Counted from the stretch's first letter, positions 1 to 64,000 are shown. The stretch is DNA of 64,000 nt from Gammaproteobacteria bacterium (GCA_027013145.1 JALUXX010000016.1:86983-150982), one strand, 5' to 3'. Notes: a model not told the origin generated them from the letters alone. Numbers and translations: made by a program.

Positions 1-521
1 CGGTGCAGCCGCTGGCGCAGTTTCTGGCGGCGTTCCCGGCGAACCTGCTCTTCCCGCTGGTGGTCATGGGAATCGTCCAGTACCACCTCAACGTGAACAT
101 CTGGCTCAGCCCGCTGATGATCCTCGGCACGCAGTGGTATATCCTCTTCAACGTCATCGCCGGCGCCTCGACCATCCCTGGGGATCTGCGGGAGATCGCA
201 CGCAACCTCGGACTCAGCCGCTGGCAGCGCTGGCGGCGGCTGATCCTGCCGGCCATCTTCCCGGCCTATGTCACCGGCGGACTGACGGCCTTCGGCGGCG
301 CGTGGAATGCGAGCGTGGTGGCGGAGGTCGTCAACTGGGGCAACACCCAGCTCACGGCCACCGGTCTCGGCGCCTACATCGCGCAGCAGACGGCGGCCGG
401 GGACCACCCGCGGGTGGCGCTCGGCATCGTCGTGATGAGCCTCTACGTCCTTGCCTTCAACCGCTTCCTCTGGCAGCGTCTGTATCGCTACGCGGAGGAA
501 CGCATTACCTTGGGTGCGTGA
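1..521 (+). CDS. ABC transporter permease, anion (nitrate/sulfonate) type, C-terminal part
   Basis: Inner-membrane permease of an ABC importer; only the last 172 or so residues are in the window and the gene begins upstream. The visible part holds several hydrophobic segments and an EAA-loop-like stretch (EIARNLGLSRWQRWRRLILP) typical of binding-protein-dependent permeases, where the ATPase docks. The pairing with an ATPase carrying an AAA-associated C-terminal domain suggests the duplicated-permease anion transporter group (COG4986-like). The stop lies 4 nt before the ATPase start, so the two are co-transcribed. The substrate cannot be read from this fragment. Confidence 0.85.
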   Translation, partial: VQPLAQFLAAFPANLLFPLVVMGIVQYHLNVNIWLSPLMILGTQWYILFNVIAGASTIPGDLREIARNLGLSRWQRWRRLILPAIFPAYVTGGLTAFGGAWNASVVAEVVNWGNTQLTATGLGAYIAQQTAAGDHPRVALGIVVMSLYVLAFNRFLWQRLYRYAEERITLGA

Positions 522-525
522 CGAG

Positions 526-1848
526 ATGAACGCTGCAGCTCCCGCTCCGCTGCTGGAACTCCGGGGGGTCGGTCAGTCGTACCCGGCCGCCGAGTCCGAC
601 GCGCGCGTCAAGATCCTCGAAGGGATCGATCTCGCGGTACGCGAAGGCGAAATCGTCGCTATCCTGGGCCGCTCCGGCTGCGGAAAGTCCACCCTGCTGC
701 GGATCATGTGCGGCCTCGCCGAGCCGAGCGCCGGGACGGTGCTCTACCGTGGCGCGCCCGTGACCGGGCCGGTGGCCGGGATCAGCATGGTGTTTCAGAG
801 CTTTGCGCTGTTTCCGTGGCTCACCGTCGAGGAGAACGTGACCCTGGGACTGGAGGCGCAAGGTGTCGGCGAGGCCGAACGCAACCGGCGTGCCGAGGAG
901 GTGATCGACATGATTGGCCTCAGCGGCTACGAGTCGGCCTACCCGAAGGAGCTCAGCGGCGGGATGCGCCAGCGCGTGGGTTTCGCGCGCGCGCTGGTCG
1001 TCAACCCCGACGTCCTGCTGATGGACGAGGCCTTCTCGGCACTGGACGTGCCTACGGCCGAGTCGCTGCGCGCGGACCTGCTCGACCTGTGGATCGAGCG
1101 GCTGATCCCGACGCAGGCGATCGTGATGGTGTCGCACAACATCGAGGAGGCGCTGCTGCTGGCGGACCGGATCCTTGTGTTCGACAGCAACCCCGGGCGC
1201 GTCAAGGAGGAGGTGCGGGTGACGCTCAAGCACCCGCGCGACCGCGAGTCGGCCACCTTTCGCGCGCTCGTGGAGCGCATCTACGGGATCATGACGACCG
1301 CCAAGGCGCCAGCTGCAGGGGGCGCGGCCGGGGGGCGGGTCGGGCTGGCGTACCGGCTGCCGGAGGTGAGCGTCGCGCAGATCTCCGGGGTCCTGGAGCA
1401 GCTCGATCAGGCCGGGCAGCAGGGCGGGGCCGAGCTCTCGGAGCTGGCCGAGGAGATGCACCTGGATCTCGACACCTTGTTCGCGATCGTCGATGCGCTC
1501 GAGCTGCTCGATCTGGCGCACGTGGCCGAGCGGCGTATTCGCATGACCCGCCACGGCAAGGCCTTCGTCGACGGCGACCAGGCCCAGCGCCGGCGCATCT
1601 TCGCCGAACATCTGGTGCGCCGCGTCCCCCTGGTCGCCCATATCCTGCGCGTGCTCGACGAGCGCCCGCAACGGCGCGCTCCGGAGGAGCGCTTCCTGCG
1701 CGAACTCGAGGACCGCCTCAGCGAGCAGGAGTCCGAACGCGTTCTCTCGGTCGTGATTCAGTGGGCGCGTTACGCGGAACTCCTCGACTACGACTACGAC
1801 GCCGGCGTCCTGACGATGGAGGTCGCCGACGAGGCTGGAGGCGTATAG
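526..1848 (+). CDS. ABC transporter ATPase with C-terminal AAA-associated domain
   Basis: Nucleotide-binding subunit (440 aa) powering the upstream permease. Visible motifs are Walker A (GRSGCGKST), Q-loop (VFQSFALFPW), signature (LSGGMRQR), Walker B with catalytic Glu (VLLMDEAFSALD) and H-loop (VMVSHNIEE). Residues from about 270 to the end form an extra alpha-helical domain resembling the AAA-associated C-terminal domain of nitrate/sulfonate/bicarbonate-type ATPases. ATG at 526 is chosen because it follows the permease stop and gives a normal N-terminus; an upstream in-frame start would overlap the permease by 70 nt. Cytoplasmic, membrane-associated. The substrate is unknown. Confidence 0.88.
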   Translation: MNAAAPAPLLELRGVGQSYPAAESDARVKILEGIDLAVREGEIVAILGRSGCGKSTLLRIMCGLAEPSAGTVLYRGAPVTGPVAGISMVFQSFALFPWLTVEENVTLGLEAQGVGEAERNRRAEEVIDMIGLSGYESAYPKELSGGMRQRVGFARALVVNPDVLLMDEAFSALDVPTAESLRADLLDLWIERLIPTQAIVMVSHNIEEALLLADRILVFDSNPGRVKEEVRVTLKHPRDRESATFRALVERIYGIMTTAKAPAAGGAAGGRVGLAYRLPEVSVAQISGVLEQLDQAGQQGGAELSELAEEMHLDLDTLFAIVDALELLDLAHVAERRIRMTRHGKAFVDGDQAQRRRIFAEHLVRRVPLVAHILRVLDERPQRRAPEERFLRELEDRLSEQESERVLSVVIQWARYAELLDYDYDAGVLTMEVADEAGGV

Positions 1849-1903
1849 ACCCCGGCGTCGGACCGGTCGTGCCGTGAATCCGTTCAGGGCGGACGGCGAT
1901 CGG

Positions 1904-2566
1904 TCAACGCCCGCGGTCGAGCCGATAGCCGAGGCCGCGCACGGTGAGCAGCCGCACGCGCGAGCGACTGTTGGCAAGCTTGGCGCGCAGTCGGTGCATG
2001 CAGGCGTCCAGCGCATTGTCACTGATCTCGCGCTCGCCCCATATCGCCATCAGGAGCTCGTCGCGCGGGATCACCTCACCGCGCGCGTCCACCAGGCTGC
2101 TCAGCGCGCGGTATTCCAGCTCTGACAGCGATAGCGGCTGTGCCCCCGCCTCGACGTCACCGCGATACAGGCCCACGCGCAGGTCCCCGAACGCACCATT
2201 GCGCGGTGGCGTGTTCGGGCCGAGCCGTTCGAGCGCGGCGAGGCGTGCCAGCAGCCCGCGTACCGGTGTATCGAGGCGCAGATAGTCGTCGGCACCGGCG
2301 TCCAGCATCCGCTTTCGAAGCAGCGGCTCGTCGGGGCCGAGGACGACGAATACCGCCGCGCCGATGCGACGCCGAAGCAGGTGGACCTCCGCGGGGTCCA
2401 CACCCGCTGAAACCGGCGCGACGAAATGCAGCGGCGGCCGCGGGGCGAGCGGGAGTCCCTCGGGGGTTCGGACCTGGGCGCCGACGCCGGCGTGTCGTAG
2501 GGTCGCGGCCAGTTCCGCGGCCGGCGGCTGCGCTTCCGGTCCCAGCTTGATCACGCAGACAGTCAT
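1904..2566 (-). CDS. OmpR/PhoB-type winged-helix regulator with degenerate receiver
   Basis: A 220-residue DNA-binding protein. The first 110 or so residues resemble a receiver fold, ending in the typical RMLDAGADDYLRLDTP stretch, but no clear phospho-accepting Asp is visible at the end of the third strand (PLHFVAPVSAG). Residues 125-220 form an OmpR-type winged helix (LSLSELEYRALSSLVDARGE, then VRGLGYRLDRG). Its ATG overlaps the stop of the upstream regulator by 4 nt (ATGA on the minus strand), so translation is coupled. No histidine kinase lies nearby. It probably acts with its neighbour on the divergent receptor promoter; that role is inferred. Confidence 0.8.
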   Translation of the reverse strand: MTVCVIKLGPEAQPPAAELAATLRHAGVGAQVRTPEGLPLAPRPPLHFVAPVSAGVDPAEVHLLRRRIGAAVFVVLGPDEPLLRKRMLDAGADDYLRLDTPVRGLLARLAALERLGPNTPPRNGAFGDLRVGLYRGDVEAGAQPLSLSELEYRALSSLVDARGEVIPRDELLMAIWGEREISDNALDACMHRLRAKLANSRSRVRLLTVRGLGYRLDRGR

Positions 2567-3300
2567 TCGGACCTTTCCGCTTTGCGGGGACGGCCAACCG
2601 GCCGACCGCACGCCGGTTCGTAGAGCGAGCGATGAAGGCGGTATCCGCAGCCCGGGACGTGCTCGACCGGATTGCGGCTGCCGAGCGGGTGGCGGCGCAG
2701 GCGGTGGCGGAGGTTGCTAACCAACACCTTCAGGCGGCCGGGGTGCCGTGTGCCCTCCGACCAGAGGCGACGCACCAGCACCTCCGCGGCCATTGGCTCG
2801 CCCGCCGCCTGCACCAGATGTGCGAGCAGCTCGAGTTCCTTGGGCCGGAGCGTCAGGGGGCGGCCGGCCACGCTGGCGCGCCCGCGTGCGAGGTCGACGC
2901 CCAGCGGGCCCAGGCGCAGGTGCGGCGGATAGCCGTTCGCGCGGCGCAGCAGCGCACGCAGGTGGGCGATCACCAGATCGACGGATTCGCCGGATTCCAC
3001 GGCTACGATCGCAAGGTCGCGCGTCTTACCCGCGGCATGGGGGTGATGCACCGGTCCGTACAACACGATGGGGAGGCCATGCAGGGCGTCGAATTCCGCG
3101 TTCAAAAGGGCAAGCGATGCAGCCGCGAGACCTTCTCCGACCAGCGCGGAAAACCTGCGGATGCGAAGCCAGTGGACCAGCAGTTCGGGTCTGCGGCAAC
3201 GGGCCACTCGGTAGCCCTCGCGTAGAAGCCGCGTTTGCAACTCGCTGCGCTCGGGTCCGCCGTCGGACAGGTGCAGTACTACCCGGGGCTGGAAGCTCAT
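2563..3300 (-). CDS. OmpR/PhoB-type winged-helix regulator with degenerate receiver (first of pair)
   Basis: A 245-residue protein. The N-terminal 120 or so residues are a receiver-like domain lacking recognisable phosphorylation residues: FSALVGEGLA stands where the acceptor Asp would be, and no conserved Lys follows. The C-terminal half is an OmpR-type winged helix (LTLRPKELELLAHLVQAAGE, and VPGCGYRLHRSLYEP). It is divergent from the TonB-dependent receptor gene, sharing a 156-bp intergenic region that contains two PhoB-box-like direct repeats. It is the first gene of a two-regulator operon. A phosphorylation-independent or redox/ligand-sensing mode is possible, but nothing in the sequence proves it. 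Confidence 0.8.
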   Translation of the reverse strand: MSFQPRVVLHLSDGGPERSELQTRLLREGYRVARCRRPELLVHWLRIRRFSALVGEGLAAASLALLNAEFDALHGLPIVLYGPVHHPHAAGKTRDLAIVAVESGESVDLVIAHLRALLRRANGYPPHLRLGPLGVDLARGRASVAGRPLTLRPKELELLAHLVQAAGEPMAAEVLVRRLWSEGTRHPGRLKVLVSNLRHRLRRHPLGSRNPVEHVPGCGYRLHRSLYEPACGRPVGRPRKAERSE

Positions 3301-3316
3301 TCTGTAATCGAACCTT

Positions 3317-3334
3317 CAACGTCGCGCCAACGTC
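3317..3334. promoter_or_regulatory. PhoB-box-like direct repeat
   Basis: CAACGTC, 4-nt spacer, CAACGTC: an exact 7-bp direct repeat with an 11-bp period. This is the geometry of tandem OmpR/PhoB-family operators. It sits between the divergent winged-helix regulators and the TonB-dependent receptor gene. Operator function is inferred. Confidence 0.55.
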
Positions 3335-3340
3335 CTGTAC

Positions 3341-3356
3341 GCCGAATCTTTTCGGC
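3341..3356. other. Small hairpin GCCGAA/TTCGGC in receptor leader region
   Basis: A 6-bp perfect inverted repeat with a 4-nt TCTT loop, lying between the two direct repeats upstream of the receptor gene. It could be an operator half or an RNA hairpin. Its short length makes chance a real possibility. Confidence 0.3.
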
Positions 3357-3372
3357 GGGACGGTTTGATTTC

Positions 3373-3390
3373 CGTCAGGTTGGCGTCAGG
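3373..3390. promoter_or_regulatory. Second PhoB-box-like direct repeat
   Basis: CGTCAGG, 4-nt spacer TTGG, CGTCAGG: another exact 7-bp repeat with an 11-bp period, 67 nt before the receptor start codon. The heptamer differs from the repeat at 3317, which fits two paralogous regulators with different specificities. That pairing is an inference. Confidence 0.55.
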
Positions 3391-3456
3391 CAACGCCTTC
3401 CGGGCTTCGCCATGATCCGCGCCAGTCCCGCATCACCCGGATTCTAGGAGGCGTTT

Positions 3457-5628
3457 ATGACAAGCAGATTACGCATCGTCGGTCGGGCGGCCTTCGGTCT
3501 TGCAGTGCTTGCGAATGTGCACCCGGTGCTTGCGTCCGGCGCACCGAGCATTGATCTTGGCACCATCAGCAGCCTGTTCAGCGGCGGCGGTGGGGCGGGG
3601 GCCGGCGGTCCGGCCGCGAGCGCACCGGCGGCCGCGCCGATTCGCTCCACACAACCCACCTCGGTGATCAGCGGGCACTTCATCAAGCACAATCTCGCGC
3701 CCGGGGCCAACTACGACAGCGCCATATCGGTTGCCCCGAGTGTCTTCGACGTGGCCCCGAACGGGGCCGGGTTGATGGAGTCCCAGGCGCTGTCGATCCG
3801 CGGGTTTCAGGACGGGGAGTTCAACGTCACCTTCGACGGGATCCCATGGGGGGACTCCAACGACTTCACCCACCACACCACCAGCTATTTTATGGGCAAT
3901 GACCTGGGCCCGATCTCCGTAGAGCGCGGGCCGGGCACCGCGAGCACGATCGGCTGGGCGACCTTCGGCGGCACCGTGGCCGTGCATTCCAAGGCGCCGC
4001 CGCAGCAGCCGAGCCTCAATCCCTATCTGACCTACGGCAGCTTCGGTACCCGCCTCTACGGATTCGAGATGGATACCGGGGTGATGCCGAACTATCACGG
4101 TACGCGCGCCGACGTCGACGTTCAGCATCTCACCGCAGACGGGTTTCTCACCAACAGCGGTCTGCGGCGCAACAACGTGTTTCTTAAGATCCAGCGCCCC
4201 GTCGGCGAGCGAACGCTATGGACTGTGGTAGGGATGTACAACCGTCTCACCCAGAACGTTCCGCTGGGAGCCACCCGAGCGGAGATCGCCAAATATGGGA
4301 ACAACTTCGGGTTGAGCGCGGATCCGACGCAGCAGAACTACTACGGGTATAACTTCGACAAGATCCGGACCTTCATGACCTATCTCGGCGTTCGACACCG
4401 GTTCGCCAACAACTGGCTGGTCGACAACAAGCTGTATACCTACGGGTATCGGCACGCCGGTTTCAACGGCGCCGATCCGAACGGCTCCACACCCAACGGC
4501 ACGGTGTTCGGCCCGAACGACGTCCCGGGTCAGCGCATGGAGATGAATTACCAGAGCGTGGGGGATATCGCGCGCCTGACCGCACCTACGCCGGTCGGCG
4601 CGGTGAAGACCGGGATCTGGGTGGATCATCAGTGGAACCACCGGTCGCAGTTCGAAATCGACTGGACACTGGGCGGCGCGTTCAACACCAAGAATCCCGC
4701 GAACCTGACCAGCTACGTCGACCGGCTTCTGGACGATACACTGACTACGGTCGAGCCGTATGCCGAGCTGCATTGGCACCCGCTGGCGCGGCTGACGGTT
4801 ATCCCCGGTGTGCGCTATGTCTACTTCCGACGGTCGATCGACGCCCAGGTCAATCAGGGCACGGGTCTGCCGCTGAACTTCAGCAAGAGCTGGAGCAGCG
4901 TGCTCCCCTCGCTGGCACTGCGTTATCGGCTCAGCCGGGGGCTGAGCACCTACTTCCAATTCGCCAAAGGCTACCTGGCCCCAAACCTAAACGTCTTCTA
5001 TACGACGAATCCGGCCGCCAGTTCGGTGAATCCGCAGAATACCACGAACTACCAGCTCGGGATGGTGTGGCACACGCGTAGGTTCGCCCTGGATGCGGAT
5101 ATCTATCGCATCGATTTCAATAACAAGGCGTCGAGCCGCGTCGTCGCGGGCAACCAGGTGTTTTTCAATGAAGGCGGTGTGCAATACCAGGGCTTCGAGG
5201 GTGCGCTAACCTATCGGGTCCTAGACGGCCTGGATCTGTATGTCAACGGCAGCGTCAACAGCGCGAAGGAAAACAAGGCCGGGACATGGGTTCCCAATAC
5301 GCCCAGCTTTACCTCCGCGCAAGGGGTGATCTACCGGCACGGGCCGTGGTACGCGTCGTTCATTGACAAGACTATCGGTCCGCGCTTCGGCGACACCGGA
5401 AACACGCAGCCGCTGGGGACGTTCAGCGTGGCCGACGCGACGCTCTCCTACCACTTGGTGTCGGCGATGGTCCCGTATCTGCAGGATGCGACGGTCAACT
5501 TTCAGTTAAAGAACGTGTTTGACCGCAAGGGGATCTTCGCCCTTGCCGGTTACACCGCCGACAATACGCCGCTTTACTGGACCATCCCCGAACGGGCGTA
5601 CTACGTGCGTGTGTCGGCGCGTTTTTAG
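3457..5628 (+). CDS. TonB-dependent outer-membrane receptor
   Basis: A 723-residue outer-membrane receptor. A signal peptide (about residues 1-27, ending near VLASGA) is followed by a Gly/Ala/Pro linker, a plug domain (about 65-190, with LSIRGFQDGEFNVTFDGIPW and VERGPGTAS) and a 22-strand-type barrel ending in Phe (VSARF), the usual outer-membrane assembly signal. Length and plug motifs match siderophore or metal-complex receptors such as the FecA/FhuA/FoxA classes. A strong ribosome site (CTAGGAGG) precedes the ATG. It is the first gene of the import cluster, with ExbB/ExbD, an ABC system and TonB downstream. The exact ligand is unknown. Confidence 0.93.
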   Translation: MTSRLRIVGRAAFGLAVLANVHPVLASGAPSIDLGTISSLFSGGGGAGAGGPAASAPAAAPIRSTQPTSVISGHFIKHNLAPGANYDSAISVAPSVFDVAPNGAGLMESQALSIRGFQDGEFNVTFDGIPWGDSNDFTHHTTSYFMGNDLGPISVERGPGTASTIGWATFGGTVAVHSKAPPQQPSLNPYLTYGSFGTRLYGFEMDTGVMPNYHGTRADVDVQHLTADGFLTNSGLRRNNVFLKIQRPVGERTLWTVVGMYNRLTQNVPLGATRAEIAKYGNNFGLSADPTQQNYYGYNFDKIRTFMTYLGVRHRFANNWLVDNKLYTYGYRHAGFNGADPNGSTPNGTVFGPNDVPGQRMEMNYQSVGDIARLTAPTPVGAVKTGIWVDHQWNHRSQFEIDWTLGGAFNTKNPANLTSYVDRLLDDTLTTVEPYAELHWHPLARLTVIPGVRYVYFRRSIDAQVNQGTGLPLNFSKSWSSVLPSLALRYRLSRGLSTYFQFAKGYLAPNLNVFYTTNPAASSVNPQNTTNYQLGMVWHTRRFALDADIYRIDFNNKASSRVVAGNQVFFNEGGVQYQGFEGALTYRVLDGLDLYVNGSVNSAKENKAGTWVPNTPSFTSAQGVIYRHGPWYASFIDKTIGPRFGDTGNTQPLGTFSVADATLSYHLVSAMVPYLQDATVNFQLKNVFDRKGIFALAGYTADNTPLYWTIPERAYYVRVSARF

Positions 5629-5789
5629 GGAAGGGTCGTGAATGGGCCGCCGGGATACGAGGTCGCGCCAGGGTCGGCGGTCGGGAATCGGTATGGGTTG
5701 AGTGAGGTGCGCCGTGTGCGGCCCGCGGCGTGTGCAGGGGGGAGGAGAGGGCTGTCTACGGAAGTGCCGGCGGAACTGGAAGCTACCGG

Positions 5790-5816
5790 CCGCGCGGAGG
5801 TGCTGCCTCCGCGCGG
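5790..5816 (+). other. Perfect 11-bp hairpin between receptor gene and exbB
   Basis: CCGCGCGGAGG and its exact complement flank a 5-nt TGCTG loop, 30 nt before the exbB start. No T-run follows, so it is not a classical terminator. It could be an attenuator, an mRNA-stability or processing element, or a structure near the exbB ribosome site. The rest of the 218-bp gap holds no gene. Confidence 0.5.
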
Positions 5817-5846
5817 CTCTATGCGGGTACGAATGAGGACGACGCA

Positions 5847-6542
5847 ATGGACACACAGGAACTGCACCAGATCGTGGCGACCTCGGGCGGCATTCTTTAT
5901 GTCATGGCCGTTCTGCTGCTGGCGGGATTGACGGTCGCCATCGAACGAATCATTTATCTGCACCGCACCGCTGCCGGAGGGGCGCGCCTGCTCGGCCGCG
6001 TGCGGATCATGGAGACGGTGGATCCGGTCGTATGCAGGACGCTCGAGGACGAATTCGCCGGGCTGCCGCACGTGGAACTGGTACGGGTGGCCGGCGCCCA
6101 TCCGGAGGAGATGGGGCGCGAACGTCTGATGGACGTGATGGAAGAGACGATACTCTGGCAGGCGCGGTCGATCGATCGGCACCTCTGGGTCCTCGACACC
6201 ATCGTGACGCTCGCGCCGCTGCTCGGCCTGTTCGGCACGATCATCGGGATGTTCAACACGTTTCATGTTCTGGCCGCGAGCGCCGGGGCGCCCAGCGGCG
6301 TTAGCGGCGGCGTGGCCGAGGCCTTGGTGGCGACGGCATCGGGTTTGCTGATCGCGATCCTCGGCTTGGTTTCCTACAACGGGCTTCAGGACAAGGTGCG
6401 CGCGCTCGTGCATCAGCTTGAGACCCTGAAGGTGGCCCTGGGAAACCGCGCCGCGGGTCGGGTTCCGGTGGCGCAGTGGCGCCTGCCCCAGGGCGAGGCG
6501 CGGGCACGGGAGCGCACGCGGCTCGCGGGTGCGGAGGCCTGA
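5847..6542 (+). CDS. exbB: ExbB-type proton channel (MotA/TolQ/ExbB family)
   Basis: A 231-residue inner-membrane protein that with ExbD converts the proton-motive force into TonB movement. Three membrane segments are visible: about 14-35, about 125-147 (LGLFGTIIGMFNTF) and about 160-180 (EALVATASGLLIAILGLVSY), the MotA_ExbB core. ATG at 5847 gives a normal ExbB N-terminus; longer forms run through the intergenic hairpin. exbD starts 1 nt after the stop. Position between the receptor gene and exbD, with tonB at the end of the cluster, assigns it to receptor energisation rather than TolQ. Confidence 0.9.
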   Translation: MDTQELHQIVATSGGILYVMAVLLLAGLTVAIERIIYLHRTAAGGARLLGRVRIMETVDPVVCRTLEDEFAGLPHVELVRVAGAHPEEMGRERLMDVMEETILWQARSIDRHLWVLDTIVTLAPLLGLFGTIIGMFNTFHVLAASAGAPSGVSGGVAEALVATASGLLIAILGLVSYNGLQDKVRALVHQLETLKVALGNRAAGRVPVAQWRLPQGEARARERTRLAGAEA

Positions 6543-6543
6543 G

Positions 6544-6849
6544 ATGCGCTACTTCGACCAAGTCCGAAAAGGCCGGATCGAGATCATCCCGATGATCGAC
6601 ATCATGCTTTTCCTGCTGGTTTTCTTCATCATGCTCACGGCACAGATGATCCCCGACCGGGGGCTGGCGTACCACCTGCCGGGGAGCCACACGGCTACAC
6701 GCCTGCAGCCCGCCACCGTGACGGTGATCGCCGGGGCCGCCAAAGCCTCGCTACAGTCACTGATCCGGGTGATGGACGCCTGTCGTGAGGCGGGCGTGCG
6801 GGCGGTGAGCGTGGCGACGCGCCCCTTGGCCGCGGGCGGGGCGCACTGA
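6544..6849 (+). CDS. exbD: ExbD-type protein, short
   Basis: A 101-residue protein with a short cytoplasmic N-terminus and a single membrane helix (about 13-34) carrying the essential Asp in IIPMIDIMLFLLVFFIM. The periplasmic domain is only about 65 residues, while ExbD and TolR proteins are usually about 130-150, so the dimerising part is reduced. The reading frame ends cleanly and the next gene starts 1 nt later. It works with ExbB to energise the TonB at the end of the cluster. Confidence 0.85.
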   Translation: MRYFDQVRKGRIEIIPMIDIMLFLLVFFIMLTAQMIPDRGLAYHLPGSHTATRLQPATVTVIAGAAKASLQSLIRVMDACREAGVRAVSVATRPLAAGGAH

Positions 6850-6850
6850 G

Positions 6851-7864
6851 ATGCGGCGCCTGGTTCTGGCGGCAACCTTGCTCGCCGGGGTTGTGGCCGG
6901 TGCCTTCTGGTATCTCGAACCCGATGACGGCGGCGGGTTGGTCCTGTACAGCGCCGAAGACTACGGGGCGGCGGCTGCGCGCGCGTTCACGGAGCGTACC
7001 GGGGTTCCGGTATCGACGGTGTCACTTTCGACCGGGGCGCTCCTGGCGCGTGTCGCCGCCGAGGGTCGGCGCCCGCGCTGGGATGTGGCATGGTTCGACG
7101 GCGCCGAGAGTGCAGCCGGTCTTGCCGCGGCGGGGCTGACAGGGCGGCTGCACGCCGTCATCGACTGGAACCGGCTGGGACGACGCCTGGTGCCCGCCGA
7201 CGGCGACTGGCTTCCGACCGGTACCACGCTTGCCGGGGTGTTCGTGGTGCCCGCGGTGAGCCCCTATCCGGCGCCGCGCACGTGGGGTGCGCTGGCGTCG
7301 TGGCAGGGGCGGATCGGAATGAGCAACCCGGCCATCTCGGGTCCGGCGTTTCCGATCCTTGCGGCGCTTCTGGAGGCGGGCGGCGGCTGGCCGGCCGGGA
7401 AGCCCTTCGTGCGCGGGCTGGTGGGCGCTGGCATGAGGATCTACGCGAAGAACGCGAATACGCTGGCCGCGCTGCGTGCCGGGGAGATCGATCTCGCGCT
7501 GGTCCAGTCGTCCGCAGGATTTGCGTTCGCCCGCGTCCATTCCGGTTTCCGCGTGGTCGTTCCGGACCCGGCGGTAGCGCTGCCCAGCGTCCTCGTCATA
7601 CCGGCGCGGCTGGCGCCGGGCAAGCGCGCACAGGTACTGCGCTTCGCCCGGTTCGTGATGAGCCCCCTCGGACAGCACCTGCGCATGCGGATGAACGAGC
7701 CCGATGCCCTGTATTGGCCGCTCACCCGCAACGTCGCACGCCCCCGGGACGTGCAGGGCCTGCCGCCGCCCCCGGCGGACCTGAAATTCTTCGATGCCAG
7801 TGTCTGGGGTCGGCGCCAAGGCGACATGGACCGCTGGTTCTCGAAACTCTGGGAGGTCCGATGA
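6851..7864 (+). CDS. ABC transporter substrate-binding protein, Fbp/AfuA-like
   Basis: A 337-residue periplasmic binding protein, with an N-terminal hydrophobic signal or anchor (residues 4-21) and no obvious lipobox. The pattern VLYSAEDYGAAAARAFTERT followed by DVAWFDGAE is typical of the iron(III)/thiamine-type binding proteins (COG1840). Where FbpA proteins usually carry a di-tyrosine iron ligand after EIDLGLV, this protein reads EIDLALVQSSAGF, so classical Fe(III) coordination is not supported. The stop overlaps the permease start (ATGA). It should deliver the ligand from the receptor to the following permease. Confidence 0.85.
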   Translation: MRRLVLAATLLAGVVAGAFWYLEPDDGGGLVLYSAEDYGAAAARAFTERTGVPVSTVSLSTGALLARVAAEGRRPRWDVAWFDGAESAAGLAAAGLTGRLHAVIDWNRLGRRLVPADGDWLPTGTTLAGVFVVPAVSPYPAPRTWGALASWQGRIGMSNPAISGPAFPILAALLEAGGGWPAGKPFVRGLVGAGMRIYAKNANTLAALRAGEIDLALVQSSAGFAFARVHSGFRVVVPDPAVALPSVLVIPARLAPGKRAQVLRFARFVMSPLGQHLRMRMNEPDALYWPLTRNVARPRDVQGLPPPPADLKFFDASVWGRRQGDMDRWFSKLWEVR

Positions 7865-9435
7865 CGGCACGCGCAGCGGCACTGTGGAGGGCCTTGGCGC
7901 GCGGATGGTGGCTGGTTGCGGTCATTCTGACCGTGCTCTATCCGCTCGGCGCGTTCCTGTTTCACGGTCGCATCTTCCAGCACGTGGACAAGGAGGCGGT
8001 CGGCAACAGTCTCGGGATCGCCGCGGCCGCCACCGCGGCCGCCCTGCCGGTCGGCTTCCTGCTCGCCTGGTTGAGCGAGTGCCGCCGGTGGCGCGGGCGC
8101 GGTTTGACCGAACTTGCGTGCTGGCTGGTGTTCCTGCTCCCGAGCTATCTGCTCACGCTCGGTTGGCAGACGCTGATCGAGCGACCGCAGTGGATGCATA
8201 CGGCGGTGGCCGATGCCTTCTTCGGCATCGGCGGCATTGTCTCCCTGCTGGCGTTGAAGGGCGTTCCGTTCGCATGCTTCGCGGGACGTGCGACCCTGCG
8301 TGCGATGGGCGCCGAGTGGGATGAGGTGGCGGCGGTGTTCGACGTCGGTCGGGTGCGTGCCGCCGCAATCGCGGCGCGCGCGCTGCTCCCCGCCGCGGCC
8401 GCAAGCGCGGTCGTGGTCTTTGCCGAGTCGATCCAGGAGTTCGGCATCCCCGCCACGCTCGGCGCGCGCATCCACCTACACGTCATGCCGTACGACATCT
8501 ATACGCGGTTGGCGACGACGCCGGCGGATTTTTCGGGCGCCGCTGGATTGAGCGTGCAGCTCGCCGCGATCGCGGTCGCCGCCGCGACCGTGCACATCGC
8601 CCTGCATCTGCGCTTCGGCGCGACGCTCATTGGCGCGCGCCACCGCGCGCGGCACCCGGTGTGCCCGCGCCGCGGAGTCGCCGCCGCAGGCTGGCTGAGC
8701 GCAGCGGCGACGCTCGTGTTGGGCTTCGTGATCCCGATCGCCTCATTGATGCACCAAGCCTTCGGTTCCGAACCGCAGGTGCCCGTGCCCTGGTCCTCGG
8801 TGGCGAGTTCCCTGGTGTATGCCTTGCTCGGCGCGGGACTCACGCTCGCGATCGTGATGGCGATGCTGCGCGGCGGCGGCGCGTCGCGATCGATCCCCTG
8901 GGTGACAATCGCGATGGAGGGGTTCAGTCTCGCGGGCATGGCGGTACCCGGTGTGGTGCTGGGGGCAGCCTACGTCTTTGCGTTCAACCGCGGACCCGTG
9001 GTCCTGTATGGGACGCCGCTTCTGTTGGTGATCGCTTACTCGAGCGCGGTCATGCCGATGCTGGTGCGGTTGCTGCGGGCGCCGCTTGAACAGATCCACG
9101 TGGCGCTCGATGAAGCCGCGGTGGTACACGTCGCCGACCCCGGGCGCCGGCTGCTGGACATTGCCCTCCCGCTGCGCGCTGGGCCGCTGCTGTGGGCGGG
9201 ATTCATGGCGTTCGCGACAATGGTGTTCGAACTTCCGATCTCGGAGTTGCTGGCGCCGCCGGGTCGTACGCCGCTCGCGGTAAGCATCGTCAACCTGATG
9301 CAGGGAATGAACGATACCGCCGCGGCCCGACTCGGCCTGGCGGGTGTGGCAGTGGTCGGTCTGCTCGGTGCGGGCTTGGTCGGTTTGGCTTCGCGCCGCC
9401 TCACGGGGGTGCTGCAGCCGGGGGTGGGGGCGTGA
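7861..9435 (+). CDS. ABC transporter permease, two-domain FbpB/ThiP-like
   Basis: A 524-residue inner-membrane permease made of two fused binding-protein-dependent permease domains, each with about six membrane helices. The EAA-type loops are near MGAEWDEVAAVFDVGRVRAA (first half) and ALDEAAVVHVADPGRRLLDI (second half). ATG at 7861 overlaps the binding-protein stop by 4 nt, and the stop overlaps the ATPase GTG start by 4 nt (GTGA), so all three are translationally coupled. The family imports iron(III), thiamine, phosphonates and similar ligands. Confidence 0.9.
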   Translation: MTARAAALWRALARGWWLVAVILTVLYPLGAFLFHGRIFQHVDKEAVGNSLGIAAAATAAALPVGFLLAWLSECRRWRGRGLTELACWLVFLLPSYLLTLGWQTLIERPQWMHTAVADAFFGIGGIVSLLALKGVPFACFAGRATLRAMGAEWDEVAAVFDVGRVRAAAIAARALLPAAAASAVVVFAESIQEFGIPATLGARIHLHVMPYDIYTRLATTPADFSGAAGLSVQLAAIAVAAATVHIALHLRFGATLIGARHRARHPVCPRRGVAAAGWLSAAATLVLGFVIPIASLMHQAFGSEPQVPVPWSSVASSLVYALLGAGLTLAIVMAMLRGGGASRSIPWVTIAMEGFSLAGMAVPGVVLGAAYVFAFNRGPVVLYGTPLLLVIAYSSAVMPMLVRLLRAPLEQIHVALDEAAVVHVADPGRRLLDIALPLRAGPLLWAGFMAFATMVFELPISELLAPPGRTPLAVSIVNLMQGMNDTAAARLGLAGVAVVGLLGAGLVGLASRRLTGVLQPGVGA

Positions 9436-10499
9436 GCGCGGTGCTCGAGGTGAGCGGACTGGGAGTGGCGCTGGGCGGGCGCGCGGTGTTGCGCGCGATC
9501 GATCTGCGGGCCGGGCCCGGCGAGGTGCTGGTCGTGGTAGGGCGCTCCGGGTCCGGCAAGTCGACGCTGCTGCGTGCGGTGGCGGGCCTGGTGGCGGCGG
9601 ACTGCGGGACCATCCGCATCCACGGTGCGGTCGCGGCCGACGGCGCGCGCGGCGTTCACCTCGCACCGCGCCGTCGGGCCGTGGGCATGGTGTTCCAGGA
9701 CTACGCGCTGTGGCCGCACCTGAGTGCGCTCGACAACGTCGCGATGGTCGTTCCGGGTTCGTTCGCCGGCTCTCGACGCCGCGCCGGCGAGCTGCTCGCG
9801 CAGTTCGGCCTTCAGGGCGCGGCGCACCGGCGTCCGGGCGCGCTTTCCGGAGGGCAGCAGCAGCGTGTCGCGCTCGCGCGTGCCTTGATCGGCGGGTCGC
9901 GCCTGCTGCTCATGGACGAGCCGTTCTCCAGCCTCGACGCGGAAACCGCCGAAGGCCTGCGCATCGAGTTGAAGGTGCTCGCGCGCGAGCGCGGGGCCGC
10001 GGTGCTCATCGTCAGTCACGATCCGCGCGACGTCTGGCGCCTCGCCGACCGCGTCGCTGTCCTCGAGGACGGGCGCATTACCCAGACGGGAACTCCGGAG
10101 GAACTCTATCGCCTGCCCGCTACGCCGCTGGTCGCGCGCCTCGCCGGTGCGGAGGGTCGGCTCGCGGGGCGGACCCGCGTGAACGGGCACGGGGCTGAAC
10201 TGTGTATCGGCCCGGTGGCGATACCCGGCGTCGGCCCCAACGTGGGCGGTGGTCGGTCCGCGAGCGCCCTGATCCGCCCGCAGGCGGTCTCGATCGCCAC
10301 GCACGGAGGCGGCATCGAGGCGCAGCGCGTCACCCACACGTTCGAGAACGGGCGCTACCGATGCTATTGGCGCCTGCCCTCCGTCGGCGGGGCGCTTTTC
10401 GGGCTGCACCCGGAACTGCCGGCCCCGAGCGTGAGGCTGGAGCTGCAGCGTGAGCATGTGTTCATCTACGAAGACGACCACGAGGAGGAACAACCTTGA
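9432..10499 (+). CDS. ABC transporter ATPase, FbpC-like with TOBE domain
   Basis: A 355-residue ATPase starting at GTG 9432 inside the permease stop. It shows Walker A (GRSGSGKST), Q-loop (MVFQDYALWP), signature (LSGGQQQRV), Walker B (LLLMDEPFSSLD) and H-loop (IVSHD). The residues after about 240 form a TOBE-like regulatory domain (ALIRPQAVSIATH). It belongs to the iron/polyamine/maltose-type ATPases and completes the binding protein-permease-ATPase set. Downstream, the COG4280-like gene starts at an overlapping TTG. Confidence 0.9.
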   Translation: MSAVLEVSGLGVALGGRAVLRAIDLRAGPGEVLVVVGRSGSGKSTLLRAVAGLVAADCGTIRIHGAVAADGARGVHLAPRRRAVGMVFQDYALWPHLSALDNVAMVVPGSFAGSRRRAGELLAQFGLQGAAHRRPGALSGGQQQRVALARALIGGSRLLLMDEPFSSLDAETAEGLRIELKVLARERGAAVLIVSHDPRDVWRLADRVAVLEDGRITQTGTPEELYRLPATPLVARLAGAEGRLAGRTRVNGHGAELCIGPVAIPGVGPNVGGGRSASALIRPQAVSIATHGGGIEAQRVTHTFENGRYRCYWRLPSVGGALFGLHPELPAPSVRLELQREHVFIYEDDHEEEQP

Positions 10500-11230
10500 C
10501 GGCAATGCATATCTCGGGGGCGTGGCTGGCGGCGTTCGCCGGCGCCGCGGTGGAGTGGACGGAGGCGGCGACCATCGTACTCGCGATCGCGCTGACCGAC
10601 GGCTGGCCGTTGGCTCTGGGCGCGGCGGGGTCGGGGCTCGCCGTGCTGGCGGCGGCCACCCTGGCGCTCGGCCCCCTGCTGGCGCTCGGTGCGGCGATCC
10701 GATGGCTGCGGCTGCTGGTGGGGATATTCCTGCTTCTGATGGGGGTGCGCTGGCTCGCCAAGTCCGTCGCGCGCAGTGCCGGGCTCAAGCCCCTGCATGA
10801 CGAATCCGCGGCATTCGCCCGTACGCGCGCAGAGGCGGCGAACGCCCGGCGGCGTGCCTCCTGGATCGTCGTGTTCAAGGCGGTCGTGCTCGAAGGGGTC
10901 GAGGTGTGCGGTATCGTGATCGCCCTGGGTTATCAGACCGGCGCCTTCGCACCCCTGGCCGCGGCGGCGGCGGCGGCCTTGGTCGCGGTCGCCGTCGCGG
11001 CGTTCGTTGTACGCGGTCCCCTCACGCGCGTTCCCGAGAACACACTGAAGTTTGCGGTGGGCACCCTGTTGCTCGCCTTCGGCACGTACTGGACCGGGGA
11101 GGCGGTTGCGGGTTCCGCCGCCTGGGAATGGGGCGACCTCACAATCCCTCTCCTTGCGGCCGTTTATGCCGGATCCGGCTGGCTGCTCTCCCGCGTGGTT
11201 CTGCAGGTTCCGAGAGGAGAGCGGGCATGA
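10496..11230 (+). CDS. COG4280-like membrane protein with FTR1-like E-x-x-E helices
   Basis: A 244-residue polytopic membrane protein with about seven hydrophobic segments and a 3+3+1 layout around a charged loop (residues 91-122). Helix 1 carries E20-W-T-E23 and helix 4 carries E133-G-V-E136, recalling the R-E-G-L-E helices of FTR1/EfeU iron permeases. Overall resemblance is to uncharacterised membrane proteins of COG4280. TTG at 10496 is preferred because the GAGGAGG upstream is about 7 nt away; ATG at 10505 is the alternative. It may be a second inner-membrane metal route in this cluster; function is inferred from motif and context. Confidence 0.65.
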   Translation: MTAMHISGAWLAAFAGAAVEWTEAATIVLAIALTDGWPLALGAAGSGLAVLAAATLALGPLLALGAAIRWLRLLVGIFLLLMGVRWLAKSVARSAGLKPLHDESAAFARTRAEAANARRRASWIVVFKAVVLEGVEVCGIVIALGYQTGAFAPLAAAAAAALVAVAVAAFVVRGPLTRVPENTLKFAVGTLLLAFGTYWTGEAVAGSAAWEWGDLTIPLLAAVYAGSGWLLSRVVLQVPRGERA

Positions 11231-11394
11231 AGGCCTTGTTGCGGGCGTTGTTCGGCGATCGGGCGACGATCGGCGTGGTCGCCGTTGCGGTGGCGGTCGC
11301 CGAAGGGGCGACGCGCATGGGCGATCCCGGTGCAGCGGTGTGGTCCATGACGGCGGTATTGGTGGGCGGGGTATGGTGGCTGGCGCGGCGGTGA
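11227..11394 (+). CDS. Small membrane protein (55 aa)
   Basis: A 55-residue frame whose ATG overlaps the COG4280-like gene stop (ATGA) and whose stop overlaps the tonB start (TGATG). It has a basic N-terminus (MKALLRALFGDR) and two hydrophobic stretches (about 14-25 and 39-52, the latter MTAVLVGGVWWLARR). The continuous coupling makes it a likely real gene, perhaps an accessory subunit of the membrane protein before it. I do not recognise a family. Confidence 0.65.
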   Translation: MKALLRALFGDRATIGVVAVAVAVAEGATRMGDPGAAVWSMTAVLVGGVWWLARR

Positions 11395-12155
11395 TGGCGG
11401 GCCCGCCTTGGGGGCCTCACGGGGAGGGTCGGCGTCTCGCAACCGCGGCGCTCACCGCATTCCTGTTGGAGGCGGCGCTGGTGTGGGTCGCCGGGTGGTG
11501 GCTCGTGGTGGGCCCGCGGCCGATCGCCCGACCCAAGGGATTGCCGCGCATCGAACTGTCGTTGACGGTGCCCGCGCCCGTAGTGGTGCACCCGGCACCC
11601 CCGCCGCGTCCGCACCCCGTCGTGCATCCGCCGCCCGCACCGACCCCCAGGCCCGCGCCGCTACGGCGCGTGCACGTGCAGCCGAAACGGGTGCGCGAAC
11701 CGAAACCCGTTCGCCACCGTCCGCGGGTCGCGCACCGTCCCAGGCCCGTACATCGGGTCGTGCGGCCGCCTCCGCGTCCGATTCCCGTTCGCAGTATCCC
11801 CAAACCGGTGACGGTCCCCTCACCGAGTCCGCCGCCGCGCCGCGAACCCGCGGGCGATCCGTCGGCGCTGGCCGCGTGGGAGGCCCGCGTCCGCGCCGCG
11901 ATCCAGGCGGCCCTGGTCTATCCGCCCAGTGCCCGCTGGCTGCGGGAGACTGGGCGGGCCAGGGTCGCCTTCGTGTGGAGCAGCGGCGTGGCCTCGCACC
12001 CGCGAATTCTGGTTTCGAGCGGTATCCGGGCGCTGGACAGCGCCGCTCTGGCGGCGGTGCGGGATGCGCGGATTCCGCCGCCACCCGGCGACATCGGTCC
12101 GGGTCCGTACCATTTCGCGGTCTGGGTGCGCTTCTCGCTCGGCGACGATCTCTGA
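11394..12155 (+). CDS. tonB: TonB energy transducer
   Basis: A 253-residue TonB-type protein: one N-terminal membrane helix (about 13-37), a long Pro/Arg/His-rich periplasm-spanning region with RP, KP and VH repeats (about 55-150), and a C-terminal TonB_C domain (about 165-253, with YPPSARWLRETGRARVAFVW and a closing Pro-rich strand). It contacts the receptor's TonB box and uses ExbB/ExbD energy. ATG at 11394 overlaps the preceding stop by 1 nt. It is the last gene of the receptor cluster, so the whole trans-envelope system is encoded together. Confidence 0.9.
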   Translation: MAGPPWGPHGEGRRLATAALTAFLLEAALVWVAGWWLVVGPRPIARPKGLPRIELSLTVPAPVVVHPAPPPRPHPVVHPPPAPTPRPAPLRRVHVQPKRVREPKPVRHRPRVAHRPRPVHRVVRPPPRPIPVRSIPKPVTVPSPSPPPRREPAGDPSALAAWEARVRAAIQAALVYPPSARWLRETGRARVAFVWSSGVASHPRILVSSGIRALDSAALAAVRDARIPPPPGDIGPGPYHFAVWVRFSLGDDL

Positions 12156-12338
12156 ACGCTCGAAATCTACGGTTACGCTGCGGTTTCGCCGATTCCCTGG
12201 CTCGATCCTAGCGGTATTGCCCGCGCCGGAAACCGGGGTCGGATACGGTTTCCTGTAGGAGTGACAGCCTCAGGGGCGTATTCTTCGGCCCTCGGACATC
12301 GGGTACCCTGAACGCCTGCAGTTCCCCTGGGGGGGGCC
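12156..12338. other. Intergenic region, tonB to GGDEF gene
   Basis: 183 bp with no gene. There is a G-run (positions about 12330-12336) just before the ATG that may act as the ribosome site. No convincing promoter, terminator or repeat was found. Confidence 0.4.
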
Positions 12339-14573
12339 ATGATCGAAGGTGAGCCGGCTTTCGTGGCGGCGCACCGGCTGCCGGACGGCGGTCGGGACGG
12401 GGCGCTGTTGTGCGACGGTCGTGGGCGGATCGTCTTTCTGAACGACGTCGCGGCCCGGTGTCTGGGCCGGGCGCGTGAGGACGTCCCGCGCAACTTCCCG
12501 GACCGTGTGATGGTCCACAGCGAGACGCTCGGCGTCGTACCGCTCTCGGCGCTGGTGGCCGATGTCGCGCGTAAGGGCGGTGCGCGCCGCGCGCTGCGCG
12601 ACCGGATCACGCTCGCGCGGCCGGACGGTGCGCGCATCGCGGTCGCGCTGCAGATCTATCCGCTGGGCGCCCCGGCGAGACACTCCCGCGGGGCGCTGGT
12701 CATTCTGCGCGATCCCGCGGATCCGGAGACAGGCGGATCCCCGACCCTGGACGGGGAGAGTTACCATCGCGGTCTCGCGCACATCTCGGGCGTGATCACG
12801 CGCACGCTCGACACCAGCGAGACGGTCCGTGCGGTCGTTGAGGCGCTGCTGGAGATCTACGGCGCCGACCGCGCTTGGCTGATCCATCCCTGCGACCCGA
12901 CGGCACCATCCTGGACGGTCCACGTGGAGGCCGCGCGCGCGGAGTATCCGGGCATGTTCGCCGAGGGGCGCAGTGTACCCATGGACCCGACGGTGGCGTC
13001 GATCATGCGCCGTGCCCTCGAGAGCGCGGGACCGCTGGTTTGCGACAGCGCCGAGAGCGAGCTCGAACCCGCGCTCGTGCGCCGCTTCTCGATCCGCTCG
13101 CAGATGATGGTCGCGTTGCACCCGCGACTGGGCCATCCGTGGCTGCTCGGCATGCACCAGTGCACGCATCCGCGGCGCTGGACCGTGGCGGAGCGCAATC
13201 TGCTGCAGGACATCGGTCAACGGCTGACGGACGCACTGACGAATCAGATGCTGTTTCACCGCCTCGAGGAGGACGTGCGCCGCCGCGAGGCGGTCGAAGC
13301 GGCACTCACCGACGCCCTTGAGGAGCACCGCCGGCTCATCGACGCCACGCCGGACATCGTGTTCCGTACGGATCCGGACGGCCGGCTCGTCCACTGGAAC
13401 CGGAGCCTGGAGGGGTTCACCGGTCGCGATGCGACGGCGCTGAAGGCCATGGCGATTCGCGAACTCTTCGCGCCGCAGGAGCGCGCCGCGCTGGAATCGC
13501 TGCTGCGGGGCGCACTGGAGGCGGGTCGGGCCGCGGCCGAGGTGAGTCTCGCCGACCGCAGCGGCGCCGCCGTGCCGTACCATTGGGTGGCGGTGGCGCT
13601 GAAGGGACGGGCGGGCGAAGCGACCGGGATCACCGGATTCGGCCGCGACATCACGGAGCAGAAGCGCGCCGCCGAGGGCCTGTCCCAGGCCGCCGCGGTG
13701 TTCGAGAACTCCTCGGACGCGATCGTGATCGCCGACGCGCACTTGCGCATCGTGCGCGTCAACGGTGCTTTCAACCGGGTGACGGGTTTCGAAGGCGCTA
13801 CGGCGGTCGGCGCGGTACCGGGGCTGTTTGCCCTGGAGGACGGGAGCGACGCCGGCGGCCTCTGGGAACGGGTGAACTCGGAGGGTTCCTGGCGCGGCGA
13901 GGTCCTCGCGTGCCGGGTAGGGGGTGAGCGTTTCCCGGCACGGCTCGCGATCGACGCAGTGCGCGACGCCGCGGGTCTGACCACCAGTTATGTCCTGACG
14001 TTCGCCGATATCACGGAGCTGCGGCGCTCGCAGCGCCGCCTGCAGCACCTCGCCCAGCACGACCCGCTCACCGGTCTGCCGAACCGGATGATGTGCAGTA
14101 TGCACCTCGAGCGGGTACTGCACGCCGCCGAGCGGGACGGCTCCGGCTTCGCACTGATGTTCGTCGATCTCGACGGCTTCAAGGAGGTCAACGACCGCTT
14201 CGGTCACCACGTCGGAGACCGCGTGCTGAAGGAGGTGGCCGCGCGCCTCGCCAACAACGTCCGCGAGCGCGGCGACGAGCGCGTCTTCCGGCTCGGCGGC
14301 GACGAGTTCGTGGTCGTCCTCGAGGGTATCCGCGCGGCCGAGGAGATCCGCGGCGTCGCGCGCCGGGTGCTGGATCTGATGTCGGCGCCGTTCGTGGTGC
14401 AGGGCCGGCGGATCCGCCTGAGCGCGAGCGTGGGGGCGTGTCGTTGTCCGGACGACGCCCGGGAGGTGGGCGCACTGTTGCGTTTCGCCGACGCGGCCAT
14501 GTATCGCGTCAAGCGCAACGGTGGGGACGGGTACGGGTTGTTCGGGACCGCGGGATCGGGCGCGGGCCGATAG
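12339..14573 (+). CDS. PAS/GAF sensor diguanylate cyclase
   Basis: A 744-residue signalling protein without membrane helices. Order: PAS-like domain (about 15-125), GAF-like domain (about 145-310), PAS with PAC (about 325-445, ending ITGFGRDITEQKRAAEGL), second PAS (about 450-565), and GGDEF (about 575-735). The active site L652-GGDEF is intact, so it should make cyclic-di-GMP from GTP. The inhibitory site position reads RGDE instead of RxxD, so product inhibition may be weakened. No EAL domain is present. It is a plausible c-di-GMP source for the PilZ proteins and FleQ in this window, which is inferred only from proximity. Confidence 0.92.
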   Translation: MIEGEPAFVAAHRLPDGGRDGALLCDGRGRIVFLNDVAARCLGRAREDVPRNFPDRVMVHSETLGVVPLSALVADVARKGGARRALRDRITLARPDGARIAVALQIYPLGAPARHSRGALVILRDPADPETGGSPTLDGESYHRGLAHISGVITRTLDTSETVRAVVEALLEIYGADRAWLIHPCDPTAPSWTVHVEAARAEYPGMFAEGRSVPMDPTVASIMRRALESAGPLVCDSAESELEPALVRRFSIRSQMMVALHPRLGHPWLLGMHQCTHPRRWTVAERNLLQDIGQRLTDALTNQMLFHRLEEDVRRREAVEAALTDALEEHRRLIDATPDIVFRTDPDGRLVHWNRSLEGFTGRDATALKAMAIRELFAPQERAALESLLRGALEAGRAAAEVSLADRSGAAVPYHWVAVALKGRAGEATGITGFGRDITEQKRAAEGLSQAAAVFENSSDAIVIADAHLRIVRVNGAFNRVTGFEGATAVGAVPGLFALEDGSDAGGLWERVNSEGSWRGEVLACRVGGERFPARLAIDAVRDAAGLTTSYVLTFADITELRRSQRRLQHLAQHDPLTGLPNRMMCSMHLERVLHAAERDGSGFALMFVDLDGFKEVNDRFGHHVGDRVLKEVAARLANNVRERGDERVFRLGGDEFVVVLEGIRAAEEIRGVARRVLDLMSAPFVVQGRRIRLSASVGACRCPDDAREVGALLRFADAAMYRVKRNGGDGYGLFGTAGSGAGR

Positions 14574-14813
14574 GATCCTTCGCCCGGGCAGGGCGCGATC
14601 ATGGACTCGCCGCGGATGCGCGCGGCGTGTGCTCCGTAGCGGAACCTTCATTTTGGGATCGGGGGCCGGTGCGGTATGCTCCGGGGAGCCCGGGACCGGT
14701 GCATCGCGGTTTCGAACACTCGCATCGAAGGGGGTCCCGGGTTCCCGCTGCGGCCGCGCACTGCCGGTTCGGCGTGCGCGGAAATTCCAACAATCAATGG
14801 TGGAGGCAGAACA
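14574..14813 (+). other. Intergenic region with weak promoter-like sequence
   Basis: 240 bp between the GGDEF and metallo-beta-lactamase genes. A weak sigma70-like pair is visible (TTGGGA at 14653 and TATGCT at 14675, 16-bp spacing), followed by a good ribosome site (TGGAGGCAG) before the ATG at 14814. No gene is seen. Confidence 0.35.
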
Positions 14814-15920
14814 ATGACGGCCATTCCCAAGTCTCGTTTCCCGTGGATGCTGTTGGCGGCATCGCTCCTGACGGCGGTTTCCTTCGCCGCGCGGGCGGAT
14901 GGGTCGCACGACGTGCTTCCGGTCGGCCATGTCCACGGGCCGCTTTCGGTGATGGTCCTCGGATCCGGCGGTCCCATGGCCTTCGCGCAGGGTCGCGCGA
15001 GCGCCGGCTATCTGATCTTCGTGGACGGAACGCCGAGGATCCTGATGGACATGGGCGGAGGGACATTCAAGAGCCTTGCCATGAGCGGCGCCAATATCCA
15101 TACCGTCGATCTCATGCTGATCAGCCACATGCATATCGATCATCAGAGCGATGTACCGGCCCTGGTGAAGACGATCTACTTCCATGCGCGTCAGGCCCAT
15201 GCGTTCCGTACGGCGCCGATCCATTTCTTCGGTCCCGGCGCGAACGGTATTCCGTTTCCGGCGTCCGTGTTCCCCAACGCCGCAGGGGTGGCCCAGTACC
15301 CGTCCACCAGCGCCTATATCAACGGTCTGTTCAACATCGACACCGGCCTGGACCGTTACGTAAATATCTTTACGCGCGCGATCAGCGGCGGCGTGTTCCG
15401 GTACACCGTCAGTGACATCCCGGCGCCGCCCCCGCCGCTCGTCGGCAAGCAATCGATCAGTACCATCTATGACCAGGGCGGACTGGTCGTCAAGGCGATC
15501 GCGGTGGTGCACGGCCCCGCACCCGCGGTGGCGTTCCGCATCGAATACAAGGGTCATTCCATCGTCTATTCGGGGGATACCGATTCGCAGACCGACAACA
15601 TGGTCCGGATCGCGCAGGGCGCGGATCTGTTGATCTACGACACCTCGATCACCGACACGCTGCCGAACGGCCCCAACGACGCGGTCTTCTTCACCCTTCA
15701 TACGACGCCCACGCGCATGGGCCAGGTCGCCGCCGCGGCGGGGGTGCGGCATCTGCTGCTCTCGCACCTGACGCCGATCACCGCCCCGCGGCTGAAGGAG
15801 GTCAAACGGTTGATCCGCGACCAGGGCTTCGACGGCAAGGTCAGCGCTGCGCAGGACCTCGAGGTCCTGAATCTGGAGGGTCGTGAGGGCGTCGAGAGCG
15901 ACTGGAACCCGGACGATTGA
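14814..15920 (+). CDS. Exported metallo-beta-lactamase-fold hydrolase
   Basis: A 368-residue protein with a signal peptide (about residues 1-27, basic start then LLAASLLTAVSFAARA). The metal-binding motif H105-M-H107-I-D109-H110 is complete, with D255 in SGDTDSQ and a late His in LLLSHLTP, so two metals can be bound. The layout resembles RNase Z/AtsA-like members of the superfamily, which hydrolyse esters, sulfate esters or phosphodiesters. Export points to a periplasmic substrate. ATG 14814 is chosen for its ribosome site and signal peptide. The substrate is not recognisable, and the neighbours give no pathway. Confidence 0.85.
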   Translation: MTAIPKSRFPWMLLAASLLTAVSFAARADGSHDVLPVGHVHGPLSVMVLGSGGPMAFAQGRASAGYLIFVDGTPRILMDMGGGTFKSLAMSGANIHTVDLMLISHMHIDHQSDVPALVKTIYFHARQAHAFRTAPIHFFGPGANGIPFPASVFPNAAGVAQYPSTSAYINGLFNIDTGLDRYVNIFTRAISGGVFRYTVSDIPAPPPPLVGKQSISTIYDQGGLVVKAIAVVHGPAPAVAFRIEYKGHSIVYSGDTDSQTDNMVRIAQGADLLIYDTSITDTLPNGPNDAVFFTLHTTPTRMGQVAAAAGVRHLLLSHLTPITAPRLKEVKRLIRDQGFDGKVSAAQDLEVLNLEGREGVESDWNPDD

Positions 15921-15961
15921 GCGACGCTTCGGCGTAGCGTATTCTGCATTTCGAAGGCGGT

Positions 15962-15989
15962 CCCCTCCCCTTTGCGAAGGGGGGAGGGG
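15962..15989. terminator. Terminator-like hairpin between convergent genes
   Basis: CCCCTCCCCTTT pairs with the G-rich strand ending at 15989: a stem of about 12 bp including two G-U pairs and a 4-nt loop. It lies 41 nt after the metallo-beta-lactamase stop and downstream of the converging lipoprotein gene. No clear T-run is present, so factor-independent termination is uncertain. Confidence 0.5.
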
Positions 15990-16198
15990 TGCCCGCTCAT
16001 CTGCAACAGTCGAGTGAAGGGCGCGTGCCGCGCGCTCCCAAGTTGCGCACCGACCCGGCGAGGCGCGCTCTGCCTATGGACGGCCGGCGGTGGGCCGTTC
16101 CCCGGCGGCGGGCCGCGCGACCTTGACTCGGATGCACGTTCGGTCCGACTCGGCTCGCTGCCACCTCCCGCCCCCGGCTTCACCGCCTCGGTCGGGGT

Positions 16199-16240
16199 GT
16201 AGAGGGGCTGCGCAAGCGTCTACTCCCGCAGCGCCTCTAC
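16199..16240. repeat. Long inverted repeat, 13-bp arms with one mismatch
   Basis: GTAGAGG-G-GCTGCG (16199-16212) and CGCAGC-G-CCTCTAC (16227-16240) are inverted copies with one central G-G mismatch around a 14-nt loop. It lies 98 nt past the end of the minus-strand lipoprotein gene. It could be that gene's terminator, a REP-like element or a protein site. Confidence 0.6.
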
Positions 16241-16338
16241 GGCCGCCCAGTTCAAACGCCCGGCCTGCGTCGGCCGACTCAGGCATTGCGAGGCCGCCGG
16301 ATTCCCAAAACCTATCGCCGGGCGACTTCGTAAACGTC

Positions 16339-17163
16339 CTATACTCCCAAGGTGGCTTGGGTTCCGTCGCGGGGCCGGTTCGGCTGTATCGGTGGCGCTG
16401 TCTTGCGCACCAACGTGGTTATCCCCACTCGGTGAACGCCGGTCGGCGGGGTTCCAAACGGCGCGGCCAGCCGGATTGCCCGGCGCTCGACGTCGGCCAG
16501 GGCCGCCGATGCGCAGGCGAAGCTCCGGATATGCCGCACCAGGCCGTGGGCGCTCACGGTGATGAAGGCATGGCACGGACCAACGGGCAGCGGGACGAAA
16601 TGCCCATCGCCGTGGATACCGGTCCCTTCCTCTTCGGACCCTATGCGCCTGACGGCATGCGCGACGCGCACTGCAACACGGCGGCGGTAGGCGCTCACCT
16701 CCGGGTCGTAGGCTCCGGGCGTTGCGTCGGGGTCCCAGTTCTCGATTTCTACGGTGTGTACCCCACTGGGGGGCGACCCGAATGGCGCCGCGTAGCGGAT
16801 GGCCTGCCGTTCCACCTCGGCCATTGCCTTGGAAGAGCAGCCGAACGTTCGGATCCGTTCGATCGCGCCCTGACCGTTAATGGTAATGGTGGCGTCGCAC
16901 ACACCGACCGGTAGCGGTACGGGGTGTCCGAACCGGCTGATTTCTGCCTGTTCTTTGGCGACGCGGATGTCCCGGTTGGCGCGGGCGACCAGGACGGTGA
17001 CTTTGTTCCGATAGGCCAGAACGGCGCGTTGGTATTGCCAAGCGGTCTGCTGAGATGGAGACCCTTGATTTGCCGATCCCGATATTGCGGCGCCCGGGTA
17101 GTTGTTCACGGTCGTGCAGCCCGAAAAGAGGAGGGGACACAAGGCAAGGTAACGGATGTTCAT
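16339..17163 (-). CDS. Lipoprotein with two tandem TonB_C-like repeats
   Basis: A 274-residue predicted lipoprotein; the start at 17163 gives a signal peptide with lipobox LLFSGC (acylated Cys16) and a GGAGGTG ribosome site. After a linker come two homologous domains, about residues 47-145 and 155-255. Each has the order AYR-RV-V, PLPVG-C, I(T/R)-F-C, A-VER-AIR-AAPFG-PP-GVH. Each repeat has a Cys pair (VGVC/TFGC and VGPC/SFAC) that could form a disulfide. The fold resembles TonB/TolA C-terminal domains, but there is no membrane helix or proline spacer. Stand-alone gene; function unknown, probably an envelope-associated interaction domain protein. Confidence 0.75.
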   Translation of the reverse strand: MNIRYLALCPLLFSGCTTVNNYPGAAISGSANQGSPSQQTAWQYQRAVLAYRNKVTVLVARANRDIRVAKEQAEISRFGHPVPLPVGVCDATITINGQGAIERIRTFGCSSKAMAEVERQAIRYAAPFGSPPSGVHTVEIENWDPDATPGAYDPEVSAYRRRVAVRVAHAVRRIGSEEEGTGIHGDGHFVPLPVGPCHAFITVSAHGLVRHIRSFACASAALADVERRAIRLAAPFGTPPTGVHRVGITTLVRKTAPPIQPNRPRDGTQATLGV

Positions 17164-17555
17164 GAATCCACCTCCGCGCCGCTCGTGCCGGCGGTGTGCG
17201 GGTCGATACCGCTGTGCCGCCGGCATCCGCTGGAGATAGCGTCCTGCGTGCGGTGCGACTTTAACCGCCCTGCCGTTAGGTATATGACCTATCGAGCACT
17301 ACGCGTTTGCTGTATAGAGCCTTTGCGGAGCTACTGCTTCCCGGCACGCCGGGCGGCGGCGCGGTTGAAACACAAGGCGAAACATGCTTCGCCGGAGCCC
17401 AGGATCACTGCCTGGCAGGACCACCTCTCGGTGACCGCCTGGGGTGGCTCGCTACGCTAGTGCCACCGTGACCACTCTCAGGAGTTTCTGGCTGTCGCGT
17501 GAGCGTCGCAAAGGCAGGGTGGTTGTCGATGGCTTATTGTAACGCGTTGTTTTAA
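17164..17555. other. Intergenic region, lipoprotein leader to tRNA 3' flank
   Basis: 392 bp without a gene. It holds the lipoprotein leader on the minus strand and several short hairpins, such as CCGGC-AC-GCCGG at 17341 and GGCGAA/TTCGCC at 17376-17393. The tRNA side is AT-richer (17535-17555). No integrase or duplicated tRNA end was seen, so there is no support for an attachment site. Confidence 0.5.
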
Positions 17556-17631
<76 letters not shown>

Positions 17632-17698
17632 GGTATGCGGATTCCGGATCGCCGCCGTGGCGGCGCGGCGTAGTTTAGCATCGCCCGGGCGCGCGGGG

Positions 17699-18484
17699 CT
17701 AGCGGCGGCGGCGCTGCAGCAGCTTGCGCTCCAGCTCCGCGACGAAGCGCGCCAGGGCCTTGTGCTGGGCAGGGGTGAGGCCCAGGAAGCGCCCGCCGAT
17801 GCGGACCTTGCGGCGGGCCTCGTCGAAGCGCACGAAGCAGACCTCGAGTGCGCTGCGCAGGGGCGGGGCGTTGGGGATCTGGACGACGCAGGTCGGTACG
17901 GTGTCGCCGCGCTTGAGCGCGGTCTCCGGCAGGTAGGCGCCCACACCGCCGACGGAGAGGTCGTGCAGGGCGCCGTCGAACGCCTCGTCCGGGGTGCGCT
18001 CGAGGTGGACCGGGATGACCAGTGCGGCGCCGATCTCGACGCGGAAGTGGGTACGGCGCTGGCGGTAGTAGAGCGTGTCCGGAACCGGTATCTGGTAGTA
18101 CGCGATGCCGGCGGTGCCGCCGACCTCGCGGACGTCCCCGGGGAAGCGGACCTCGATGCCGTGCAGTCGGGCCCGGACCCGAAGCCGGCGCGTCTCGATG
18201 AGGCGCTCGTGTCCGCGCCGGGGGCTGAGTTCGTCGAGCAGCAGGTAACCCCGCTCTGGGTCCACGTCGAGCACCGCGCTGGTATAGAGTGCGGATTCTC
18301 CGTCGACGGCGACCGACAGCAGGGCGTGGCCGTCCTTCAGGCCTCGCAGAAGCCCGACGATGCGCGCCGGGTCGGTGATCCGCTCCTCGGCGCCGAACGC
18401 CTCTGGGGTCGCGTTCCCTTCCATCGGTTCAGGCGGGCGCGTCGTCCGCGTCGGGGCGGGCGGCGGATGCCTCGGTTGTGCCAT
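17699..18484 (-). CDS. flgZ: FlgZ/YcgR-type PilZ cyclic-di-GMP flagellar brake
   Basis: A 261-residue protein with an N-terminal YcgR-like beta-barrel domain (about residues 40-125) and a C-terminal PilZ domain (about 135-250). The PilZ binding motifs are intact: RRTHFR, and DLSVGG in the following strand. YcgR/FlgZ proteins bind cyclic-di-GMP and slow or bias the flagellar motor. It is the last gene of the minus-strand chemoreceptor-flgA-flgM-flgN operon, the same place as flgZ in Pseudomonas. ATG 18484 is chosen for the AGGGAGAG ribosome site; ATG 18424 lacks one. Confidence 0.88.
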   Translation of the reverse strand: MAQPRHPPPAPTRTTRPPEPMEGNATPEAFGAEERITDPARIVGLLRGLKDGHALLSVAVDGESALYTSAVLDVDPERGYLLLDELSPRRGHERLIETRRLRVRARLHGIEVRFPGDVREVGGTAGIAYYQIPVPDTLYYRQRRTHFRVEIGAALVIPVHLERTPDEAFDGALHDLSVGGVGAYLPETALKRGDTVPTCVVQIPNAPPLRSALEVCFVRFDEARRKVRIGGRFLGLTPAQHKALARFVAELERKLLQRRRR

Positions 18485-18528
18485 CGCGGTGGGCTCTCCC
18501 TGGCCCGCTGTACATCCCGGTCGGGGTC

Positions 18529-19011
18529 CTATGCCTTGGCGATGGTGCGCCGGTTGGGAAAGCCGCTCGTCTTGCCCTTCGGGCCGTATCCGCCGGCGTC
18601 CGGGAGTTGGCCGCGCAGGATCTCGAGGGCCTGCTGGATGCGGGCGCGGCTGACCTCGAGAATCCCGCCGTTGCGGCGATTGCCGTGGCGGCAGCGACGG
18701 ACCTCCTCGAGCAACTGTTCCCACCGGCGGGCGAGGGCGCCGTCGGGATCGTGATCGCGGAGGAAGGCGGTCATGCCCGCCTGGTCGGGCGCATACCCGC
18801 CCGCGGCGAGCAGCCGCAGTCGCGCGCGCTCGCGCCTCTCCAGCGCTTCGAGCTCGCTGGCTTTGCCGGCGGCGAGTGCCTCCACCGATTCGGAGTCGAG
18901 ACGCGTGAGGGCCTCGTGCTCCTCCTGGAGCAGGTCGTTGAGCCGACGGGTGCCGGTGAGCTGCTCGTCGAGCAGGCCCCGGAGGTCCTCCCGAAGGCGC
19001 TCGGCGCTCAT
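18529..19011 (-). CDS. flgN: FlgN flagellar export chaperone
   Basis: A 160-residue, largely helical cytoplasmic protein resembling FlgN, the chaperone that holds hook-filament junction proteins FlgK and FlgL for export. The heptad-rich N-terminal half and the C-terminal basic tail (GPKGKTSGFPNRRTIAKA) are typical of FlgN. Its ATG overlaps the flgM stop by 4 nt. Both clients (flgK, flgL) are encoded in this window. Confidence 0.85.
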   Translation of the reverse strand: MSAERLREDLRGLLDEQLTGTRRLNDLLQEEHEALTRLDSESVEALAAGKASELEALERRERARLRLLAAGGYAPDQAGMTAFLRDHDPDGALARRWEQLLEEVRRCRHGNRRNGGILEVSRARIQQALEILRGQLPDAGGYGPKGKTSGFPNRRTIAKA

Positions 19012-19346
19012 CGGCCTGCGGGCGGCAGACGCTGCTCGATCTGCACGAGTTTGTGGGCGATCCGGTGGCTATCGGTCACGAACCGGCCCTGATCGAGGGT
19101 CTGTCGGACCGCCGCGACCCGTTGCGTGTCGACCACTGGAATCCCGGCGAGCTGGGCCTCGAGCGCCTGGAGACGTGCGGCGGTCCCGGTCACGTGGAGC
19201 TGGTCGGCCGAGTTCGGTCCACCGGCGCCGGGCGCGCCCGCCTTCGAGGGGTTCGCGGCGTCCGCGCCCGGGCGCGACACCGTGCGGCCTTCACCGGCCA
19301 GCCCCGAAATGAGATGAGTCAAATTGTTGGCGTCTTTGATTTCCAT
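19008..19346 (-). CDS. flgM: FlgM anti-sigma28 factor
   Basis: A 112-residue protein. The C-terminal half (about 50-108, VDTQRVAAVRQTLDQGRFVT, then HKLVQIEQRLP) matches the FliA-binding region of FlgM, which blocks sigma28 until the hook is complete and FlgM is secreted. The N-terminus (MEIKDANNLTHLI) fits a secreted start. ATG 19346 is preferred over 19352 because the GGGG ribosome-like stretch is 8 nt away. A sigma28-type promoter lies 44 nt upstream, giving the known feedback loop. Confidence 0.88.
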   Translation of the reverse strand: MEIKDANNLTHLISGLAGEGRTVSRPGADAANPSKAGAPGAGGPNSADQLHVTGTAARLQALEAQLAGIPVVDTQRVAAVRQTLDQGRFVTDSHRIAHKLVQIEQRLPPAGR

Positions 19347-19389
19347 GCGCATAACCCCGGCTATGGCTTGGCACTTTTTGCTGCTGACT

Positions 19390-19416
19390 GTGGCGGCGGG
19401 GCTTGCATGAACTTTA
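19390..19416 (-). promoter_or_regulatory. Sigma28 (FliA) promoter of flgM
   Basis: On the minus strand: TAAAGTTC, 11 nt, GCCGCCAC. The -35 element matches the FliA consensus in 7 of 8 positions, and the GCCG core of the -10 is present at the correct spacing. It lies in the flgA-flgM gap and points at flgM. Confidence 0.65.
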
Positions 19417-19496
19417 GCGGTGCATCGATCAGTAGTTTGTATTTATCGATCAGTCCCTTCGATCGCGGTGTCCGCGGGCCCGGGCGCTGGAGCGCC

Positions 19497-20204
19497 TTAC
19501 ATCGGCACCCGCACGACACCCGGCCGGACCACGATCCCATCGATGACCCGCCCGGAGGCGAGGTTGCGGACCTTGACCGCGGCCCCGGCCGCGCCGTCGC
19601 CCAGGGCGAGGCCGCTCACCCGCACCTGGAGGCCCCCGGTCTCGGCCAACAGCACGACCTGCTGGCCACGGTGCACGAGGGCGGGGGAGGCGAGCATCTG
19701 CGGGGACAGGGCCATGCCGGCCGGGACCAGGCGCAGCAGGAGCTTGCCCCGCGCCGAACGGATCGAAGTGAGATAGCCGTACGGCAGTTGTTCGACGTCC
19801 CGTCGGGCGAGGCGCAGGTCCGCCTTGCGCAGGTGCGTGCCGCGGGCGAGCGGCCGTGCGGCCACCAGGACCTTCCGGTACAGCACCACGCGCGCCGGTA
19901 CGTAGAGGGTCCATGGTTTCGGCGCGGCGCAGCGCACCCCTACCGTGGTGTTGCCCACGGCGCGGCTGCCCGGTGACAGGAAGGTATGCAGCGGTGCACT
20001 GCAGCGTGTCAGGCGCAGGCGCGGGTCGAGTGCGTCGACATGGACCCGAAGATCGGCCGGCTTCACGTCGGAGTGCCGGGCGCGGAGGAAGGCGCCCGCC
20101 GCCGCGCGGATGGCGCCGAGGTCCTGGATCGGTCCGGCCGACGCGGTCCCCACCGCGGGCAGCAGGAGCATGGCTGTGAGGGCGGCGGCCGCGAGCGGTT
20201 TCAC
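19497..20204 (-). CDS. flgA: FlgA P-ring assembly chaperone
   Basis: A 235-residue periplasmic protein needed to build the P ring from FlgI. A signal peptide (residues 1-21, [19 protein letters not shown]) is followed by a SAF-type domain and the C-terminal ChapFlgA region ([19 protein letters not shown], ending [15 protein letters not shown]). It begins with GTG at 20204, overlapping the chemoreceptor stop by 4 nt (GTGA) with GGAGGGG upstream. FlgI, its client, is encoded at 29236. Confidence 0.9.
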
Positions 20205-21565
20205 GAGGCGTCCCCTCCGGCTTCGCGGCGCAGCAGCTCGTGGATACCCGCGAACACCGCGTCGAGCGCGGCATCGATTTCCGCCACCCGGCCGCGGGCG
20301 TCCTCGACCTGCCCGGCGGCGAGGAGGGAGGCGACCTCCACGCCGAGATCGTGGAGTTGTCGATGCGCGCTGTTCAGGGAGTCGAAGGCGGGGTGCGAGC
20401 CGAAGCGCCGGCGTCCGCGTCCCGCGAGCCACTTGCCGAGGCGGCACTCCCGATGCCCCTTGACCGCGGCCTCGTCTAGGGCCTCGCCGCGCTCCAGCGC
20501 CTGGTCGAGCGCGAGCTTCCACATCAGGTGACCGCCCTTGACGCCGCACAGGAGCACGCGGTCGTCCTCCCAGTCGGCGAAGGTGTTGAGCTGGCGCGCA
20601 CTGGCGGCGGCAACCACCTGCGCGTGCTGGGCGAGCACCCCGACGCGCCGGCTCTCCTCCTCGAGGCCCCCGGTGATGGTGCCGAGGGTGCTGGCCATCT
20701 CGCGCGAGACCTTCTGCTGTTCGCCCGCCGCGACCGCGATCTGGTGGGAGCGCTCGGTGACGTCGTTGACGACGCTGTGGATATCGGAGAGTGCCACGAC
20801 GACCGTCTCCAGGCTATCGTTGCTCTTGCTCAGGCGCTCGAGGCCGGTTTCGACCGAGCCGGTGGCGTTCTCGGAGAGTTCGTTCATGGTCGCCGTGACC
20901 GACTCGATCTCGGTGGTGGCCTGCGCCGTCTTGTCCGCGAGCTGCTTGACCTCGTCTGCCACCACGGCGAAACCGCGGCCGGCCTCGCCGGCGCGCGCCG
21001 CCTCGATGGCGGCGTTGAGCGCGAGCAGGTTGGTCTGGTGCGCGATGTCCTTGACGATCGAGGTGAGCTTGTCGATCTGCCGGGTGAACTGCGTGAACTG
21101 CTCCATGCTCTGCGCCATCGTCCGGATCGCGCCCTCCAGGAGGTCGAGTTCCCCGACCAGACCCGAGGCGCAGACGTTGCCCTCGTCGACCTTCTTCGAG
21201 CCCTCGCCGGCGCGCTCGGCGGTCTGGGCGGCGTGGCGCGAGATCTCGTCGGCGGCGGCGGCCATCTCCTCGACCGCCGCGGCCACGCCGGTCACCTGAT
21301 CCTTCAGTTCGCCCAGGCCCCGGTTGAAGGTGCCGGTTCCCTCCATCAGCCCGGTCGTCTGCTCGAGCAGTTCGACCCCCTCGCGAGCCACCTGGAAGAG
21401 GCGCTCGTGCCACCGGTGCAGGGTCTCGGTCACCGGGGCCAGGGCGGCGCCGGCGCCGGCGTGGCGGCGCTGCTCGCGCAGCAATCGCTCGGTGTCGGCG
21501 GCGACGGCGGCCTCGAGTACTTCGAGGGCGTGTCGGGTGATGAGCACGGGTTTGGTCACGGTCAT
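20201..21565 (-). CDS. Soluble methyl-accepting chemoreceptor with C-terminal CZB domain
   Basis: A 454-residue chemoreceptor with no membrane helices. The signalling hairpin is clear (about 170-215, [20 protein letters not shown] followed by [20 protein letters not shown]), flanked by methylation helices. Residues from about 340 form a chemoreceptor zinc-binding domain with the diagnostic [12 protein letters not shown], an upstream His (GGHLMWKL) and a downstream His pair (AHRQLHDLG). CZB domains bind zinc and sense hypochlorite or zinc in other bacteria. It is the first gene of the flgA-M-N-Z operon, overlapping flgA, an unusual place for a receptor. A sigma28-like promoter precedes it. Confidence 0.9.
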
Positions 21566-21619
21566 TCCTCGGGACGGTGCGTCCGGCCCCCGGGACGCGT
21601 GCAGGAGGGCCCGACGGGG

Positions 21620-21647
21620 TCATCGGCAGGTCGCGGACGCACCTTGA
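21620..21647 (-). promoter_or_regulatory. Sigma28-like promoter of the chemoreceptor operon
   Basis: On the minus strand: TCAAGGTG, 12 nt, GCCGATGA. The -10 differs from GCCGATAA at one base, and TCAAG is the Pseudomonas-type -35 core. Spacing is one base longer than in the other three FliA sites here. It starts 55 nt upstream of the receptor ATG. Confidence 0.55.
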
Positions 21648-21691
21648 GCCGCATGCGAAAAATGCAAGTCGCGTGCCGGATACCGGCACGG

Positions 21692-21718
21692 TCAAGAAAT
21701 CGGCCCGCGCGCCGCTAT
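21692..21718 (+). promoter_or_regulatory. Sigma28-like promoter of cheV
   Basis: TCAAGAAA, 11 nt, GCCGCTAT, ending 27 nt before the cheV ATG. It has the same spacing as the flagellin and flgM sites and is divergent from the chemoreceptor promoter. Confidence 0.5.
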
Positions 21719-21745
21719 GGGGACGGACCTGAACCGGAGCGCGCA

Positions 21746-22708
21746 ATGGCCGGACTACTCGACAGCGTCGACCAACGGACCCGATTGGCCGGCCACAACC
21801 GGCTCGAATTGCTCCTCTTCCGCCTCGGCGGTGCGCAACGGTTCGGGATCAACGTCTTCAAGGTTCAGGAAGTCCTTCCCTGTCCGCCGCTCACCCGCCT
21901 TCCGCACTCGCACCGTGCGGTCTGCGGGCTTGCGCACGTGCGCGGGCGCACCCTTCCGGTCCTCGACCTGTCGCTGGCGATCGGCGGCCGGGCGGTACCC
22001 GATCCCGGTGCGGGATTCGTAATCATCACCGAATACAACTGCTCGATACAGGGTTTCCTGGTGAGCATGGTCGACCGCATCGTCAATCTCCATTGGGAGG
22101 CGGTCCGTCCCCCGCCCAAGGGTGCGGGGCAGGGCAGCTACCTCACCGCCGTGACCGAAGTCGACCGGGACCTGGTCGAGATCATCGACGTCGAGCGGGT
22201 TCTGACCGAAGTGGTCGGGCAGGAGCCGGCGCTCTCGCCGGGGATGGCGCGTGCAACCGAGGTCGCGGCGGAGGATCGTGCCCATGTCGTCGTCGTCGAC
22301 GACTCCGCTGTGGCCCGCAACCAGATCCGGCGCACGCTCGAACAGGTCGGTGTCGAGTGCACCCTGGCGGAGAACGGCCGGCTGGCCCTGGAGCTGCTGC
22401 GGGGGTGGGCCGAGGTGCAGGACCCACGCCTTGCGCGTACGGCGCTGGTGATCTCGGACATCGAGATGCCCGAAATGGACGGCTACACCCTGACCACCGA
22501 GCTGCGTCGCGACGCGCGCCTGAACGGTCTCTACATCCTGCTGCACACGTCACTGAGCGGCGTGTTCAACGGGGCCATGGTCGAGAAGGTCGGTGCCGAC
22601 CAGTTCCTGGCCAAGTTCCGGCCCGACGAGCTGGCCCAGGCGGTGCTCGCCCGGGTCGACGCCCTCAACACGCCGGACGCGGCGACGGCGTCGGATCCGG
22701 CGGCCTGA
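21746..22708 (+). CDS. cheV: CheV chemotaxis coupling protein
   Basis: A 320-residue CheW-receiver hybrid. Residues 15-160 form the CheW coupling domain (GINVFKVQEVL, HVRGRTLPVLDLS). Residues 180-305 form a receiver with VVVVDDSAVARNQ, the phospho-acceptor Asp in VISDIEMPEMDGY and Lys in FLAKFRPDEL. It links receptors to CheA and adapts the signal by phosphorylation. It stands before cheR, as in Pseudomonas. The ATG has GGAG 6 nt upstream. Confidence 0.92.
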   Translation: MAGLLDSVDQRTRLAGHNRLELLLFRLGGAQRFGINVFKVQEVLPCPPLTRLPHSHRAVCGLAHVRGRTLPVLDLSLAIGGRAVPDPGAGFVIITEYNCSIQGFLVSMVDRIVNLHWEAVRPPPKGAGQGSYLTAVTEVDRDLVEIIDVERVLTEVVGQEPALSPGMARATEVAAEDRAHVVVVDDSAVARNQIRRTLEQVGVECTLAENGRLALELLRGWAEVQDPRLARTALVISDIEMPEMDGYTLTTELRRDARLNGLYILLHTSLSGVFNGAMVEKVGADQFLAKFRPDELAQAVLARVDALNTPDAATASDPAA

Positions 22709-22867
22709 CCGGACCGCCGGTGCGTGCCTCCACGCCGGCGCGCCCCCCAGCGACTCGACCCGACTCGGGATTCCTTCCTCCGCCACGAACCCGCCGCGCC
22801 GTGCGGGCATCGGGAACTCGCGCGCGGTCTGTACTAATATGACGGGCTCCGGATCCGGGGGTGGCGC

Positions 22868-23719
22868 GTGTCCGCTGGCGCGATGAGCGAGGAAGACTAC
22901 AGGGGGTTCCAGGCGTTTCTCGCCGAGTCCTGTGGCATCGTGCTCGGGGAGCAGAAGCAATATCTCCTGAGCACGCGCCTGCGGCCGGTGCTGGAGGAAT
23001 ACGGCTACGCCTCGTTGCGCGAGCTGCTGGAGCACCTGCGCAAGGGGGTCGGCCTGGGCCTGCGCGAGCGGGTCGTGGACGCGATGACCACCAACGAGAC
23101 CTACTGGTTTCGCGACGGGCATCCCTTCGAACTCCTCGCGACCGCCGTACTGCCGGAACTCGAACGGCGCCGCTGCCCCATGCCGCGCATCTGGTCGGCG
23201 GCCTGCTCCTCGGGACAGGAGCCCTACTCGATCAGCATCGTGGTCGAGGACTACCTGCGTGCGCGCCCGCACGCCTTCCCCGGCGGCGTACAGGTCGTGG
23301 GTACGGATATCTCGCCGACGATGTTGAAGAAGGCGCGGGCGGGCCTCTACTACGAGGCCGAGATCCAGCGGGGTCTGCCGGCGCCGGCGCGGGAGCGCTA
23401 TTTCCGGCGCCAGCGCGACTGTTGGGAAGTCGCTCCCGAGATCCGCGCCCGGGTGCGTTTTCTGGACCTCAATCTGCTCAAACCCTACGCGTTGCTCGGG
23501 CGGTTCGACATGATCTTCTGTCGTAACGTCCTGATCTATTTTTCCTCCGAGTCGCGGCGCGACATCCTCGGGCGCATGGCGCGCATCCTCAATCCGGGCG
23601 GCTACCTCGTACTCGGGGCCTCCGAGTCCCTGTCCGGCCATACCGACGAGTTCCAGATGGTCCGTGCCGGAGGCGGGATCCTCTACCGCCTGCGCGAGTC
23701 CTTCGCCCCGCGGCGCTGA
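22868..23719 (+). CDS. cheR: CheR chemoreceptor glutamate methyltransferase
   Basis: A 283-residue SAM-dependent enzyme that methylates receptor glutamates. It has an N-terminal helical CheR domain (about 8-75) and a Rossmann methyltransferase domain with the SAM motif IWSAACSSGQEPYSI, GTDISPTMLKKAR and the closing DMIFCRNVLIYF. GTG at 22868 is given because GGGGGTGG lies just upstream; ATG 22883 (MSEEDY) is equally conceivable. The chemoreceptor at 20201 is a natural substrate. The 159-bp gap before it has an AT-rich TACTAATAT that may be a -10 element. Confidence 0.92.
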   Translation: MSAGAMSEEDYRGFQAFLAESCGIVLGEQKQYLLSTRLRPVLEEYGYASLRELLEHLRKGVGLGLRERVVDAMTTNETYWFRDGHPFELLATAVLPELERRRCPMPRIWSAACSSGQEPYSISIVVEDYLRARPHAFPGGVQVVGTDISPTMLKKARAGLYYEAEIQRGLPAPARERYFRRQRDCWEVAPEIRARVRFLDLNLLKPYALLGRFDMIFCRNVLIYFSSESRRDILGRMARILNPGGYLVLGASESLSGHTDEFQMVRAGGGILYRLRESFAPRR

Positions 23720-23835
23720 CCCCCCGGGTCCGAGGAGTCCAGACCTTGCCGCCGGCGCGGCGGCGGTTTGCCGCCTGTGCCGTGCGCACGCCGTGCCCCC
23801 CAGACCGACACGCGTTTTTTCAATGCCTTAGACCG

Positions 23836-23852
23836 TTGGCACGGGCATTGCT
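23836..23852 (+). promoter_or_regulatory. Sigma54 (RpoN) promoter of the flgB operon
   Basis: TTGGCACGGGCATTGCT: GG and GC dinucleotides with exact 10-bp spacing, matching the TGGCACG-N4-TTGCW consensus at every defined position. It lies 40 nt upstream of flgB and should drive the rod/hook operon with FleQ or FleR as activator. Confidence 0.9.
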
Positions 23853-23892
23853 TCTGTTTCTGCCGGAAACCACTGCGTGGAGTTCGGCCGCC

Positions 23893-24303
23893 ATGGGATT
23901 CAGCATCGATCAGGTCTTCGGGATCCACGCCGACGCGCTGCTGCTGCGGGCCAAGCGCGCCGAGATCCTCGCCTCCAACCTTGCCAACGCGGACACGCCG
24001 AACTACAAGGCGCGCGACATCGATTTCAAGGCCCTGCTGCGCCAGGCGGTCGACGGCGGATCCGCCACTGGCGCCCTGCCGCTGGCGGTTACCCATGCCG
24101 ACGACATCCGGGGGCCGTCCGCCGGACTCGGCGCCCTGCAGCTCCTCTACCGGGTGCCGCTGCAGCCAGCGCTCGACGGCAACACCGTCAACGCCCAGGT
24201 CGAGGAGGCCGCCTTCGCCGAGAACGCGGTGAAGTACGAGGCGAGCCTGACGTTCCTGAACGGACGCATCCGCGGGATCATGACCGCGCTGAAAGGAAAC
24301 TGA
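23893..24303 (+). CDS. flgB: FlgB proximal rod protein
   Basis: A 136-residue rod protein; the family motif ASNLANADTPNYKARDIDF lies near the N-terminus, and the C-terminal helix (NAVKYEASLTFLNGRIRGI) completes the coiled pair. FlgB is exported without a signal peptide and forms the base of the rod on FliE/FliF. The ATG lies downstream of the RpoN promoter, which rules out the longer frame. It is the first gene of flgBCDEFGHIJKL. Confidence 0.95.
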   Translation: MGFSIDQVFGIHADALLLRAKRAEILASNLANADTPNYKARDIDFKALLRQAVDGGSATGALPLAVTHADDIRGPSAGLGALQLLYRVPLQPALDGNTVNAQVEEAAFAENAVKYEASLTFLNGRIRGIMTALKGN

Positions 24304-24306
24304 GCC

Positions 24307-24717
24307 ATGTCCCTTTTCAACATCTTCGGGGTTGCCGGCTCCGCGATGAGCGCCCAGTCGGTGCGCCTGAACGTGGTCGCCAGCAATCTCGCCAACGCCG
24401 ACAGCGCCGCCAGCAGCACCGATCAGACCTATCGCGCGCGGATCCCGGTGTTCTCCGCGGTGATGACCCGCTTCGGCGACCCGACCGCCGTAGGCGTGCG
24501 CGTCGCGGGTGTCGTACAGAGCGATGCGCCGCTGCGCAGTCGTTATGCGCCGGGAAACCCCCTGGCGGACAAGAACGGCTATATCCATCTGCCCAACGTG
24601 AACGTGATCGAGCAGATGGCGGACATGATCTCCGCCTCGCGGACCTACCAGGACAACGTACAGGTGCTGAACACCTCCAAGCAGTTGTTGTTGAACACGC
24701 TGCGCCTCGGGCAATAA
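24307..24717 (+). CDS. flgC: FlgC proximal rod protein
   Basis: A 136-residue rod subunit following flgB by 3 nt. The N-terminal motif VVASNLANADSAASSTDQTY and the C-terminal helix (MISASRTYQDNVQVLNTSKQ) match FlgC, and the length is normal. It stacks on FlgB in the periplasmic rod and is secreted by the flagellar type III system. Confidence 0.95.
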   Translation: MSLFNIFGVAGSAMSAQSVRLNVVASNLANADSAASSTDQTYRARIPVFSAVMTRFGDPTAVGVRVAGVVQSDAPLRSRYAPGNPLADKNGYIHLPNVNVIEQMADMISASRTYQDNVQVLNTSKQLLLNTLRLGQ

Positions 24718-24744
24718 GGCTTCGGGCGCGCAAGGAGCATCGAT

Positions 24745-25425
24745 ATGACCCCGACCCTCGATACCGCCACGCTGCAGAAGCTGGGTCTGCTGCAGACACC
24801 CGCGGCGCCGGCGAGCTCGAATCCGACCCAGCTCGGCCAGAGCGACTTCCTCAAGCTGATGACCACCCAACTGCAGAACCAGGACCCCCTGCAGCCGCTG
24901 GACAGTACCCAGTTCCTAAGCCAGATGGCCCAGTTCGGGACGGTCTCGGGCATCGACGCGTTGCAGAAGTCCTTCGGTACGTTGTCCACTGCGCTCACTG
25001 CGAATCAGGCGCTGCAGGCCGCCGGTCTGGTCGGGCGCACCGCACTCGTCCCCCAGGACGTCGGGACGCTGGCCTCGGGCGGCACGCTGCAGGGCGCCGC
25101 GCAACTGCCCACGGGGGCCACCGGCGGCACCGTCAACATCTACGCGATGAACGGACAGCTCGTACGCACCCTGCCGCTCGGGAGCGCGGTCGGCGGAATG
25201 GCGCACTTCAGTTGGAACGGCACCGCGAACGACGGCTCCCGCGCACCCGCCGGGAACTACCAGGTGCGTATCGAGGCCAATGTCGGCGGCAAGCCCTCTG
25301 CGCTGCAGACCTACCTCGCCGCGCCGATCGCCAGCGTCGTCCTGGGCAACTCGACCGGCGGGACGACGCTCGAGCTGAGCGGTGTGGGGCCGGTGGCCCT
25401 GTCCGACGTCAAGCAGATCATGTGA
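24745..25425 (+). CDS. flgD: FlgD hook-capping scaffold protein
   Basis: A 226-residue protein with the conserved N-terminal FlgD segment (LGQSDFLKLMTTQLQNQDPL) and C-terminal FlgD Ig/tudor-like domains (FSWNGTANDGSRAPAGNYQV). FlgD caps the growing hook to allow FlgE assembly and is absent from the finished structure. A good ribosome site (AAGGAG) precedes the ATG. flgE follows at once. Confidence 0.94.
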   Translation: MTPTLDTATLQKLGLLQTPAAPASSNPTQLGQSDFLKLMTTQLQNQDPLQPLDSTQFLSQMAQFGTVSGIDALQKSFGTLSTALTANQALQAAGLVGRTALVPQDVGTLASGGTLQGAAQLPTGATGGTVNIYAMNGQLVRTLPLGSAVGGMAHFSWNGTANDGSRAPAGNYQVRIEANVGGKPSALQTYLAAPIASVVLGNSTGGTTLELSGVGPVALSDVKQIM

Positions 25426-25446
25426 TCCGAGGGGGAGGGGAAGACC

Positions 25447-26658
25447 ATGTCATTTAGAATCGCACTGAGCGGCCTGGACGCGGCCACCGCGGACCTCAAC
25501 ACGGTCAGCAATAACATCGCCAACGCCAGCACCGTCGGCTTCAAGTCCTCGCGCGCCGAGTTCGGCGATGTCTACGCCGTGAGCGCGCAGGGCATCGCCT
25601 CCAACGCCATCGGCAGCGGCGTGCGCCTGCAGAAGGTCGCGCAGCAGTTCAGCCAGGGTAACGTGGAGTTCACCAACAAGAATCTGGATCTCGCCATCAA
25701 CGGGCAAGGGTTCTTTACGCTGAGCGACAACGGCAGCCTGGCCTACACCCGCGCCGGGCAGTTCAGTGTCGACAAGAACGGCTACGTGGTAGACCCCAAG
25801 GGCCGGCGCCTGCAGGCGTTCCCCCCCGGGACCAAACCCGGGACCTTCAACACCGGCTCCCTGGCCGATCTCCAGCTCGCGAGCACACTGGGTGCGCCGA
25901 AGGCTACGAGCAACGTCACGCTGGGCCTGAATCTGCCCGCGGCGGCGACCCCACCGACCACGACCCCGTTCAATCCCACGGATCCGACCTCCTACACGAA
26001 CTCCACGGCGATCACGATGTACGACTCGCTCGGGACGGCGCACACCGCGACGACGTACTACGTGAAGACGGCGACGCCGAACCAGTGGCAGACGTATCTA
26101 TACATCGACGGGAATTCCGTAAGTCCCGCGGGTGCGACCCTTGCCTTCAACAGCAGCGGCCAGCTCGTCACGCCGGCGGGGGGCAAGATCGCCTACGCCA
26201 CCGACCCGACGACCGGGATCACGCCGACCCTGGACTACTCGACGACCACCCAGTACGGGACCTCGTTCGCGGTCAACGCGCTGAGCCAGGACGGGTTCGC
26301 GCCGGGTCGGCTGAGCGGGATCAACATCGACGGGAGCGGGGTGGTGCAGGCGCAGTTCACCAACGGGCAGTCCCAGGACCTGGGCCAGGTGGCGCTCGCC
26401 AACTTCGCCAACCCGCAGGGCCTACAGCAGCTCGGTGACACGAGCTGGGGTCAGACCTTTGCCTCCGGCGCGCAGGTCCTCGGCCAGGCGGGCACCGCGA
26501 ACTTCGGCAACATCCAGTCGGGCGCCCTGGAGGGTTCCAACGTCGACCTCTCCAAGCAACTGGTCAACATGATCATCGCGCAGCGCAACTTCCAGGCGAA
26601 CGCCAAGGTGATCACGACCTCGGACACCATCACGCAGACGATCATCAACATCCGCTGA
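25447..26658 (+). CDS. flgE: FlgE hook protein
   Basis: A 403-residue hook subunit with N-terminal rod/hook motif (ALSGLDAATADLNTVSNNIA), central D1-D2 domains and C-terminal helix (NVDLSKQLVNMIIAQRNFQA). The length is typical for a Proteobacterial hook protein. It is assembled under the FlgD cap, and its length is set by FliK, encoded at 60146. A GGGGAGGGG ribosome site lies upstream. Confidence 0.95.
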   Translation: MSFRIALSGLDAATADLNTVSNNIANASTVGFKSSRAEFGDVYAVSAQGIASNAIGSGVRLQKVAQQFSQGNVEFTNKNLDLAINGQGFFTLSDNGSLAYTRAGQFSVDKNGYVVDPKGRRLQAFPPGTKPGTFNTGSLADLQLASTLGAPKATSNVTLGLNLPAAATPPTTTPFNPTDPTSYTNSTAITMYDSLGTAHTATTYYVKTATPNQWQTYLYIDGNSVSPAGATLAFNSSGQLVTPAGGKIAYATDPTTGITPTLDYSTTTQYGTSFAVNALSQDGFAPGRLSGINIDGSGVVQAQFTNGQSQDLGQVALANFANPQGLQQLGDTSWGQTFASGAQVLGQAGTANFGNIQSGALEGSNVDLSKQLVNMIIAQRNFQANAKVITTSDTITQTIINIR

Positions 26659-26704
26659 CGGGGCATGAGCTGACGATGCGGCGCGTGCCGTCGGGAGAGC
26701 GAAA

Positions 26705-27445
26705 ATGGACCGCATGATCTACGTGGCGATGAGCGGTGCGCAGCAGGACATGCTGGCGCAGGCGGCGACCACGCAGAACCTGGCCAACGCGAATACGACG
26801 GGCTTCCGGGCCGAGCTGACGGCCTTTCGCGCGCAGCCGGTCTACGGCCCGGGGTATCCGAGCCGGGTCTATGGGATGGCGGAGAGCCCCGGCGCGGACT
26901 TCGCCCCCGGTACGATCCAGACTACGGGGCGTCCGCTCGACGTGGCCGTGAGCGGCACGGGGTGGATCGCCGTGCAGGCGCCGGACGGATCCGAGGCCTA
27001 CACGCGCGCCGGGGACCTGCGCATCTCCACTAACGGAGTGCTCGAGACGGCCAACGGGCGCCCGGTGCTCGGCAACGGCGGGCCGATCGCGATCCCCCCG
27101 CACCAGAAGCTCGATATCGGCAGCGACGGCACCGTCTCGATCGTCCCGCTGGGGCAGCAACCCAACACCCTGGCGGTGGTGGATCGGATCAAGCTGGTGA
27201 ATCCGCCCGAGTCGGATCTGGTCCGGGGCCCGGACGGGCTGTTTCTGCCGCGCAACGCGAAGCCGGTCCCACCCGACGCCTCCGTGCGCCTGGTGTCGGG
27301 AGCCCTGGAGAGCAGCAACGTAAACGCCGTGGGCGCCATGGTCCGGATGATCGAGCTGGCGCGCTCGTTCGACATGCAGGTGAAGATGATGCAGGTCGCG
27401 CGGCAGAACGACCAGGCGACGACGCAGTTGATGCAGGTCCAGTGA
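26705..27445 (+). CDS. flgF: FlgF proximal rod protein
   Basis: A 246-residue rod protein. The N-terminal motif [20 protein letters not shown] and C-terminal [20 protein letters not shown] are shared by FlgF/FlgG proteins, while the length and position before flgG identify FlgF. Secreted without a signal peptide. Confidence 0.94.
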
Positions 27446-27482
27446 CAATCCGCGCGGCGCAACCGAGGACAGGAGCAAGATC

Positions 27483-28268
27483 ATGAATCCAGCATTGTGG
27501 GTGGCCAAGACCGGGCTCGATGCGCAGCAGATGCGCATGACGGTGATCGCCAACAACCTGGCCAACGCCAACACCACCGCCTACAAGCGGGCGCGCGCGG
27601 TGTTCGAGGATCTGCTCTACCAGAACGTGCGCCAGGTCGGCGGGCAGTCCTCGCAGAACACCCAGCTCCCCTCGGGACTGATGCTCGGTACCGGCGTGCG
27701 CCCCGTGGCGACCGAAAAACTGTTCACCCAGGGCAACCTCGTGCAGACCGGCAATCCCCTCGACGTCGCGGTCCAGGGGCGCGGATTCTTTCAGGTGCTG
27801 CTCCCGGACGGGACGACGGCCTACACCCGCGACGGGTCCTTCCAGGTCGACTCGCAGGGGCAACTGGTCACCGCGAGCGGTTACGCGGTGCAGCCCTCGA
27901 TCACCATCCCGAGCAACGCGCAGAGCGTGACCATCGGTACCGACGGGACCGTCAGCGTCACGCTGCCGGGGCAGTCCGCACCGTCCCAGCTCGGCACGCT
28001 GCAGCTCGCCGACTTCGTCAACCCCACCGGCCTGCAGCCCATGGGCGACAACCTCTACCTGGAGTCCTCCGCGAGCGGGACGGCGCAGACCGGAACGCCC
28101 GGACTGTCCGGCCTCGGGACGCTGCAGCAGGGCTCGCTGGAGAGTTCCAACGTCAATGTGGTGCAGGAGCTGGTGGACATGATCGAGACGCAGCGCGCCT
28201 ATGAGATGAATTCCAAGGCGATCTCGACGACGGATCAGATGCTGCAGTATGCGAGCAACAACCTGTAG
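27483..28268 (+). CDS. flgG: FlgG distal rod protein
   Basis: A 261-residue distal rod protein. It has the family motif [20 protein letters not shown], the FlgG-specific extension around [20 protein letters not shown] and the C-terminal [20 protein letters not shown]. It is the major rod subunit spanning to the L and P rings formed by the next two gene products. Confidence 0.96.
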
Positions 28269-28280
28269 CGGAGCGGTGTG

Positions 28281-29099
28281 ATGAAGGCGTGGGCGAGATC
28301 ACATCAGGGACAGGCTCATCGGTCATGGATGACCACTTTTTTCCGCGGGCGCGGCGCCGGCGCGGCGCCCGCCGCGCGCGTGCGGGCAGTGCGGGCGCTG
28401 CGCACGGCCCTGCTGATTGCCGCCGCGGCGCTCGCTTCGGCCTGCGCGAGCTTTCCGGGTTCGCGCCCGGCCCCCTACCCGGCGGCGATGGACCTGCCGG
28501 ACACGCGCCCGCCGCCGCAGGACAACGGCGCGATCTACCAGGCCCACTACAGCACGGATCTCTTCTCCGACACCAAGGCGCACCGGGTCGGCGACCTGTT
28601 GACCATCGTGCTCGAGGAGAAGACCCAGGCCTCCAAGAGCGCGAGTACCACCGCGAAGAAAAAGGACAGCGTGAGCATCACCAACCCGGTGCTGTTCGGT
28701 TCTCCGGTGCAGTTCAACGCGCCGGGTATCCTGCCGCTGGCGAGCAATCGCAGCAACGGCCTCGGAAACTCGCTCGATTCCTCGCAGGACTTCGGCGGAT
28801 CCGGCGACACGAGCCAGAGCAACAGTCTGACGGGAAACATCACCGTAGTCGTGACCCGGGTCCTGTCGAATGGCACGTTGGTCGTCCAGGGGAGCAAGCA
28901 CCTGACTCTCAATCAGGGCGACGAGGTCATCCATATCCGCGGACTCGTGCGCCCGGAGGATATCCAACAGGACAACACCGTGGTTTCCACCCGCGTGGGC
29001 GACGCGCAGATCAGCTATAGCGGGACCGGCGTGGTGGCGGACGCGAGCCGCATGGGCTGGCTCTCGCGGTTCTTCATGAGCGTGTTCTGGCCGTTCTAG
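28281..29099 (+). CDS. flgH: FlgH outer-membrane L-ring lipoprotein
   Basis: About 272 residues. A long basic N-terminus precedes a signal segment and lipobox (ALASAC, then ASFPGS), so the mature L-ring protein is lipid-anchored. The C-terminal core ([44 protein letters not shown]) is diagnostic. ATG 28281 has GGAG upstream; ATG 28329 (MTTFFRG) gives a more normal signal peptide and could be the true start. Confidence 0.93.
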
Positions 29100-29235
29100 G
29101 CGGGCGCGATGCAAGGCAGTCGTTTCGCGCGCGCTACGGGAAGCAAGGGATGCAGTGGTGTGTTCCGGCTGGCGGATGTGGTTGAACGAAGGATGCCCTT
29201 TCTGCACGGGAGAAGGGCAGGATGAGGGGATTGAA

Positions 29236-30363
29236 ATGCGGCGGTTGATGACGGGCTGGGTGGGACGATTGGCGATCGCCGCGGGGATGCTGTCGATGCT
29301 CGCGAGCCTCGTGGCGGGCGCCGAACCGGTCCGCGACCTGGCGACGATCGCCGGAGTGCGCAGCAACCAGCTCGTGGGATACGGCCTGGTGGTCGGCCTC
29401 GACGGGACCGGCGACCAGACCAGCCAGGCCCCGTTCACCGTGCAGAGCCTGGAGAACATGCTGCAGAAATACGGCATCACGCTGCCGTCCAGCGTGAACC
29501 CGCAGCTCAAGAACATCGCGGCGGTGTCGGTCAGCGCCCAGCTGCCGCCGTTCGCGCGGCCCGGCCAGACCATCGACGTGACGGTCTCCTCGCTCGGCAA
29601 CGCCAAGAGCCTGCGCGGCGGGACCCTGCTGATGACCCCGCTACGCGGCGCGAACGGGCAGGTCTACGCCATTGCGCAGGGCAATCTCGTCGTGGTGGGC
29701 GTGGGGGCTTCGGGCGGGAGCGGGTCGAGCATCTCGGTGAACATCCCGAGCGCGGGGCGTATCCCCAACGGCGCGACCGTAGAGCGCTCCGTACCCACCC
29801 CCTTCGATCGCGGCAGCACGATCCAGTTGAACCTGAACAACCCCAGCTTCACCACGGCGTTCCGGGTCGCCGAGGCGATCAACAAGGCCGTCGCGCCGGG
29901 CACCGCGGAGCCGCTCGACGGGACCGCCATCCGCGTCAACGCACCCACGAACCCGGCGCAACGCGTGGCCTTCGTCTCGATGATCCAGAACCTCGATGTC
30001 GCCGCCGAAGGGCCGCCGGCACGGGTGATCATCAACGCGCGCACCGGTACGGTGGTCATCGGCAGCGGGGTGCAGGTCCTGCCGGCCGCGGTGGCGCACG
30101 GCAACCTCTCGGTGACTATCAGCGAGCAGCCGCAGGTCAGCCAGCCGGGGCCGTTCTCCAACGGCACCACGGCGGTCGTACCGCAGACGGGGATCCAGGT
30201 ACAGGAGGAGAAGCGGCGTCTGTTCGTGGTCAAGCGTTCGGTGACGCTCGACGACGTCGTGCGTGCCCTGAACCAGGTCGGCGCCACGCCCAGCGACCTG
30301 GTGGCGATCCTCGAGGCCCTCAAGCAGGCGGGCGCGCTGCGCGCCCGGCTGATCGTGATCTGA
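29236..30363 (+). CDS. flgI: FlgI periplasmic P-ring protein
   Basis: A 375-residue protein with a Sec signal peptide (about 1-27, ending VAGA) and the strongly conserved FlgI body ([31 protein letters not shown]). It forms the P ring in peptidoglycan with help from FlgA. ATG 29236 follows GAGGGGA and puts the signal peptide at the N-terminus; the upstream in-frame ATG does not. The 136-bp gap after flgH holds no other gene. Confidence 0.95.
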
Positions 30364-30388
30364 TCGTGATCCCGGCGGGGGTGCTTCG

Positions 30389-31420
30389 ATGAGCGGCATG
30401 ATGGGTCCGGCGGCGGGGGAGGCGAGTTTCTTTCTCGACTTCGAGGGCCTGAACAAGCTGCGCGCCGCGGCGCGCAACGATTCGCCGATGGCGCTGCGCG
30501 CCGCGGCCCGCCAGTTCGAGGCGCTGTTCCTGCAGATGATGCTCAAGAGCATGCGCAAGGCGGGTCGCGGTTTCGAGAGCGGGCTGTTCAATAACGATCA
30601 AACGCGCTTCTACCAGGGGCTCGCCGATCAACAGTTGGCGTTGTCGATGGCGCGCGACAGCAACCTCGGGCTGGCCCGGCTGTTGGTGGAACAGCTCGGC
30701 GGGAACCGGGGCCACGCCGGCGCGGTCGCCGGCGGCCACCCGAAATCGCTTCCGCTGCACTCTGCGGCGCGATCGGGCATCCCACTGGCCCGCACCGCAG
30801 CCGCGGTGTCGGCGCACGATACGGCGGGCGCGTCCGGGACCGCCGCGCGCACCGAAGGCGCGGGCGCGGCCCGGCCGGAGCAACCGGCCCGCACGGAGGG
30901 CGGGGGCGAGGCGGGCGCGGGGCCGCTCGCCTTCGTGCGCCGGATCTGGCCACTGGCGCGCGCCGCCGGGGCGGCGCTCGGCGTGGGCCCGGCCGTGCTG
31001 GTGGCCCAGGCCGCGCTCGAGACGGGCTGGGGTCGCGCCCTGGCGCGCCACCCCGACGGGCGCAGCACCCACAACCTGTTCGGGATCAAGGCGGGCGCCG
31101 ACTGGACCGGTCCCGCGGCGGCGGTCCCGACGATCGAGTACCGCGACGGCGTGGCGGTGCGCGGCGTCGAGCGCTTCCGCGCCTACGGCTCGGCGGCCGA
31201 GAGCTTCGCCGACTACGTGCGGCTGCTGCGGACCGATCCGCGCTATCGCGGCGCGCTGGCCGGGGCGGGTGATCCCCGCGCCTTCACGCGCGCACTCCAG
31301 GACGCCGGATACGCCACCGATCCGCATTATGCCCGCAAAATCCAGGCGGTTTTGCAGGGGCCGACCCTGCGCGAGGCCCTCGGCGCCCTCAAGGCCGGCG
31401 ACGGGCGGCCGATAATCTGA
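30389..31420 (+). CDS. flgJ: FlgJ rod cap and peptidoglycan hydrolase
   Basis: A 343-residue dual protein. Residues 25-100 form the rod-binding domain (ARQFEALFLQMMLKSMRKAG) and residues about 185-335 a glucosaminidase domain with the catalytic Glu in QAALETGWGR. An Ala/Gly-rich linker joins them. The hydrolase opens the peptidoglycan for the rod, while the N-terminal domain caps rod growth. The two-domain form is typical of Beta- and Gammaproteobacteria. Confidence 0.95.
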   Translation: MSGMMGPAAGEASFFLDFEGLNKLRAAARNDSPMALRAAARQFEALFLQMMLKSMRKAGRGFESGLFNNDQTRFYQGLADQQLALSMARDSNLGLARLLVEQLGGNRGHAGAVAGGHPKSLPLHSAARSGIPLARTAAAVSAHDTAGASGTAARTEGAGAARPEQPARTEGGGEAGAGPLAFVRRIWPLARAAGAALGVGPAVLVAQAALETGWGRALARHPDGRSTHNLFGIKAGADWTGPAAAVPTIEYRDGVAVRGVERFRAYGSAAESFADYVRLLRTDPRYRGALAGAGDPRAFTRALQDAGYATDPHYARKIQAVLQGPTLREALGALKAGDGRPII

Positions 31421-31508
31421 GGCACGAGGGGAAGACCCATGCCGCGCATCCGCACGACCTGTCGCCACGCCCGGATCCGCCGGTGGGGATCCCCGGAGGA
31501 GGCCTGAC

Positions 31509-33437
31509 ATGGGCGATATCCTCGGCAACGGCGTCTCTGCGCTGCTGGCGTTTCAGCGCTCGCTGGCGACCGTCAGCCACAACATCTCCAACGTCAACAC
31601 CCCGGGCTACACGCGCCAGCGTACCGATCTGTCGACCTTGCCGCCGCAGTTCACCGGTGCCGGTTACATCGGCACCGGGGTTCAGGTCACCGGTATCGAA
31701 AGGGTCTATGACTCCTTCCTGAACCGTCAGGTCACGACCAACACCGCGGCGGAGAGCCAACTCTCGCAGTTCCACCAGCTTGCGAGTCAGGTGGACAACC
31801 TGCTCGGCAGTCAGGGCGCGGGGTTGAACGCTTCGCTGCAGAGCTTCTTCTCGGCGCTGCAGGATGTCGCGAACACCCCGACCTCCACCGCCGTACGCCA
31901 GACCTTCCTCAGCAGCGCCCAGTCGTTGGTGCAGACCTTCCACACGCTGAGCGGACAGCTCAACAGTCTGAACGACAACGTCAACCAGTCGCTCACCAAC
32001 AACGCCGCCGACATCACCAGCCTCGCCCAGGGGATCGCGAAGCTCAACCGCGAGATCGTCAACGCCCAGGGCGCGGGCTCCGGTATCACGCCCAACGATC
32101 TCCTGGACCAGCGCGGGGCCCTGGTCAACAAGCTCGCCAAGCTGGTCGGCGTCACCACCATCCAGGAGGGCAACGGCGCGCTGGACGTGTACATCGGCAG
32201 CGGTCAGGCCCTGGTCGTGGGGCTGAAGTCGGCCACGGTGGCGACGGCCAACAACACCACCGATCCTTCCCACAAGGATCTCACCCTGTCGTTCGGCGGC
32301 GGGGCGCCGGTGGCGATCACGGCCCAGATCAGCGGCGGAACCGTCGGCGGGATGCTCCAGTTCCGCAAGGACGTCCTCGATCCGGCGCTCAACGGCCTGG
32401 GGCGCCTCGCGGTGGGTCTGGCCCAGACCTTCAACGCTCAGCACCGGCTCGGCATGGACCTGAAGGGACGGATGGGGGGCGATTTCTTCGTCGCGCCCCA
32501 GCCGCAGGTGCTGCCCGCGCCGGGCAACGCGGGGTCCGTCACCTCCGTGACCGTCTCCGACCCCGCTCAGCTCACGACCTCCGACTACCGGCTGAGCTAC
32601 AACGGCAGCGCCTGGACGCTGACGCGTCTGAGCGACGGGCAGAACGTCGCACTCAGCGGCAGCGGGACCGCCGCGAGTCCCTTCACCGCGGACGGGCTCA
32701 GCATCGTCGTCGGCCCCGGCGCCGCGGCCGGCGACCAGTATCTGATCCAGCCCACCCGCACGGGCGCCGCCCAGATCGGGCTCGCGGTCACCGAGCCCGA
32801 CCGCATCGCCGCCGCGGCGCCGGTGCGGATCGACCCCGCCGTCGACAGCACTGGGACTACCACCAACACGGGCACCGGCGCCTTCGGGGCCGTGACCGCC
32901 ACCGCGGCCGCCGCGCTGCCGCTGTCGGGCGACATCACCTTCACCTATGACGCGGCGACCAAGACGTTCAGCTATTCGGGCGGCGCGAGCGGGAGCTTCG
33001 CCTACGATCCGTCGACCGACAGCGGCAAGACCTTCAGCGCCGCCGGCATCCAGTTCACCGTCACCGGCACGCCCGCCACCGGCGACCAGTTCATCATGAG
33101 CAACAACACCGCCGGCATCGGTGACAACCGCAACGCGGTGCTGCTGGGGCAACTCCAGAGCAAGCCGCTCCTCGTCGGAGGAACCGCCTCCTACTCCGAC
33201 ACTTACGGTCAGCTCGTCGCCGACGTCGGCAGCAAGACCCAGCAGGCAGACGTCGCGCAGCAGGCGCAGGCCGCGCTGCTCCAGCAGGCGCAGCAGGCGC
33301 AGTCGGCGGTCTCCGGGGTCAATCTCGACGAGGAGGCGGCCAAGATGATCCAGTTCCAGCAGGCCTATCAGGCCGCGGCCCGGGTCATCACCGTATCCGA
33401 CACGATCTTTCAGACGCTGCTCAACGCCGTGAGGTGA
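31509..33437 (+). CDS. flgK: FlgK hook-filament junction protein
   Basis: A 642-residue junction protein with N-terminal ALLAFQRSLATVSHNISNVN and C-terminal NLDEEAAKMIQFQQAYQAAA, and a long variable middle rich in Thr/Ala/Gly. It is exported with FlgN as chaperone and sits between hook and FlgL. The 88-bp gap from flgJ contains a GGAGGAGG ribosome site and no visible promoter. Confidence 0.95.
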   Translation: MGDILGNGVSALLAFQRSLATVSHNISNVNTPGYTRQRTDLSTLPPQFTGAGYIGTGVQVTGIERVYDSFLNRQVTTNTAAESQLSQFHQLASQVDNLLGSQGAGLNASLQSFFSALQDVANTPTSTAVRQTFLSSAQSLVQTFHTLSGQLNSLNDNVNQSLTNNAADITSLAQGIAKLNREIVNAQGAGSGITPNDLLDQRGALVNKLAKLVGVTTIQEGNGALDVYIGSGQALVVGLKSATVATANNTTDPSHKDLTLSFGGGAPVAITAQISGGTVGGMLQFRKDVLDPALNGLGRLAVGLAQTFNAQHRLGMDLKGRMGGDFFVAPQPQVLPAPGNAGSVTSVTVSDPAQLTTSDYRLSYNGSAWTLTRLSDGQNVALSGSGTAASPFTADGLSIVVGPGAAAGDQYLIQPTRTGAAQIGLAVTEPDRIAAAAPVRIDPAVDSTGTTTNTGTGAFGAVTATAAAALPLSGDITFTYDAATKTFSYSGGASGSFAYDPSTDSGKTFSAAGIQFTVTGTPATGDQFIMSNNTAGIGDNRNAVLLGQLQSKPLLVGGTASYSDTYGQLVADVGSKTQQADVAQQAQAALLQQAQQAQSAVSGVNLDEEAAKMIQFQQAYQAAARVITVSDTIFQTLLNAVR

Positions 33438-33443
33438 TCCGCG

Positions 33444-34346
33444 ATGAGAATCGCCACCGACCAGTTCTACCAGCAGAGCCTGGCGAGCATCCTCAACGAC
33501 CAGGCCCAGCTCAGCCGCGTCCAGCAGCAGCTCTCCAGCGGGCAGAAGCTGCTGGCCCCGGCCGACGATCCCGCCGCGGCGGCGCAGATCCAGAACCTCG
33601 ATGCCGCGATCTCCGCCACCCAGCAGTTCCAGCGCAACGCCGATGCCGCCTCCGCCCAGCTCAACCTCGAAAACGGCGCGCTGACGAGCGTCGTCAACGG
33701 CCTGCAGCGCGCCCACGAACTCGCCGTTCAGGGCCTCAACGGCACCCAGAGCGCGCAGTCGCGCCAGGGCATCGCCGCCGAGGTCCAGCAGATCCTCGAC
33801 CAACTGGTCAGCGTCGCCAACACCCAGGACGCCAACGGCCAGTACCTGTTCGCCGGGCTCCAGAGCGGCACGACACCGGTGTCGCAGAGCGGCACTACGT
33901 ACACTTATGGGGGCGATTCCGGGCAGCGCTTCCTCCAGATCGGCCCTGGCCGCCAGGTCGCCGTCCAGGACCCCGGTTCGACGGTGTTCATGAACGTCCC
34001 CGCCGCCGGCGGCGGGGTGCAGAGCGTGTTCAAGACGCTGTCGGACCTCGTCGCCGGGCTCAAGGCCAACAGCCCGAGCGCGAGTTCCCTGACCAACCTG
34101 AACAACGCACTGCAGAACGTGCTCACCGTACAGACCCAGGTCGGCGCGCGCCTCAACGCCATCTCCGACCAAAAGACGCTGAACGATAATTTCCTCCTCC
34201 AGGTCCAGCAGAACCGATCCCAGCTCTCGTCCCTCGACATCGCCCAGGCCGCGGCCCAGCTCAATCAGCAGCTCGTCGCTTTGCAAGCGGCCCAGCAGAG
34301 CTTTGCCCGGATACAGGGGTTGTCGCTGTTCAATTTCCTGCGCTGA
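33444..34346 (+). CDS. flgL: FlgL hook-filament junction protein
   Basis: A 300-residue flagellin-like junction protein: N-terminal RIATDQFYQQSLASILNDQA and QLSSGQKLLAPADDPAAAAQ, and a C-terminal helix ending SFARIQGLSLFNFLR. It is the last gene of the flgB operon and a FlgN client. The sequence immediately downstream contains a decayed duplicate of its last 45 or so codons. Confidence 0.95.
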   Translation: MRIATDQFYQQSLASILNDQAQLSRVQQQLSSGQKLLAPADDPAAAAQIQNLDAAISATQQFQRNADAASAQLNLENGALTSVVNGLQRAHELAVQGLNGTQSAQSRQGIAAEVQQILDQLVSVANTQDANGQYLFAGLQSGTTPVSQSGTTYTYGGDSGQRFLQIGPGRQVAVQDPGSTVFMNVPAAGGGVQSVFKTLSDLVAGLKANSPSASSLTNLNNALQNVLTVQTQVGARLNAISDQKTLNDNFLLQVQQNRSQLSSLDIAQAAAQLNQQLVALQAAQQSFARIQGLSLFNFLR

Positions 34347-34376
34347 CGCGGGGCGAAATTCGTAAAGTCATGGGGT

Positions 34377-34531
34377 GGCAATTCCCTCGTCCTGGTATCG
34401 CAGAACCGGGGGCAGCCTGCGTTTCCGGGCATCGCCCCGACTGCGGCGCAGATCACCCAGCAGATCCTCGCCCCGCAGGCCCCCCAGCAGCGATTTACCC
34501 GGATATGGGGCTGTTGTTGCTTTTTATTTGA
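34377..34531 (+). pseudogene. Decayed duplicate of the flgL 3' end
   Basis: Translated in the frame beginning at 34377, 45 consecutive residues align without gaps to the FlgL C-terminus, and I count 23 identities (shared QNR-Q, AAQ--QQ--A-QA-QQ-F-RI-G). DNA similarity begins about 30 nt after the flgL stop. The copy has no start codon of its own, and the last residues diverge (GCCCFLF against GLSLFNFLR). This is best read as the tail of a second flgL left by a tandem duplication or by insertion/recombination at this junction. Confidence 0.7.
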
Positions 34532-34560
34532 GGTCGTTCTCTGGCCCGGTGCGTTCTGTG

Positions 34561-34576
34561 TGGCACGGATCTTGCT
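34561..34576 (+). promoter_or_regulatory. Sigma54 (RpoN) promoter of the flagellin glycosylation genes
   Basis: TGGCACGGATCTTGCT: a full match to the TGGCACG-N4-TTGCW consensus with 10 bp between GG and GC. It lies 94 nt before the methyltransferase start and points into the glycosylation genes, placing them under flagellar RpoN control. Confidence 0.88.
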
Positions 34577-34669
34577 TTTCTTCACTTTGCGCCGCGCCGA
34601 GGATTTGCATCGGGCGCCACGAGTGCGGCCCGTCCACGCGGCGAGCGCGCAGACTGGGAGTACGAAGTG

Positions 34670-35569
34670 ATGAGTGAAGTGATTCTGCGCCAAGCGCAGG
34701 CGATACGAGCGTTGTTTCAAGCCGCCCTTGCCGATGCCCGGCTGGAGCCGAAGCTCTGGCGCCATGCGGCCGCTTATCGGGAGTACTTCCGGCAGTTCGG
34801 TCCGCCTGAGCGTTTTGTCGCGACGTTCGATGACGATCTAAGGCTTCACGTAAGCCTGTCGGACCATATTGAGTCGATGATCTACTTTCATGAAATGCAG
34901 GAGGGAGACCGCGGCTTGGTAAGGTTTCTGAAAATGGCGGTGGGACCGGGAACTGCGTTCATTGATGTCGGAGCGAACATCGGATTTCATACGTTGATCG
35001 CGGCGAAGAGGGCGGCTCCTGGTGGATGCGTTCACGCCTTCGAGCCCGTCCGCGAAACCTATGGGCGGCTGGAGGAGAATCTAAGTCTCAATGCGCTTTC
35101 TGGCGTAACCACATATCGGGTCGGGCTATCGGATTCTCCGGCGACCGCCACCATCCACGTTCCCTGCGGGCCTAACAAGGGAATGGCGACACTTCACCGC
35201 GATGCCAAAACGCCAACGGACCCGGAGGTGATCGTGCTCGACACCCTCGACCGGCTGGTCGCATCCGGAACGATTGGCCGGGTCGACGTGATGAAAGTTG
35301 ATGTTGAAGGACACGAGCTTGCGGTACTTGAGGGGGCGGAAAATACTCTGAAGACGTTTCGCCCATTGGTGGCGTGTGAGTTTTCGAAGGAGCACCTGGG
35401 CCGCGCCGGCCACCATCCGGAACAGGTGACTGAAAAGATGGCGACATTGGGCTACCAACCGTTCGCGCTGGACGAACGGGGGCAGGTCTTTGCACATGTC
35501 GTATTTGAAGAACACGAAAACCTCGTCTTCATCCATCGAGATGAAGTGGCGTCAGGGACTCGAGATTGA
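34670..35569 (+). CDS. FkbM-type methyltransferase
   Basis: A 299-residue SAM-dependent methyltransferase of the FkbM family, with the SAM motif FIDVGANIGFHTLIAAK (about 97-113), the acidic loop VHAFEPVRETY, and the family motif KVDVEGHELAVLEGAENTL (about 202-220). FkbM enzymes usually O-methylate sugars or polyketides. As first gene of the RpoN-driven block upstream of two giant glycosyltransferases and flagellin, it likely methylates the flagellin glycan. GTG at 34667 is a possible alternative start. The next gene begins 11 nt after its stop. Confidence 0.88.
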   Translation: MSEVILRQAQAIRALFQAALADARLEPKLWRHAAAYREYFRQFGPPERFVATFDDDLRLHVSLSDHIESMIYFHEMQEGDRGLVRFLKMAVGPGTAFIDVGANIGFHTLIAAKRAAPGGCVHAFEPVRETYGRLEENLSLNALSGVTTYRVGLSDSPATATIHVPCGPNKGMATLHRDAKTPTDPEVIVLDTLDRLVASGTIGRVDVMKVDVEGHELAVLEGAENTLKTFRPLVACEFSKEHLGRAGHHPEQVTEKMATLGYQPFALDERGQVFAHVVFEEHENLVFIHRDEVASGTRD

Positions 35570-35579
35570 GAGGGTTATC

Positions 35580-38500
35580 GTGAGAGTTGGGATCCGAACG
35601 AGGGACGAATCACAGCTTCCGCTGAGTCTCCTGCGGTTTTTTTCGGCTCTTGCGCCCCATCTGCGGTCAGTGGGGGTGGAATTGGTCACACAGTTCGGGG
35701 CGGAGGCGGCGGAGAAGTCGGTGGACGTGCTCTGGGACCCCTATTGCGGGTGGCCCCTGGGCCCGGAGTGGCCGGCGGATGTGTCGGTTTCGATTCCGCG
35801 GATTGTGACGTTCCACGGGGCGGCGCCGTTGTCGATGCGCCCGCAGGAGTACTGGGGGCGTGTAGATGTGGCGCTGGAGCGGCACTTCGGAGTGCTCCAA
35901 CGCCTTGCGCATTGGCGCGAAGCATTCAACTCTCTGCCCATGTCGTTTGTGACGCCCAGTCGTTTCGGAGCCAAGGAACTTCAAGAATGCGTAGGCGTTC
36001 CCGGAAACAGGATTGTGGCAATTCCACATGGGATTGATCATGCGGTATTTAATCCGGACGGTCCTGCAGCCGGAGGGGCGGACGAGATAGGGCTTCTTCA
36101 CGTCTCGGTCCCGCAGCCGAAGAAGAACATTTACAGACTGGTCGAGGCATACGCCCGGCTCGACTCGTCGCGACCTCCGCTGACCCTGATCGTGCCGGGG
36201 ATCTCGGAGGGCGCGGTTCCAAAAGTCGACGGGATTCAGGTGGTGGACCGCATCCTCGATTCCGTGGAGCTTGGGTCTTACTACAGAGGCGCCTTGGCAT
36301 TTGTCTTCCCGTCTCTTCACGAGACTTTCGGCCTGCCCGTTGCGGAGGCGATGGCATGTGGGTGTCCGGTCGTCGCCGGCTCGGGTTCCGCGCTGGAGGA
36401 GTGGTTCGGCTCAGCGGGGTTATTCTTCGATCCCTCGTCGACATCGGGGCTGTGCCAAGCCCTGACGCGCATCATACAGGACTCGGGGCTTCGCGAAGCG
36501 CTGCGCGCCCAGGGGTTGAAGCGGGCTTCGGTATTTACGTGGGAGGCTGCCGCACGTGCATACGCGGACGTTTTTGCACGCGTCGCTTCCGAGGGGTGCG
36601 TTCAAAGGCGGTACGTGCTCCACACCGGTAACTCGGAACGTACTGGCAATTTCGCGGGTGTGGAGGAGCGCTCGGGATCGGCGCGGCAATGTCACGGCGA
36701 TAAACGGGAAGGGTCCGCAGTCGCGTTGTTGGTGGCGGGGATGCACCGTAGCGGAACATCAGCCGTTACGCGGCTTTTCAACCTGTGCGGAGTTGCGCTC
36801 GGGAGCAGACTCCTGCAGGGGGATCCCGCGAACGAGCGGGGTTACTGGGAGCATGAGGACCTCTGGCGCTTGGATGAGCGGCTGTTGGCCGCGCTGGGGC
36901 GCACTTGGTCGGATCCGAGGCGGCTTCCGGACGGTTGGTGGAGACGGCCGGAAGTGCAGGATTTCAAAAGGGAGTTGATCGCGATTCTACGCCGTGATTT
37001 TGGCGCTCGGCCGCTGTGGGGTGTCAAGGACCCGCGCATCTGTCGCCTCCTGCCGCTCTGGCGGAGTGCGATTCGAGAACTCGGTGCTACGGAGCACTTC
37101 GTGATCCCGCTGAGACGTCCCGCGGAGGTGGCGGCGTCCTTGGCGAGGCGCGACGGGATGATGCAGGAGCGCGCAGCGGCGTTGTGGCTTCGCCACGTAC
37201 TGGATGCGGAGCGGGGTTCGCGCGGTGCGCCACGCGTGTTCGTGAGTTACGACGATCTGCTGGATGACTGGCGCTCGACGCTGCAGCGGATCGAGACGGA
37301 GTTACGCGTCGGACTGGCGCCGGGCGCTGCCGATGTCGCCGAAAGGGTGGGGGAGTTTCTGAGTGCCGGTCTGCGCCATCACCGATCAGATACGATCGTC
37401 CGTTCCGACGGCATGTTGCTGCGGCGGGCCGAGGAACTCTACGGGGCGCTAGCTTCGTCCGATTCCACGCCGGGAGAGGAAGACCTGGACCGCCTGACGG
37501 CGGATCTCGATGCCCTCGAAGATGCCTTTGTCACACCGGGCGTTACGACTCCGATGGTGGTGAACGGTAAACCGGAGGCCCCGAAGGGGATCAGCTACCA
37601 GGAGTGGCGTCGGGTTTTCGGGCTGCACGAGTCGGACGGGCAGGTGATGGCCGAGCGGATGATGATTCATTGGCACAAACAGCCGGCGCTGCATCTCATC
37701 GCCGTTCCGGTGCCCGGATCTCCGGAACTGCTGGCGGCAACACTGGATTCCCTGTCGACGCAACTCTATGCGGGTTGGGGGCTGACCGTTCTGGCGCAGG
37801 AGTCGTCCCCGGAGACGGCGTTCGATGGGATCCCGAACCTGGAGTGGCGTCGGGTGGAGGGCCCGGTCGAGGAGGAGTTGCTAAGGGCAGTCGAGGAGAC
37901 CGAGTCCGACTGGGTCGCGTTGCTTCGTCCCGGCGATTGCCTTGTGCCGCAAGCGCTTTTTTCCTGTGCGGACCGGATGCAGGTTCTCGCAGAGACGCGG
38001 CTGCTGTACAGCGACTGGGACCATATCGATCAGGCGGGCAATTTCTCCGATCCGGTGTTCGAACGGGCCGCCGATGTCGACTGGCTGCGCACGGGTGCCG
38101 ACCTGGGCGGCCTGGTCCTGGTCCGGCGTGACGACATGATCGAGCTCCTGCGAGGCGGCGTCTCCGGCATTCCCTCGGCGCGGTCGATCGCCTTGCGGGT
38201 GCTGGAGGCGCATGGCATCGATGCGATCGCCCATATCGACGAGGTGCTGTGCCATCGGGCGGCGACGCGGGGAGGTGGTCCTTCCGAGACGGGCACTTCC
38301 GAGCGCGAGGGTTTGGAGGCGCATCTGCGGCGGGTCGGCGAGGATGCCGCCGTCGAAGAGGGCATCGCCGCGGGAACCTGGCGCGTGCGCTATCCCGTCC
38401 GCGGGGAACCGCGGGTTTCGGTCATCGTCGAGACGACCGACGACCTCGCGGTCCTGGAGCGGTTCGCAGAGACCCTGCGAGGGAGTACCGCTTACCCAAA

Positions 38501-40289
38501 TATTGAACTGGTCGTCGTGGATCGGGGGAGTCGCGAGGAAGATACATTCGAATATTTTGTGGCCTTGAAGTCTTCCGGCACGGTCATAGTCCCGGTTCCG
38601 GAGAGCACGAAGCCGGCGGAAGCCCTGAACGCCGGAGCCGCGGCGGCACGGGGCGAATATCTCGTGTTCGCCGACCGCCGGGTGGGATTCGTCCAGGACA
38701 CGTGGCTTGCCACGCTGCTGGGTCATGCGCAGCGGCCCGGGGTAGGCGTCGTTGCACCTAGGATCGTCGACGCGGATGGCAGGGTGGTTCACAGCGCCTT
38801 GATCCTCGGATCCGCGGGCTCGGCGCGCGATGCATTCCGGGGCCTTTCCGCTTGGGACCCCGGGTACAACGGGCGCGCCCTGACGGAGCAGGGATGCTCG
38901 GCGGTGCCGCCCGCATGTTTCATGGTCCACCGGGCGTGCTTCGAGGAGGTCGGGGGCTTTGACTCAAGCCACTTCCCGTCGGACTGGTTCTCGGTGGACT
39001 TCTGTCTCCGGGCGGGCGCCACGGGTTATCGGACCGTGTGGACCCCGTACGCGCTTGTCGGATGGCAGTGCGCGCAACCCACCGCGCCTGCGGCAGACTC
39101 GCCGGAGCGGGAGGTACTGTACGATCGCTGGTTGCCGAAGCTGGCGCGGGACCCCTTTTACCACCGTAATCTGAGTCTGTCGTGGGAGCCTTTCGAACTG
39201 CGTCAGGAGTCGACCGCGAGGTGGCATCCGGCGTTTCACGAGCGGCCGCGGATCCTGGGCGTGCCTGCGGACACGCTCGGGTGCGGGGAATACCGGATTC
39301 TCGCTCCACTGAACGCCCTCGACGATGCCGCGGTTGCGCAGTGCGGGTTTCTCGCCCCGCAGGAGGGCCGGGCGCGGATGCCTTCGGTTACGGAGCTGGC
39401 CCGCCTTGAGCCCGACACCCTGCTACTCCAGGCCGCGCTCGACGACGTACATCTCGGGGCGCTGCGCGACTATCGTCGTTTCAACCAGGTATTCCGTGTG
39501 TTCGACATGGAGGACCTGAAGACGAACGTTCCGGAGAAAAACTCGCGGCGGCGGCTGCTGTTTCGAAACGTCAAGGCCCGAACCCGCGAGGCACTGTCGC
39601 TGTGCGATCGTCTGATCGTGACGACGGAACCGCTCGCCGATGAATATCGGAAGCTGGTCGACGACATTCGGGTGGTGCCGATTTATCTCTCCCGGAAACG
39701 GTGGGGGTCTCTGAAGCCGGCGCGGAACGAGGGTCCACGCCCGCGCGTCGGTTGGGCGGGCGGTCAGCAGCACGAAGGGGATCTGGAACTCCTCGTCCCG
39801 GTGGTCGAGGCTACGGCGCGCGAGGTGGACTGGGTGTTTATGGGCATGTGCCCGGATGCGCTGCGACCCTACGCCCGGGAGGTGCACGGGATGGTCCCGT
39901 TCTCCGAGTACCCGGAGAAGCTGGCCTCCCTGGCGCTGGACGTTGCTGTCGCACCGCTCGAAATCCACCCGTTCAACGTCGCCAAATCGAACCTCCGGAT
40001 CCTCGAATACGGAATCCTCGGATGGCCTGTGGTCTGCACCGATATCGAGCCCTACCGCGGGGCCCCCGTTGCGCGAGTCCCCAACGATCCGGCACGCTGG
40101 ATCGAGGCGATCCGGGAGCGGGTCCATGATCTGGATGTGGCGCGGTCGGATGGTGCCCGGTTACACCAGTGGGTAACGATGGGGGCGATGCTAGAAGATC
40201 ATACAGACGTTTGGCTGTCGGCTCTTTGCCCTGACGGTTGCCGAGAGGGCCAACAGACCGCAGCAAGGGACGGGAAAAGCCATGGGTGA
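35580..40289 (+). CDS. Giant multidomain glycosyltransferase with sulfotransferase-like domain
   Basis: About 1569 residues. Visible modules: a GT4-like domain (1-340, with FVFPSLHETFGLPVAEAMAC and its E-x7-E motif near 247-255); a sulfotransferase-like domain (about 380-660) whose P-loop reads GMHRSGTSA at 387-395; two GT2-like modules (about 700-930 and 940-1180, VSVIVETTDDLAVLERFAET), the first lacking a normal nucleotide-sugar DxD; and a C-terminal GT-B-like module (1220-1569, VDWVFMGMCP, SNLRILEYG). GTG 35580 is chosen because the FkbM gene ends 11 nt before it and GAGAGGG lies upstream; a start at 35490 would overlap that gene. Placed between flgL and fliC, it probably builds flagellin glycan. 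Donor sugars are unknown. Confidence 0.8.
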   Translation: MRVGIRTRDESQLPLSLLRFFSALAPHLRSVGVELVTQFGAEAAEKSVDVLWDPYCGWPLGPEWPADVSVSIPRIVTFHGAAPLSMRPQEYWGRVDVALERHFGVLQRLAHWREAFNSLPMSFVTPSRFGAKELQECVGVPGNRIVAIPHGIDHAVFNPDGPAAGGADEIGLLHVSVPQPKKNIYRLVEAYARLDSSRPPLTLIVPGISEGAVPKVDGIQVVDRILDSVELGSYYRGALAFVFPSLHETFGLPVAEAMACGCPVVAGSGSALEEWFGSAGLFFDPSSTSGLCQALTRIIQDSGLREALRAQGLKRASVFTWEAAARAYADVFARVASEGCVQRRYVLHTGNSERTGNFAGVEERSGSARQCHGDKREGSAVALLVAGMHRSGTSAVTRLFNLCGVALGSRLLQGDPANERGYWEHEDLWRLDERLLAALGRTWSDPRRLPDGWWRRPEVQDFKRELIAILRRDFGARPLWGVKDPRICRLLPLWRSAIRELGATEHFVIPLRRPAEVAASLARRDGMMQERAAALWLRHVLDAERGSRGAPRVFVSYDDLLDDWRSTLQRIETELRVGLAPGAADVAERVGEFLSAGLRHHRSDTIVRSDGMLLRRAEELYGALASSDSTPGEEDLDRLTADLDALEDAFVTPGVTTPMVVNGKPEAPKGISYQEWRRVFGLHESDGQVMAERMMIHWHKQPALHLIAVPVPGSPELLAATLDSLSTQLYAGWGLTVLAQESSPETAFDGIPNLEWRRVEGPVEEELLRAVEETESDWVALLRPGDCLVPQALFSCADRMQVLAETRLLYSDWDHIDQAGNFSDPVFERAADVDWLRTGADLGGLVLVRRDDMIELLRGGVSGIPSARSIALRVLEAHGIDAIAHIDEVLCHRAATRGGGPSETGTSEREGLEAHLRRVGEDAAVEEGIAAGTWRVRYPVRGEPRVSVIVETTDDLAVLERFAETLRGSTAYPNIELVVVDRGSREEDTFEYFVALKSSGTVIVPVPESTKPAEALNAGAAAARGEYLVFADRRVGFVQDTWLATLLGHAQRPGVGVVAPRIVDADGRVVHSALILGSAGSARDAFRGLSAWDPGYNGRALTEQGCSAVPPACFMVHRACFEEVGGFDSSHFPSDWFSVDFCLRAGATGYRTVWTPYALVGWQCAQPTAPAADSPEREVLYDRWLPKLARDPFYHRNLSLSWEPFELRQESTARWHPAFHERPRILGVPADTLGCGEYRILAPLNALDDAAVAQCGFLAPQEGRARMPSVTELARLEPDTLLLQAALDDVHLGALRDYRRFNQVFRVFDMEDLKTNVPEKNSRRRLLFRNVKARTREALSLCDRLIVTTEPLADEYRKLVDDIRVVPIYLSRKRWGSLKPARNEGPRPRVGWAGGQQHEGDLELLVPVVEATAREVDWVFMGMCPDALRPYAREVHGMVPFSEYPEKLASLALDVAVAPLEIHPFNVAKSNLRILEYGILGWPVVCTDIEPYRGAPVARVPNDPARWIEAIRERVHDLDVARSDGARLHQWVTMGAMLEDHTDVWLSALCPDGCREGQQTAARDGKSHG

Positions 40290-43200
40290 GATAGGCGACT
40301 CCAGCGGAACGGACATCGCAGCGCTTATGGCCCTTGGCGAGAGGCTGGTAAGCGAACAGAAACCGGGTGAAGCGCTTGCAGTATTCGAGCGAGTCATCGC
40401 CCTAGAGCCGGAATCCGCGGATGCGCACTGTAACCGGGGCGTGGTTCTTTGGCAACTAGGACACGCCAAGGCGGCGCTCGCATGCTTCGGGCATGCATTG
40501 AGACTTAACCCGAATCATCCGGAATCCTTGGAGAATCTAAGAATTTTGGGCGTCGAAAATACCGGGCTCGATAGTGCGGACGGTCCGAGTCTCGATGCCC
40601 GTGAGAGCGTCGGCGCAGGAACAAAAGATCCAGAGGATGGTGCGAATGCGCTCCAGATTGCGATCGACCTTATCCGTAAATTCACGGGCAGGCGTAGATC
40701 CGCAATCGTAATAACAGAAACTCGATCTACGTACGATATTATTATCCCGATTTACAACGCCTACGAACATATTGAACGATGCGTATCGAGTGTGCTTAAA
40801 CACTCCGACCCGCAACATCGTGTGATCCTATTGAACGACGCGAGCACGGACCCGCGGGTTAGTCCGCTCCTTGAAAAGCTTAAAAAACAAGACATGAGAA
40901 TTCATGTGGTACACAACAAAGAAAACGTTGGATTTATCAAGAACGTAAATGCGGGATTCAGGATATCGAAGAATGACGTCGTAATTCTAAACTCGGATAC
41001 TGAAGTTACTCCCGGGTGGTTAGAGCGAATGGACCGCTGCCGTTGGAGCGACGCGGCGATCGGCATTGTAAGTCCGCTTTCGAACAATGCCACAATACTG
41101 TCAGTTCCGATCATGAACACAAATAACCATATGCCCGCCGGCATGGCCAGTGCAGATATTGCACGCGTCATTGCGGAAAATTCCGGAAGGGAGTATCCGC
41201 GGATACCGACGGCGGTCGGCTTCTGTATGCTGATTACACGGAAGACGTTGGACAAGGTAGGGGAGTTCGATACGGCATATGGGCTCGGGTACGGGGAAGA
41301 GTGCGACTTTTGTATGCGTGCGTGGAGCGTGGGAATTGAAACGGCATGCTGTGACGATGCCTATGTGCACCACTACGGAGAGGCTTCATTCGGGGGGGTG
41401 CAGACAATAGACTCTCGGAGGAAGGAGAATGCGCGACTCCTTAGTGAGCGATGGCCACACTATGATTTCGCTATTGCCGCGTATTGCCGAGCCAATCCAC
41501 TGCGTCATATTCAAGAGAAAGTCAGAACATCACTCGCCCTTTCTGGTGGCGAAACTAGGCCGCACGTGATGCATGTAATACATAGCTTGCACGCGCCCGG
41601 GGGTACAGAACAACATACGAAAAGGATTATTGAAGCGATCAGCGGATCATTCCGGGCGACGGTACTTTTGCCGGAACGAAAAACGGATGCGGGCGATGAA
41701 CACTACGACTTCCGGGTTAGCTCTGACAGTCCCGATTGCCGTGTAGTGGAGTTAGGCGCGCGAAACATCGATCCGGAATTAAAGATTCTGGGGATTCCGT
41801 CAGACATTAAGGACGAGCGCGTCGAAGAACATTTTTTTCGTTTCCTGGCAGGCGGTGACTATGACATCGTGCACTTTCAGCACCTGATGAACTGGAACAG
41901 CCTGCGTTTACCGCTTATCGCCAAGGCCCTGGGAAAGAGGGTGGTTATAAGCTTGCACGACTACTATCTGTTGTGCCCAGACTACAACCTGCTGCTTCCG
42001 GAGCTGCATCGCTGTGGGCGGAGCATTGCGAATGGTAGTGATCCGGGATGTATGCGTTGTATTAGCGCAAAGCGCGAGGTTGTCGACGCGAGCAGCGTTC
42101 CGGACCTATCGGGCTACTTGGCTGCGCGGCGGAAGTTGGCTGCTGAGGTGTTTGCGGCGGCGGACGTGGTGATCGCGCCATCGAGTTTCGTGAAGGAGAA
42201 GTTTTCCCGAGCGTTTGGACGTGGATTGGCCGAAAGGATTCGAGTCATACCGCACGGGGTGTTCGTTGCTGGTGGTGGGCAGGCGATCCAGTCGCGGGGG
42301 CACCTCAGGGTGGGATTTCTTGGAAACTTTATTGATAGGAAGGGTGCGCATCTGTTTTTGGATGCTGCGGAGAGGTTGCGTGCTGAGGCCATGCGATTCG
42401 AGGTGTTTGGCGGTGTTTCCGGGGAGCTACGGCGGCGCGCGGAAAGATTGGGGATTCGTCTGCGTGGCGCGTATACGCCCGGGCAGCTGCGCGACAAAGT
42501 AGGGCAGCTCGACCTGCTAGTGGTGCCGTCGATTTGGGACGAAACGTATTGTATGACGGTATCCGAGGCGCAAGCGATCGGGGTCCCGGTAGTTGCGGCG
42601 GATGTCGGGGCGATTCCGGAACGTATCGTTGAGGGGGAGACGGGTTTCTTGTTCCCGTCAGGTGATGCAGGAGCGTTGGCGGAAAGGCTGAAGGAGCTTA
42701 GTAGGGATCGAGGGGCGTTGGGGCGTGTGCGGGCGGAGTTGGCGGGGCGGCGCTGCAAAACAATTGAGCGCAATGGGGAGGAGTATGCGGCGGTCTATTC
42801 GGAGCTGCTTGGGGCGGAGGAGCGGTCACCGCGTTTTGTGAGAAAAGTGCTGGGACTTTCAAGGGCTGACACGGGAGCGCTGCAGGACGGGGGGGGTGGA
42901 GAGGCGTATCGGAGATGGACCACAATGAGGGGCGAAGGCGTAAGGCCGGGGGCGGACGTAGCGCGTGGACCGTTTTCAGGTGTTGAGGTGGGCTTCGAGT
43001 TAATCTTGCTGGCCCCAGGGAACGATCCATTTTTAAGCGGGACGATACACTCGTTGTGTCAACTCCAGTATGGCAGCTGGAGGCTAAATGTAGTTTCGGA
43101 TGCAAGCCCGCCGGAGGAGCTTCGTGTGAGTGACGATAAGTTCCGGTGGATGCGGGAGGAGCGCGATTCCTGGAGATCTATTGTAAATGACGTGGTGGGG

Positions 43201-45597
43201 GCGCAGGAAAAGGGCTGGGTTGCTGTTTTGCAGCCAGGTGATCGGTTATCGGCGGATGCGTTGGCGATATTAGCAAATTATATCAGGAAACATGAGGCTG
43301 TTTGCTTTGTTTACGTGGATGAAGACCGGATTCAACGTGACGGGAAGCGCTGTAACCCGCTTGTGAAGCCGGATTTCAATATCGAAATGGCGCGGTCGGA
43401 GGCGTATGTGGGGAGGCTTTGCTTTGTTCGCAGGGATGCCGTTCGCGCGGTTGGTGGGATGCGGGGGGTCGATGAGTTATGCGCTTACGATCTGTTGCTG
43501 CGGATTCTGGAGCGTTTTGGGGCGGAGGCGATCGGTCACGTTCCCGAGATCGTTCATCACGTTGTGGAGGAGTCGAGCGCGCCGATAGCAGTCCGGGTCC
43601 AGCGGGGGATGGAGGTGGTTGCCGCGCACCTTGAACGGCTGGGAATCGCAGCCGATGTTGTCGAGGGTATTGCTCCAGAGACATGGCGGGTTTTGTATCG
43701 GCTCGCGGATCCAGTTTCGGTGACTGTCGTCATCTATGGCGGTGTGTCGCCCGAGGGGGTGCGCGAAACTTTGCGTTCGGTGGTGTCTGTCACGGATTAT
43801 CCGAATTTCAAGATAGCCGTAGTGGGCGCGGAGCACGATGCGAGCGTTCGCCGGGAACTGGAGACGTATAAGGCTGGGGGGCGTAGGGTAGAAGTTGTAG
43901 GGGCTGTAGAAGAGTTGCAGGAGAGTGACGCACGATATTTTCTATTTCTGCGTGCTGGCGTGGTTGCGGTGCAAAAGGACTGGTTAACGCGGATGGTGGC
44001 GCAGGCGCTGCAGCCAGGTGTGTCAATTGTCGGCGCGAGGGTGGTTGGGCTAGATCAGAGAAGCTGGGGAATCGGAATGGTTCTCGGACTGGGCGGGGAT
44101 GGAATCGCGGCGCCTCTGGAGCCGGGGCTGTTCCATGGCTCTCCGGGCTATATGGGGAGGGCGCAAGTCTCCCAGGACATGTCGGCGGTTTCCGGGCTGT
44201 GTATGCTGGTGGATGGAGCCCTATACCGTTCGGTCGGGTGTGACCTGGCGGCGGGAATTCGGAAATATGTGGATGTGGAGATCTGTTTGCGCGCTAGGGA
44301 AGGGGGGCGCAGGGTCGTCTGGTCGCCATACGCGACTGTGGTGGCTCACACCGTTGATTTGGGCGTCAAGGTGACGGAAGAGGAAGTTGATGCGGTATGG
44401 CGGCGGTGGCGTTCGCGGTTGATCAATGATCCGGCGTTCAGTCCAACGTTGTCGCTTTTGGGGCAGGCGGTCGCGTTGGAAGGCGAGCTACCACGATGGA
44501 ATAAGGAGGATAGGGACGAGCGACGTCGAGTTTTGGGAATGTGGATGGGCGCCGAAGGGGCATGGGAGTATCGAGGCAGGCAGCCCCTCAAGGGCTTGGC
44601 GCAGGTAGGGCAGGCCCAGACTGCGGAGGTGCCCGCTTACCGGGATAGGGTTAGGGTCCCGACTGTAACGGAGTTAGAGCGGCTGGATATCGACACGGTC
44701 CTATTCTATAACGCCTTTCACGAAGAACACCTGCTGGCAATGAGAAAGTATCGAAGGCGCAGTAGAGCCCAAATCGTATTTGGGCTGGATGACCTGTTGA
44801 CGGAATTACCGGTGAATAATCCGCTGCGGAACCGAATGTACGGAGATATAAAGAAACGCGTACGTGACTGTCTGTCGCAATGCCAGAGGCTGATAGTGAG
44901 TACGGAACCGCTGCGCGATTATTTTGGGAGATATGCTGAGGACGTTATCGTCGTTCCGAACTATCTGGATGCTCGTTGGAGAGGGTTGGGCGGAACTCGC
45001 CGGCGGGGTGGTAAGGCGCGAGTCGGTTGGGTGGGGGCGCTGCAGCACGCAGGTGATCTGCGAGTCCTTGTCGATGTCGTCCGGAGTACGGCGAAGGAGG
45101 TGGATTGGGTTTTTATGGGCATGTGCCCGGAAGAAATACGTCCCTATATTAAGGAATTCCATGGCCCCGTGCCCTATCTCCGCTACCCGGAATACCTGTC
45201 CTCGTTACGGTTGGATGTTGCTGTAGCGCCGCTTGAAATAAACCGCTTCAATACGGCCAAGAGTAATCTACGGATTCTCGAGTATGGAGCTTGTGGTTAT
45301 CCTGTGATCTGTACGGACATCGCCCCTTATCGCGGGGGCCCTGTGTTCCGGATCGGCAACCAATCTCAAGCATGGGTCGAGGCGATTCGGGAGCGGGCGC
45401 ACGATCTCGACGCGGCCGCAGCCGAGGGTGACCGCCTCCGCGCCTGGGTGCATTCCCACTGGATGTTGGAAGATCATTTAGATCAATGGCTTGCTGCACT
45501 GAAGCCGGGTGCGGAGGCGGCGCCGGTACGCCCTGAATCGACCGCATCGGTTGCCACCCCGCCCCGCCTCGCCGGCGACGGAATATCGTCGCGATGA
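40282..45597 (+). CDS. Giant TPR-glycosyltransferase (GT2/GT4) protein
   Basis: 1771 residues. TPR repeats (about 12-95, EALAVFERVIALEPESADAH) come first. Then a GT2 domain (about 150-410) with YDIIIPIYNAYEHIERCVSS, an NSDTEV metal-binding motif and EECDF; and a GT4 domain (about 425-840) with HSLHAPGGTEQHTKRI and the E-x7-E region ETYCMTVSEAQAIGVPV. Degenerate GT2-like modules (about 900-1440) and a C-terminal GT module (1450-1771) follow, the latter closely resembling the C-terminus of the preceding protein. Its ATG overlaps that gene by 8 nt. Base composition from about 40560 to 45000 is far lower in GC than neighbours. TPRs could bind the protein acceptor, as in OGT-like flagellin glycosyltransferases; this is inferred. 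Confidence 0.82.
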   Translation: MGEIGDSSGTDIAALMALGERLVSEQKPGEALAVFERVIALEPESADAHCNRGVVLWQLGHAKAALACFGHALRLNPNHPESLENLRILGVENTGLDSADGPSLDARESVGAGTKDPEDGANALQIAIDLIRKFTGRRRSAIVITETRSTYDIIIPIYNAYEHIERCVSSVLKHSDPQHRVILLNDASTDPRVSPLLEKLKKQDMRIHVVHNKENVGFIKNVNAGFRISKNDVVILNSDTEVTPGWLERMDRCRWSDAAIGIVSPLSNNATILSVPIMNTNNHMPAGMASADIARVIAENSGREYPRIPTAVGFCMLITRKTLDKVGEFDTAYGLGYGEECDFCMRAWSVGIETACCDDAYVHHYGEASFGGVQTIDSRRKENARLLSERWPHYDFAIAAYCRANPLRHIQEKVRTSLALSGGETRPHVMHVIHSLHAPGGTEQHTKRIIEAISGSFRATVLLPERKTDAGDEHYDFRVSSDSPDCRVVELGARNIDPELKILGIPSDIKDERVEEHFFRFLAGGDYDIVHFQHLMNWNSLRLPLIAKALGKRVVISLHDYYLLCPDYNLLLPELHRCGRSIANGSDPGCMRCISAKREVVDASSVPDLSGYLAARRKLAAEVFAAADVVIAPSSFVKEKFSRAFGRGLAERIRVIPHGVFVAGGGQAIQSRGHLRVGFLGNFIDRKGAHLFLDAAERLRAEAMRFEVFGGVSGELRRRAERLGIRLRGAYTPGQLRDKVGQLDLLVVPSIWDETYCMTVSEAQAIGVPVVAADVGAIPERIVEGETGFLFPSGDAGALAERLKELSRDRGALGRVRAELAGRRCKTIERNGEEYAAVYSELLGAEERSPRFVRKVLGLSRADTGALQDGGGGEAYRRWTTMRGEGVRPGADVARGPFSGVEVGFELILLAPGNDPFLSGTIHSLCQLQYGSWRLNVVSDASPPEELRVSDDKFRWMREERDSWRSIVNDVVGAQEKGWVAVLQPGDRLSADALAILANYIRKHEAVCFVYVDEDRIQRDGKRCNPLVKPDFNIEMARSEAYVGRLCFVRRDAVRAVGGMRGVDELCAYDLLLRILERFGAEAIGHVPEIVHHVVEESSAPIAVRVQRGMEVVAAHLERLGIAADVVEGIAPETWRVLYRLADPVSVTVVIYGGVSPEGVRETLRSVVSVTDYPNFKIAVVGAEHDASVRRELETYKAGGRRVEVVGAVEELQESDARYFLFLRAGVVAVQKDWLTRMVAQALQPGVSIVGARVVGLDQRSWGIGMVLGLGGDGIAAPLEPGLFHGSPGYMGRAQVSQDMSAVSGLCMLVDGALYRSVGCDLAAGIRKYVDVEICLRAREGGRRVVWSPYATVVAHTVDLGVKVTEEEVDAVWRRWRSRLINDPAFSPTLSLLGQAVALEGELPRWNKEDRDERRRVLGMWMGAEGAWEYRGRQPLKGLAQVGQAQTAEVPAYRDRVRVPTVTELERLDIDTVLFYNAFHEEHLLAMRKYRRRSRAQIVFGLDDLLTELPVNNPLRNRMYGDIKKRVRDCLSQCQRLIVSTEPLRDYFGRYAEDVIVVPNYLDARWRGLGGTRRRGGKARVGWVGALQHAGDLRVLVDVVRSTAKEVDWVFMGMCPEEIRPYIKEFHGPVPYLRYPEYLSSLRLDVAVAPLEINRFNTAKSNLRILEYGACGYPVICTDIAPYRGGPVFRIGNQSQAWVEAIRERAHDLDAAAAEGDRLRAWVHSHWMLEDHLDQWLAALKPGAEAAPVRPESTASVATPPRLAGDGISSR
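40560..45000 (+). other. Low-GC segment inside the second giant glycosyltransferase gene
   Basis: Composition changes abruptly within one gene. Positions 40741-40800 contain 24 G+C of 60, while flanking flagellar genes are roughly two thirds GC or more. From about 42200 to 44600 the coding strand is also strikingly G-rich over C. This points to acquired or recombined DNA. Boundaries are estimated by eye. Confidence 0.6.
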
Positions 45598-45598
45598 C

Positions 45599-45625
45599 TA
45601 AAGTTCTGGGCCGCCCGACCGATAC
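45599..45625 (+). promoter_or_regulatory. Sigma28 (FliA) promoter of flagellin
   Basis: TAAAGTTC, 11 nt, ACCGATAC: seven of eight -35 bases and six of eight -10 bases match TAAAGTTT-N11-GCCGATAA. It starts 2 nt after the giant glycosyltransferase stop codon and leaves an untranslated leader of roughly 110 nt before fliC. Confidence 0.85.
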
Positions 45626-45743
45626 GGTGTCCGGGAGCGGTGAATACGCCGGGAAACCCCCGGCCGTATATCCGCTGAACATGCACCGACACGGATATCC
45701 GACTGAATCGACGGAATATTCGTGACAGTCGAGGGATTCCATC

Positions 45744-46586
45744 ATGGCTCTCGTGATCAACTCCAACATCTCCTCGCTGGTTGCCCAGAACAACCTGAAC
45801 AAGACCCAGGCGGATCTGAGCCAGGCCTTGCAACGGCTGTCCTCGGGCCTGCGGGTGAACACGGCGAAAGACGACGCCGCCGGCTTCTTCATCGCCCAGA
45901 CGATGACGGCGGACATCAACGGCATGAACCAGGCGGTGCGTAACGCCAACGACGGCGTGTCGCTGGCGCAGACCGCCGACGGCTCGCTGCAGCAGGTCAG
46001 CGCCGATCTCCAGCGTATCAACCAGCTCGCGGTCGAATCGGCCAACGGCACGCTGAGTTCGGCCCAGCGGACGGGCATCCAGGCCGAGGTCGACCAGCTC
46101 ACTCAGGATATCTCGCAGATCGTTCAGACGTCGAAGTTCGCGGGTGTGCAGCTTCTCGACGGGACCAGCGGGACGATCACCTTCCAGGTGGGTCAGGACG
46201 GCAAGGCCAGCAACCAGATCTCGGTGACCGGTCTCAACCTTACGACTCTGAAGTCCTACAACGCCTCGCTCACGGCGACCAAGACGGTAAACGTCAGCAC
46301 CCAGTCGGCCGCATCGGCGGCGATCAGCACTGTCCAGGCGGACATCAAGACCGTGGCCACCGACAGTGCGACCATGGGTGCGGTCCAGAACCGCTTCAGC
46401 GCGGTGATCGCGAATCTGCAGAATACGGTGATCAATATCTCCGCCGCGCGCAGCCGTATCGTAGATGCGAACTTCGCCTCCGAGACGGCCAAGCTGTCCA
46501 GGGCGCAGATCCTGCAGCAGGCCGGCGTGGCCATGCTCCGGCAGGCCAACACCGATCCGCAGGTGGCACTGACGCTGTTGCGGTAA
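45744..46586 (+). CDS. fliC: Flagellin
   Basis: A 280-residue filament protein. The conserved N-terminal (MALVINSNISSLVAQNNLNK, LSSGLRVNTAKDDAAG) and C-terminal regions (SRIVDANFASETAKLSRAQI, ending VALTLLR) are complete. The central variable part (about 145-195) is short and Ser/Thr-rich, so domains D2/D3 are essentially absent and the filament surface is D1 only. Ser/Thr there are candidate O-glycosylation sites for the upstream enzymes. FliA promoter upstream and hairpin downstream. A GAGGG ribosome site precedes the ATG. Confidence 0.96.
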   Translation: MALVINSNISSLVAQNNLNKTQADLSQALQRLSSGLRVNTAKDDAAGFFIAQTMTADINGMNQAVRNANDGVSLAQTADGSLQQVSADLQRINQLAVESANGTLSSAQRTGIQAEVDQLTQDISQIVQTSKFAGVQLLDGTSGTITFQVGQDGKASNQISVTGLNLTTLKSYNASLTATKTVNVSTQSAASAAISTVQADIKTVATDSATMGAVQNRFSAVIANLQNTVINISAARSRIVDANFASETAKLSRAQILQQAGVAMLRQANTDPQVALTLLR

Positions 46587-46600
46587 CGGCAATGACGGCC

Positions 46601-46629
46601 GGCGTACGGGGCCTCGCGCCCCGTACGCC
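46601..46629 (+). terminator. Hairpin terminator after flagellin
   Basis: GGCGTACGGGGC and its exact complement around a CTCGC loop give a perfect 12-bp stem 14 nt after the fliC stop, followed by the pyrimidine-rich CTTCCTC. A terminator or mRNA-stabilising hairpin is expected for a highly expressed flagellin transcript. Confidence 0.65.
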
Positions 46630-46652
46630 CTTCCTCGATCCGAGGTCGTTGG

Positions 46653-47039
46653 GTGAGCGCCATGGCCCTAGATGTCCAACCCATTCAGGCAGCGGTCGCA
46701 TCTACGACCGTCGCCGGCGACGCGCGCCCCGGGCCGCAAACGGGGCCGCAACCCGGCGCGGTACAGGGCGGACCGGCTCCCGGCACATCCTTGCCGGCCG
46801 GTGCGGTATCCGGGCCGGCCTTGGCGGCCGTCGTCGGCCGCCTCAATGAGCACGTCCGCCAGGTGCGGCCCGATCTGGAGTTCTCGATCTCGATCGACAA
46901 GGAGACCGACCGGCCGGTGGTCAAGATCATCGACCGCCGCACCAAGGAGGTCGTGCGACAGATCCCGCCGCAGGACATCCTGTCGCTGGATCACCGCCTG
47001 CAGCAGCTCGCGGGCCTGCTGCTCCGGGCACGGGCATGA
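46653..47039 (+). CDS. flaG: FlaG-family protein
   Basis: A 128-residue protein. The C-terminal half (LEFSISIDKETDRPVVKIID, VVRQIPPQDILSLDHRLQQL) is a clear FlaG domain; the N-terminal half is a Pro/Gly/Ala-rich linker. FlaG affects filament length in several polar-flagellated bacteria. Position between fliC and fliD is typical. GTG 46653 has GAGG at a good distance; ATG 46662 is the alternative start. Confidence 0.88.
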   Translation: MSAMALDVQPIQAAVASTTVAGDARPGPQTGPQPGAVQGGPAPGTSLPAGAVSGPALAAVVGRLNEHVRQVRPDLEFSISIDKETDRPVVKIIDRRTKEVVRQIPPQDILSLDHRLQQLAGLLLRARA

Positions 47040-47042
47040 GAT

Positions 47043-47058
47043 TGGCATTCTCCTTGCA
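47043..47058 (+). promoter_or_regulatory. Sigma54 promoter of fliD
   Basis: TGGCATTCTCCTTGCA: GG and GC with exact 10-bp spacing and the TTGCA half intact. It lies 30 nt upstream of the fliD ATG. Confidence 0.75.
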
Positions 47059-47088
47059 CGATTTCTGTCGAGGTAAGAGGCGGAAAAT

Positions 47089-48459
47089 ATGATCTCCAGC
47101 ACCATCCTCAGTCCGATCAGTCCTACCATCAGCTCGCCCGGGGTGGGTTCGGGCCTCGACGTCAACGGCCTCATCACCAAGCTGATGGCGATCGAGAGCA
47201 TCCCTCTGCAGAACCTGCAGAAGCAGCAGTCGAATCTGCAGAGCGAGGTCAGCGCCCTCGGGCAGCTCACGAGCGCCATCTCCACGTTCCAGACTGCCAT
47301 GCAGGGACTGACGACGGCGCAGCTCCAGGCGCGCACCGCCACCTCCGGGGACAATACGAAGTTCACGGCGACGGCCGCCGGTGGCGCCGCCACCGGCGTC
47401 TACCAGATCGGCGTCCAGAGTCTGGCCGCGGCCCAGCAGATGGTCTCCGCGGCCTTCGCGGACTCGACCACCACCACCGTCGGCAGTGCCGGCGACACCA
47501 TGACGATCCAGGTGGGGAGCAGTACCTCGAATGCCTTCACGGTGACCATCGGCGGCCAGACGCTCACTCAGATCCAGGACGCCATCAACAACGCCCCGGA
47601 CAACAAGGGCGTCACGGCCTCGATCCTGCATACCGACGCCGGCTACCAGCTCGTCCTCTCCTCGAACCAGACCGGCACGGCTAATGCGCTGACCCTTTCG
47701 TTCAAGAACAGCAGCGGGTCGACGATTACCGATCCATTGTCCATGACGACGACGCAGGCGGCCGCCGACGCGGTGATCACGGTCAACGGCCAGACCGCGA
47801 CCCGGTCCTCGAACTCCATCTCCGACGTGATCCAGGGGGTGACCCTGAATCTGGTCGGGACCAACGCCTCCGGCACCACGACGACGCTGACCGTGGCGCA
47901 GGATCCCAACGGGATCACCACCGCGGTGCAGGGCTTCGTGGACGCCTACAATGCCCTGCACAAGACCCTGGGCGATCTGGGATCGAACGCGCTGTCCGGC
48001 GACAGCTCGCTGTCGCTGATCCAGTCGCAGTTGTTCGCGGTCCTCAATACGCCCGCGGCCGGCGTGAGCACCACCTATTCGTATCTGGCCGGCATCGGGG
48101 TGTCGATCCAGAAGGACGGCACCATGGCGCTCGACAGCAGCCAGTTGACGACCGCGCTCAACACCGACCCCAACGGGGTCGCGAAGCTGTTCACCGACCC
48201 CACGCAGGGCTTCGCCACGCGGCTCGGGAATCTCGCGCAGCAGTTGATCGCCCCGAACGGGATCGTCGACGGCGAGACGCAGAGCCTGAACGGTCAGATC
48301 AGCTTCCTGCAAAACCAGATTGACAGCCAGCAGGTGCGGCTGACGGCTGAGCAGACCACGTTGCGCCAGCAGTTCAGCTCCCTGGATGCGTTGCTCGGGA
48401 CGATGCAGACGACCAGCAACTTCCTCACGCAGCAGCTCACGGCACTACCCGGGCCTTAG
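47089..48459 (+). CDS. fliD: FliD filament cap protein
   Basis: A 456-residue cap protein. N-terminal FliD_N (SPGVGSGLDVNGLITKLMAI) and C-terminal FliD_C (LNGQISFLQNQIDSQQVRLT) domains are clear. It caps the filament tip so that flagellin can polymerise. Length is normal, without large insertions, matching the small flagellin. Preceded by an RpoN promoter and followed by fliS. Confidence 0.95.
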   Translation: MISSTILSPISPTISSPGVGSGLDVNGLITKLMAIESIPLQNLQKQQSNLQSEVSALGQLTSAISTFQTAMQGLTTAQLQARTATSGDNTKFTATAAGGAATGVYQIGVQSLAAAQQMVSAAFADSTTTTVGSAGDTMTIQVGSSTSNAFTVTIGGQTLTQIQDAINNAPDNKGVTASILHTDAGYQLVLSSNQTGTANALTLSFKNSSGSTITDPLSMTTTQAAADAVITVNGQTATRSSNSISDVIQGVTLNLVGTNASGTTTTLTVAQDPNGITTAVQGFVDAYNALHKTLGDLGSNALSGDSSLSLIQSQLFAVLNTPAAGVSTTYSYLAGIGVSIQKDGTMALDSSQLTTALNTDPNGVAKLFTDPTQGFATRLGNLAQQLIAPNGIVDGETQSLNGQISFLQNQIDSQQVRLTAEQTTLRQQFSSLDALLGTMQTTSNFLTQQLTALPGP

Positions 48460-48538
48460 GTACCGGATCGGGATTCGGGGAGGGGCGGTATAACGCCGGC
48501 ATTACCGGTATTGACCGAAACGGTATGGAGTCGAACAC

Positions 48539-49003
48539 ATGAGCTACAAGGACCTGCGCGGCGCTCTGCGCCACTACAATGAAACCGCCGTGGAGTCCGG
48601 CCTTGAAAACGCGGGACCCCACCGCTTGGTGCAGATGCTCATGGCCGGGGCACTGGAGAAGATCGCCACCGCGCGCGGGCACATGGAGCGGCGCGAGTTC
48701 GAGGCCAAGGGGCGCCACATCAGTTGGGCGGTCTCGATCATCAACGGGCTGCGCGCGAGCCTCGACACCGAGGCGGGCGGCGAACTGGTCGAGAACCTGG
48801 AGGCCCTCTACGACTACATGGTGCGGCGCCTGATGCTGGCCAACCTCGAGAACGACCCGGCGATCCTCACCGAGGTCGCCTCGCTGCTGCGCGAGATCAA
48901 GGCTGGGTGGGACGCGATCCCCGACGAGTACAAGAACCCGCCGCGCGGCACCCCGGTCGAACGGGCGGCCGCCGGGGCCAAGTCCGCGTCGGCGCGCGGC
49001 TGA
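48539..49003 (+). CDS. fliS: FliS flagellin export chaperone
   Basis: A 154-residue helical chaperone that keeps flagellin unpolymerised before export. The FliS pattern is clear: GPHRLVQMLMAGALEKIATA, AVSIINGLRASLD, LYDYMVRRLMLANL. It is slightly longer than usual at the C-terminus (ending AAAGAKSASARG). Located just after fliD, as in most Gammaproteobacteria. Confidence 0.94.
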   Translation: MSYKDLRGALRHYNETAVESGLENAGPHRLVQMLMAGALEKIATARGHMERREFEAKGRHISWAVSIINGLRASLDTEAGGELVENLEALYDYMVRRLMLANLENDPAILTEVASLLREIKAGWDAIPDEYKNPPRGTPVERAAAGAKSASARG

Positions 49004-49017
49004 TCGCGGAGCGGACG

Positions 49018-49347
49018 GTGAGCGCCGCCACGCCCCGGGTTGCAGCGGCCCCGGGTATGGACGGGATTCTCGCCCTGTCGCGGCGGATGCTCGAGTGCGC
49101 CGAACACGGCGACTGGGATGCGGTGACCGCGCACGAGCGCGAGCGCCGTGAGCGGATGGAGCGCTATTTCGCGGCGCCGGCGCCCGCCCGGGCCGGCGGA
49201 CTCGCCGAAGCGATCCGTGAGATCGTCGCCATCGACCAGCGCATCATCGCCCTGGGGCAGGTGCGCCGCGACGAGATCGCCGCCTCCCTGCGTACCCTGG
49301 AAAAGGGCCGACGCGGCACCGAGACCTATCGCCGCGGCGGTCGCTGA
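49018..49347 (+). CDS. fliT: FliT-like flagellar chaperone
   Basis: A 109-residue mostly helical protein starting at GTG 49018, 14 nt after fliS, with GGAG 6 nt upstream. The central region (MLECAEHGDWDAVTAHERER, then IVAIDQRIIALGQVRRDEI) matches FliT, the FliD chaperone. Identification rests on size, helical pattern and position after fliS; sequence conservation in this family is low. Confidence 0.75.
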   Translation: MSAATPRVAAAPGMDGILALSRRMLECAEHGDWDAVTAHERERRERMERYFAAPAPARAGGLAEAIREIVAIDQRIIALGQVRRDEIAASLRTLEKGRRGTETYRRGGR

Positions 49348-49386
49348 GCGCTTGCCGGGGCCCGGCGGCGCGCGTATCTTGGCGAC

Positions 49387-49953
49387 ATGGTCCCGCGTCC
49401 CGATGACCCCTTCGCCGAGGGGTTGAGCTACGAGGACATCCTCCCGCTGCAATGGCGTCCGATGACCGGGACGCCGGCGGGAGAGGAGCTGTTGCGCCTC
49501 AACCGGGACAACGAGGCCGTCCTCAAAGTTGCGATGGTCCTCGGCGAAGTGCGGCCGGATCCGGGCGAGGATCCGAGCGCGGCCACGGAACTCGCCCATC
49601 TCGACTTCAAGCTCAACGTCCTCCTCGATCTCGTCGGGCGTCTGCTCGTGCGCGAGGAAATTCTGCCCGCCGCCGTCCCGTTGCGGCTGAGCGCGCGCGG
49701 CCTGGAATGGTCCGCGGACCCGGCGCCGTCGCCGGGAGAGGCGATCCTCGTCGGTCTCTACCTGCACCCCTCCTACCCGCGTCCGGTGGAACTCCCGGCG
49801 CGTGTCCTGGAGACCGGGCCGGGGGCGGACGGGCGCGTACGGGTGCGCTTCGAGCACCTCAGCGAGGCGGTGGAGGAGGGACTCGAGCGGCTCATCTTCC
49901 GCAACCACCGGCGCCTCATCGCCCAGAGCCGGCTGCCGCGCGGGGACGGTTGA
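49387..49953 (+). CDS. Atypical PilZ-domain protein (tPilZ-like)
   Basis: A 188-residue cytoplasmic protein. It starts with a region rich in acidic and Leu residues (LSYEDILPLQWRPM), then a long helix (AHLDFKLNVLLDLVGRLL) and a beta-rich part (VPLRLSARGLEWSADPAP, AILVGLYLHPSYPRPVELPA). This is the layout of the atypical PilZ domain known from the tetrameric Xanthomonas protein. The classic RxxxR and D/NxSxxG motifs are not visible, so c-di-GMP binding cannot be assumed. It sits between fliT and fleQ, suggesting a flagellar function. Confidence 0.65.
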   Translation: MVPRPDDPFAEGLSYEDILPLQWRPMTGTPAGEELLRLNRDNEAVLKVAMVLGEVRPDPGEDPSAATELAHLDFKLNVLLDLVGRLLVREEILPAAVPLRLSARGLEWSADPAPSPGEAILVGLYLHPSYPRPVELPARVLETGPGADGRVRVRFEHLSEAVEEGLERLIFRNHRRLIAQSRLPRGDG

Positions 49954-49989
49954 GCCGGGGACCGGCGCCGCGGTTCCAGAGACAAAATT

Positions 49990-50019
49990 TTGACATTTCC
50001 CTGAGATCATGTTTATGCT
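49990..50019 (+). promoter_or_regulatory. Sigma70-type promoter of fleQ
   Basis: A perfect TTGACA (49990) and TATGCT (50014) are separated by 18 bp within an AT-rich patch. The promoter lies 126 nt upstream of the fleQ ATG. Sigma70 control fits the top-of-cascade role of FleQ. Confidence 0.65.
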
Positions 50020-50144
50020 TTTATCCCAGTGGGTTTCGTCTGGGGCGCGGGACGCCCCCGTACAACAATAAGATCGAATCTCGATAACAGGAGACCCGGG
50101 GCCGCGCGGCGCACGGCGGGCACCCGCGGCGGGACGGTCCGGAC

Positions 50145-51593
<1,449 letters not shown>

Positions 51594-51646
51594 CGGCTCT
51601 CCGTACCGACCTTTGTAACCTTCTGTTTTTACAATCGCTGCATTTG

Positions 51647-51662
51647 CGGCACGCTTCTTGCT
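51647..51662 (+). promoter_or_regulatory. Sigma54 promoter of fleSR
   Basis: CGGCACGCTTCTTGCT: GG and GC with exact 10-bp spacing and GGCACG plus TTGCT intact. It lies 64 nt before fleS, just downstream of an AT-rich stretch. This fits activation of fleSR by FleQ. Confidence 0.82.
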
Positions 51663-51725
51663 GACTCCCCAGGCAAGCGTTCGCTGCCCGCCGGGCGGCG
51701 GGCCGGGCGGTCACCAGGAGCGGCA

Positions 51726-53000
51726 ATGGCCCACGAGGCGAAGCAGCGCGCACAGCAGCTCACCGACGCCTTCCTCGCGTTCAACGCGATGTCCGAGCAG
51801 TTGGCGGGCTCCTACCGCGAGCTCGAGACGCGCGTCGCCGAGTTGAACCGGGAGCTGGCCGCGGCGCGCTCCGAGCGCCTGCGCCAGCTCGCCGAGAAGG
51901 AGCGCCTCGCCGACCGTCTGGCGCGCCTGCTGGAGGCGTTGCCGGGGGGCGTGGTCGTGCTCGACGGCGACGGACGTGTCCAGGAATGCAATCCGGCGGC
52001 GCGCGAGCTGCTCGGGGGCTGCCCGATCGGCGCGACCTGGGAGGCGGTGGTCCGGCGCACGGTCGACGACTCCGGTGTCGCCGACGCCCGCGAGGTGTGC
52101 CTGCGCGGCGGGCGCCGCGTCATCCTTTCCGTGCGTCCGCTGGGGGCGGAACCCGGACGGATCATCCTGCTCCAGGACGTCACCGAACAGCGCGCGCTCC
52201 AGGAGTTGCTCCAGCGCCACCAGCGCGTCGCCGCCATGGGCGATATGGCCGCGGGTCTGGCGCACCAGATCCGCACGCCCCTGGCCTCGGCCCTGCTCTA
52301 TGCCTCCAACCTCGTTCGTGGTGCCCTGGGCGAGGAGGAGCGCCGGCGCTTCGCCGAGCGCATCGTCGCCCGCCTGCACCACCTCGAGCGCCTCGTCGAG
52401 GAGACGCTGCGCTTCGCCCGCGACGGCGTGTTCGAGGTCGAGGACATCGACGTCGACGCGCTCATCGGCGAGCTGCGCCAGATGATCGAACCGCAGCTTC
52501 GCGCCGCCGGCGGCTCCCTCGAGGTCGTGAACCGTGCCCCGGGCGCGCGCCTGCGCGGCAGCGGGGAGGCGCTCGCGGGCGCCTTGCAAAACCTCGCCGT
52601 CAACGCGCTGCAGGCGGCGGTGGCCGCCCCGCACCTGTCTCTCACGGCCGTCGCCGACGGGCCCGACGCCCTGCACCTGGAGTTCGCCGACGACGGCCCG
52701 GGGATCCCGGAGGCCGTGCGCGAGCGCATCTTCGAACCGTTCTTCACCACCCGTGCCGAGGGTACCGGTCTGGGGCTGGCCGTCGTGCACGCGGTGGTAC
52801 AGGCCCACCACGGGGAGATCGATGTGGACAGCGGCCCCGGCGGTACCCGCTTTCGGATCCGCCTGCCCCTGGCCGAAGCGTCCGCGGCGCTGCCGGCCGA
52901 CCTCGCGCCGCCGTCTTCCGTTTCCGTCTCCGACCGCGCCGGGGTGCGTTCGCGGCGCCCGGTCGGATCCGCACCGACGCATAAGGAGGTCCGTTCATGA
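51726..53000 (+). CDS. fleS: FleS sensor histidine kinase
   Basis: A 424-residue soluble kinase: N-terminal coiled coil (about 15-65), PAS domain (about 70-160), HisKA with H180 in AHQIRTPLASAL, and an HATPase domain (about 270-385, LEFADDGPGIPEAVRERIFE, EGTGLGLAVVH). No membrane helices, as for FleS/FlrB. It phosphorylates FleR to activate later flagellar genes. The stop overlaps the fleR ATG by 4 nt. Confidence 0.94.
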   Translation: MAHEAKQRAQQLTDAFLAFNAMSEQLAGSYRELETRVAELNRELAAARSERLRQLAEKERLADRLARLLEALPGGVVVLDGDGRVQECNPAARELLGGCPIGATWEAVVRRTVDDSGVADAREVCLRGGRRVILSVRPLGAEPGRIILLQDVTEQRALQELLQRHQRVAAMGDMAAGLAHQIRTPLASALLYASNLVRGALGEEERRRFAERIVARLHHLERLVEETLRFARDGVFEVEDIDVDALIGELRQMIEPQLRAAGGSLEVVNRAPGARLRGSGEALAGALQNLAVNALQAAVAAPHLSLTAVADGPDALHLEFADDGPGIPEAVRERIFEPFFTTRAEGTGLGLAVVHAVVQAHHGEIDVDSGPGGTRFRIRLPLAEASAALPADLAPPSSVSVSDRAGVRSRRPVGSAPTHKEVRS

Positions 53001-54382
53001 GCCAGGCCGCCGTACTGGTGGTGGAAGACGATCAGGACCTGCGCGAGGCGCTGTGCGATACCCTCCAGGTCGCCGGCTACCACGCTCTCGGCGCCGACGA
53101 CGGTGCCGCCGCGCTCGAGGCCATCGGGAGCGAGGCGGTGGCGATGGTGGTCAGCGACGTGCAGATGCGCCCGATGGACGGCCACCACCTGCTGCGCACG
53201 ATCCGCGCCAGCCGTCCGGATCTGCCGGTGGTGCTGATGACCGCCTACGGCACCATTGAGAAGGCCGTGGCGGCGATGCGCGACGGGGCCACCGACTACC
53301 TGGTCAAACCCTTCGAGGCCGACCGCCTGGTGGAACTGGTCGGGCGTTACCTGCCCGCCGCGCCGGCCCCGGAACTCGTGGCCGAGGACCCGGCCACGCG
53401 GCGCGTCCTGGACCTGGCCTCGCGCGTCGCCGCGAGTGAGGCCACGGTGATGATCGCCGGGGAGAGCGGGACCGGGAAGGAGGTCTTCGCGCGCCACATC
53501 CACCGCCGCTCGCCCCGCGCCGCGGGCCCCTTCGTCGCGATCAACTGCGCCGCGATCCCGGAGAACATGCTCGAAGCGGTGTTGTTCGGCTACGAGAAGG
53601 GTGCCTTCACCGGCGCCTATCAGGCGCACGCCGGCAAGTTCGAGCAGGCCGAGGGCGGCACGCTGCTGCTCGACGAGGTCTCGGAGATGGACCTCAGCCT
53701 CCAGGCGAAACTCCTGCGGGTCCTCCAGGAGCGGGAGGTCGAACGTCTCGGCGGGCGGCGCACCATCGCCCTGGACGTGCGCGTGCTGGCGACGACCAAC
53801 CGGCGGCTGCGCGAGGAGGTGGCCGCGGGACGTTTCCGCGAGGACCTCTTCTACCGGCTCAACGTGTTTCCCCTAAGCCTTCCGCCCCTGCGCGAGCGAC
53901 GCGGCGACATCCTGCCGCTGGCGCGGCGCGTGATCGCACGCTACGGCCGCGACCGGCGCGTCCCGCCGCGGCTCTCGGCCGCGGCCGAGGCGTTGCTGCT
54001 CGGCCATTCATGGCCCGGCAACGTGCGCGAACTCGAGAACCTGGTGCAACGGGCGCTGATCCTCGCCCCGGGCGAGGAGATCGGGGTCGATCACCTCCAC
54101 TTCGAGGCCGTGACGCCCGTCGTCGCCGCGACGCCCGCCGGGGCATCCGCGCCGACCGTACCCGATGCCGAGACGGCCGCCGCGGCGGCGGCCAGTCTGG
54201 AGGAGGACCTGCGCGTGCGCGAGCAGCGTCTGATCCTCGAGGCCCTGCGCGAGGGTCGCGGGAGCCGCAAGCGGGCCGCGGAGAAGCTGGGCATCAGCCC
54301 GCGCACGCTGCGCTACAAGCTCGCGCGCCTGCGCGACGCCGGGGTGGAGATCCCGGCCCTGTCTGGCGCGGAACATGCATGA
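52997..54382 (+). CDS. fleR: FleR sigma54-dependent response regulator
   Basis: A 461-residue NtrC-family activator. The receiver domain carries phospho-acceptor D54 in [12 protein letters not shown]. The AAA+ domain has [14 protein letters not shown] and the GAFTGA loop ([10 protein letters not shown]). The C-terminal Fis-type helix-turn-helix is intact ([20 protein letters not shown]). It is expected to activate RpoN promoters of basal-body and hook genes. A weak sigma54 motif for fliE overlaps its last codons. Confidence 0.95.
54364..54379 (+). promoter_or_regulatory. Possible sigma54 promoter of fliE operon
   Basis: TGGCGCGGAACATGCA has GG and GC at the exact 10-bp spacing but two deviations from consensus (G for A in GGCAC, A for T in TTGC). 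It lies inside the last codons of fleR, 75 nt before fliE, where an RpoN promoter is expected in Pseudomonas-type systems. Confidence 0.45.
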
Positions 54383-54454
54383 TGCAGCCCACAGCGGGTG
54401 CCCGGCGGGCGCGGGTCGCGCTCCGGGGCGCCCATGGATCGGAGAGCCGGAAAC

Positions 54455-54778
54455 ATGAGTCAGGTCGACGTCACGCAACTGCTGGCCCAGATGCGCGCCA
54501 TGGCCGCGCGCGCGGAGCAGGGGACCGCGGCGGGCCCCGCGCAGCCGGCGGGGCAGGTGAACTTCTCCCACCTGCTCAAGGAATCCATCGACAAGGTCAA
54601 CGACACCCAGCAACAGGCGGCGGCGCTCTCGCGCGACTTCGAACTGGGGAAAAACCAGGTCGACCTCGCCGAGGTGATGGTGGCCCTGCAGAAGGCGAAC
54701 GTGTCCTTCGAGGCGATGGTGCAGGTGCGCAACAAGCTGGTCTCGGCGTACCAGGAGATCATGAACCTGCCCATCTGA
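54455..54778 (+). CDS. fliE: FliE basal-body junction protein
   Basis: A 107-residue protein linking the MS ring to the rod. The C-terminal FliE region (DLAEVMVALQKANVSFEAMV, VRNKLVSAYQEIMNLPI) is fully conserved. The ATG follows GGAGAG, and the distance from the fleR stop (72 nt) allows a separate promoter. First gene of the fliEFGHIJ block. Confidence 0.94.
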   Translation: MSQVDVTQLLAQMRAMAARAEQGTAAGPAQPAGQVNFSHLLKESIDKVNDTQQQAAALSRDFELGKNQVDLAEVMVALQKANVSFEAMVQVRNKLVSAYQEIMNLPI

Positions 54779-54788
54779 GGGCGTCGGT

Positions 54789-54817
54789 CCGGGCGGGCGC
54801 GGCGCGCGTCCGCCCGG
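54789..54817 (+). other. GC hairpin between fliE and fliF
   Basis: CCGGGCGGGCGC pairs over 12 positions (one G-U) with the strand ending at 54817, loop GGCGC, in the 80-bp fliE-fliF gap. No T-run follows, so it may adjust fliE versus fliF mRNA levels rather than terminate. Confidence 0.4.
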
Positions 54818-54858
54818 CGGGGAACGGGATCACGGATCCCATCGGCGGATAGACAGAC

Positions 54859-56550
54859 ATGGCCGATCCGGCTGCCAGTTCGCGTTCGCTCGCCGCCCCC
54901 GTGCAGGGGCTGAGCCGCCTGCCCGTCATACGCCAGCTCGGCGTGATGATCGGGCTCGCGGCCAGCGTCGCGCTCGGGGTGGCGATCGTCCTGTGGTCGC
55001 AGACCCCGACCTACAGCATCCTCTACGGCAACCTCGCCGACCAGGACGCCGCGCAGGTGGCCCAGGCCTTACAGAAGGACGGCATTCCCTACCGCATCGA
55101 TCCCGCCACCGGCGCCGTCATGGTCCCGGCCGCGAAGGTGCAGGCCGCGCGCATGCGCCTCGCCGGGCAGGGCCTGCCGAAAGGAACCGCGGGCGGCCTC
55201 GGCCTGTTCGGCAAGGACGACGGCTTCGGCACCAGCCGATTCGTCGAGAACGTGCGCTATCAGCAGTACCTGGAGGCCGATCTGGCACGCTCGATCATGA
55301 CGCTGGACAACGTCGAGGCCGCGCGCGTGCATCTGGCGATCCCGCGCAGCCCGACCTTCCTGCGCAACACCGAGAAGCCCAGCGCCTCGGTACTGGTGAA
55401 GCTCTACCCCGGGCGCACGCTCGATCCGGGGCAGGTGGCCGCGATCGTCCACCTCGTCGCCTCCAGCGTCCCGGACCTTCAGGCCGCGCGCGTCACCGTG
55501 GTCGACCAGCAGGGCCAGTTGCTGACGCCGTCGGACTCGAACAGCACCATGGCCCTGACCTCGAGCCAGTTCCAATACACCCGCAGCCTCGAACACAGCT
55601 ACGTGCGGCGCATCGAACGTCTGCTCGCGCCGATCCTCGGCGCCGGCAAGGTCCGCGCCCAGGTGGCGGCCGATGTCGATTTCACTTCCACCGAGCAGAC
55701 GCGCGAGACCTATAACCCCGACCAGCCGGCGCTGCGCAGCGAGCAGACCGTCGACGAGACCACAACCGGTACCGCCGGGGCGATGGGCGTGCCCGGGGCG
55801 CTGTCGAACGTGCCGCCGGGCGCCGGGGCGGCGCCCGCCAAGGTCGCCCCGGCGGCGAAGGCCGCGGGCGGTGGCGCGGCGGGCGCGGGCGCGAAGGCGT
55901 CGTCGCCCCCGGCGCCGACGAACACCGTGCGACGCGCCACCCGCAACTACGAGCTGGATCGCACCATCAGCCACACCCGGTTGCCGAGCGGTACCGTGCG
56001 CCGCCTGTCGGTGGCGGTGCTGGTCGACGACCGCAGCGTCACCGGTCCGAACGGCAAGGTCGTACACAAGCCGCTGCCGCCCGCGGAGATCGCGCGCATC
56101 ACCGCGCTGGTCAAGGACGCCATCGGCTTCGACCCGCGCCGCGGCGATACCGTCAACGTCATGAGCGCCCCCTTCCAGGTCCCGCCGGCACCCAAGCCGT
56201 TGCCGGCGCCGCCGCTGTGGAAGCAGCCGTGGCTGTGGGATCTGGGCAAGCAGGTCCTCGGCGGGATCGCGGTGCTGCTGCTCATCTTCGGCGTGCTGCG
56301 TCCGCTGCTGCGCAGCCTGGCGGAGAAGGCGGCGGCCCTGCCGGTCCCGCTGGGCGCCGTGCCGGGGGGCGCGGCGGGACCGGCCGGGATCGGTGAGGAT
56401 CAGCTCACGCTGAGCGGGCAACCGGGGACGCAACGCCTCGGCGGCCCGGGCGGCTACGAGGAGCGGCTGCAGACGGCGAAGACCATGGCGACCCAGGATC
56501 CCAAGCGGGTCGCCCAGGTGGTGAAGGGTTGGGTGGGGAGCGATGGCTGA
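54859..56550 (+). CDS. fliF: FliF MS-ring protein
   Basis: A 563-residue inner-membrane ring protein with helices at about 33-52 and 460-482. Ring-building motifs are near the N-terminus (SILYGNLADQDAAQVAQALQ) and mid-protein (VRYQQYLEADLARSIMTLDN). A long Ala/Pro-rich insertion (about 305-355) separates the RBM domains. The C-terminal tail (about 530-563, AKTMATQDPKRVAQVVKGWV) binds FliG, whose gene overlaps by 8 nt. Confidence 0.95.
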   Translation: MADPAASSRSLAAPVQGLSRLPVIRQLGVMIGLAASVALGVAIVLWSQTPTYSILYGNLADQDAAQVAQALQKDGIPYRIDPATGAVMVPAAKVQAARMRLAGQGLPKGTAGGLGLFGKDDGFGTSRFVENVRYQQYLEADLARSIMTLDNVEAARVHLAIPRSPTFLRNTEKPSASVLVKLYPGRTLDPGQVAAIVHLVASSVPDLQAARVTVVDQQGQLLTPSDSNSTMALTSSQFQYTRSLEHSYVRRIERLLAPILGAGKVRAQVAADVDFTSTEQTRETYNPDQPALRSEQTVDETTTGTAGAMGVPGALSNVPPGAGAAPAKVAPAAKAAGGGAAGAGAKASSPPAPTNTVRRATRNYELDRTISHTRLPSGTVRRLSVAVLVDDRSVTGPNGKVVHKPLPPAEIARITALVKDAIGFDPRRGDTVNVMSAPFQVPPAPKPLPAPPLWKQPWLWDLGKQVLGGIAVLLLIFGVLRPLLRSLAEKAAALPVPLGAVPGGAAGPAGIGEDQLTLSGQPGTQRLGGPGGYEERLQTAKTMATQDPKRVAQVVKGWVGSDG

Positions 56551-57559
56551 GGCGAATCCGCAGAAGCTTTCCGGGACCGAACGTGCGGCGGTCCTGCTGA
56601 TGGCGATCGGCGAGCAGGATGCCGCCGAGGTCCTCAAGCACATGGGGCCCAAGGAGGTGCAGAAGCTCGGCGCCGCGATGGCCTCGCTGACCTCGGTCTC
56701 ACGCGCGGACGTGGGCGTGGTGCTCGAGGAGTTCGTCGGGGCGGTGGAGAATCAGACCGCCCTCGGGGTCGGTTCCGACGATTATATCCGCAACGTCCTG
56801 GTACGCGCGCTCGGCGAGGAGAAGGCCGGCGGGCTGATCGACCGTATTCTGCTCGGGCGCAACAGCAAGGGTCTGGAGGCGATGAAGTGGATGGATCCGC
56901 GCGCGGTCGCCGAGATCATCCGCCTGGAGCACCCCCAGATCATGGCCATCGTCCTGTCCTATCTCGACTGCGACCACGCCGCCGAGGTGCTCTCGTTCCT
57001 GCCCGAGCGCGTCCGCGCCGACGTCCTGGTGCGCATCGCCACCCTCGACGGGATCCAGCCCAACGCCCTGCACGAACTCGACGAGATCATGGAGAAACAG
57101 TTCCAGGGGACCTCGAACGTCAAGTCCTCGAGCGTGGGTGGTGTCAAGACCGCCGCGGAGATCCTGAACTTCGTCGACTCCGGCGTCGAGGCCTCGATCA
57201 TGGACCACATCAAGGAACTGGACGCCGACCTCGGCCAGAAGATCCAGGACAAGATGTTCGTCTTCGACAACCTCGCCGAGGTCGACGACCGCGGGGTGCA
57301 GGCGTTGCTGCGCGAGGTCTCCTCGGAATCGCTCATCGTCGCCCTCAAGGGCGCCGACGAGGCCGTCAAGGAGAAGATCTTCAAGAACATGTCCAAGCGC
57401 GCCTCCGAGATGCTGCGCGACGACCTCGAGGCCAAGGGGCCGGTGCGCCTGTCCGACGTGGAGGCGGCGCAGAAGGAGATCCTGGCGATCGCGCGGCGCA
57501 TGGCAGAGGCCGGCGACCTGGTCCTGGGCGGCAAGGGTGCGGAGCAGTATGTCGGATAA
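56543..57559 (+). CDS. fliG: FliG motor switch protein
   Basis: A 338-residue rotor protein that couples MotA to rotation. The EHPQ motif (RLEHPQIMAIVLSYL) and the C-terminal charged torque helix (MFVFDNLAEVDDRGVQALLR) are present. It overlaps both fliF and fliH, so the three are translationally coupled. Standard length. Confidence 0.96.
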   Translation: MAEANPQKLSGTERAAVLLMAIGEQDAAEVLKHMGPKEVQKLGAAMASLTSVSRADVGVVLEEFVGAVENQTALGVGSDDYIRNVLVRALGEEKAGGLIDRILLGRNSKGLEAMKWMDPRAVAEIIRLEHPQIMAIVLSYLDCDHAAEVLSFLPERVRADVLVRIATLDGIQPNALHELDEIMEKQFQGTSNVKSSSVGGVKTAAEILNFVDSGVEASIMDHIKELDADLGQKIQDKMFVFDNLAEVDDRGVQALLREVSSESLIVALKGADEAVKEKIFKNMSKRASEMLRDDLEAKGPVRLSDVEAAQKEILAIARRMAEAGDLVLGGKGAEQYVG

Positions 57560-58175
57560 GATCATCCCGGCGCGCGAGGCGAACGCGGCACCGTGGCGGG
57601 TGCCGGAGGTCGACGCCGGCGGGCGGCGTGCGGTGCGGGCGGGTGGGCTGCCCACCGCCGGCGGTCTGGAACGGTTGCAGAAACAGGCCTACGAGGAGGG
57701 ATATGCGCGCGGGCTCGAAGAAGGGCGCGCGGCGGGGGCGGCGGAGGTCGCGGCGCGCGCGCAACGCCTCGATGCGCTGCTCGCCGCGCTCGCACGGCCC
57801 TTCGAGGAACTGGACGAGGAGGTCGAACAGGAACTGGTACGCCTGGCGCTCGCCATCGCCCAGCAGCTCGTGCGCCGCGAGATCAAGGCCGATCCCGGCC
57901 AGATCGTGGCGATCGCACGCGAAGCCCTGGCGGCGCTGCCGGTCGGCGCGCGCGCCGTGCGCCTGCACCTGCACCCCGAGGACGCGCAGCTCGTCGCGGA
58001 GGTCCTGTCCCTGGGCGAGGGGCGGCGCCCGTGGGAACTCGTCGAGGACCCGGTGCTCACGCGCGGCGGCTGCCGGGTGGTGACCGAATCCTCGCGTATC
58101 GACGCCACGGTGGAGGCGCGGCTGGCGGCGCTGGCCGCGGCCGTGCTCGGCGGCGAGCGCGAGGGCGACCGGTGA
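57549..58175 (+). CDS. fliH: FliH export-ATPase regulator
   Basis: A 208-residue protein that binds the export ATPase FliI. The heptad-rich helix with GxxxG-type spacing ([20 protein letters not shown], about 51-70) is typical, and the C-terminal part ([38 protein letters not shown]) matches FliH. ATG 57549 overlaps the fliG end by 11 nt and gives the normal start MSDKIIPA. Confidence 0.9.
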
Positions 58176-58206
58176 GTCCGGCGCGGGCGGGCGCCGGCGC
58201 GCGGCG

Positions 58207-59577
58207 GTGAAGACGGCGACCGCGATCCCGGAGGTTCCGCGTGGCGGCCGGTGGCGCGAACGCCTGGCGGGCCGCCGCGCGCGGCTGCGTCCGCCGCCGC
58301 TGGTGGTCGAGGGCAAGCTCACGCGCATGGTCGGCCTGACGCTCGAGGCGGCCGGGTGTCAGGAGGCGGTCGGCGGGCGCTGCGTCGTCGCCAGCGCCGC
58401 CGGGGATCCCATCGAGGCCGAAGTGGTCGGTTTCGCCGGCGACCGCCTGTTCCTGATGCCGACCGGAGACCTGCGCGGACTGATGCCGGGGGCGCGTGTC
58501 ACGCCGACGCACCGCGTCTGCGAGGTGTCCGTCGGCCGCGGGCTGCTCGGGCGCGTTCTCGACGGCGCCGGGCGCGCGCTCGACGGACTGGGCCCCCCGC
58601 GCACCGAGGCGCGCGTGCCGCTCACGGGGCGCGCGCTCAATCCGATGGCGCGCGCGCCGATTCGGGAACCGCTGGACGTGGGGGTGCGTGCCATCAACGC
58701 GCTGTTGAGCGTGGGCCGCGGCCAGCGCCTCGGCCTGTTCGCCGGAAGCGGCGTCGGGAAGAGCGTGCTGCTCAGTATGATGACGCGCTACACCGATGCC
58801 GACGTCATCGTCGTGGGGCTCGTCGGGGAGCGCGGGCGCGAGGTCAAGGAGTTCGTCGACGGCAACCTCGGCGCGGAGGGCCTGGCGCGCGCCGTGGTGG
58901 TCGCCACGCCGGCGGATCACCCGCCGCTGATGCGTCTGCACGGGGCCATGCTCGCGACCAGCATCGCCGAATACTTCCGCGACCAGGGCCTGCAGGTCCT
59001 GCTGCTGATGGACTCGCTCACCCGCTATGCCCAGGCGCAGCGGGAGATCGCGCTCGCCATCGGCGAGCCGCCCGCGACCAAAGGCTATCCGCCGTCGGTG
59101 TTCGCGCGTCTGCCGCAACTGGTCGAGCGCGCCGGCAACGGCGACGCCCGCGGCGGTTCCATCACCGCTTTCTATACGGTGCTCACCGAGGGCGACGACC
59201 AGAACGACCCGATCGCCGACGCCGCGCGCGCCATCCTCGACGGCCACGTGGTGCTGTCGCGGCCGCTCGCCGAGAGCGGGCACTATCCGGCGATCGACGT
59301 CGAGGCTTCCATCAGCCGTGCCATGCTCGGGATCGTCGAACCCGAACATCGCGCCGCCGCCCAGCGTTTCCGTCGCCTCTACACCGTCTACCAGCAGCAC
59401 CGCGACCTCATCAGCGTCGGCGCCTACCGGCAGGGGAGCGACCCGCAGGTCGACGAGGCCGTCGCCTATCATTCGCGGCTGCTCGCGTTCCTGCGCCAGG
59501 ACAAGGAGGAGCCGGTGTCCCTGCAGGAGAGTATCCGGGATCTGAAGGCAGCGGTCGCGGAGCCGGCGCAGGCGTGA
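58207..59577 (+). CDS. fliI: FliI flagellar export ATPase
   Basis: A 456-residue hexameric ATPase for type III flagellar export. Walker A is [14 protein letters not shown], Walker [14 protein letters not shown]; the catalytic Glu region [13 protein letters not shown] and the C-terminal substrate region are standard. It starts at GTG 58207, 31 nt after fliH, with no strong ribosome site; no better start exists in this frame after the fliH stop. Confidence 0.95.
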
Positions 59578-59608
59578 ACGACGCCGCCGGAGAAGCGGGG
59601 AGGGAACG

Positions 59609-60055
59609 GTGACCGGATCCAAGCGCCTGCGCCCGATCGCCCGGCTGGCGGCCGATCGCGAGCGCCAGGCCGCGCGCGAGCTGGCCGCAACGTTGCGGGA
59701 GCTCGACGCGCGGCTCCAGCGGCTGCACGAACTCGGCGCGTACCGCGAGGAATACGCGCAGCGTTTCCAGGCCGCGAGCGCGCGCGGCCTCGACGCGGGG
59801 CGACTGCGCGACTTCCGTTCCTTCCTGGCGCGCCTGGACGAGGCCATCGTCCAGCAGGAACAACTCGTGGCCGCGGCGCGGCGCGAGTGGGAGGACTGCA
59901 CGGTCCGCTGGCAGGGTACGCGCAGTCGCACGCGGATGCTCGACAAGGTGATGGAGCGCCTGCGCCGGGAGGAGGAACGCGTCGCGCGCCGGCGCGAGCA
60001 GAGCGAGAGCGACGAGCACGCGCAGCGCGGCACTGAACCCCCGACGGATCGCTGA
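59609..60055 (+). CDS. fliJ: FliJ export component
   Basis: A 148-residue, highly charged, all-helical protein (two long coiled-coil helices) in the position of FliJ, which links FliI to FlhA. Sequence signals such as LHELGAYREEYAQRFQAASA and the final basic-acidic tail match FliJ. GTG start at 59609 with GGGGAGGG just upstream. A hairpin follows the stop. Confidence 0.88.
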   Translation: MTGSKRLRPIARLAADRERQAARELAATLRELDARLQRLHELGAYREEYAQRFQAASARGLDAGRLRDFRSFLARLDEAIVQQEQLVAAARREWEDCTVRWQGTRSRTRMLDKVMERLRREEERVARRREQSESDEHAQRGTEPPTDR

Positions 60056-60060
60056 GCCGA

Positions 60061-60087
60061 CGTCGCCTGAGCGGACTCCAGGCGACG
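60061..60087 (+). terminator. Terminator-like hairpin after fliJ
   Basis: CGTCGCCTG and exact complement CAGGCGACG with a 9-nt loop, starting 6 nt after the fliJ stop and ending 6 nt before the next RpoN element. No T-run is seen, but the position marks the end of one transcription unit and the start of another. Confidence 0.5.
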
Positions 60088-60092
60088 CGTCC

Positions 60093-60108
60093 TGGTACGG
60101 TCCTTGCT
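60093..60108 (+). promoter_or_regulatory. Sigma54 promoter of fliK
   Basis: TGGTACGGTCCTTGCT: GG and GC at 10-bp spacing, one deviation (T for C in GGCAC). It lies 37 nt before the fliK ATG, directly after the fliJ hairpin. Confidence 0.72.
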
Positions 60109-60145
60109 TCGACTCCCGGGACTGTCCGGTTTCGGGAAACAGGCG

Positions 60146-61411
60146 ATGACCCCAGCGCATCTGGATCTGCTCACGGCCCCCGCCGCCCATGCGGCCGCGA
60201 GCCCATCGGCCGGGTCGGGCCGATCGTCTCACGCTACCGGCAACTCGCTCTCGGAACAGGAGTTTTTGAAACGCCTCGCGGCGGACCTGGGCGCCGGTAA
60301 GGGTCAGGGGAAGGCACTCGCGCGCGAGATCCTCGCGGCGCTCGGCGGTGCGGGCGCCACGCTCCCCGAGGGCGGACCCGCGGCGGCGGCGGGGCGGGGC
60401 GGCACCCGGGACGGCAAGACCCTGCCGCACGGCATCGCCTTGCCCGGCGGCGCCGAACTCCTGGCCCTGCTCCAGCGCCTCGCCCCCACGCGCCGCGCCG
60501 GCGGAAGTGCGCCCGACGCGGGCGGCGCCGCCCGCGGCCCGGCGACGGTTGCGGCGCACCCTGCGGGCGCCGGGGGCGGGGGCCGGGCGGATGTACTGAC
60601 GCGCCTGCTGCAGGTCCTCGAAGCGGCGCACCGCGACGCGGACACTCCGCCGGCGGGCGTCGCGGCCGACGGCGGCAGCGGGACGAAGGCCGCCGCGGCC
60701 CGTCTCGCCGCCCTGCTCCACGCCGCGGGAACGTCGCCGCCCGTGCAGGATGCTCGCGCGGCCCGCCTCCTGCTCGCGGCCGCGCAGCACGCGCCCGCGG
60801 CGACGACGACTTCCCCCGGCGATCCCGCCGCATCGGCGGCGCCCGCGCACCCGGCGGGGGCCGAGGGCGCACCGGCCCCCCTGCCGACCGCGCCGGTTGC
60901 GGTGGGCGGGATCGCGCCCGCGGGTGCCGCCGCGGCGTCCCCGGCGGCGGCCCACGCGCCGCCGCCGCTGCCGGTGCCGCCCGGGCACCCCGCCTGGGGT
61001 GAGGCCCTCGGCAGCCGGGTCCTGTGGGTGCTCGACCACCAGCTCCCCAGCGCCAGCGTGCGATTGAACCCGCCGGGTCTCGGCCCGCTCGAGATTCAGG
61101 TCAGCCTGCATCAGGATCAGGCCCAGGTCAGTTTCGCCAGCCACCACGCCGTCGTGCGCGACGCCGTCGAGGCGGCGCTGCCGCGACTGCGCGAACTGTT
61201 CGCCGGCAACGGTCTGACCCTGGCGGGGGTCCACATCTCGCAGCACTCGCTCGCCGATCGCGGCGCGGGGGACTCCCCCGGCCAGATGCCACAGTCGCAG
61301 TCGCAGCCGCGGGCCGTCGCGCCGGTCCGCCCGGTCCACGGCGGCGGTGGCGTCGCGGAGCCCGTCGCCGCCGTCGCGGCGGTCCTCGGGCTCGTCGACT
61401 ACTACGCCTGA
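60146..61411 (+). CDS. fliK: FliK hook-length control protein
   Basis: A 421-residue secreted ruler/switch protein. The long N-terminal part is Ala/Gly/Pro-rich and poorly conserved. The C-terminal domain (about 280-370) has the FliK pattern SVRLNPPGLGPLEIQVSLHQ and AVVRDAVEAALPRLRELFAG. ATG 60146 is chosen because the longer frame would begin inside the RpoN promoter. It measures hook length and switches export from FlgE to filament proteins. Confidence 0.92.
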   Translation: MTPAHLDLLTAPAAHAAASPSAGSGRSSHATGNSLSEQEFLKRLAADLGAGKGQGKALAREILAALGGAGATLPEGGPAAAAGRGGTRDGKTLPHGIALPGGAELLALLQRLAPTRRAGGSAPDAGGAARGPATVAAHPAGAGGGGRADVLTRLLQVLEAAHRDADTPPAGVAADGGSGTKAAAARLAALLHAAGTSPPVQDARAARLLLAAAQHAPAATTTSPGDPAASAAPAHPAGAEGAPAPLPTAPVAVGGIAPAGAAAASPAAAHAPPPLPVPPGHPAWGEALGSRVLWVLDHQLPSASVRLNPPGLGPLEIQVSLHQDQAQVSFASHHAVVRDAVEAALPRLRELFAGNGLTLAGVHISQHSLADRGAGDSPGQMPQSQSQPRAVAPVRPVHGGGGVAEPVAAVAAVLGLVDYYA

Positions 61412-61435
61412 TCTTCCGCCTGCGGTTCCCCCGGC

Positions 61436-61453
61436 GGTGCGCCCGGGCGCACC
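61436..61453. repeat. 18-bp perfect palindrome after fliK
   Basis: GGTGCGCCCGGGCGCACC is a perfect palindrome in the fliK-fliL gap, 25 nt after the fliK stop. It may belong to a terminator-like structure. The surrounding sequence is very GC-rich, so chance self-complementarity is likely to contribute. Confidence 0.4.
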
Positions 61454-61566
61454 CGGTGCCGGCTTTCCGGCTGCCCGGGCCGGCCCTTTCGCGTCAAGGT
61501 CCCGGCGCCCCCTCCACCTACAGTTACAACTTTCAGAATATAAAAAGAAAAAAATGATCCATCCGG

Positions 61567-61582
61567 TGGCATAGCTCTTGCT
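61567..61582 (+). promoter_or_regulatory. Sigma54 promoter of fliL
   Basis: TGGCATAGCTCTTGCT: GG and GC at 10-bp spacing with TTGCT intact. Upstream (about 61525-61560) is an unusually AT-rich stretch with A-tracts, fitting DNA bending or IHF-type assistance. It drives fliLMNO. Confidence 0.8.
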
Positions 61583-61629
61583 AAATCGATTCGGGAAGCC
61601 CGAATTCAACCGCAGCAGGACGAAAGAGC

Positions 61630-62190
61630 ATGGCGGAACCGGAACAGGAAGAGGCCGCGGCGCCGGCCCCCAAGGCGGCGCCGGCGTGGCGCAAGTTCGT
61701 ACTGATCGGGGCCGGTGTCCTGCTGGTGATGGGCATCGGCATGGGTGTGACCCTGATGCTGGTGAAGACCGAACTGGCGCCGGCGGGCGCGGCGGCCCCG
61801 GCGCCCGCCGCCAAGGCCAAGTCCGCGGCCGCGAAGCACGCTGCCAAGCCGCGTCCCGACGAGTCCAAGGAGAAGCCCCTCTATCTGGCGCTCGACCCGG
61901 CCTTCGTCGCCAACCTCCAGGACCACGGGAGTCTGCGCTTCCTGCAGGTCGGGGTCGAAGTCATGACCCACCAGCAGCGCGTCATCGATGCGCTCAAGCT
62001 GAACATGCCCCAGATCCGCGACCGGCTGGTGATGCTCTTCAGCAGCCAGACGCTCGCCTCGGTGAGCACCCTGAAGGGTAAGGAGAAGCTGCGCAAGGAG
62101 GCCCTCGACCAGATCCGGCAGGTGATGCAGAAGGAGATCGGCGAGCCGGGCGTGGACGCCGTCTATTTCACCAGCTTCGTGATGCAGTAG
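61630..62190 (+). CDS. fliL: FliL basal-body-associated protein
   Basis: A 186-residue inner-membrane protein: short cytoplasmic acidic N-terminus, one membrane helix (about 22-45, FVLIGAGVLLVMGIGMGVTL), a Pro/Ala/Lys linker and a periplasmic FliL domain (FVANLQDHGSLRFLQVGVEV, ending VDAVYFTSFVMQ). FliL sits around the stator and increases torque. First gene after an RpoN promoter. Confidence 0.93.
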   Translation: MAEPEQEEAAAPAPKAAPAWRKFVLIGAGVLLVMGIGMGVTLMLVKTELAPAGAAAPAPAAKAKSAAAKHAAKPRPDESKEKPLYLALDPAFVANLQDHGSLRFLQVGVEVMTHQQRVIDALKLNMPQIRDRLVMLFSSQTLASVSTLKGKEKLRKEALDQIRQVMQKEIGEPGVDAVYFTSFVMQ

Positions 62191-62192
62191 CC

Positions 62193-63173
62193 ATGGCCGC
62201 CAACGACCTGCTGTCCCAGGAAGAGATCGATGCCCTGCTGCACGGCGTCTCCAGCGGGGACGTCGATACCGAGGGCGAGGCGCCGCCGCCCGGCGAGGCG
62301 CGCCCCTACGACTTCGCCAGCCAGGACCGGATCGTGCGCGGGCGCCTGCCCACGCTGGAGATGATCAACGAGCGCTTCGCGCGCTATTTCCGCACCTCGC
62401 TGTTCAACCTCCTGCGCCGCACCGGGGAGATCGGGGTCAACGGCGTGCAGATGCTCAAGTTCGCCGAGTACGTGCACAGCCTGTATGTCCCGACCAGCCT
62501 CAACATGGTGCGCATCAAGCCGCTGCACGGCACCGCGCTCCTGGTGCTGGACCCGAAGCTGGTGTTCATCATCGTCGACAACTTCTTCGGCGGCGACGGG
62601 CGCTTCCCGACCAAGATCGAGGGGCGCGAGTTCACGCCGACCGAGCGCCGCGTGATCCGCATGATCCTCGATCAGTCGTTCAAGGACCTCAAGCAGGCGT
62701 GGGCGGCGGTGTTGCCGGTGGAGTTCGAGTATCTGAGTTCCGAGGTCAATCCGCACTTCGCCAACATCGTCAGCCCCACCGAGGTGGTGGTCGTCAGCTC
62801 CTTCCACGTGGAGCTTGAGGGCGGCGGCGGCGACCTGCACGTGACCATGCCCTACGCGATGGTCGAGCCCATCCGTGAGCTGCTCGACGCCGGCGTGCAG
62901 AGCGATCGCGGCGAACTCGACGAGCGCTGGCTCAACGCGATGCGCGAGGAAGTGAAGAGCGCCGAACTGGAAGTCTGCAGCCGCCTGGTGGAGACGCAGA
63001 TCACCGTCGGCGAACTGATGCACCTGCGTCCGGGGGATGTGATCCCGGTCGAACTGCCGGAGACGGTGACCCTGACCGCGGAGGACATCCCGCTGTTCCG
63101 GGGGCGATTCGGGGTCTCCCAGGGACACAACGCCATCAAGATCCTCGAGCGCGTCGGGCGCCGGGGGTCCTAG
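62193..63173 (+). CDS. fliM: FliM motor switch protein
   Basis: A 326-residue C-ring protein. The N-terminus (NDLLSQEEIDALLHGV) is the CheY-P binding segment; the middle domain carries the NNFFGGDGRF-like region and the C-terminus is a SpoA domain (VGELMHLRPGDVIPVELPET). It starts 2 nt after fliL. Confidence 0.96.
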   Translation: MAANDLLSQEEIDALLHGVSSGDVDTEGEAPPPGEARPYDFASQDRIVRGRLPTLEMINERFARYFRTSLFNLLRRTGEIGVNGVQMLKFAEYVHSLYVPTSLNMVRIKPLHGTALLVLDPKLVFIIVDNFFGGDGRFPTKIEGREFTPTERRVIRMILDQSFKDLKQAWAAVLPVEFEYLSSEVNPHFANIVSPTEVVVVSSFHVELEGGGGDLHVTMPYAMVEPIRELLDAGVQSDRGELDERWLNAMREEVKSAELEVCSRLVETQITVGELMHLRPGDVIPVELPETVTLTAEDIPLFRGRFGVSQGHNAIKILERVGRRGS

Positions 63174-63194
63174 CAGCAGCAACGGGGAAACGTC

Positions 63195-63656
63195 ATGACC
63201 GAAACGAGCGAGACGACCGGAACCGAAGACGCCGCCGCGGAAGGCGACTGGGCGGCGGCCCTGGAGGAGCAGGCCGCCGCGGGCGGCGACGGTGCACCCG
63301 CGCAAGGAGCGGCGGAGACGGCCGCGGCGCAACCGGCCGTGGACCGGGCGCAGTTCGAGGAACTCGATCCGGAGCCGGCCGCGCCCCGCGACGGCGACGC
63401 CAATCTCGACGTGGTGCTCGACATCCCGGTGACGATCTCGATGGAGATCGGTCGCACGCGCATCCAGATCCGCAACCTGCTGCAGCTCAACCAGGGCTCC
63501 GTGGTGGAACTCGACCGCATCGCCGGCGAGCCGATGGACGTGCTCGTCAACGGGACGCTGATCGCCCACGGCGAGGTGGTGGTCGTCAACGAGAAGCTCG
63601 GCATCCGGTTGACCGACGTCATCAGCCCCAGCGAACGGATCCGCAAGCTGCGCTAG
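63195..63656 (+). CDS. fliN: FliN motor switch protein
   Basis: A 153-residue C-ring protein. The C-terminal SpoA domain (DIPVTISMEIGRTRIQIRNL, ending IRLTDVISPSERIRKLR) is complete. The N-terminal 65 or so residues are an acidic, Ala-rich extension typical of Proteobacterial FliN. It forms the lower C ring and docks FliH. Confidence 0.95.
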   Translation: MTETSETTGTEDAAAEGDWAAALEEQAAAGGDGAPAQGAAETAAAQPAVDRAQFEELDPEPAAPRDGDANLDVVLDIPVTISMEIGRTRIQIRNLLQLNQGSVVELDRIAGEPMDVLVNGTLIAHGEVVVVNEKLGIRLTDVISPSERIRKLR

Positions 63657-63679
63657 GCGCGGCGGGGCGGAGGTCGACG

Positions 63680-64000
63680 ATGCGTCCGACACGCAAACGA
63701 TGGGAGGCGACCGCACTGGCGGCGGTCTGGGCGGCGCTCCCGCGCCCGGCGCTGGCGGTCGCGGCGCCGACGCCCCGGCCGCTCACCTTCGGGCTCGATG
63801 CGGCCGTGCATGTCCTCCTCGGCCTCGGCGTGGTGCTCGCGCTGATCGTGTTGAGCGCCTGGGCGTACCGGCGCCTGGCACGTGTCCCGCGCGGCGTCGG
63901 CGGCGCGCTGCGCGTGCTCGGCGGCCTCTCCCTCGGGACGCGCGAGCGCGTCGTGCTCATCCAGGTCGGGGACGAACAGCTCCTGCTGGGGGTCGCCCCG
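63680..64000 (+). CDS. fliO: FliO export-gate assembly protein, N-terminal part (cut by window end)
   Basis: An open frame of 107 codons with no stop before the window end. It has a basic start with a signal-like hydrophobic run (about 10-28), then one membrane helix (about 38-58, AAVHVLLGLGVVLALIVLSA) and the FliO pattern LSLGTRERVVLIQVGDEQLLLG. FliO helps assemble the FliP/Q/R export gate. It follows fliN by 23 nt with GCGGAGG upstream; fliP should follow. Confidence 0.88.
   Translation, partial: MRPTRKRWEATALAAVWAALPRPALAVAAPTPRPLTFGLDAAVHVLLGLGVVLALIVLSAWAYRRLARVPRGVGGALRVLGGLSLGTRERVVLIQVGDEQLLLGVAP

Follow-up and report, generated by a model that had tools for sequence, protein, structure and literature searches.

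Two Pseudomonas systems are the closest described counterparts of the locus presented here. Flagellin of a P. aeruginosa PAO1 pa1091 mutant is predominantly non-glycosylated, pa1088-pa1090 mutants retain a deoxyhexose on flagellin, and the pa1091 product, FgtA, is classed as a GT2 glycosyltransferase (PMC11833859). In P. syringae, flagellin of a delta-fgt1 mutant is unglycosylated and that of a delta-fgt2 mutant is partly glycosylated (PMC12915359, PMC3927599). The window analysed here, i.e., the whole stretch of 64,000 nt taken as one strand from Gammaproteobacteria bacterium (GCA_027013145.1 JALUXX010000016.1:86983-150982), carries between flgL and fliC an FkbM-family methyltransferase gene and two genes for giant multidomain proteins, GTA and GTB. 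We put at roughly 80% the probability that these genes form an FgtA-type island for O-glycosylation of flagellin under sigma-54 control.

Layout, control and origin of the island

Around the island the remainder of the window is a standard flagellar cluster. The 5' flank consists of flgG, flgH, flgJ and flgK (31509-33437, TIGR02492), and flgL (33444-34346; TIGR02550, E 3.8e-86) forms the 5' border. The methyltransferase gene (34670-35569; PF05050 E 4e-24, TIGR01444 E 8e-31) is followed by GTA (35580-40289, 1569 aa) and GTB (40282-45597, 1771 aa, with an ATG start), both defined by ORF, Pfam and core alignment and with reading frames that overlap by 8 nt. The start of GTA is an assumed GTG at 35580; the ORF could begin at 35490. 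Next comes fliC (45744-46586; PF00669 E 3e-39, PF00700), which encodes a 280-aa flagellin, the presumed acceptor. Downstream of fliC are fliD, fliS and sigma-54-dependent regulators that are FleQ-, FleS- and FleR-like by position, and 3' of these are fliG, a fliI-type ATPase gene, fliK and fliM. The placement of an FkbM methyltransferase and two giants of 1569 and 1771 residues between flgL and fliC, as proposed in the first-pass annotation, was confirmed; all features for which coordinates are given in this text lie on the + strand.

The island is preceded by an exact RpoN (sigma-54) site of the -24/-12 type, TGGCAC-N5-TTGC, at 34561-34575, about 95 bp 5' of the ATG, and this motif is present 2 times in the window compared to 0.09 expected. 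The predicted site supports the label "RpoN-driven" that had been given to the island, and control by sigma-54 is predicted from the motif. fliC has an exact FliA (sigma-28) type site of its own (TAAA-N16-CCGATA, 45599-45624), which was absent from the first-pass annotation.

There are three observations which together suggest that more than one acquisition event built up the island at this site. First, the GC content is 0.57 for GTB, 0.57-0.58 for the methyltransferase gene and 0.65 for GTA, compared to 0.68 for the window. Second, GTB groups in the tree with giants of Thiogranum (support 96), though on a long branch, and GTA groups with another genome (support 93); as the two are not sisters, a recent tandem duplication was rejected. 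Third, the stretch just before the island (34380-34510) is a degenerate repeat of the flgL 3' end (131 nt, 71% identical to 34188-34318; local score 122 compared to at most 42 in 300 shuffles), and is likely to be a recombination scar. It is conceivable that the island is in decay or retains only part of its function, its modules having been acquired separately and not cooperating. The GC content of GTB and of the methyltransferase gene below that of the window, the separate positions of GTA and GTB in the tree and the degenerate GT-A motifs (see below) would fit such decay, but the frames are long and intact, the two genes overlap, and motifs are intact in the GT4, GT2, GT-B and sulfotransferase modules. 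We therefore regard decay as distinctly improbable.

The C-terminal core and its linkage to flagellin genes

GTA and GTB have in common a C-terminal core of about 840 aa (39% identity, E 8e-151) that had escaped the first-pass annotation, located at 37584-40244 in GTA and 42994-45516 in GTB, with the domain order GT-A, GT-A, GT-B. In the AlphaFold2 model of the GTB core (48-row alignment; pLDDT 90.7, pTM 0.89) the last third, residues 508-841 (about 44515-45516), has a GT-B fold with Z 22-27 to BshA, PimA, MshA and others (VIA-align; about 290-316 residues aligned, rmsd 3-4), and the first part matches double GT-A enzymes, among them heparosan synthase 2 and K4 chondroitin polymerase. When the GTB core was compared with a plasmid collection by tblastn, a P. 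aeruginosa gene was matched over 99% of the core length. This gene is annotated as encoding a CDP-glycerol glycerophosphotransferase family protein and its neighbourhood reads flgJ-flgK-flgL-methyltransferase-HAD-NTP transferase-gene-b-type fliC-flaG-fliD-fliS-fleP-fleQ-fleS-fleR. Because of this gene order and the description in PMC11833859 we identify it as fgtA/PA1091 of the PA1088-PA1091 island. The core makes up the C-terminal half of FgtA (1694 aa), with PF04464 (E 5e-13) in the N-terminal half, and is 37% identical to GTA over 846 columns (E 8e-143) and 38% identical to GTB over 800 columns. In agreement with the earlier claim that the island occupies the same place as the P. aeruginosa glycosylation island, the FgtA gene is found between flgL and fliC there too.

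The core is encoded at hundreds of proteobacterial loci, many adjoining fliC, and at least 573 relatives turned up when 84,980 species genomes were scanned. Among the best 80 of these at least 573 relatives, of which 79 were usable, flagellin or flgL was present within about 10 kb at 53 of 79 core loci, and at 29 of 79 the next 700 bp downstream held fliC in the same orientation. In a comparison drawn from 370 genomes of the class and counted by eye, a PF00669 protein was encoded by 30 of the 31 genomes with the full core and by 10 of the 31 with the tandem-GT2 part only (Fisher p 8e-8). The islands that were inspected directly have a giant of 1228 to 2593 aa between flgL and fliC, encoded in G010 by the other strand, and in G044 the sole gene between flgL and fliC encodes one protein of 2593 aa with the order GT4, TPR, FkbM, TPR, GT2, core. 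One other genome of the same order as the present one has flgL; a second flagellin-family gene and the giants were not found in it. Since the core is homologous to FgtA at the same locus and is linked to flagellin genes across Proteobacteria, modification of flagellin is a well supported reading, with FliC strongly indicated as the target.

Some versions of the core may have targets other than flagellin, as flagellin was not found in the DNA stretch around five Thiotrichaceae giants with the core, and G164, a genome with the core, has no PF00669 match. These cases, along with the resemblance of the GT-A pair to polysaccharide synthases, would be expected if the giants built or decorated a surface polysaccharide (LPS or EPS) and lay among the flagellar genes by chance. 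On the other hand the linkage to fliC is conserved across many families, loss of the homologous FgtA results in unglycosylated flagellin, and no flippase, polymerase, ligase or nucleotide-sugar gene was found by Pfam among the island proteins scanned; RmlB is encoded elsewhere in the genome. A role in LPS or EPS is for these reasons given very little weight compared to one in flagellin glycosylation.

Both GT2 (GT-A) domains of the core are without a metal-binding motif in GTA, GTB, and FgtA. Motif retention was scored across 105 distinct cores. The canonical DxDD-type motif was found in none of the 105 first domains (GT2-1), a nearly family-wide loss, and the [ND][ND]D motif of the second domain (GT2-2) was kept in 80 of 105, being lost from GTA, GTB, FgtA and a further 22 rows, which include a second copy of GTA. 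Degenerate GT2-2 domains are scattered over several separate groups in the tree. In contrast, the GT-B residues are kept nearly throughout (R..W 105/105, K 104/105, E 105/105). Where GT4 enzymes usually have E-x7-E the core GT-B has K-S-N-L-R-x-L-E, which counts against the explanation preferred here; the second Glu of the donor signature is present in 105/105 and the first is replaced by a nearly invariant K-S. Identity among GTA, GTB, and FgtA is 45-53% for GT-B and 24-37% for the GT-A domains. As GT-B is near-invariant and the most conserved part, while the GT-A motifs are lost, it would appear to be the best candidate for the flagellin-proximal transferase, although FgtA has been described as a GT2 enzyme; the FgtA literature, in its available parts, does not describe a GT-B domain. 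The published GT2 label (PMC11833859) would instead have the core GT2 domains carry out the flagellin transfer with GT-B as an auxiliary, and GT2-2 may indeed be active in other members, as NND is kept by those 80 relatives. However, this motif is lost in FgtA, GTA, and GTB themselves, that of GT2-1 is lost nearly family-wide and only GT-B is near-invariant, and transfer by the GT2 domains therefore seems unlikely.

N-terminal modules and a possible route to the glycan

By Pfam, GTA consists of GT4 (residues about 1-340, with ETFGLPVAE), a sulfotransferase-like domain (384-576), GT2 (947-1124) and the C-terminal GT-B. The Pfam sulfotransferase match is below the sequence cut-off (E 0.055), and a sequence search of the module against PDB sequences gave no meaningful match and was uninformative, hence folds were compared. 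Residues 361-620 (36660-37439) contain the motifs GMHRSGTS, KDPR, and RxPxEVAxSL (5'-PSB P-loop-like and 3'-PB), the AlphaFold2 model has a pLDDT of 84.6, and in the PDB structure comparison (E 9e-6) the top ranks were all sulfotransferases. What had been called a sulfotransferase-like domain in one giant is consequently a real sulfotransferase fold. It has the fold and the 5'-PSB-like loop in common with PAPS-dependent sulfotransferases (TPST, the curacin and olefin synthase sulfotransferase domains) at a low identity of 12-17% and is, unlike these, fused to a glycosyltransferase. In the sets examined, the module and the core are found on one polypeptide in 11 rows besides GTA, i.e., about ten other giants, as L096 and L166 look like one genome, and those flanked by flgL and fliC include L069, L098, L122, and L124. 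The sulfotransferase module is therefore a recurrent cargo and no accident of one genome. Homologues were not found in viral contigs, and among the titles listed by a full-text literature search, which is weak evidence of absence, there were sulfated glycoproteins of archaea but no sulfated bacterial flagellin.

In GTB, Pfam maps TPR to residues 13-94, as expected from the N-terminal TPRs reported earlier for this giant, GT2 to 153-371 (with NSD) and GT4 to 439-843 (with ETYCMTVSE), followed by the shared core. Membership of OGT (GT41) was rejected, as Pfam assigned GT41 to neither giant and PDB matches of GTB to OGT were confined to the TPRs. The idea of an assembly line of several glycosyltransferase modules is only partly right, and may stand for the GT4, GT2, GT-B, and sulfotransferase modules, all of which keep their motifs, but not for the degenerate GT2 domains of the core. 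With the metal-binding motif gone from two GT2 domains per core, fewer modules are plausibly active than claimed; on motif content they would be two glycosyltransferases and the sulfotransferase in GTA, three glycosyltransferases in GTB and one methyltransferase.

GTA and GTB have no clear membrane segment and are probably soluble cytoplasmic enzymes. Before FliC is exported, the terminal GT-B of the core would add a sugar either directly to Ser/Thr of this flagellin or onto the first sugar there; by comparison this could be a deoxyhexose, as in FgtA, or rhamnose, as in Fgt1. The GT-A pair in GTA and GTB may serve as a non-catalytic scaffold. Elongation and sulfation of the glycan would be the task of GT4 and the sulfotransferase of GTA, together with TPR, GT2, and GT4 of GTB, and O-methylation that of the FkbM enzyme; a multi-step glycan would result. 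By comparison with the Fgt1/Fgt2 pair of P. syringae, chain initiation may fall to one giant and elongation to its partner. It is tempting to speculate that throughout the FgtA family the flagellin-linked sugar is moved by the C-terminal GT-B and not by GT2, that swapped N-terminal cargo (sulfotransferase, methyltransferase, phosphotransferase, GT2, GT4, TPR) diversifies the glycan and that the flagellin glycan of this organism is sulfated, contains several sugars and is made by two polypeptides. We hold this tentatively, at somewhat below even odds. If true, this explains how a single enzyme family can make widely different flagellin glycans: the flagellin-directed core stays fixed and the N-terminal modules on it are exchanged. 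It would also indicate where catalysis resides in P. aeruginosa FgtA, now described as GT2, and the fusion of sulfotransferase and core would be a way, open to testing, in which bacterial flagellin could become sulfated.

Comparison with known flagellin glycosylation systems

In enterobacterial flagellin glycosylation islands glycosyltransferase and FkbM methyltransferase genes also adjoin fliC, but these islands are inserted between fliC and fliA and encode separate glycosyltransferases of GT2, GT25, or GT41, and an FgtA-type fusion is not mentioned in the available parts of their description (PMC4875605). In P. syringae there are likewise two glycosyltransferase genes, fgt1 and fgt2, 5' of fliC, a likeness in gene arrangement taken from papers only. 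Without one of the two no glycan is made, and without the other the glycan is incomplete (PMC3927599, PMC12915359), and viosamine-type additions stem from another locus. The likeness to FgtA comprises the homologous 840-aa C-terminal core, a similar size, the position between flgL and fliC and the same degenerate GT-A motifs. The N-terminal half of FgtA is of the CDP-glycerol glycerophosphotransferase type, whereas GTA has GT4 and the sulfotransferase and GTB has TPR, GT2, and GT4; Pfam found no Glyphos_transf domain (PF04464) in either. Furthermore, the P. aeruginosa b-type island has HAD and NTP-transferase partners and one giant, whereas the present island has neither partner, two giants and an FkbM gene. 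The giant fused format is already known, with FgtA at 1694 aa and relatives of the giants reaching 2992 aa, and is not special to this genome. What is new here is the N-terminal cargo carried on a known FgtA-type core.

Base composition and sequence features around the island

The GC content is clearly lower in the gene for GTB, the 1771-residue giant of the island (40282-45597), and in the FkbM methyltransferase gene (0.57-0.58) than in the flagellar genes (0.69), and it drops to its lowest value, 0.505, in GTB's GT2 module. The interval that separates flgL from the methyltransferase gene contains a degenerate second copy of the flgL 3' end (34380-34510; 131 nt, 71%), which looks like a recombination scar at flgL. 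Besides the island's own copy, the window holds a single exact RpoN-type site (TGGCAC-N5-TTGC), located at 23837-23851 within the flagellar cluster, 26 bp upstream of a 526-aa ORF that starts at 23877.

Genomes and loci apparently without flagellin

In the single other genome of the genus that was compared (G001, contig C48, locus L056), flgL is followed by apparent housekeeping genes (IF3-like and L20 ribosomal protein-like). A second flagellin-family gene besides flgL was not found in G001, and fliC is therefore apparently missing from it. Sulfotransferase-core giants are encoded in Thiotrichaceae (Thiomargarita and Parabeggiatoa; L062, L073, L087, L096, and L113), where flagellin is absent from the stretches read around all five loci. 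In one of these genomes, G164, flagellin is absent from the whole genome, and the acceptor of its giant must therefore be something other than flagellin.

Giants and flagellar islands in other genomes

In G044 the sole gene between flgL and fliC (L051:1791-9572) encodes a 2593-aa protein that carries GT4, TPR, FkbM methyltransferase, GT2, and the FgtA core, i.e., the C-terminal part common to both giants and P. aeruginosa FgtA, on one polypeptide. Azospira giants with this core reach 2938 aa (L105:3806-12619) and 2992 aa (L123:3611-12586). L172 (NZ_CP131792.1, 846,886 bp), a P. aeruginosa sequence classified as a conjugative plasmid, bears a stretch of flagellar genes that begins at flgJ and extends to fleR; fliC and the b-type glycosylation island both lie within it.
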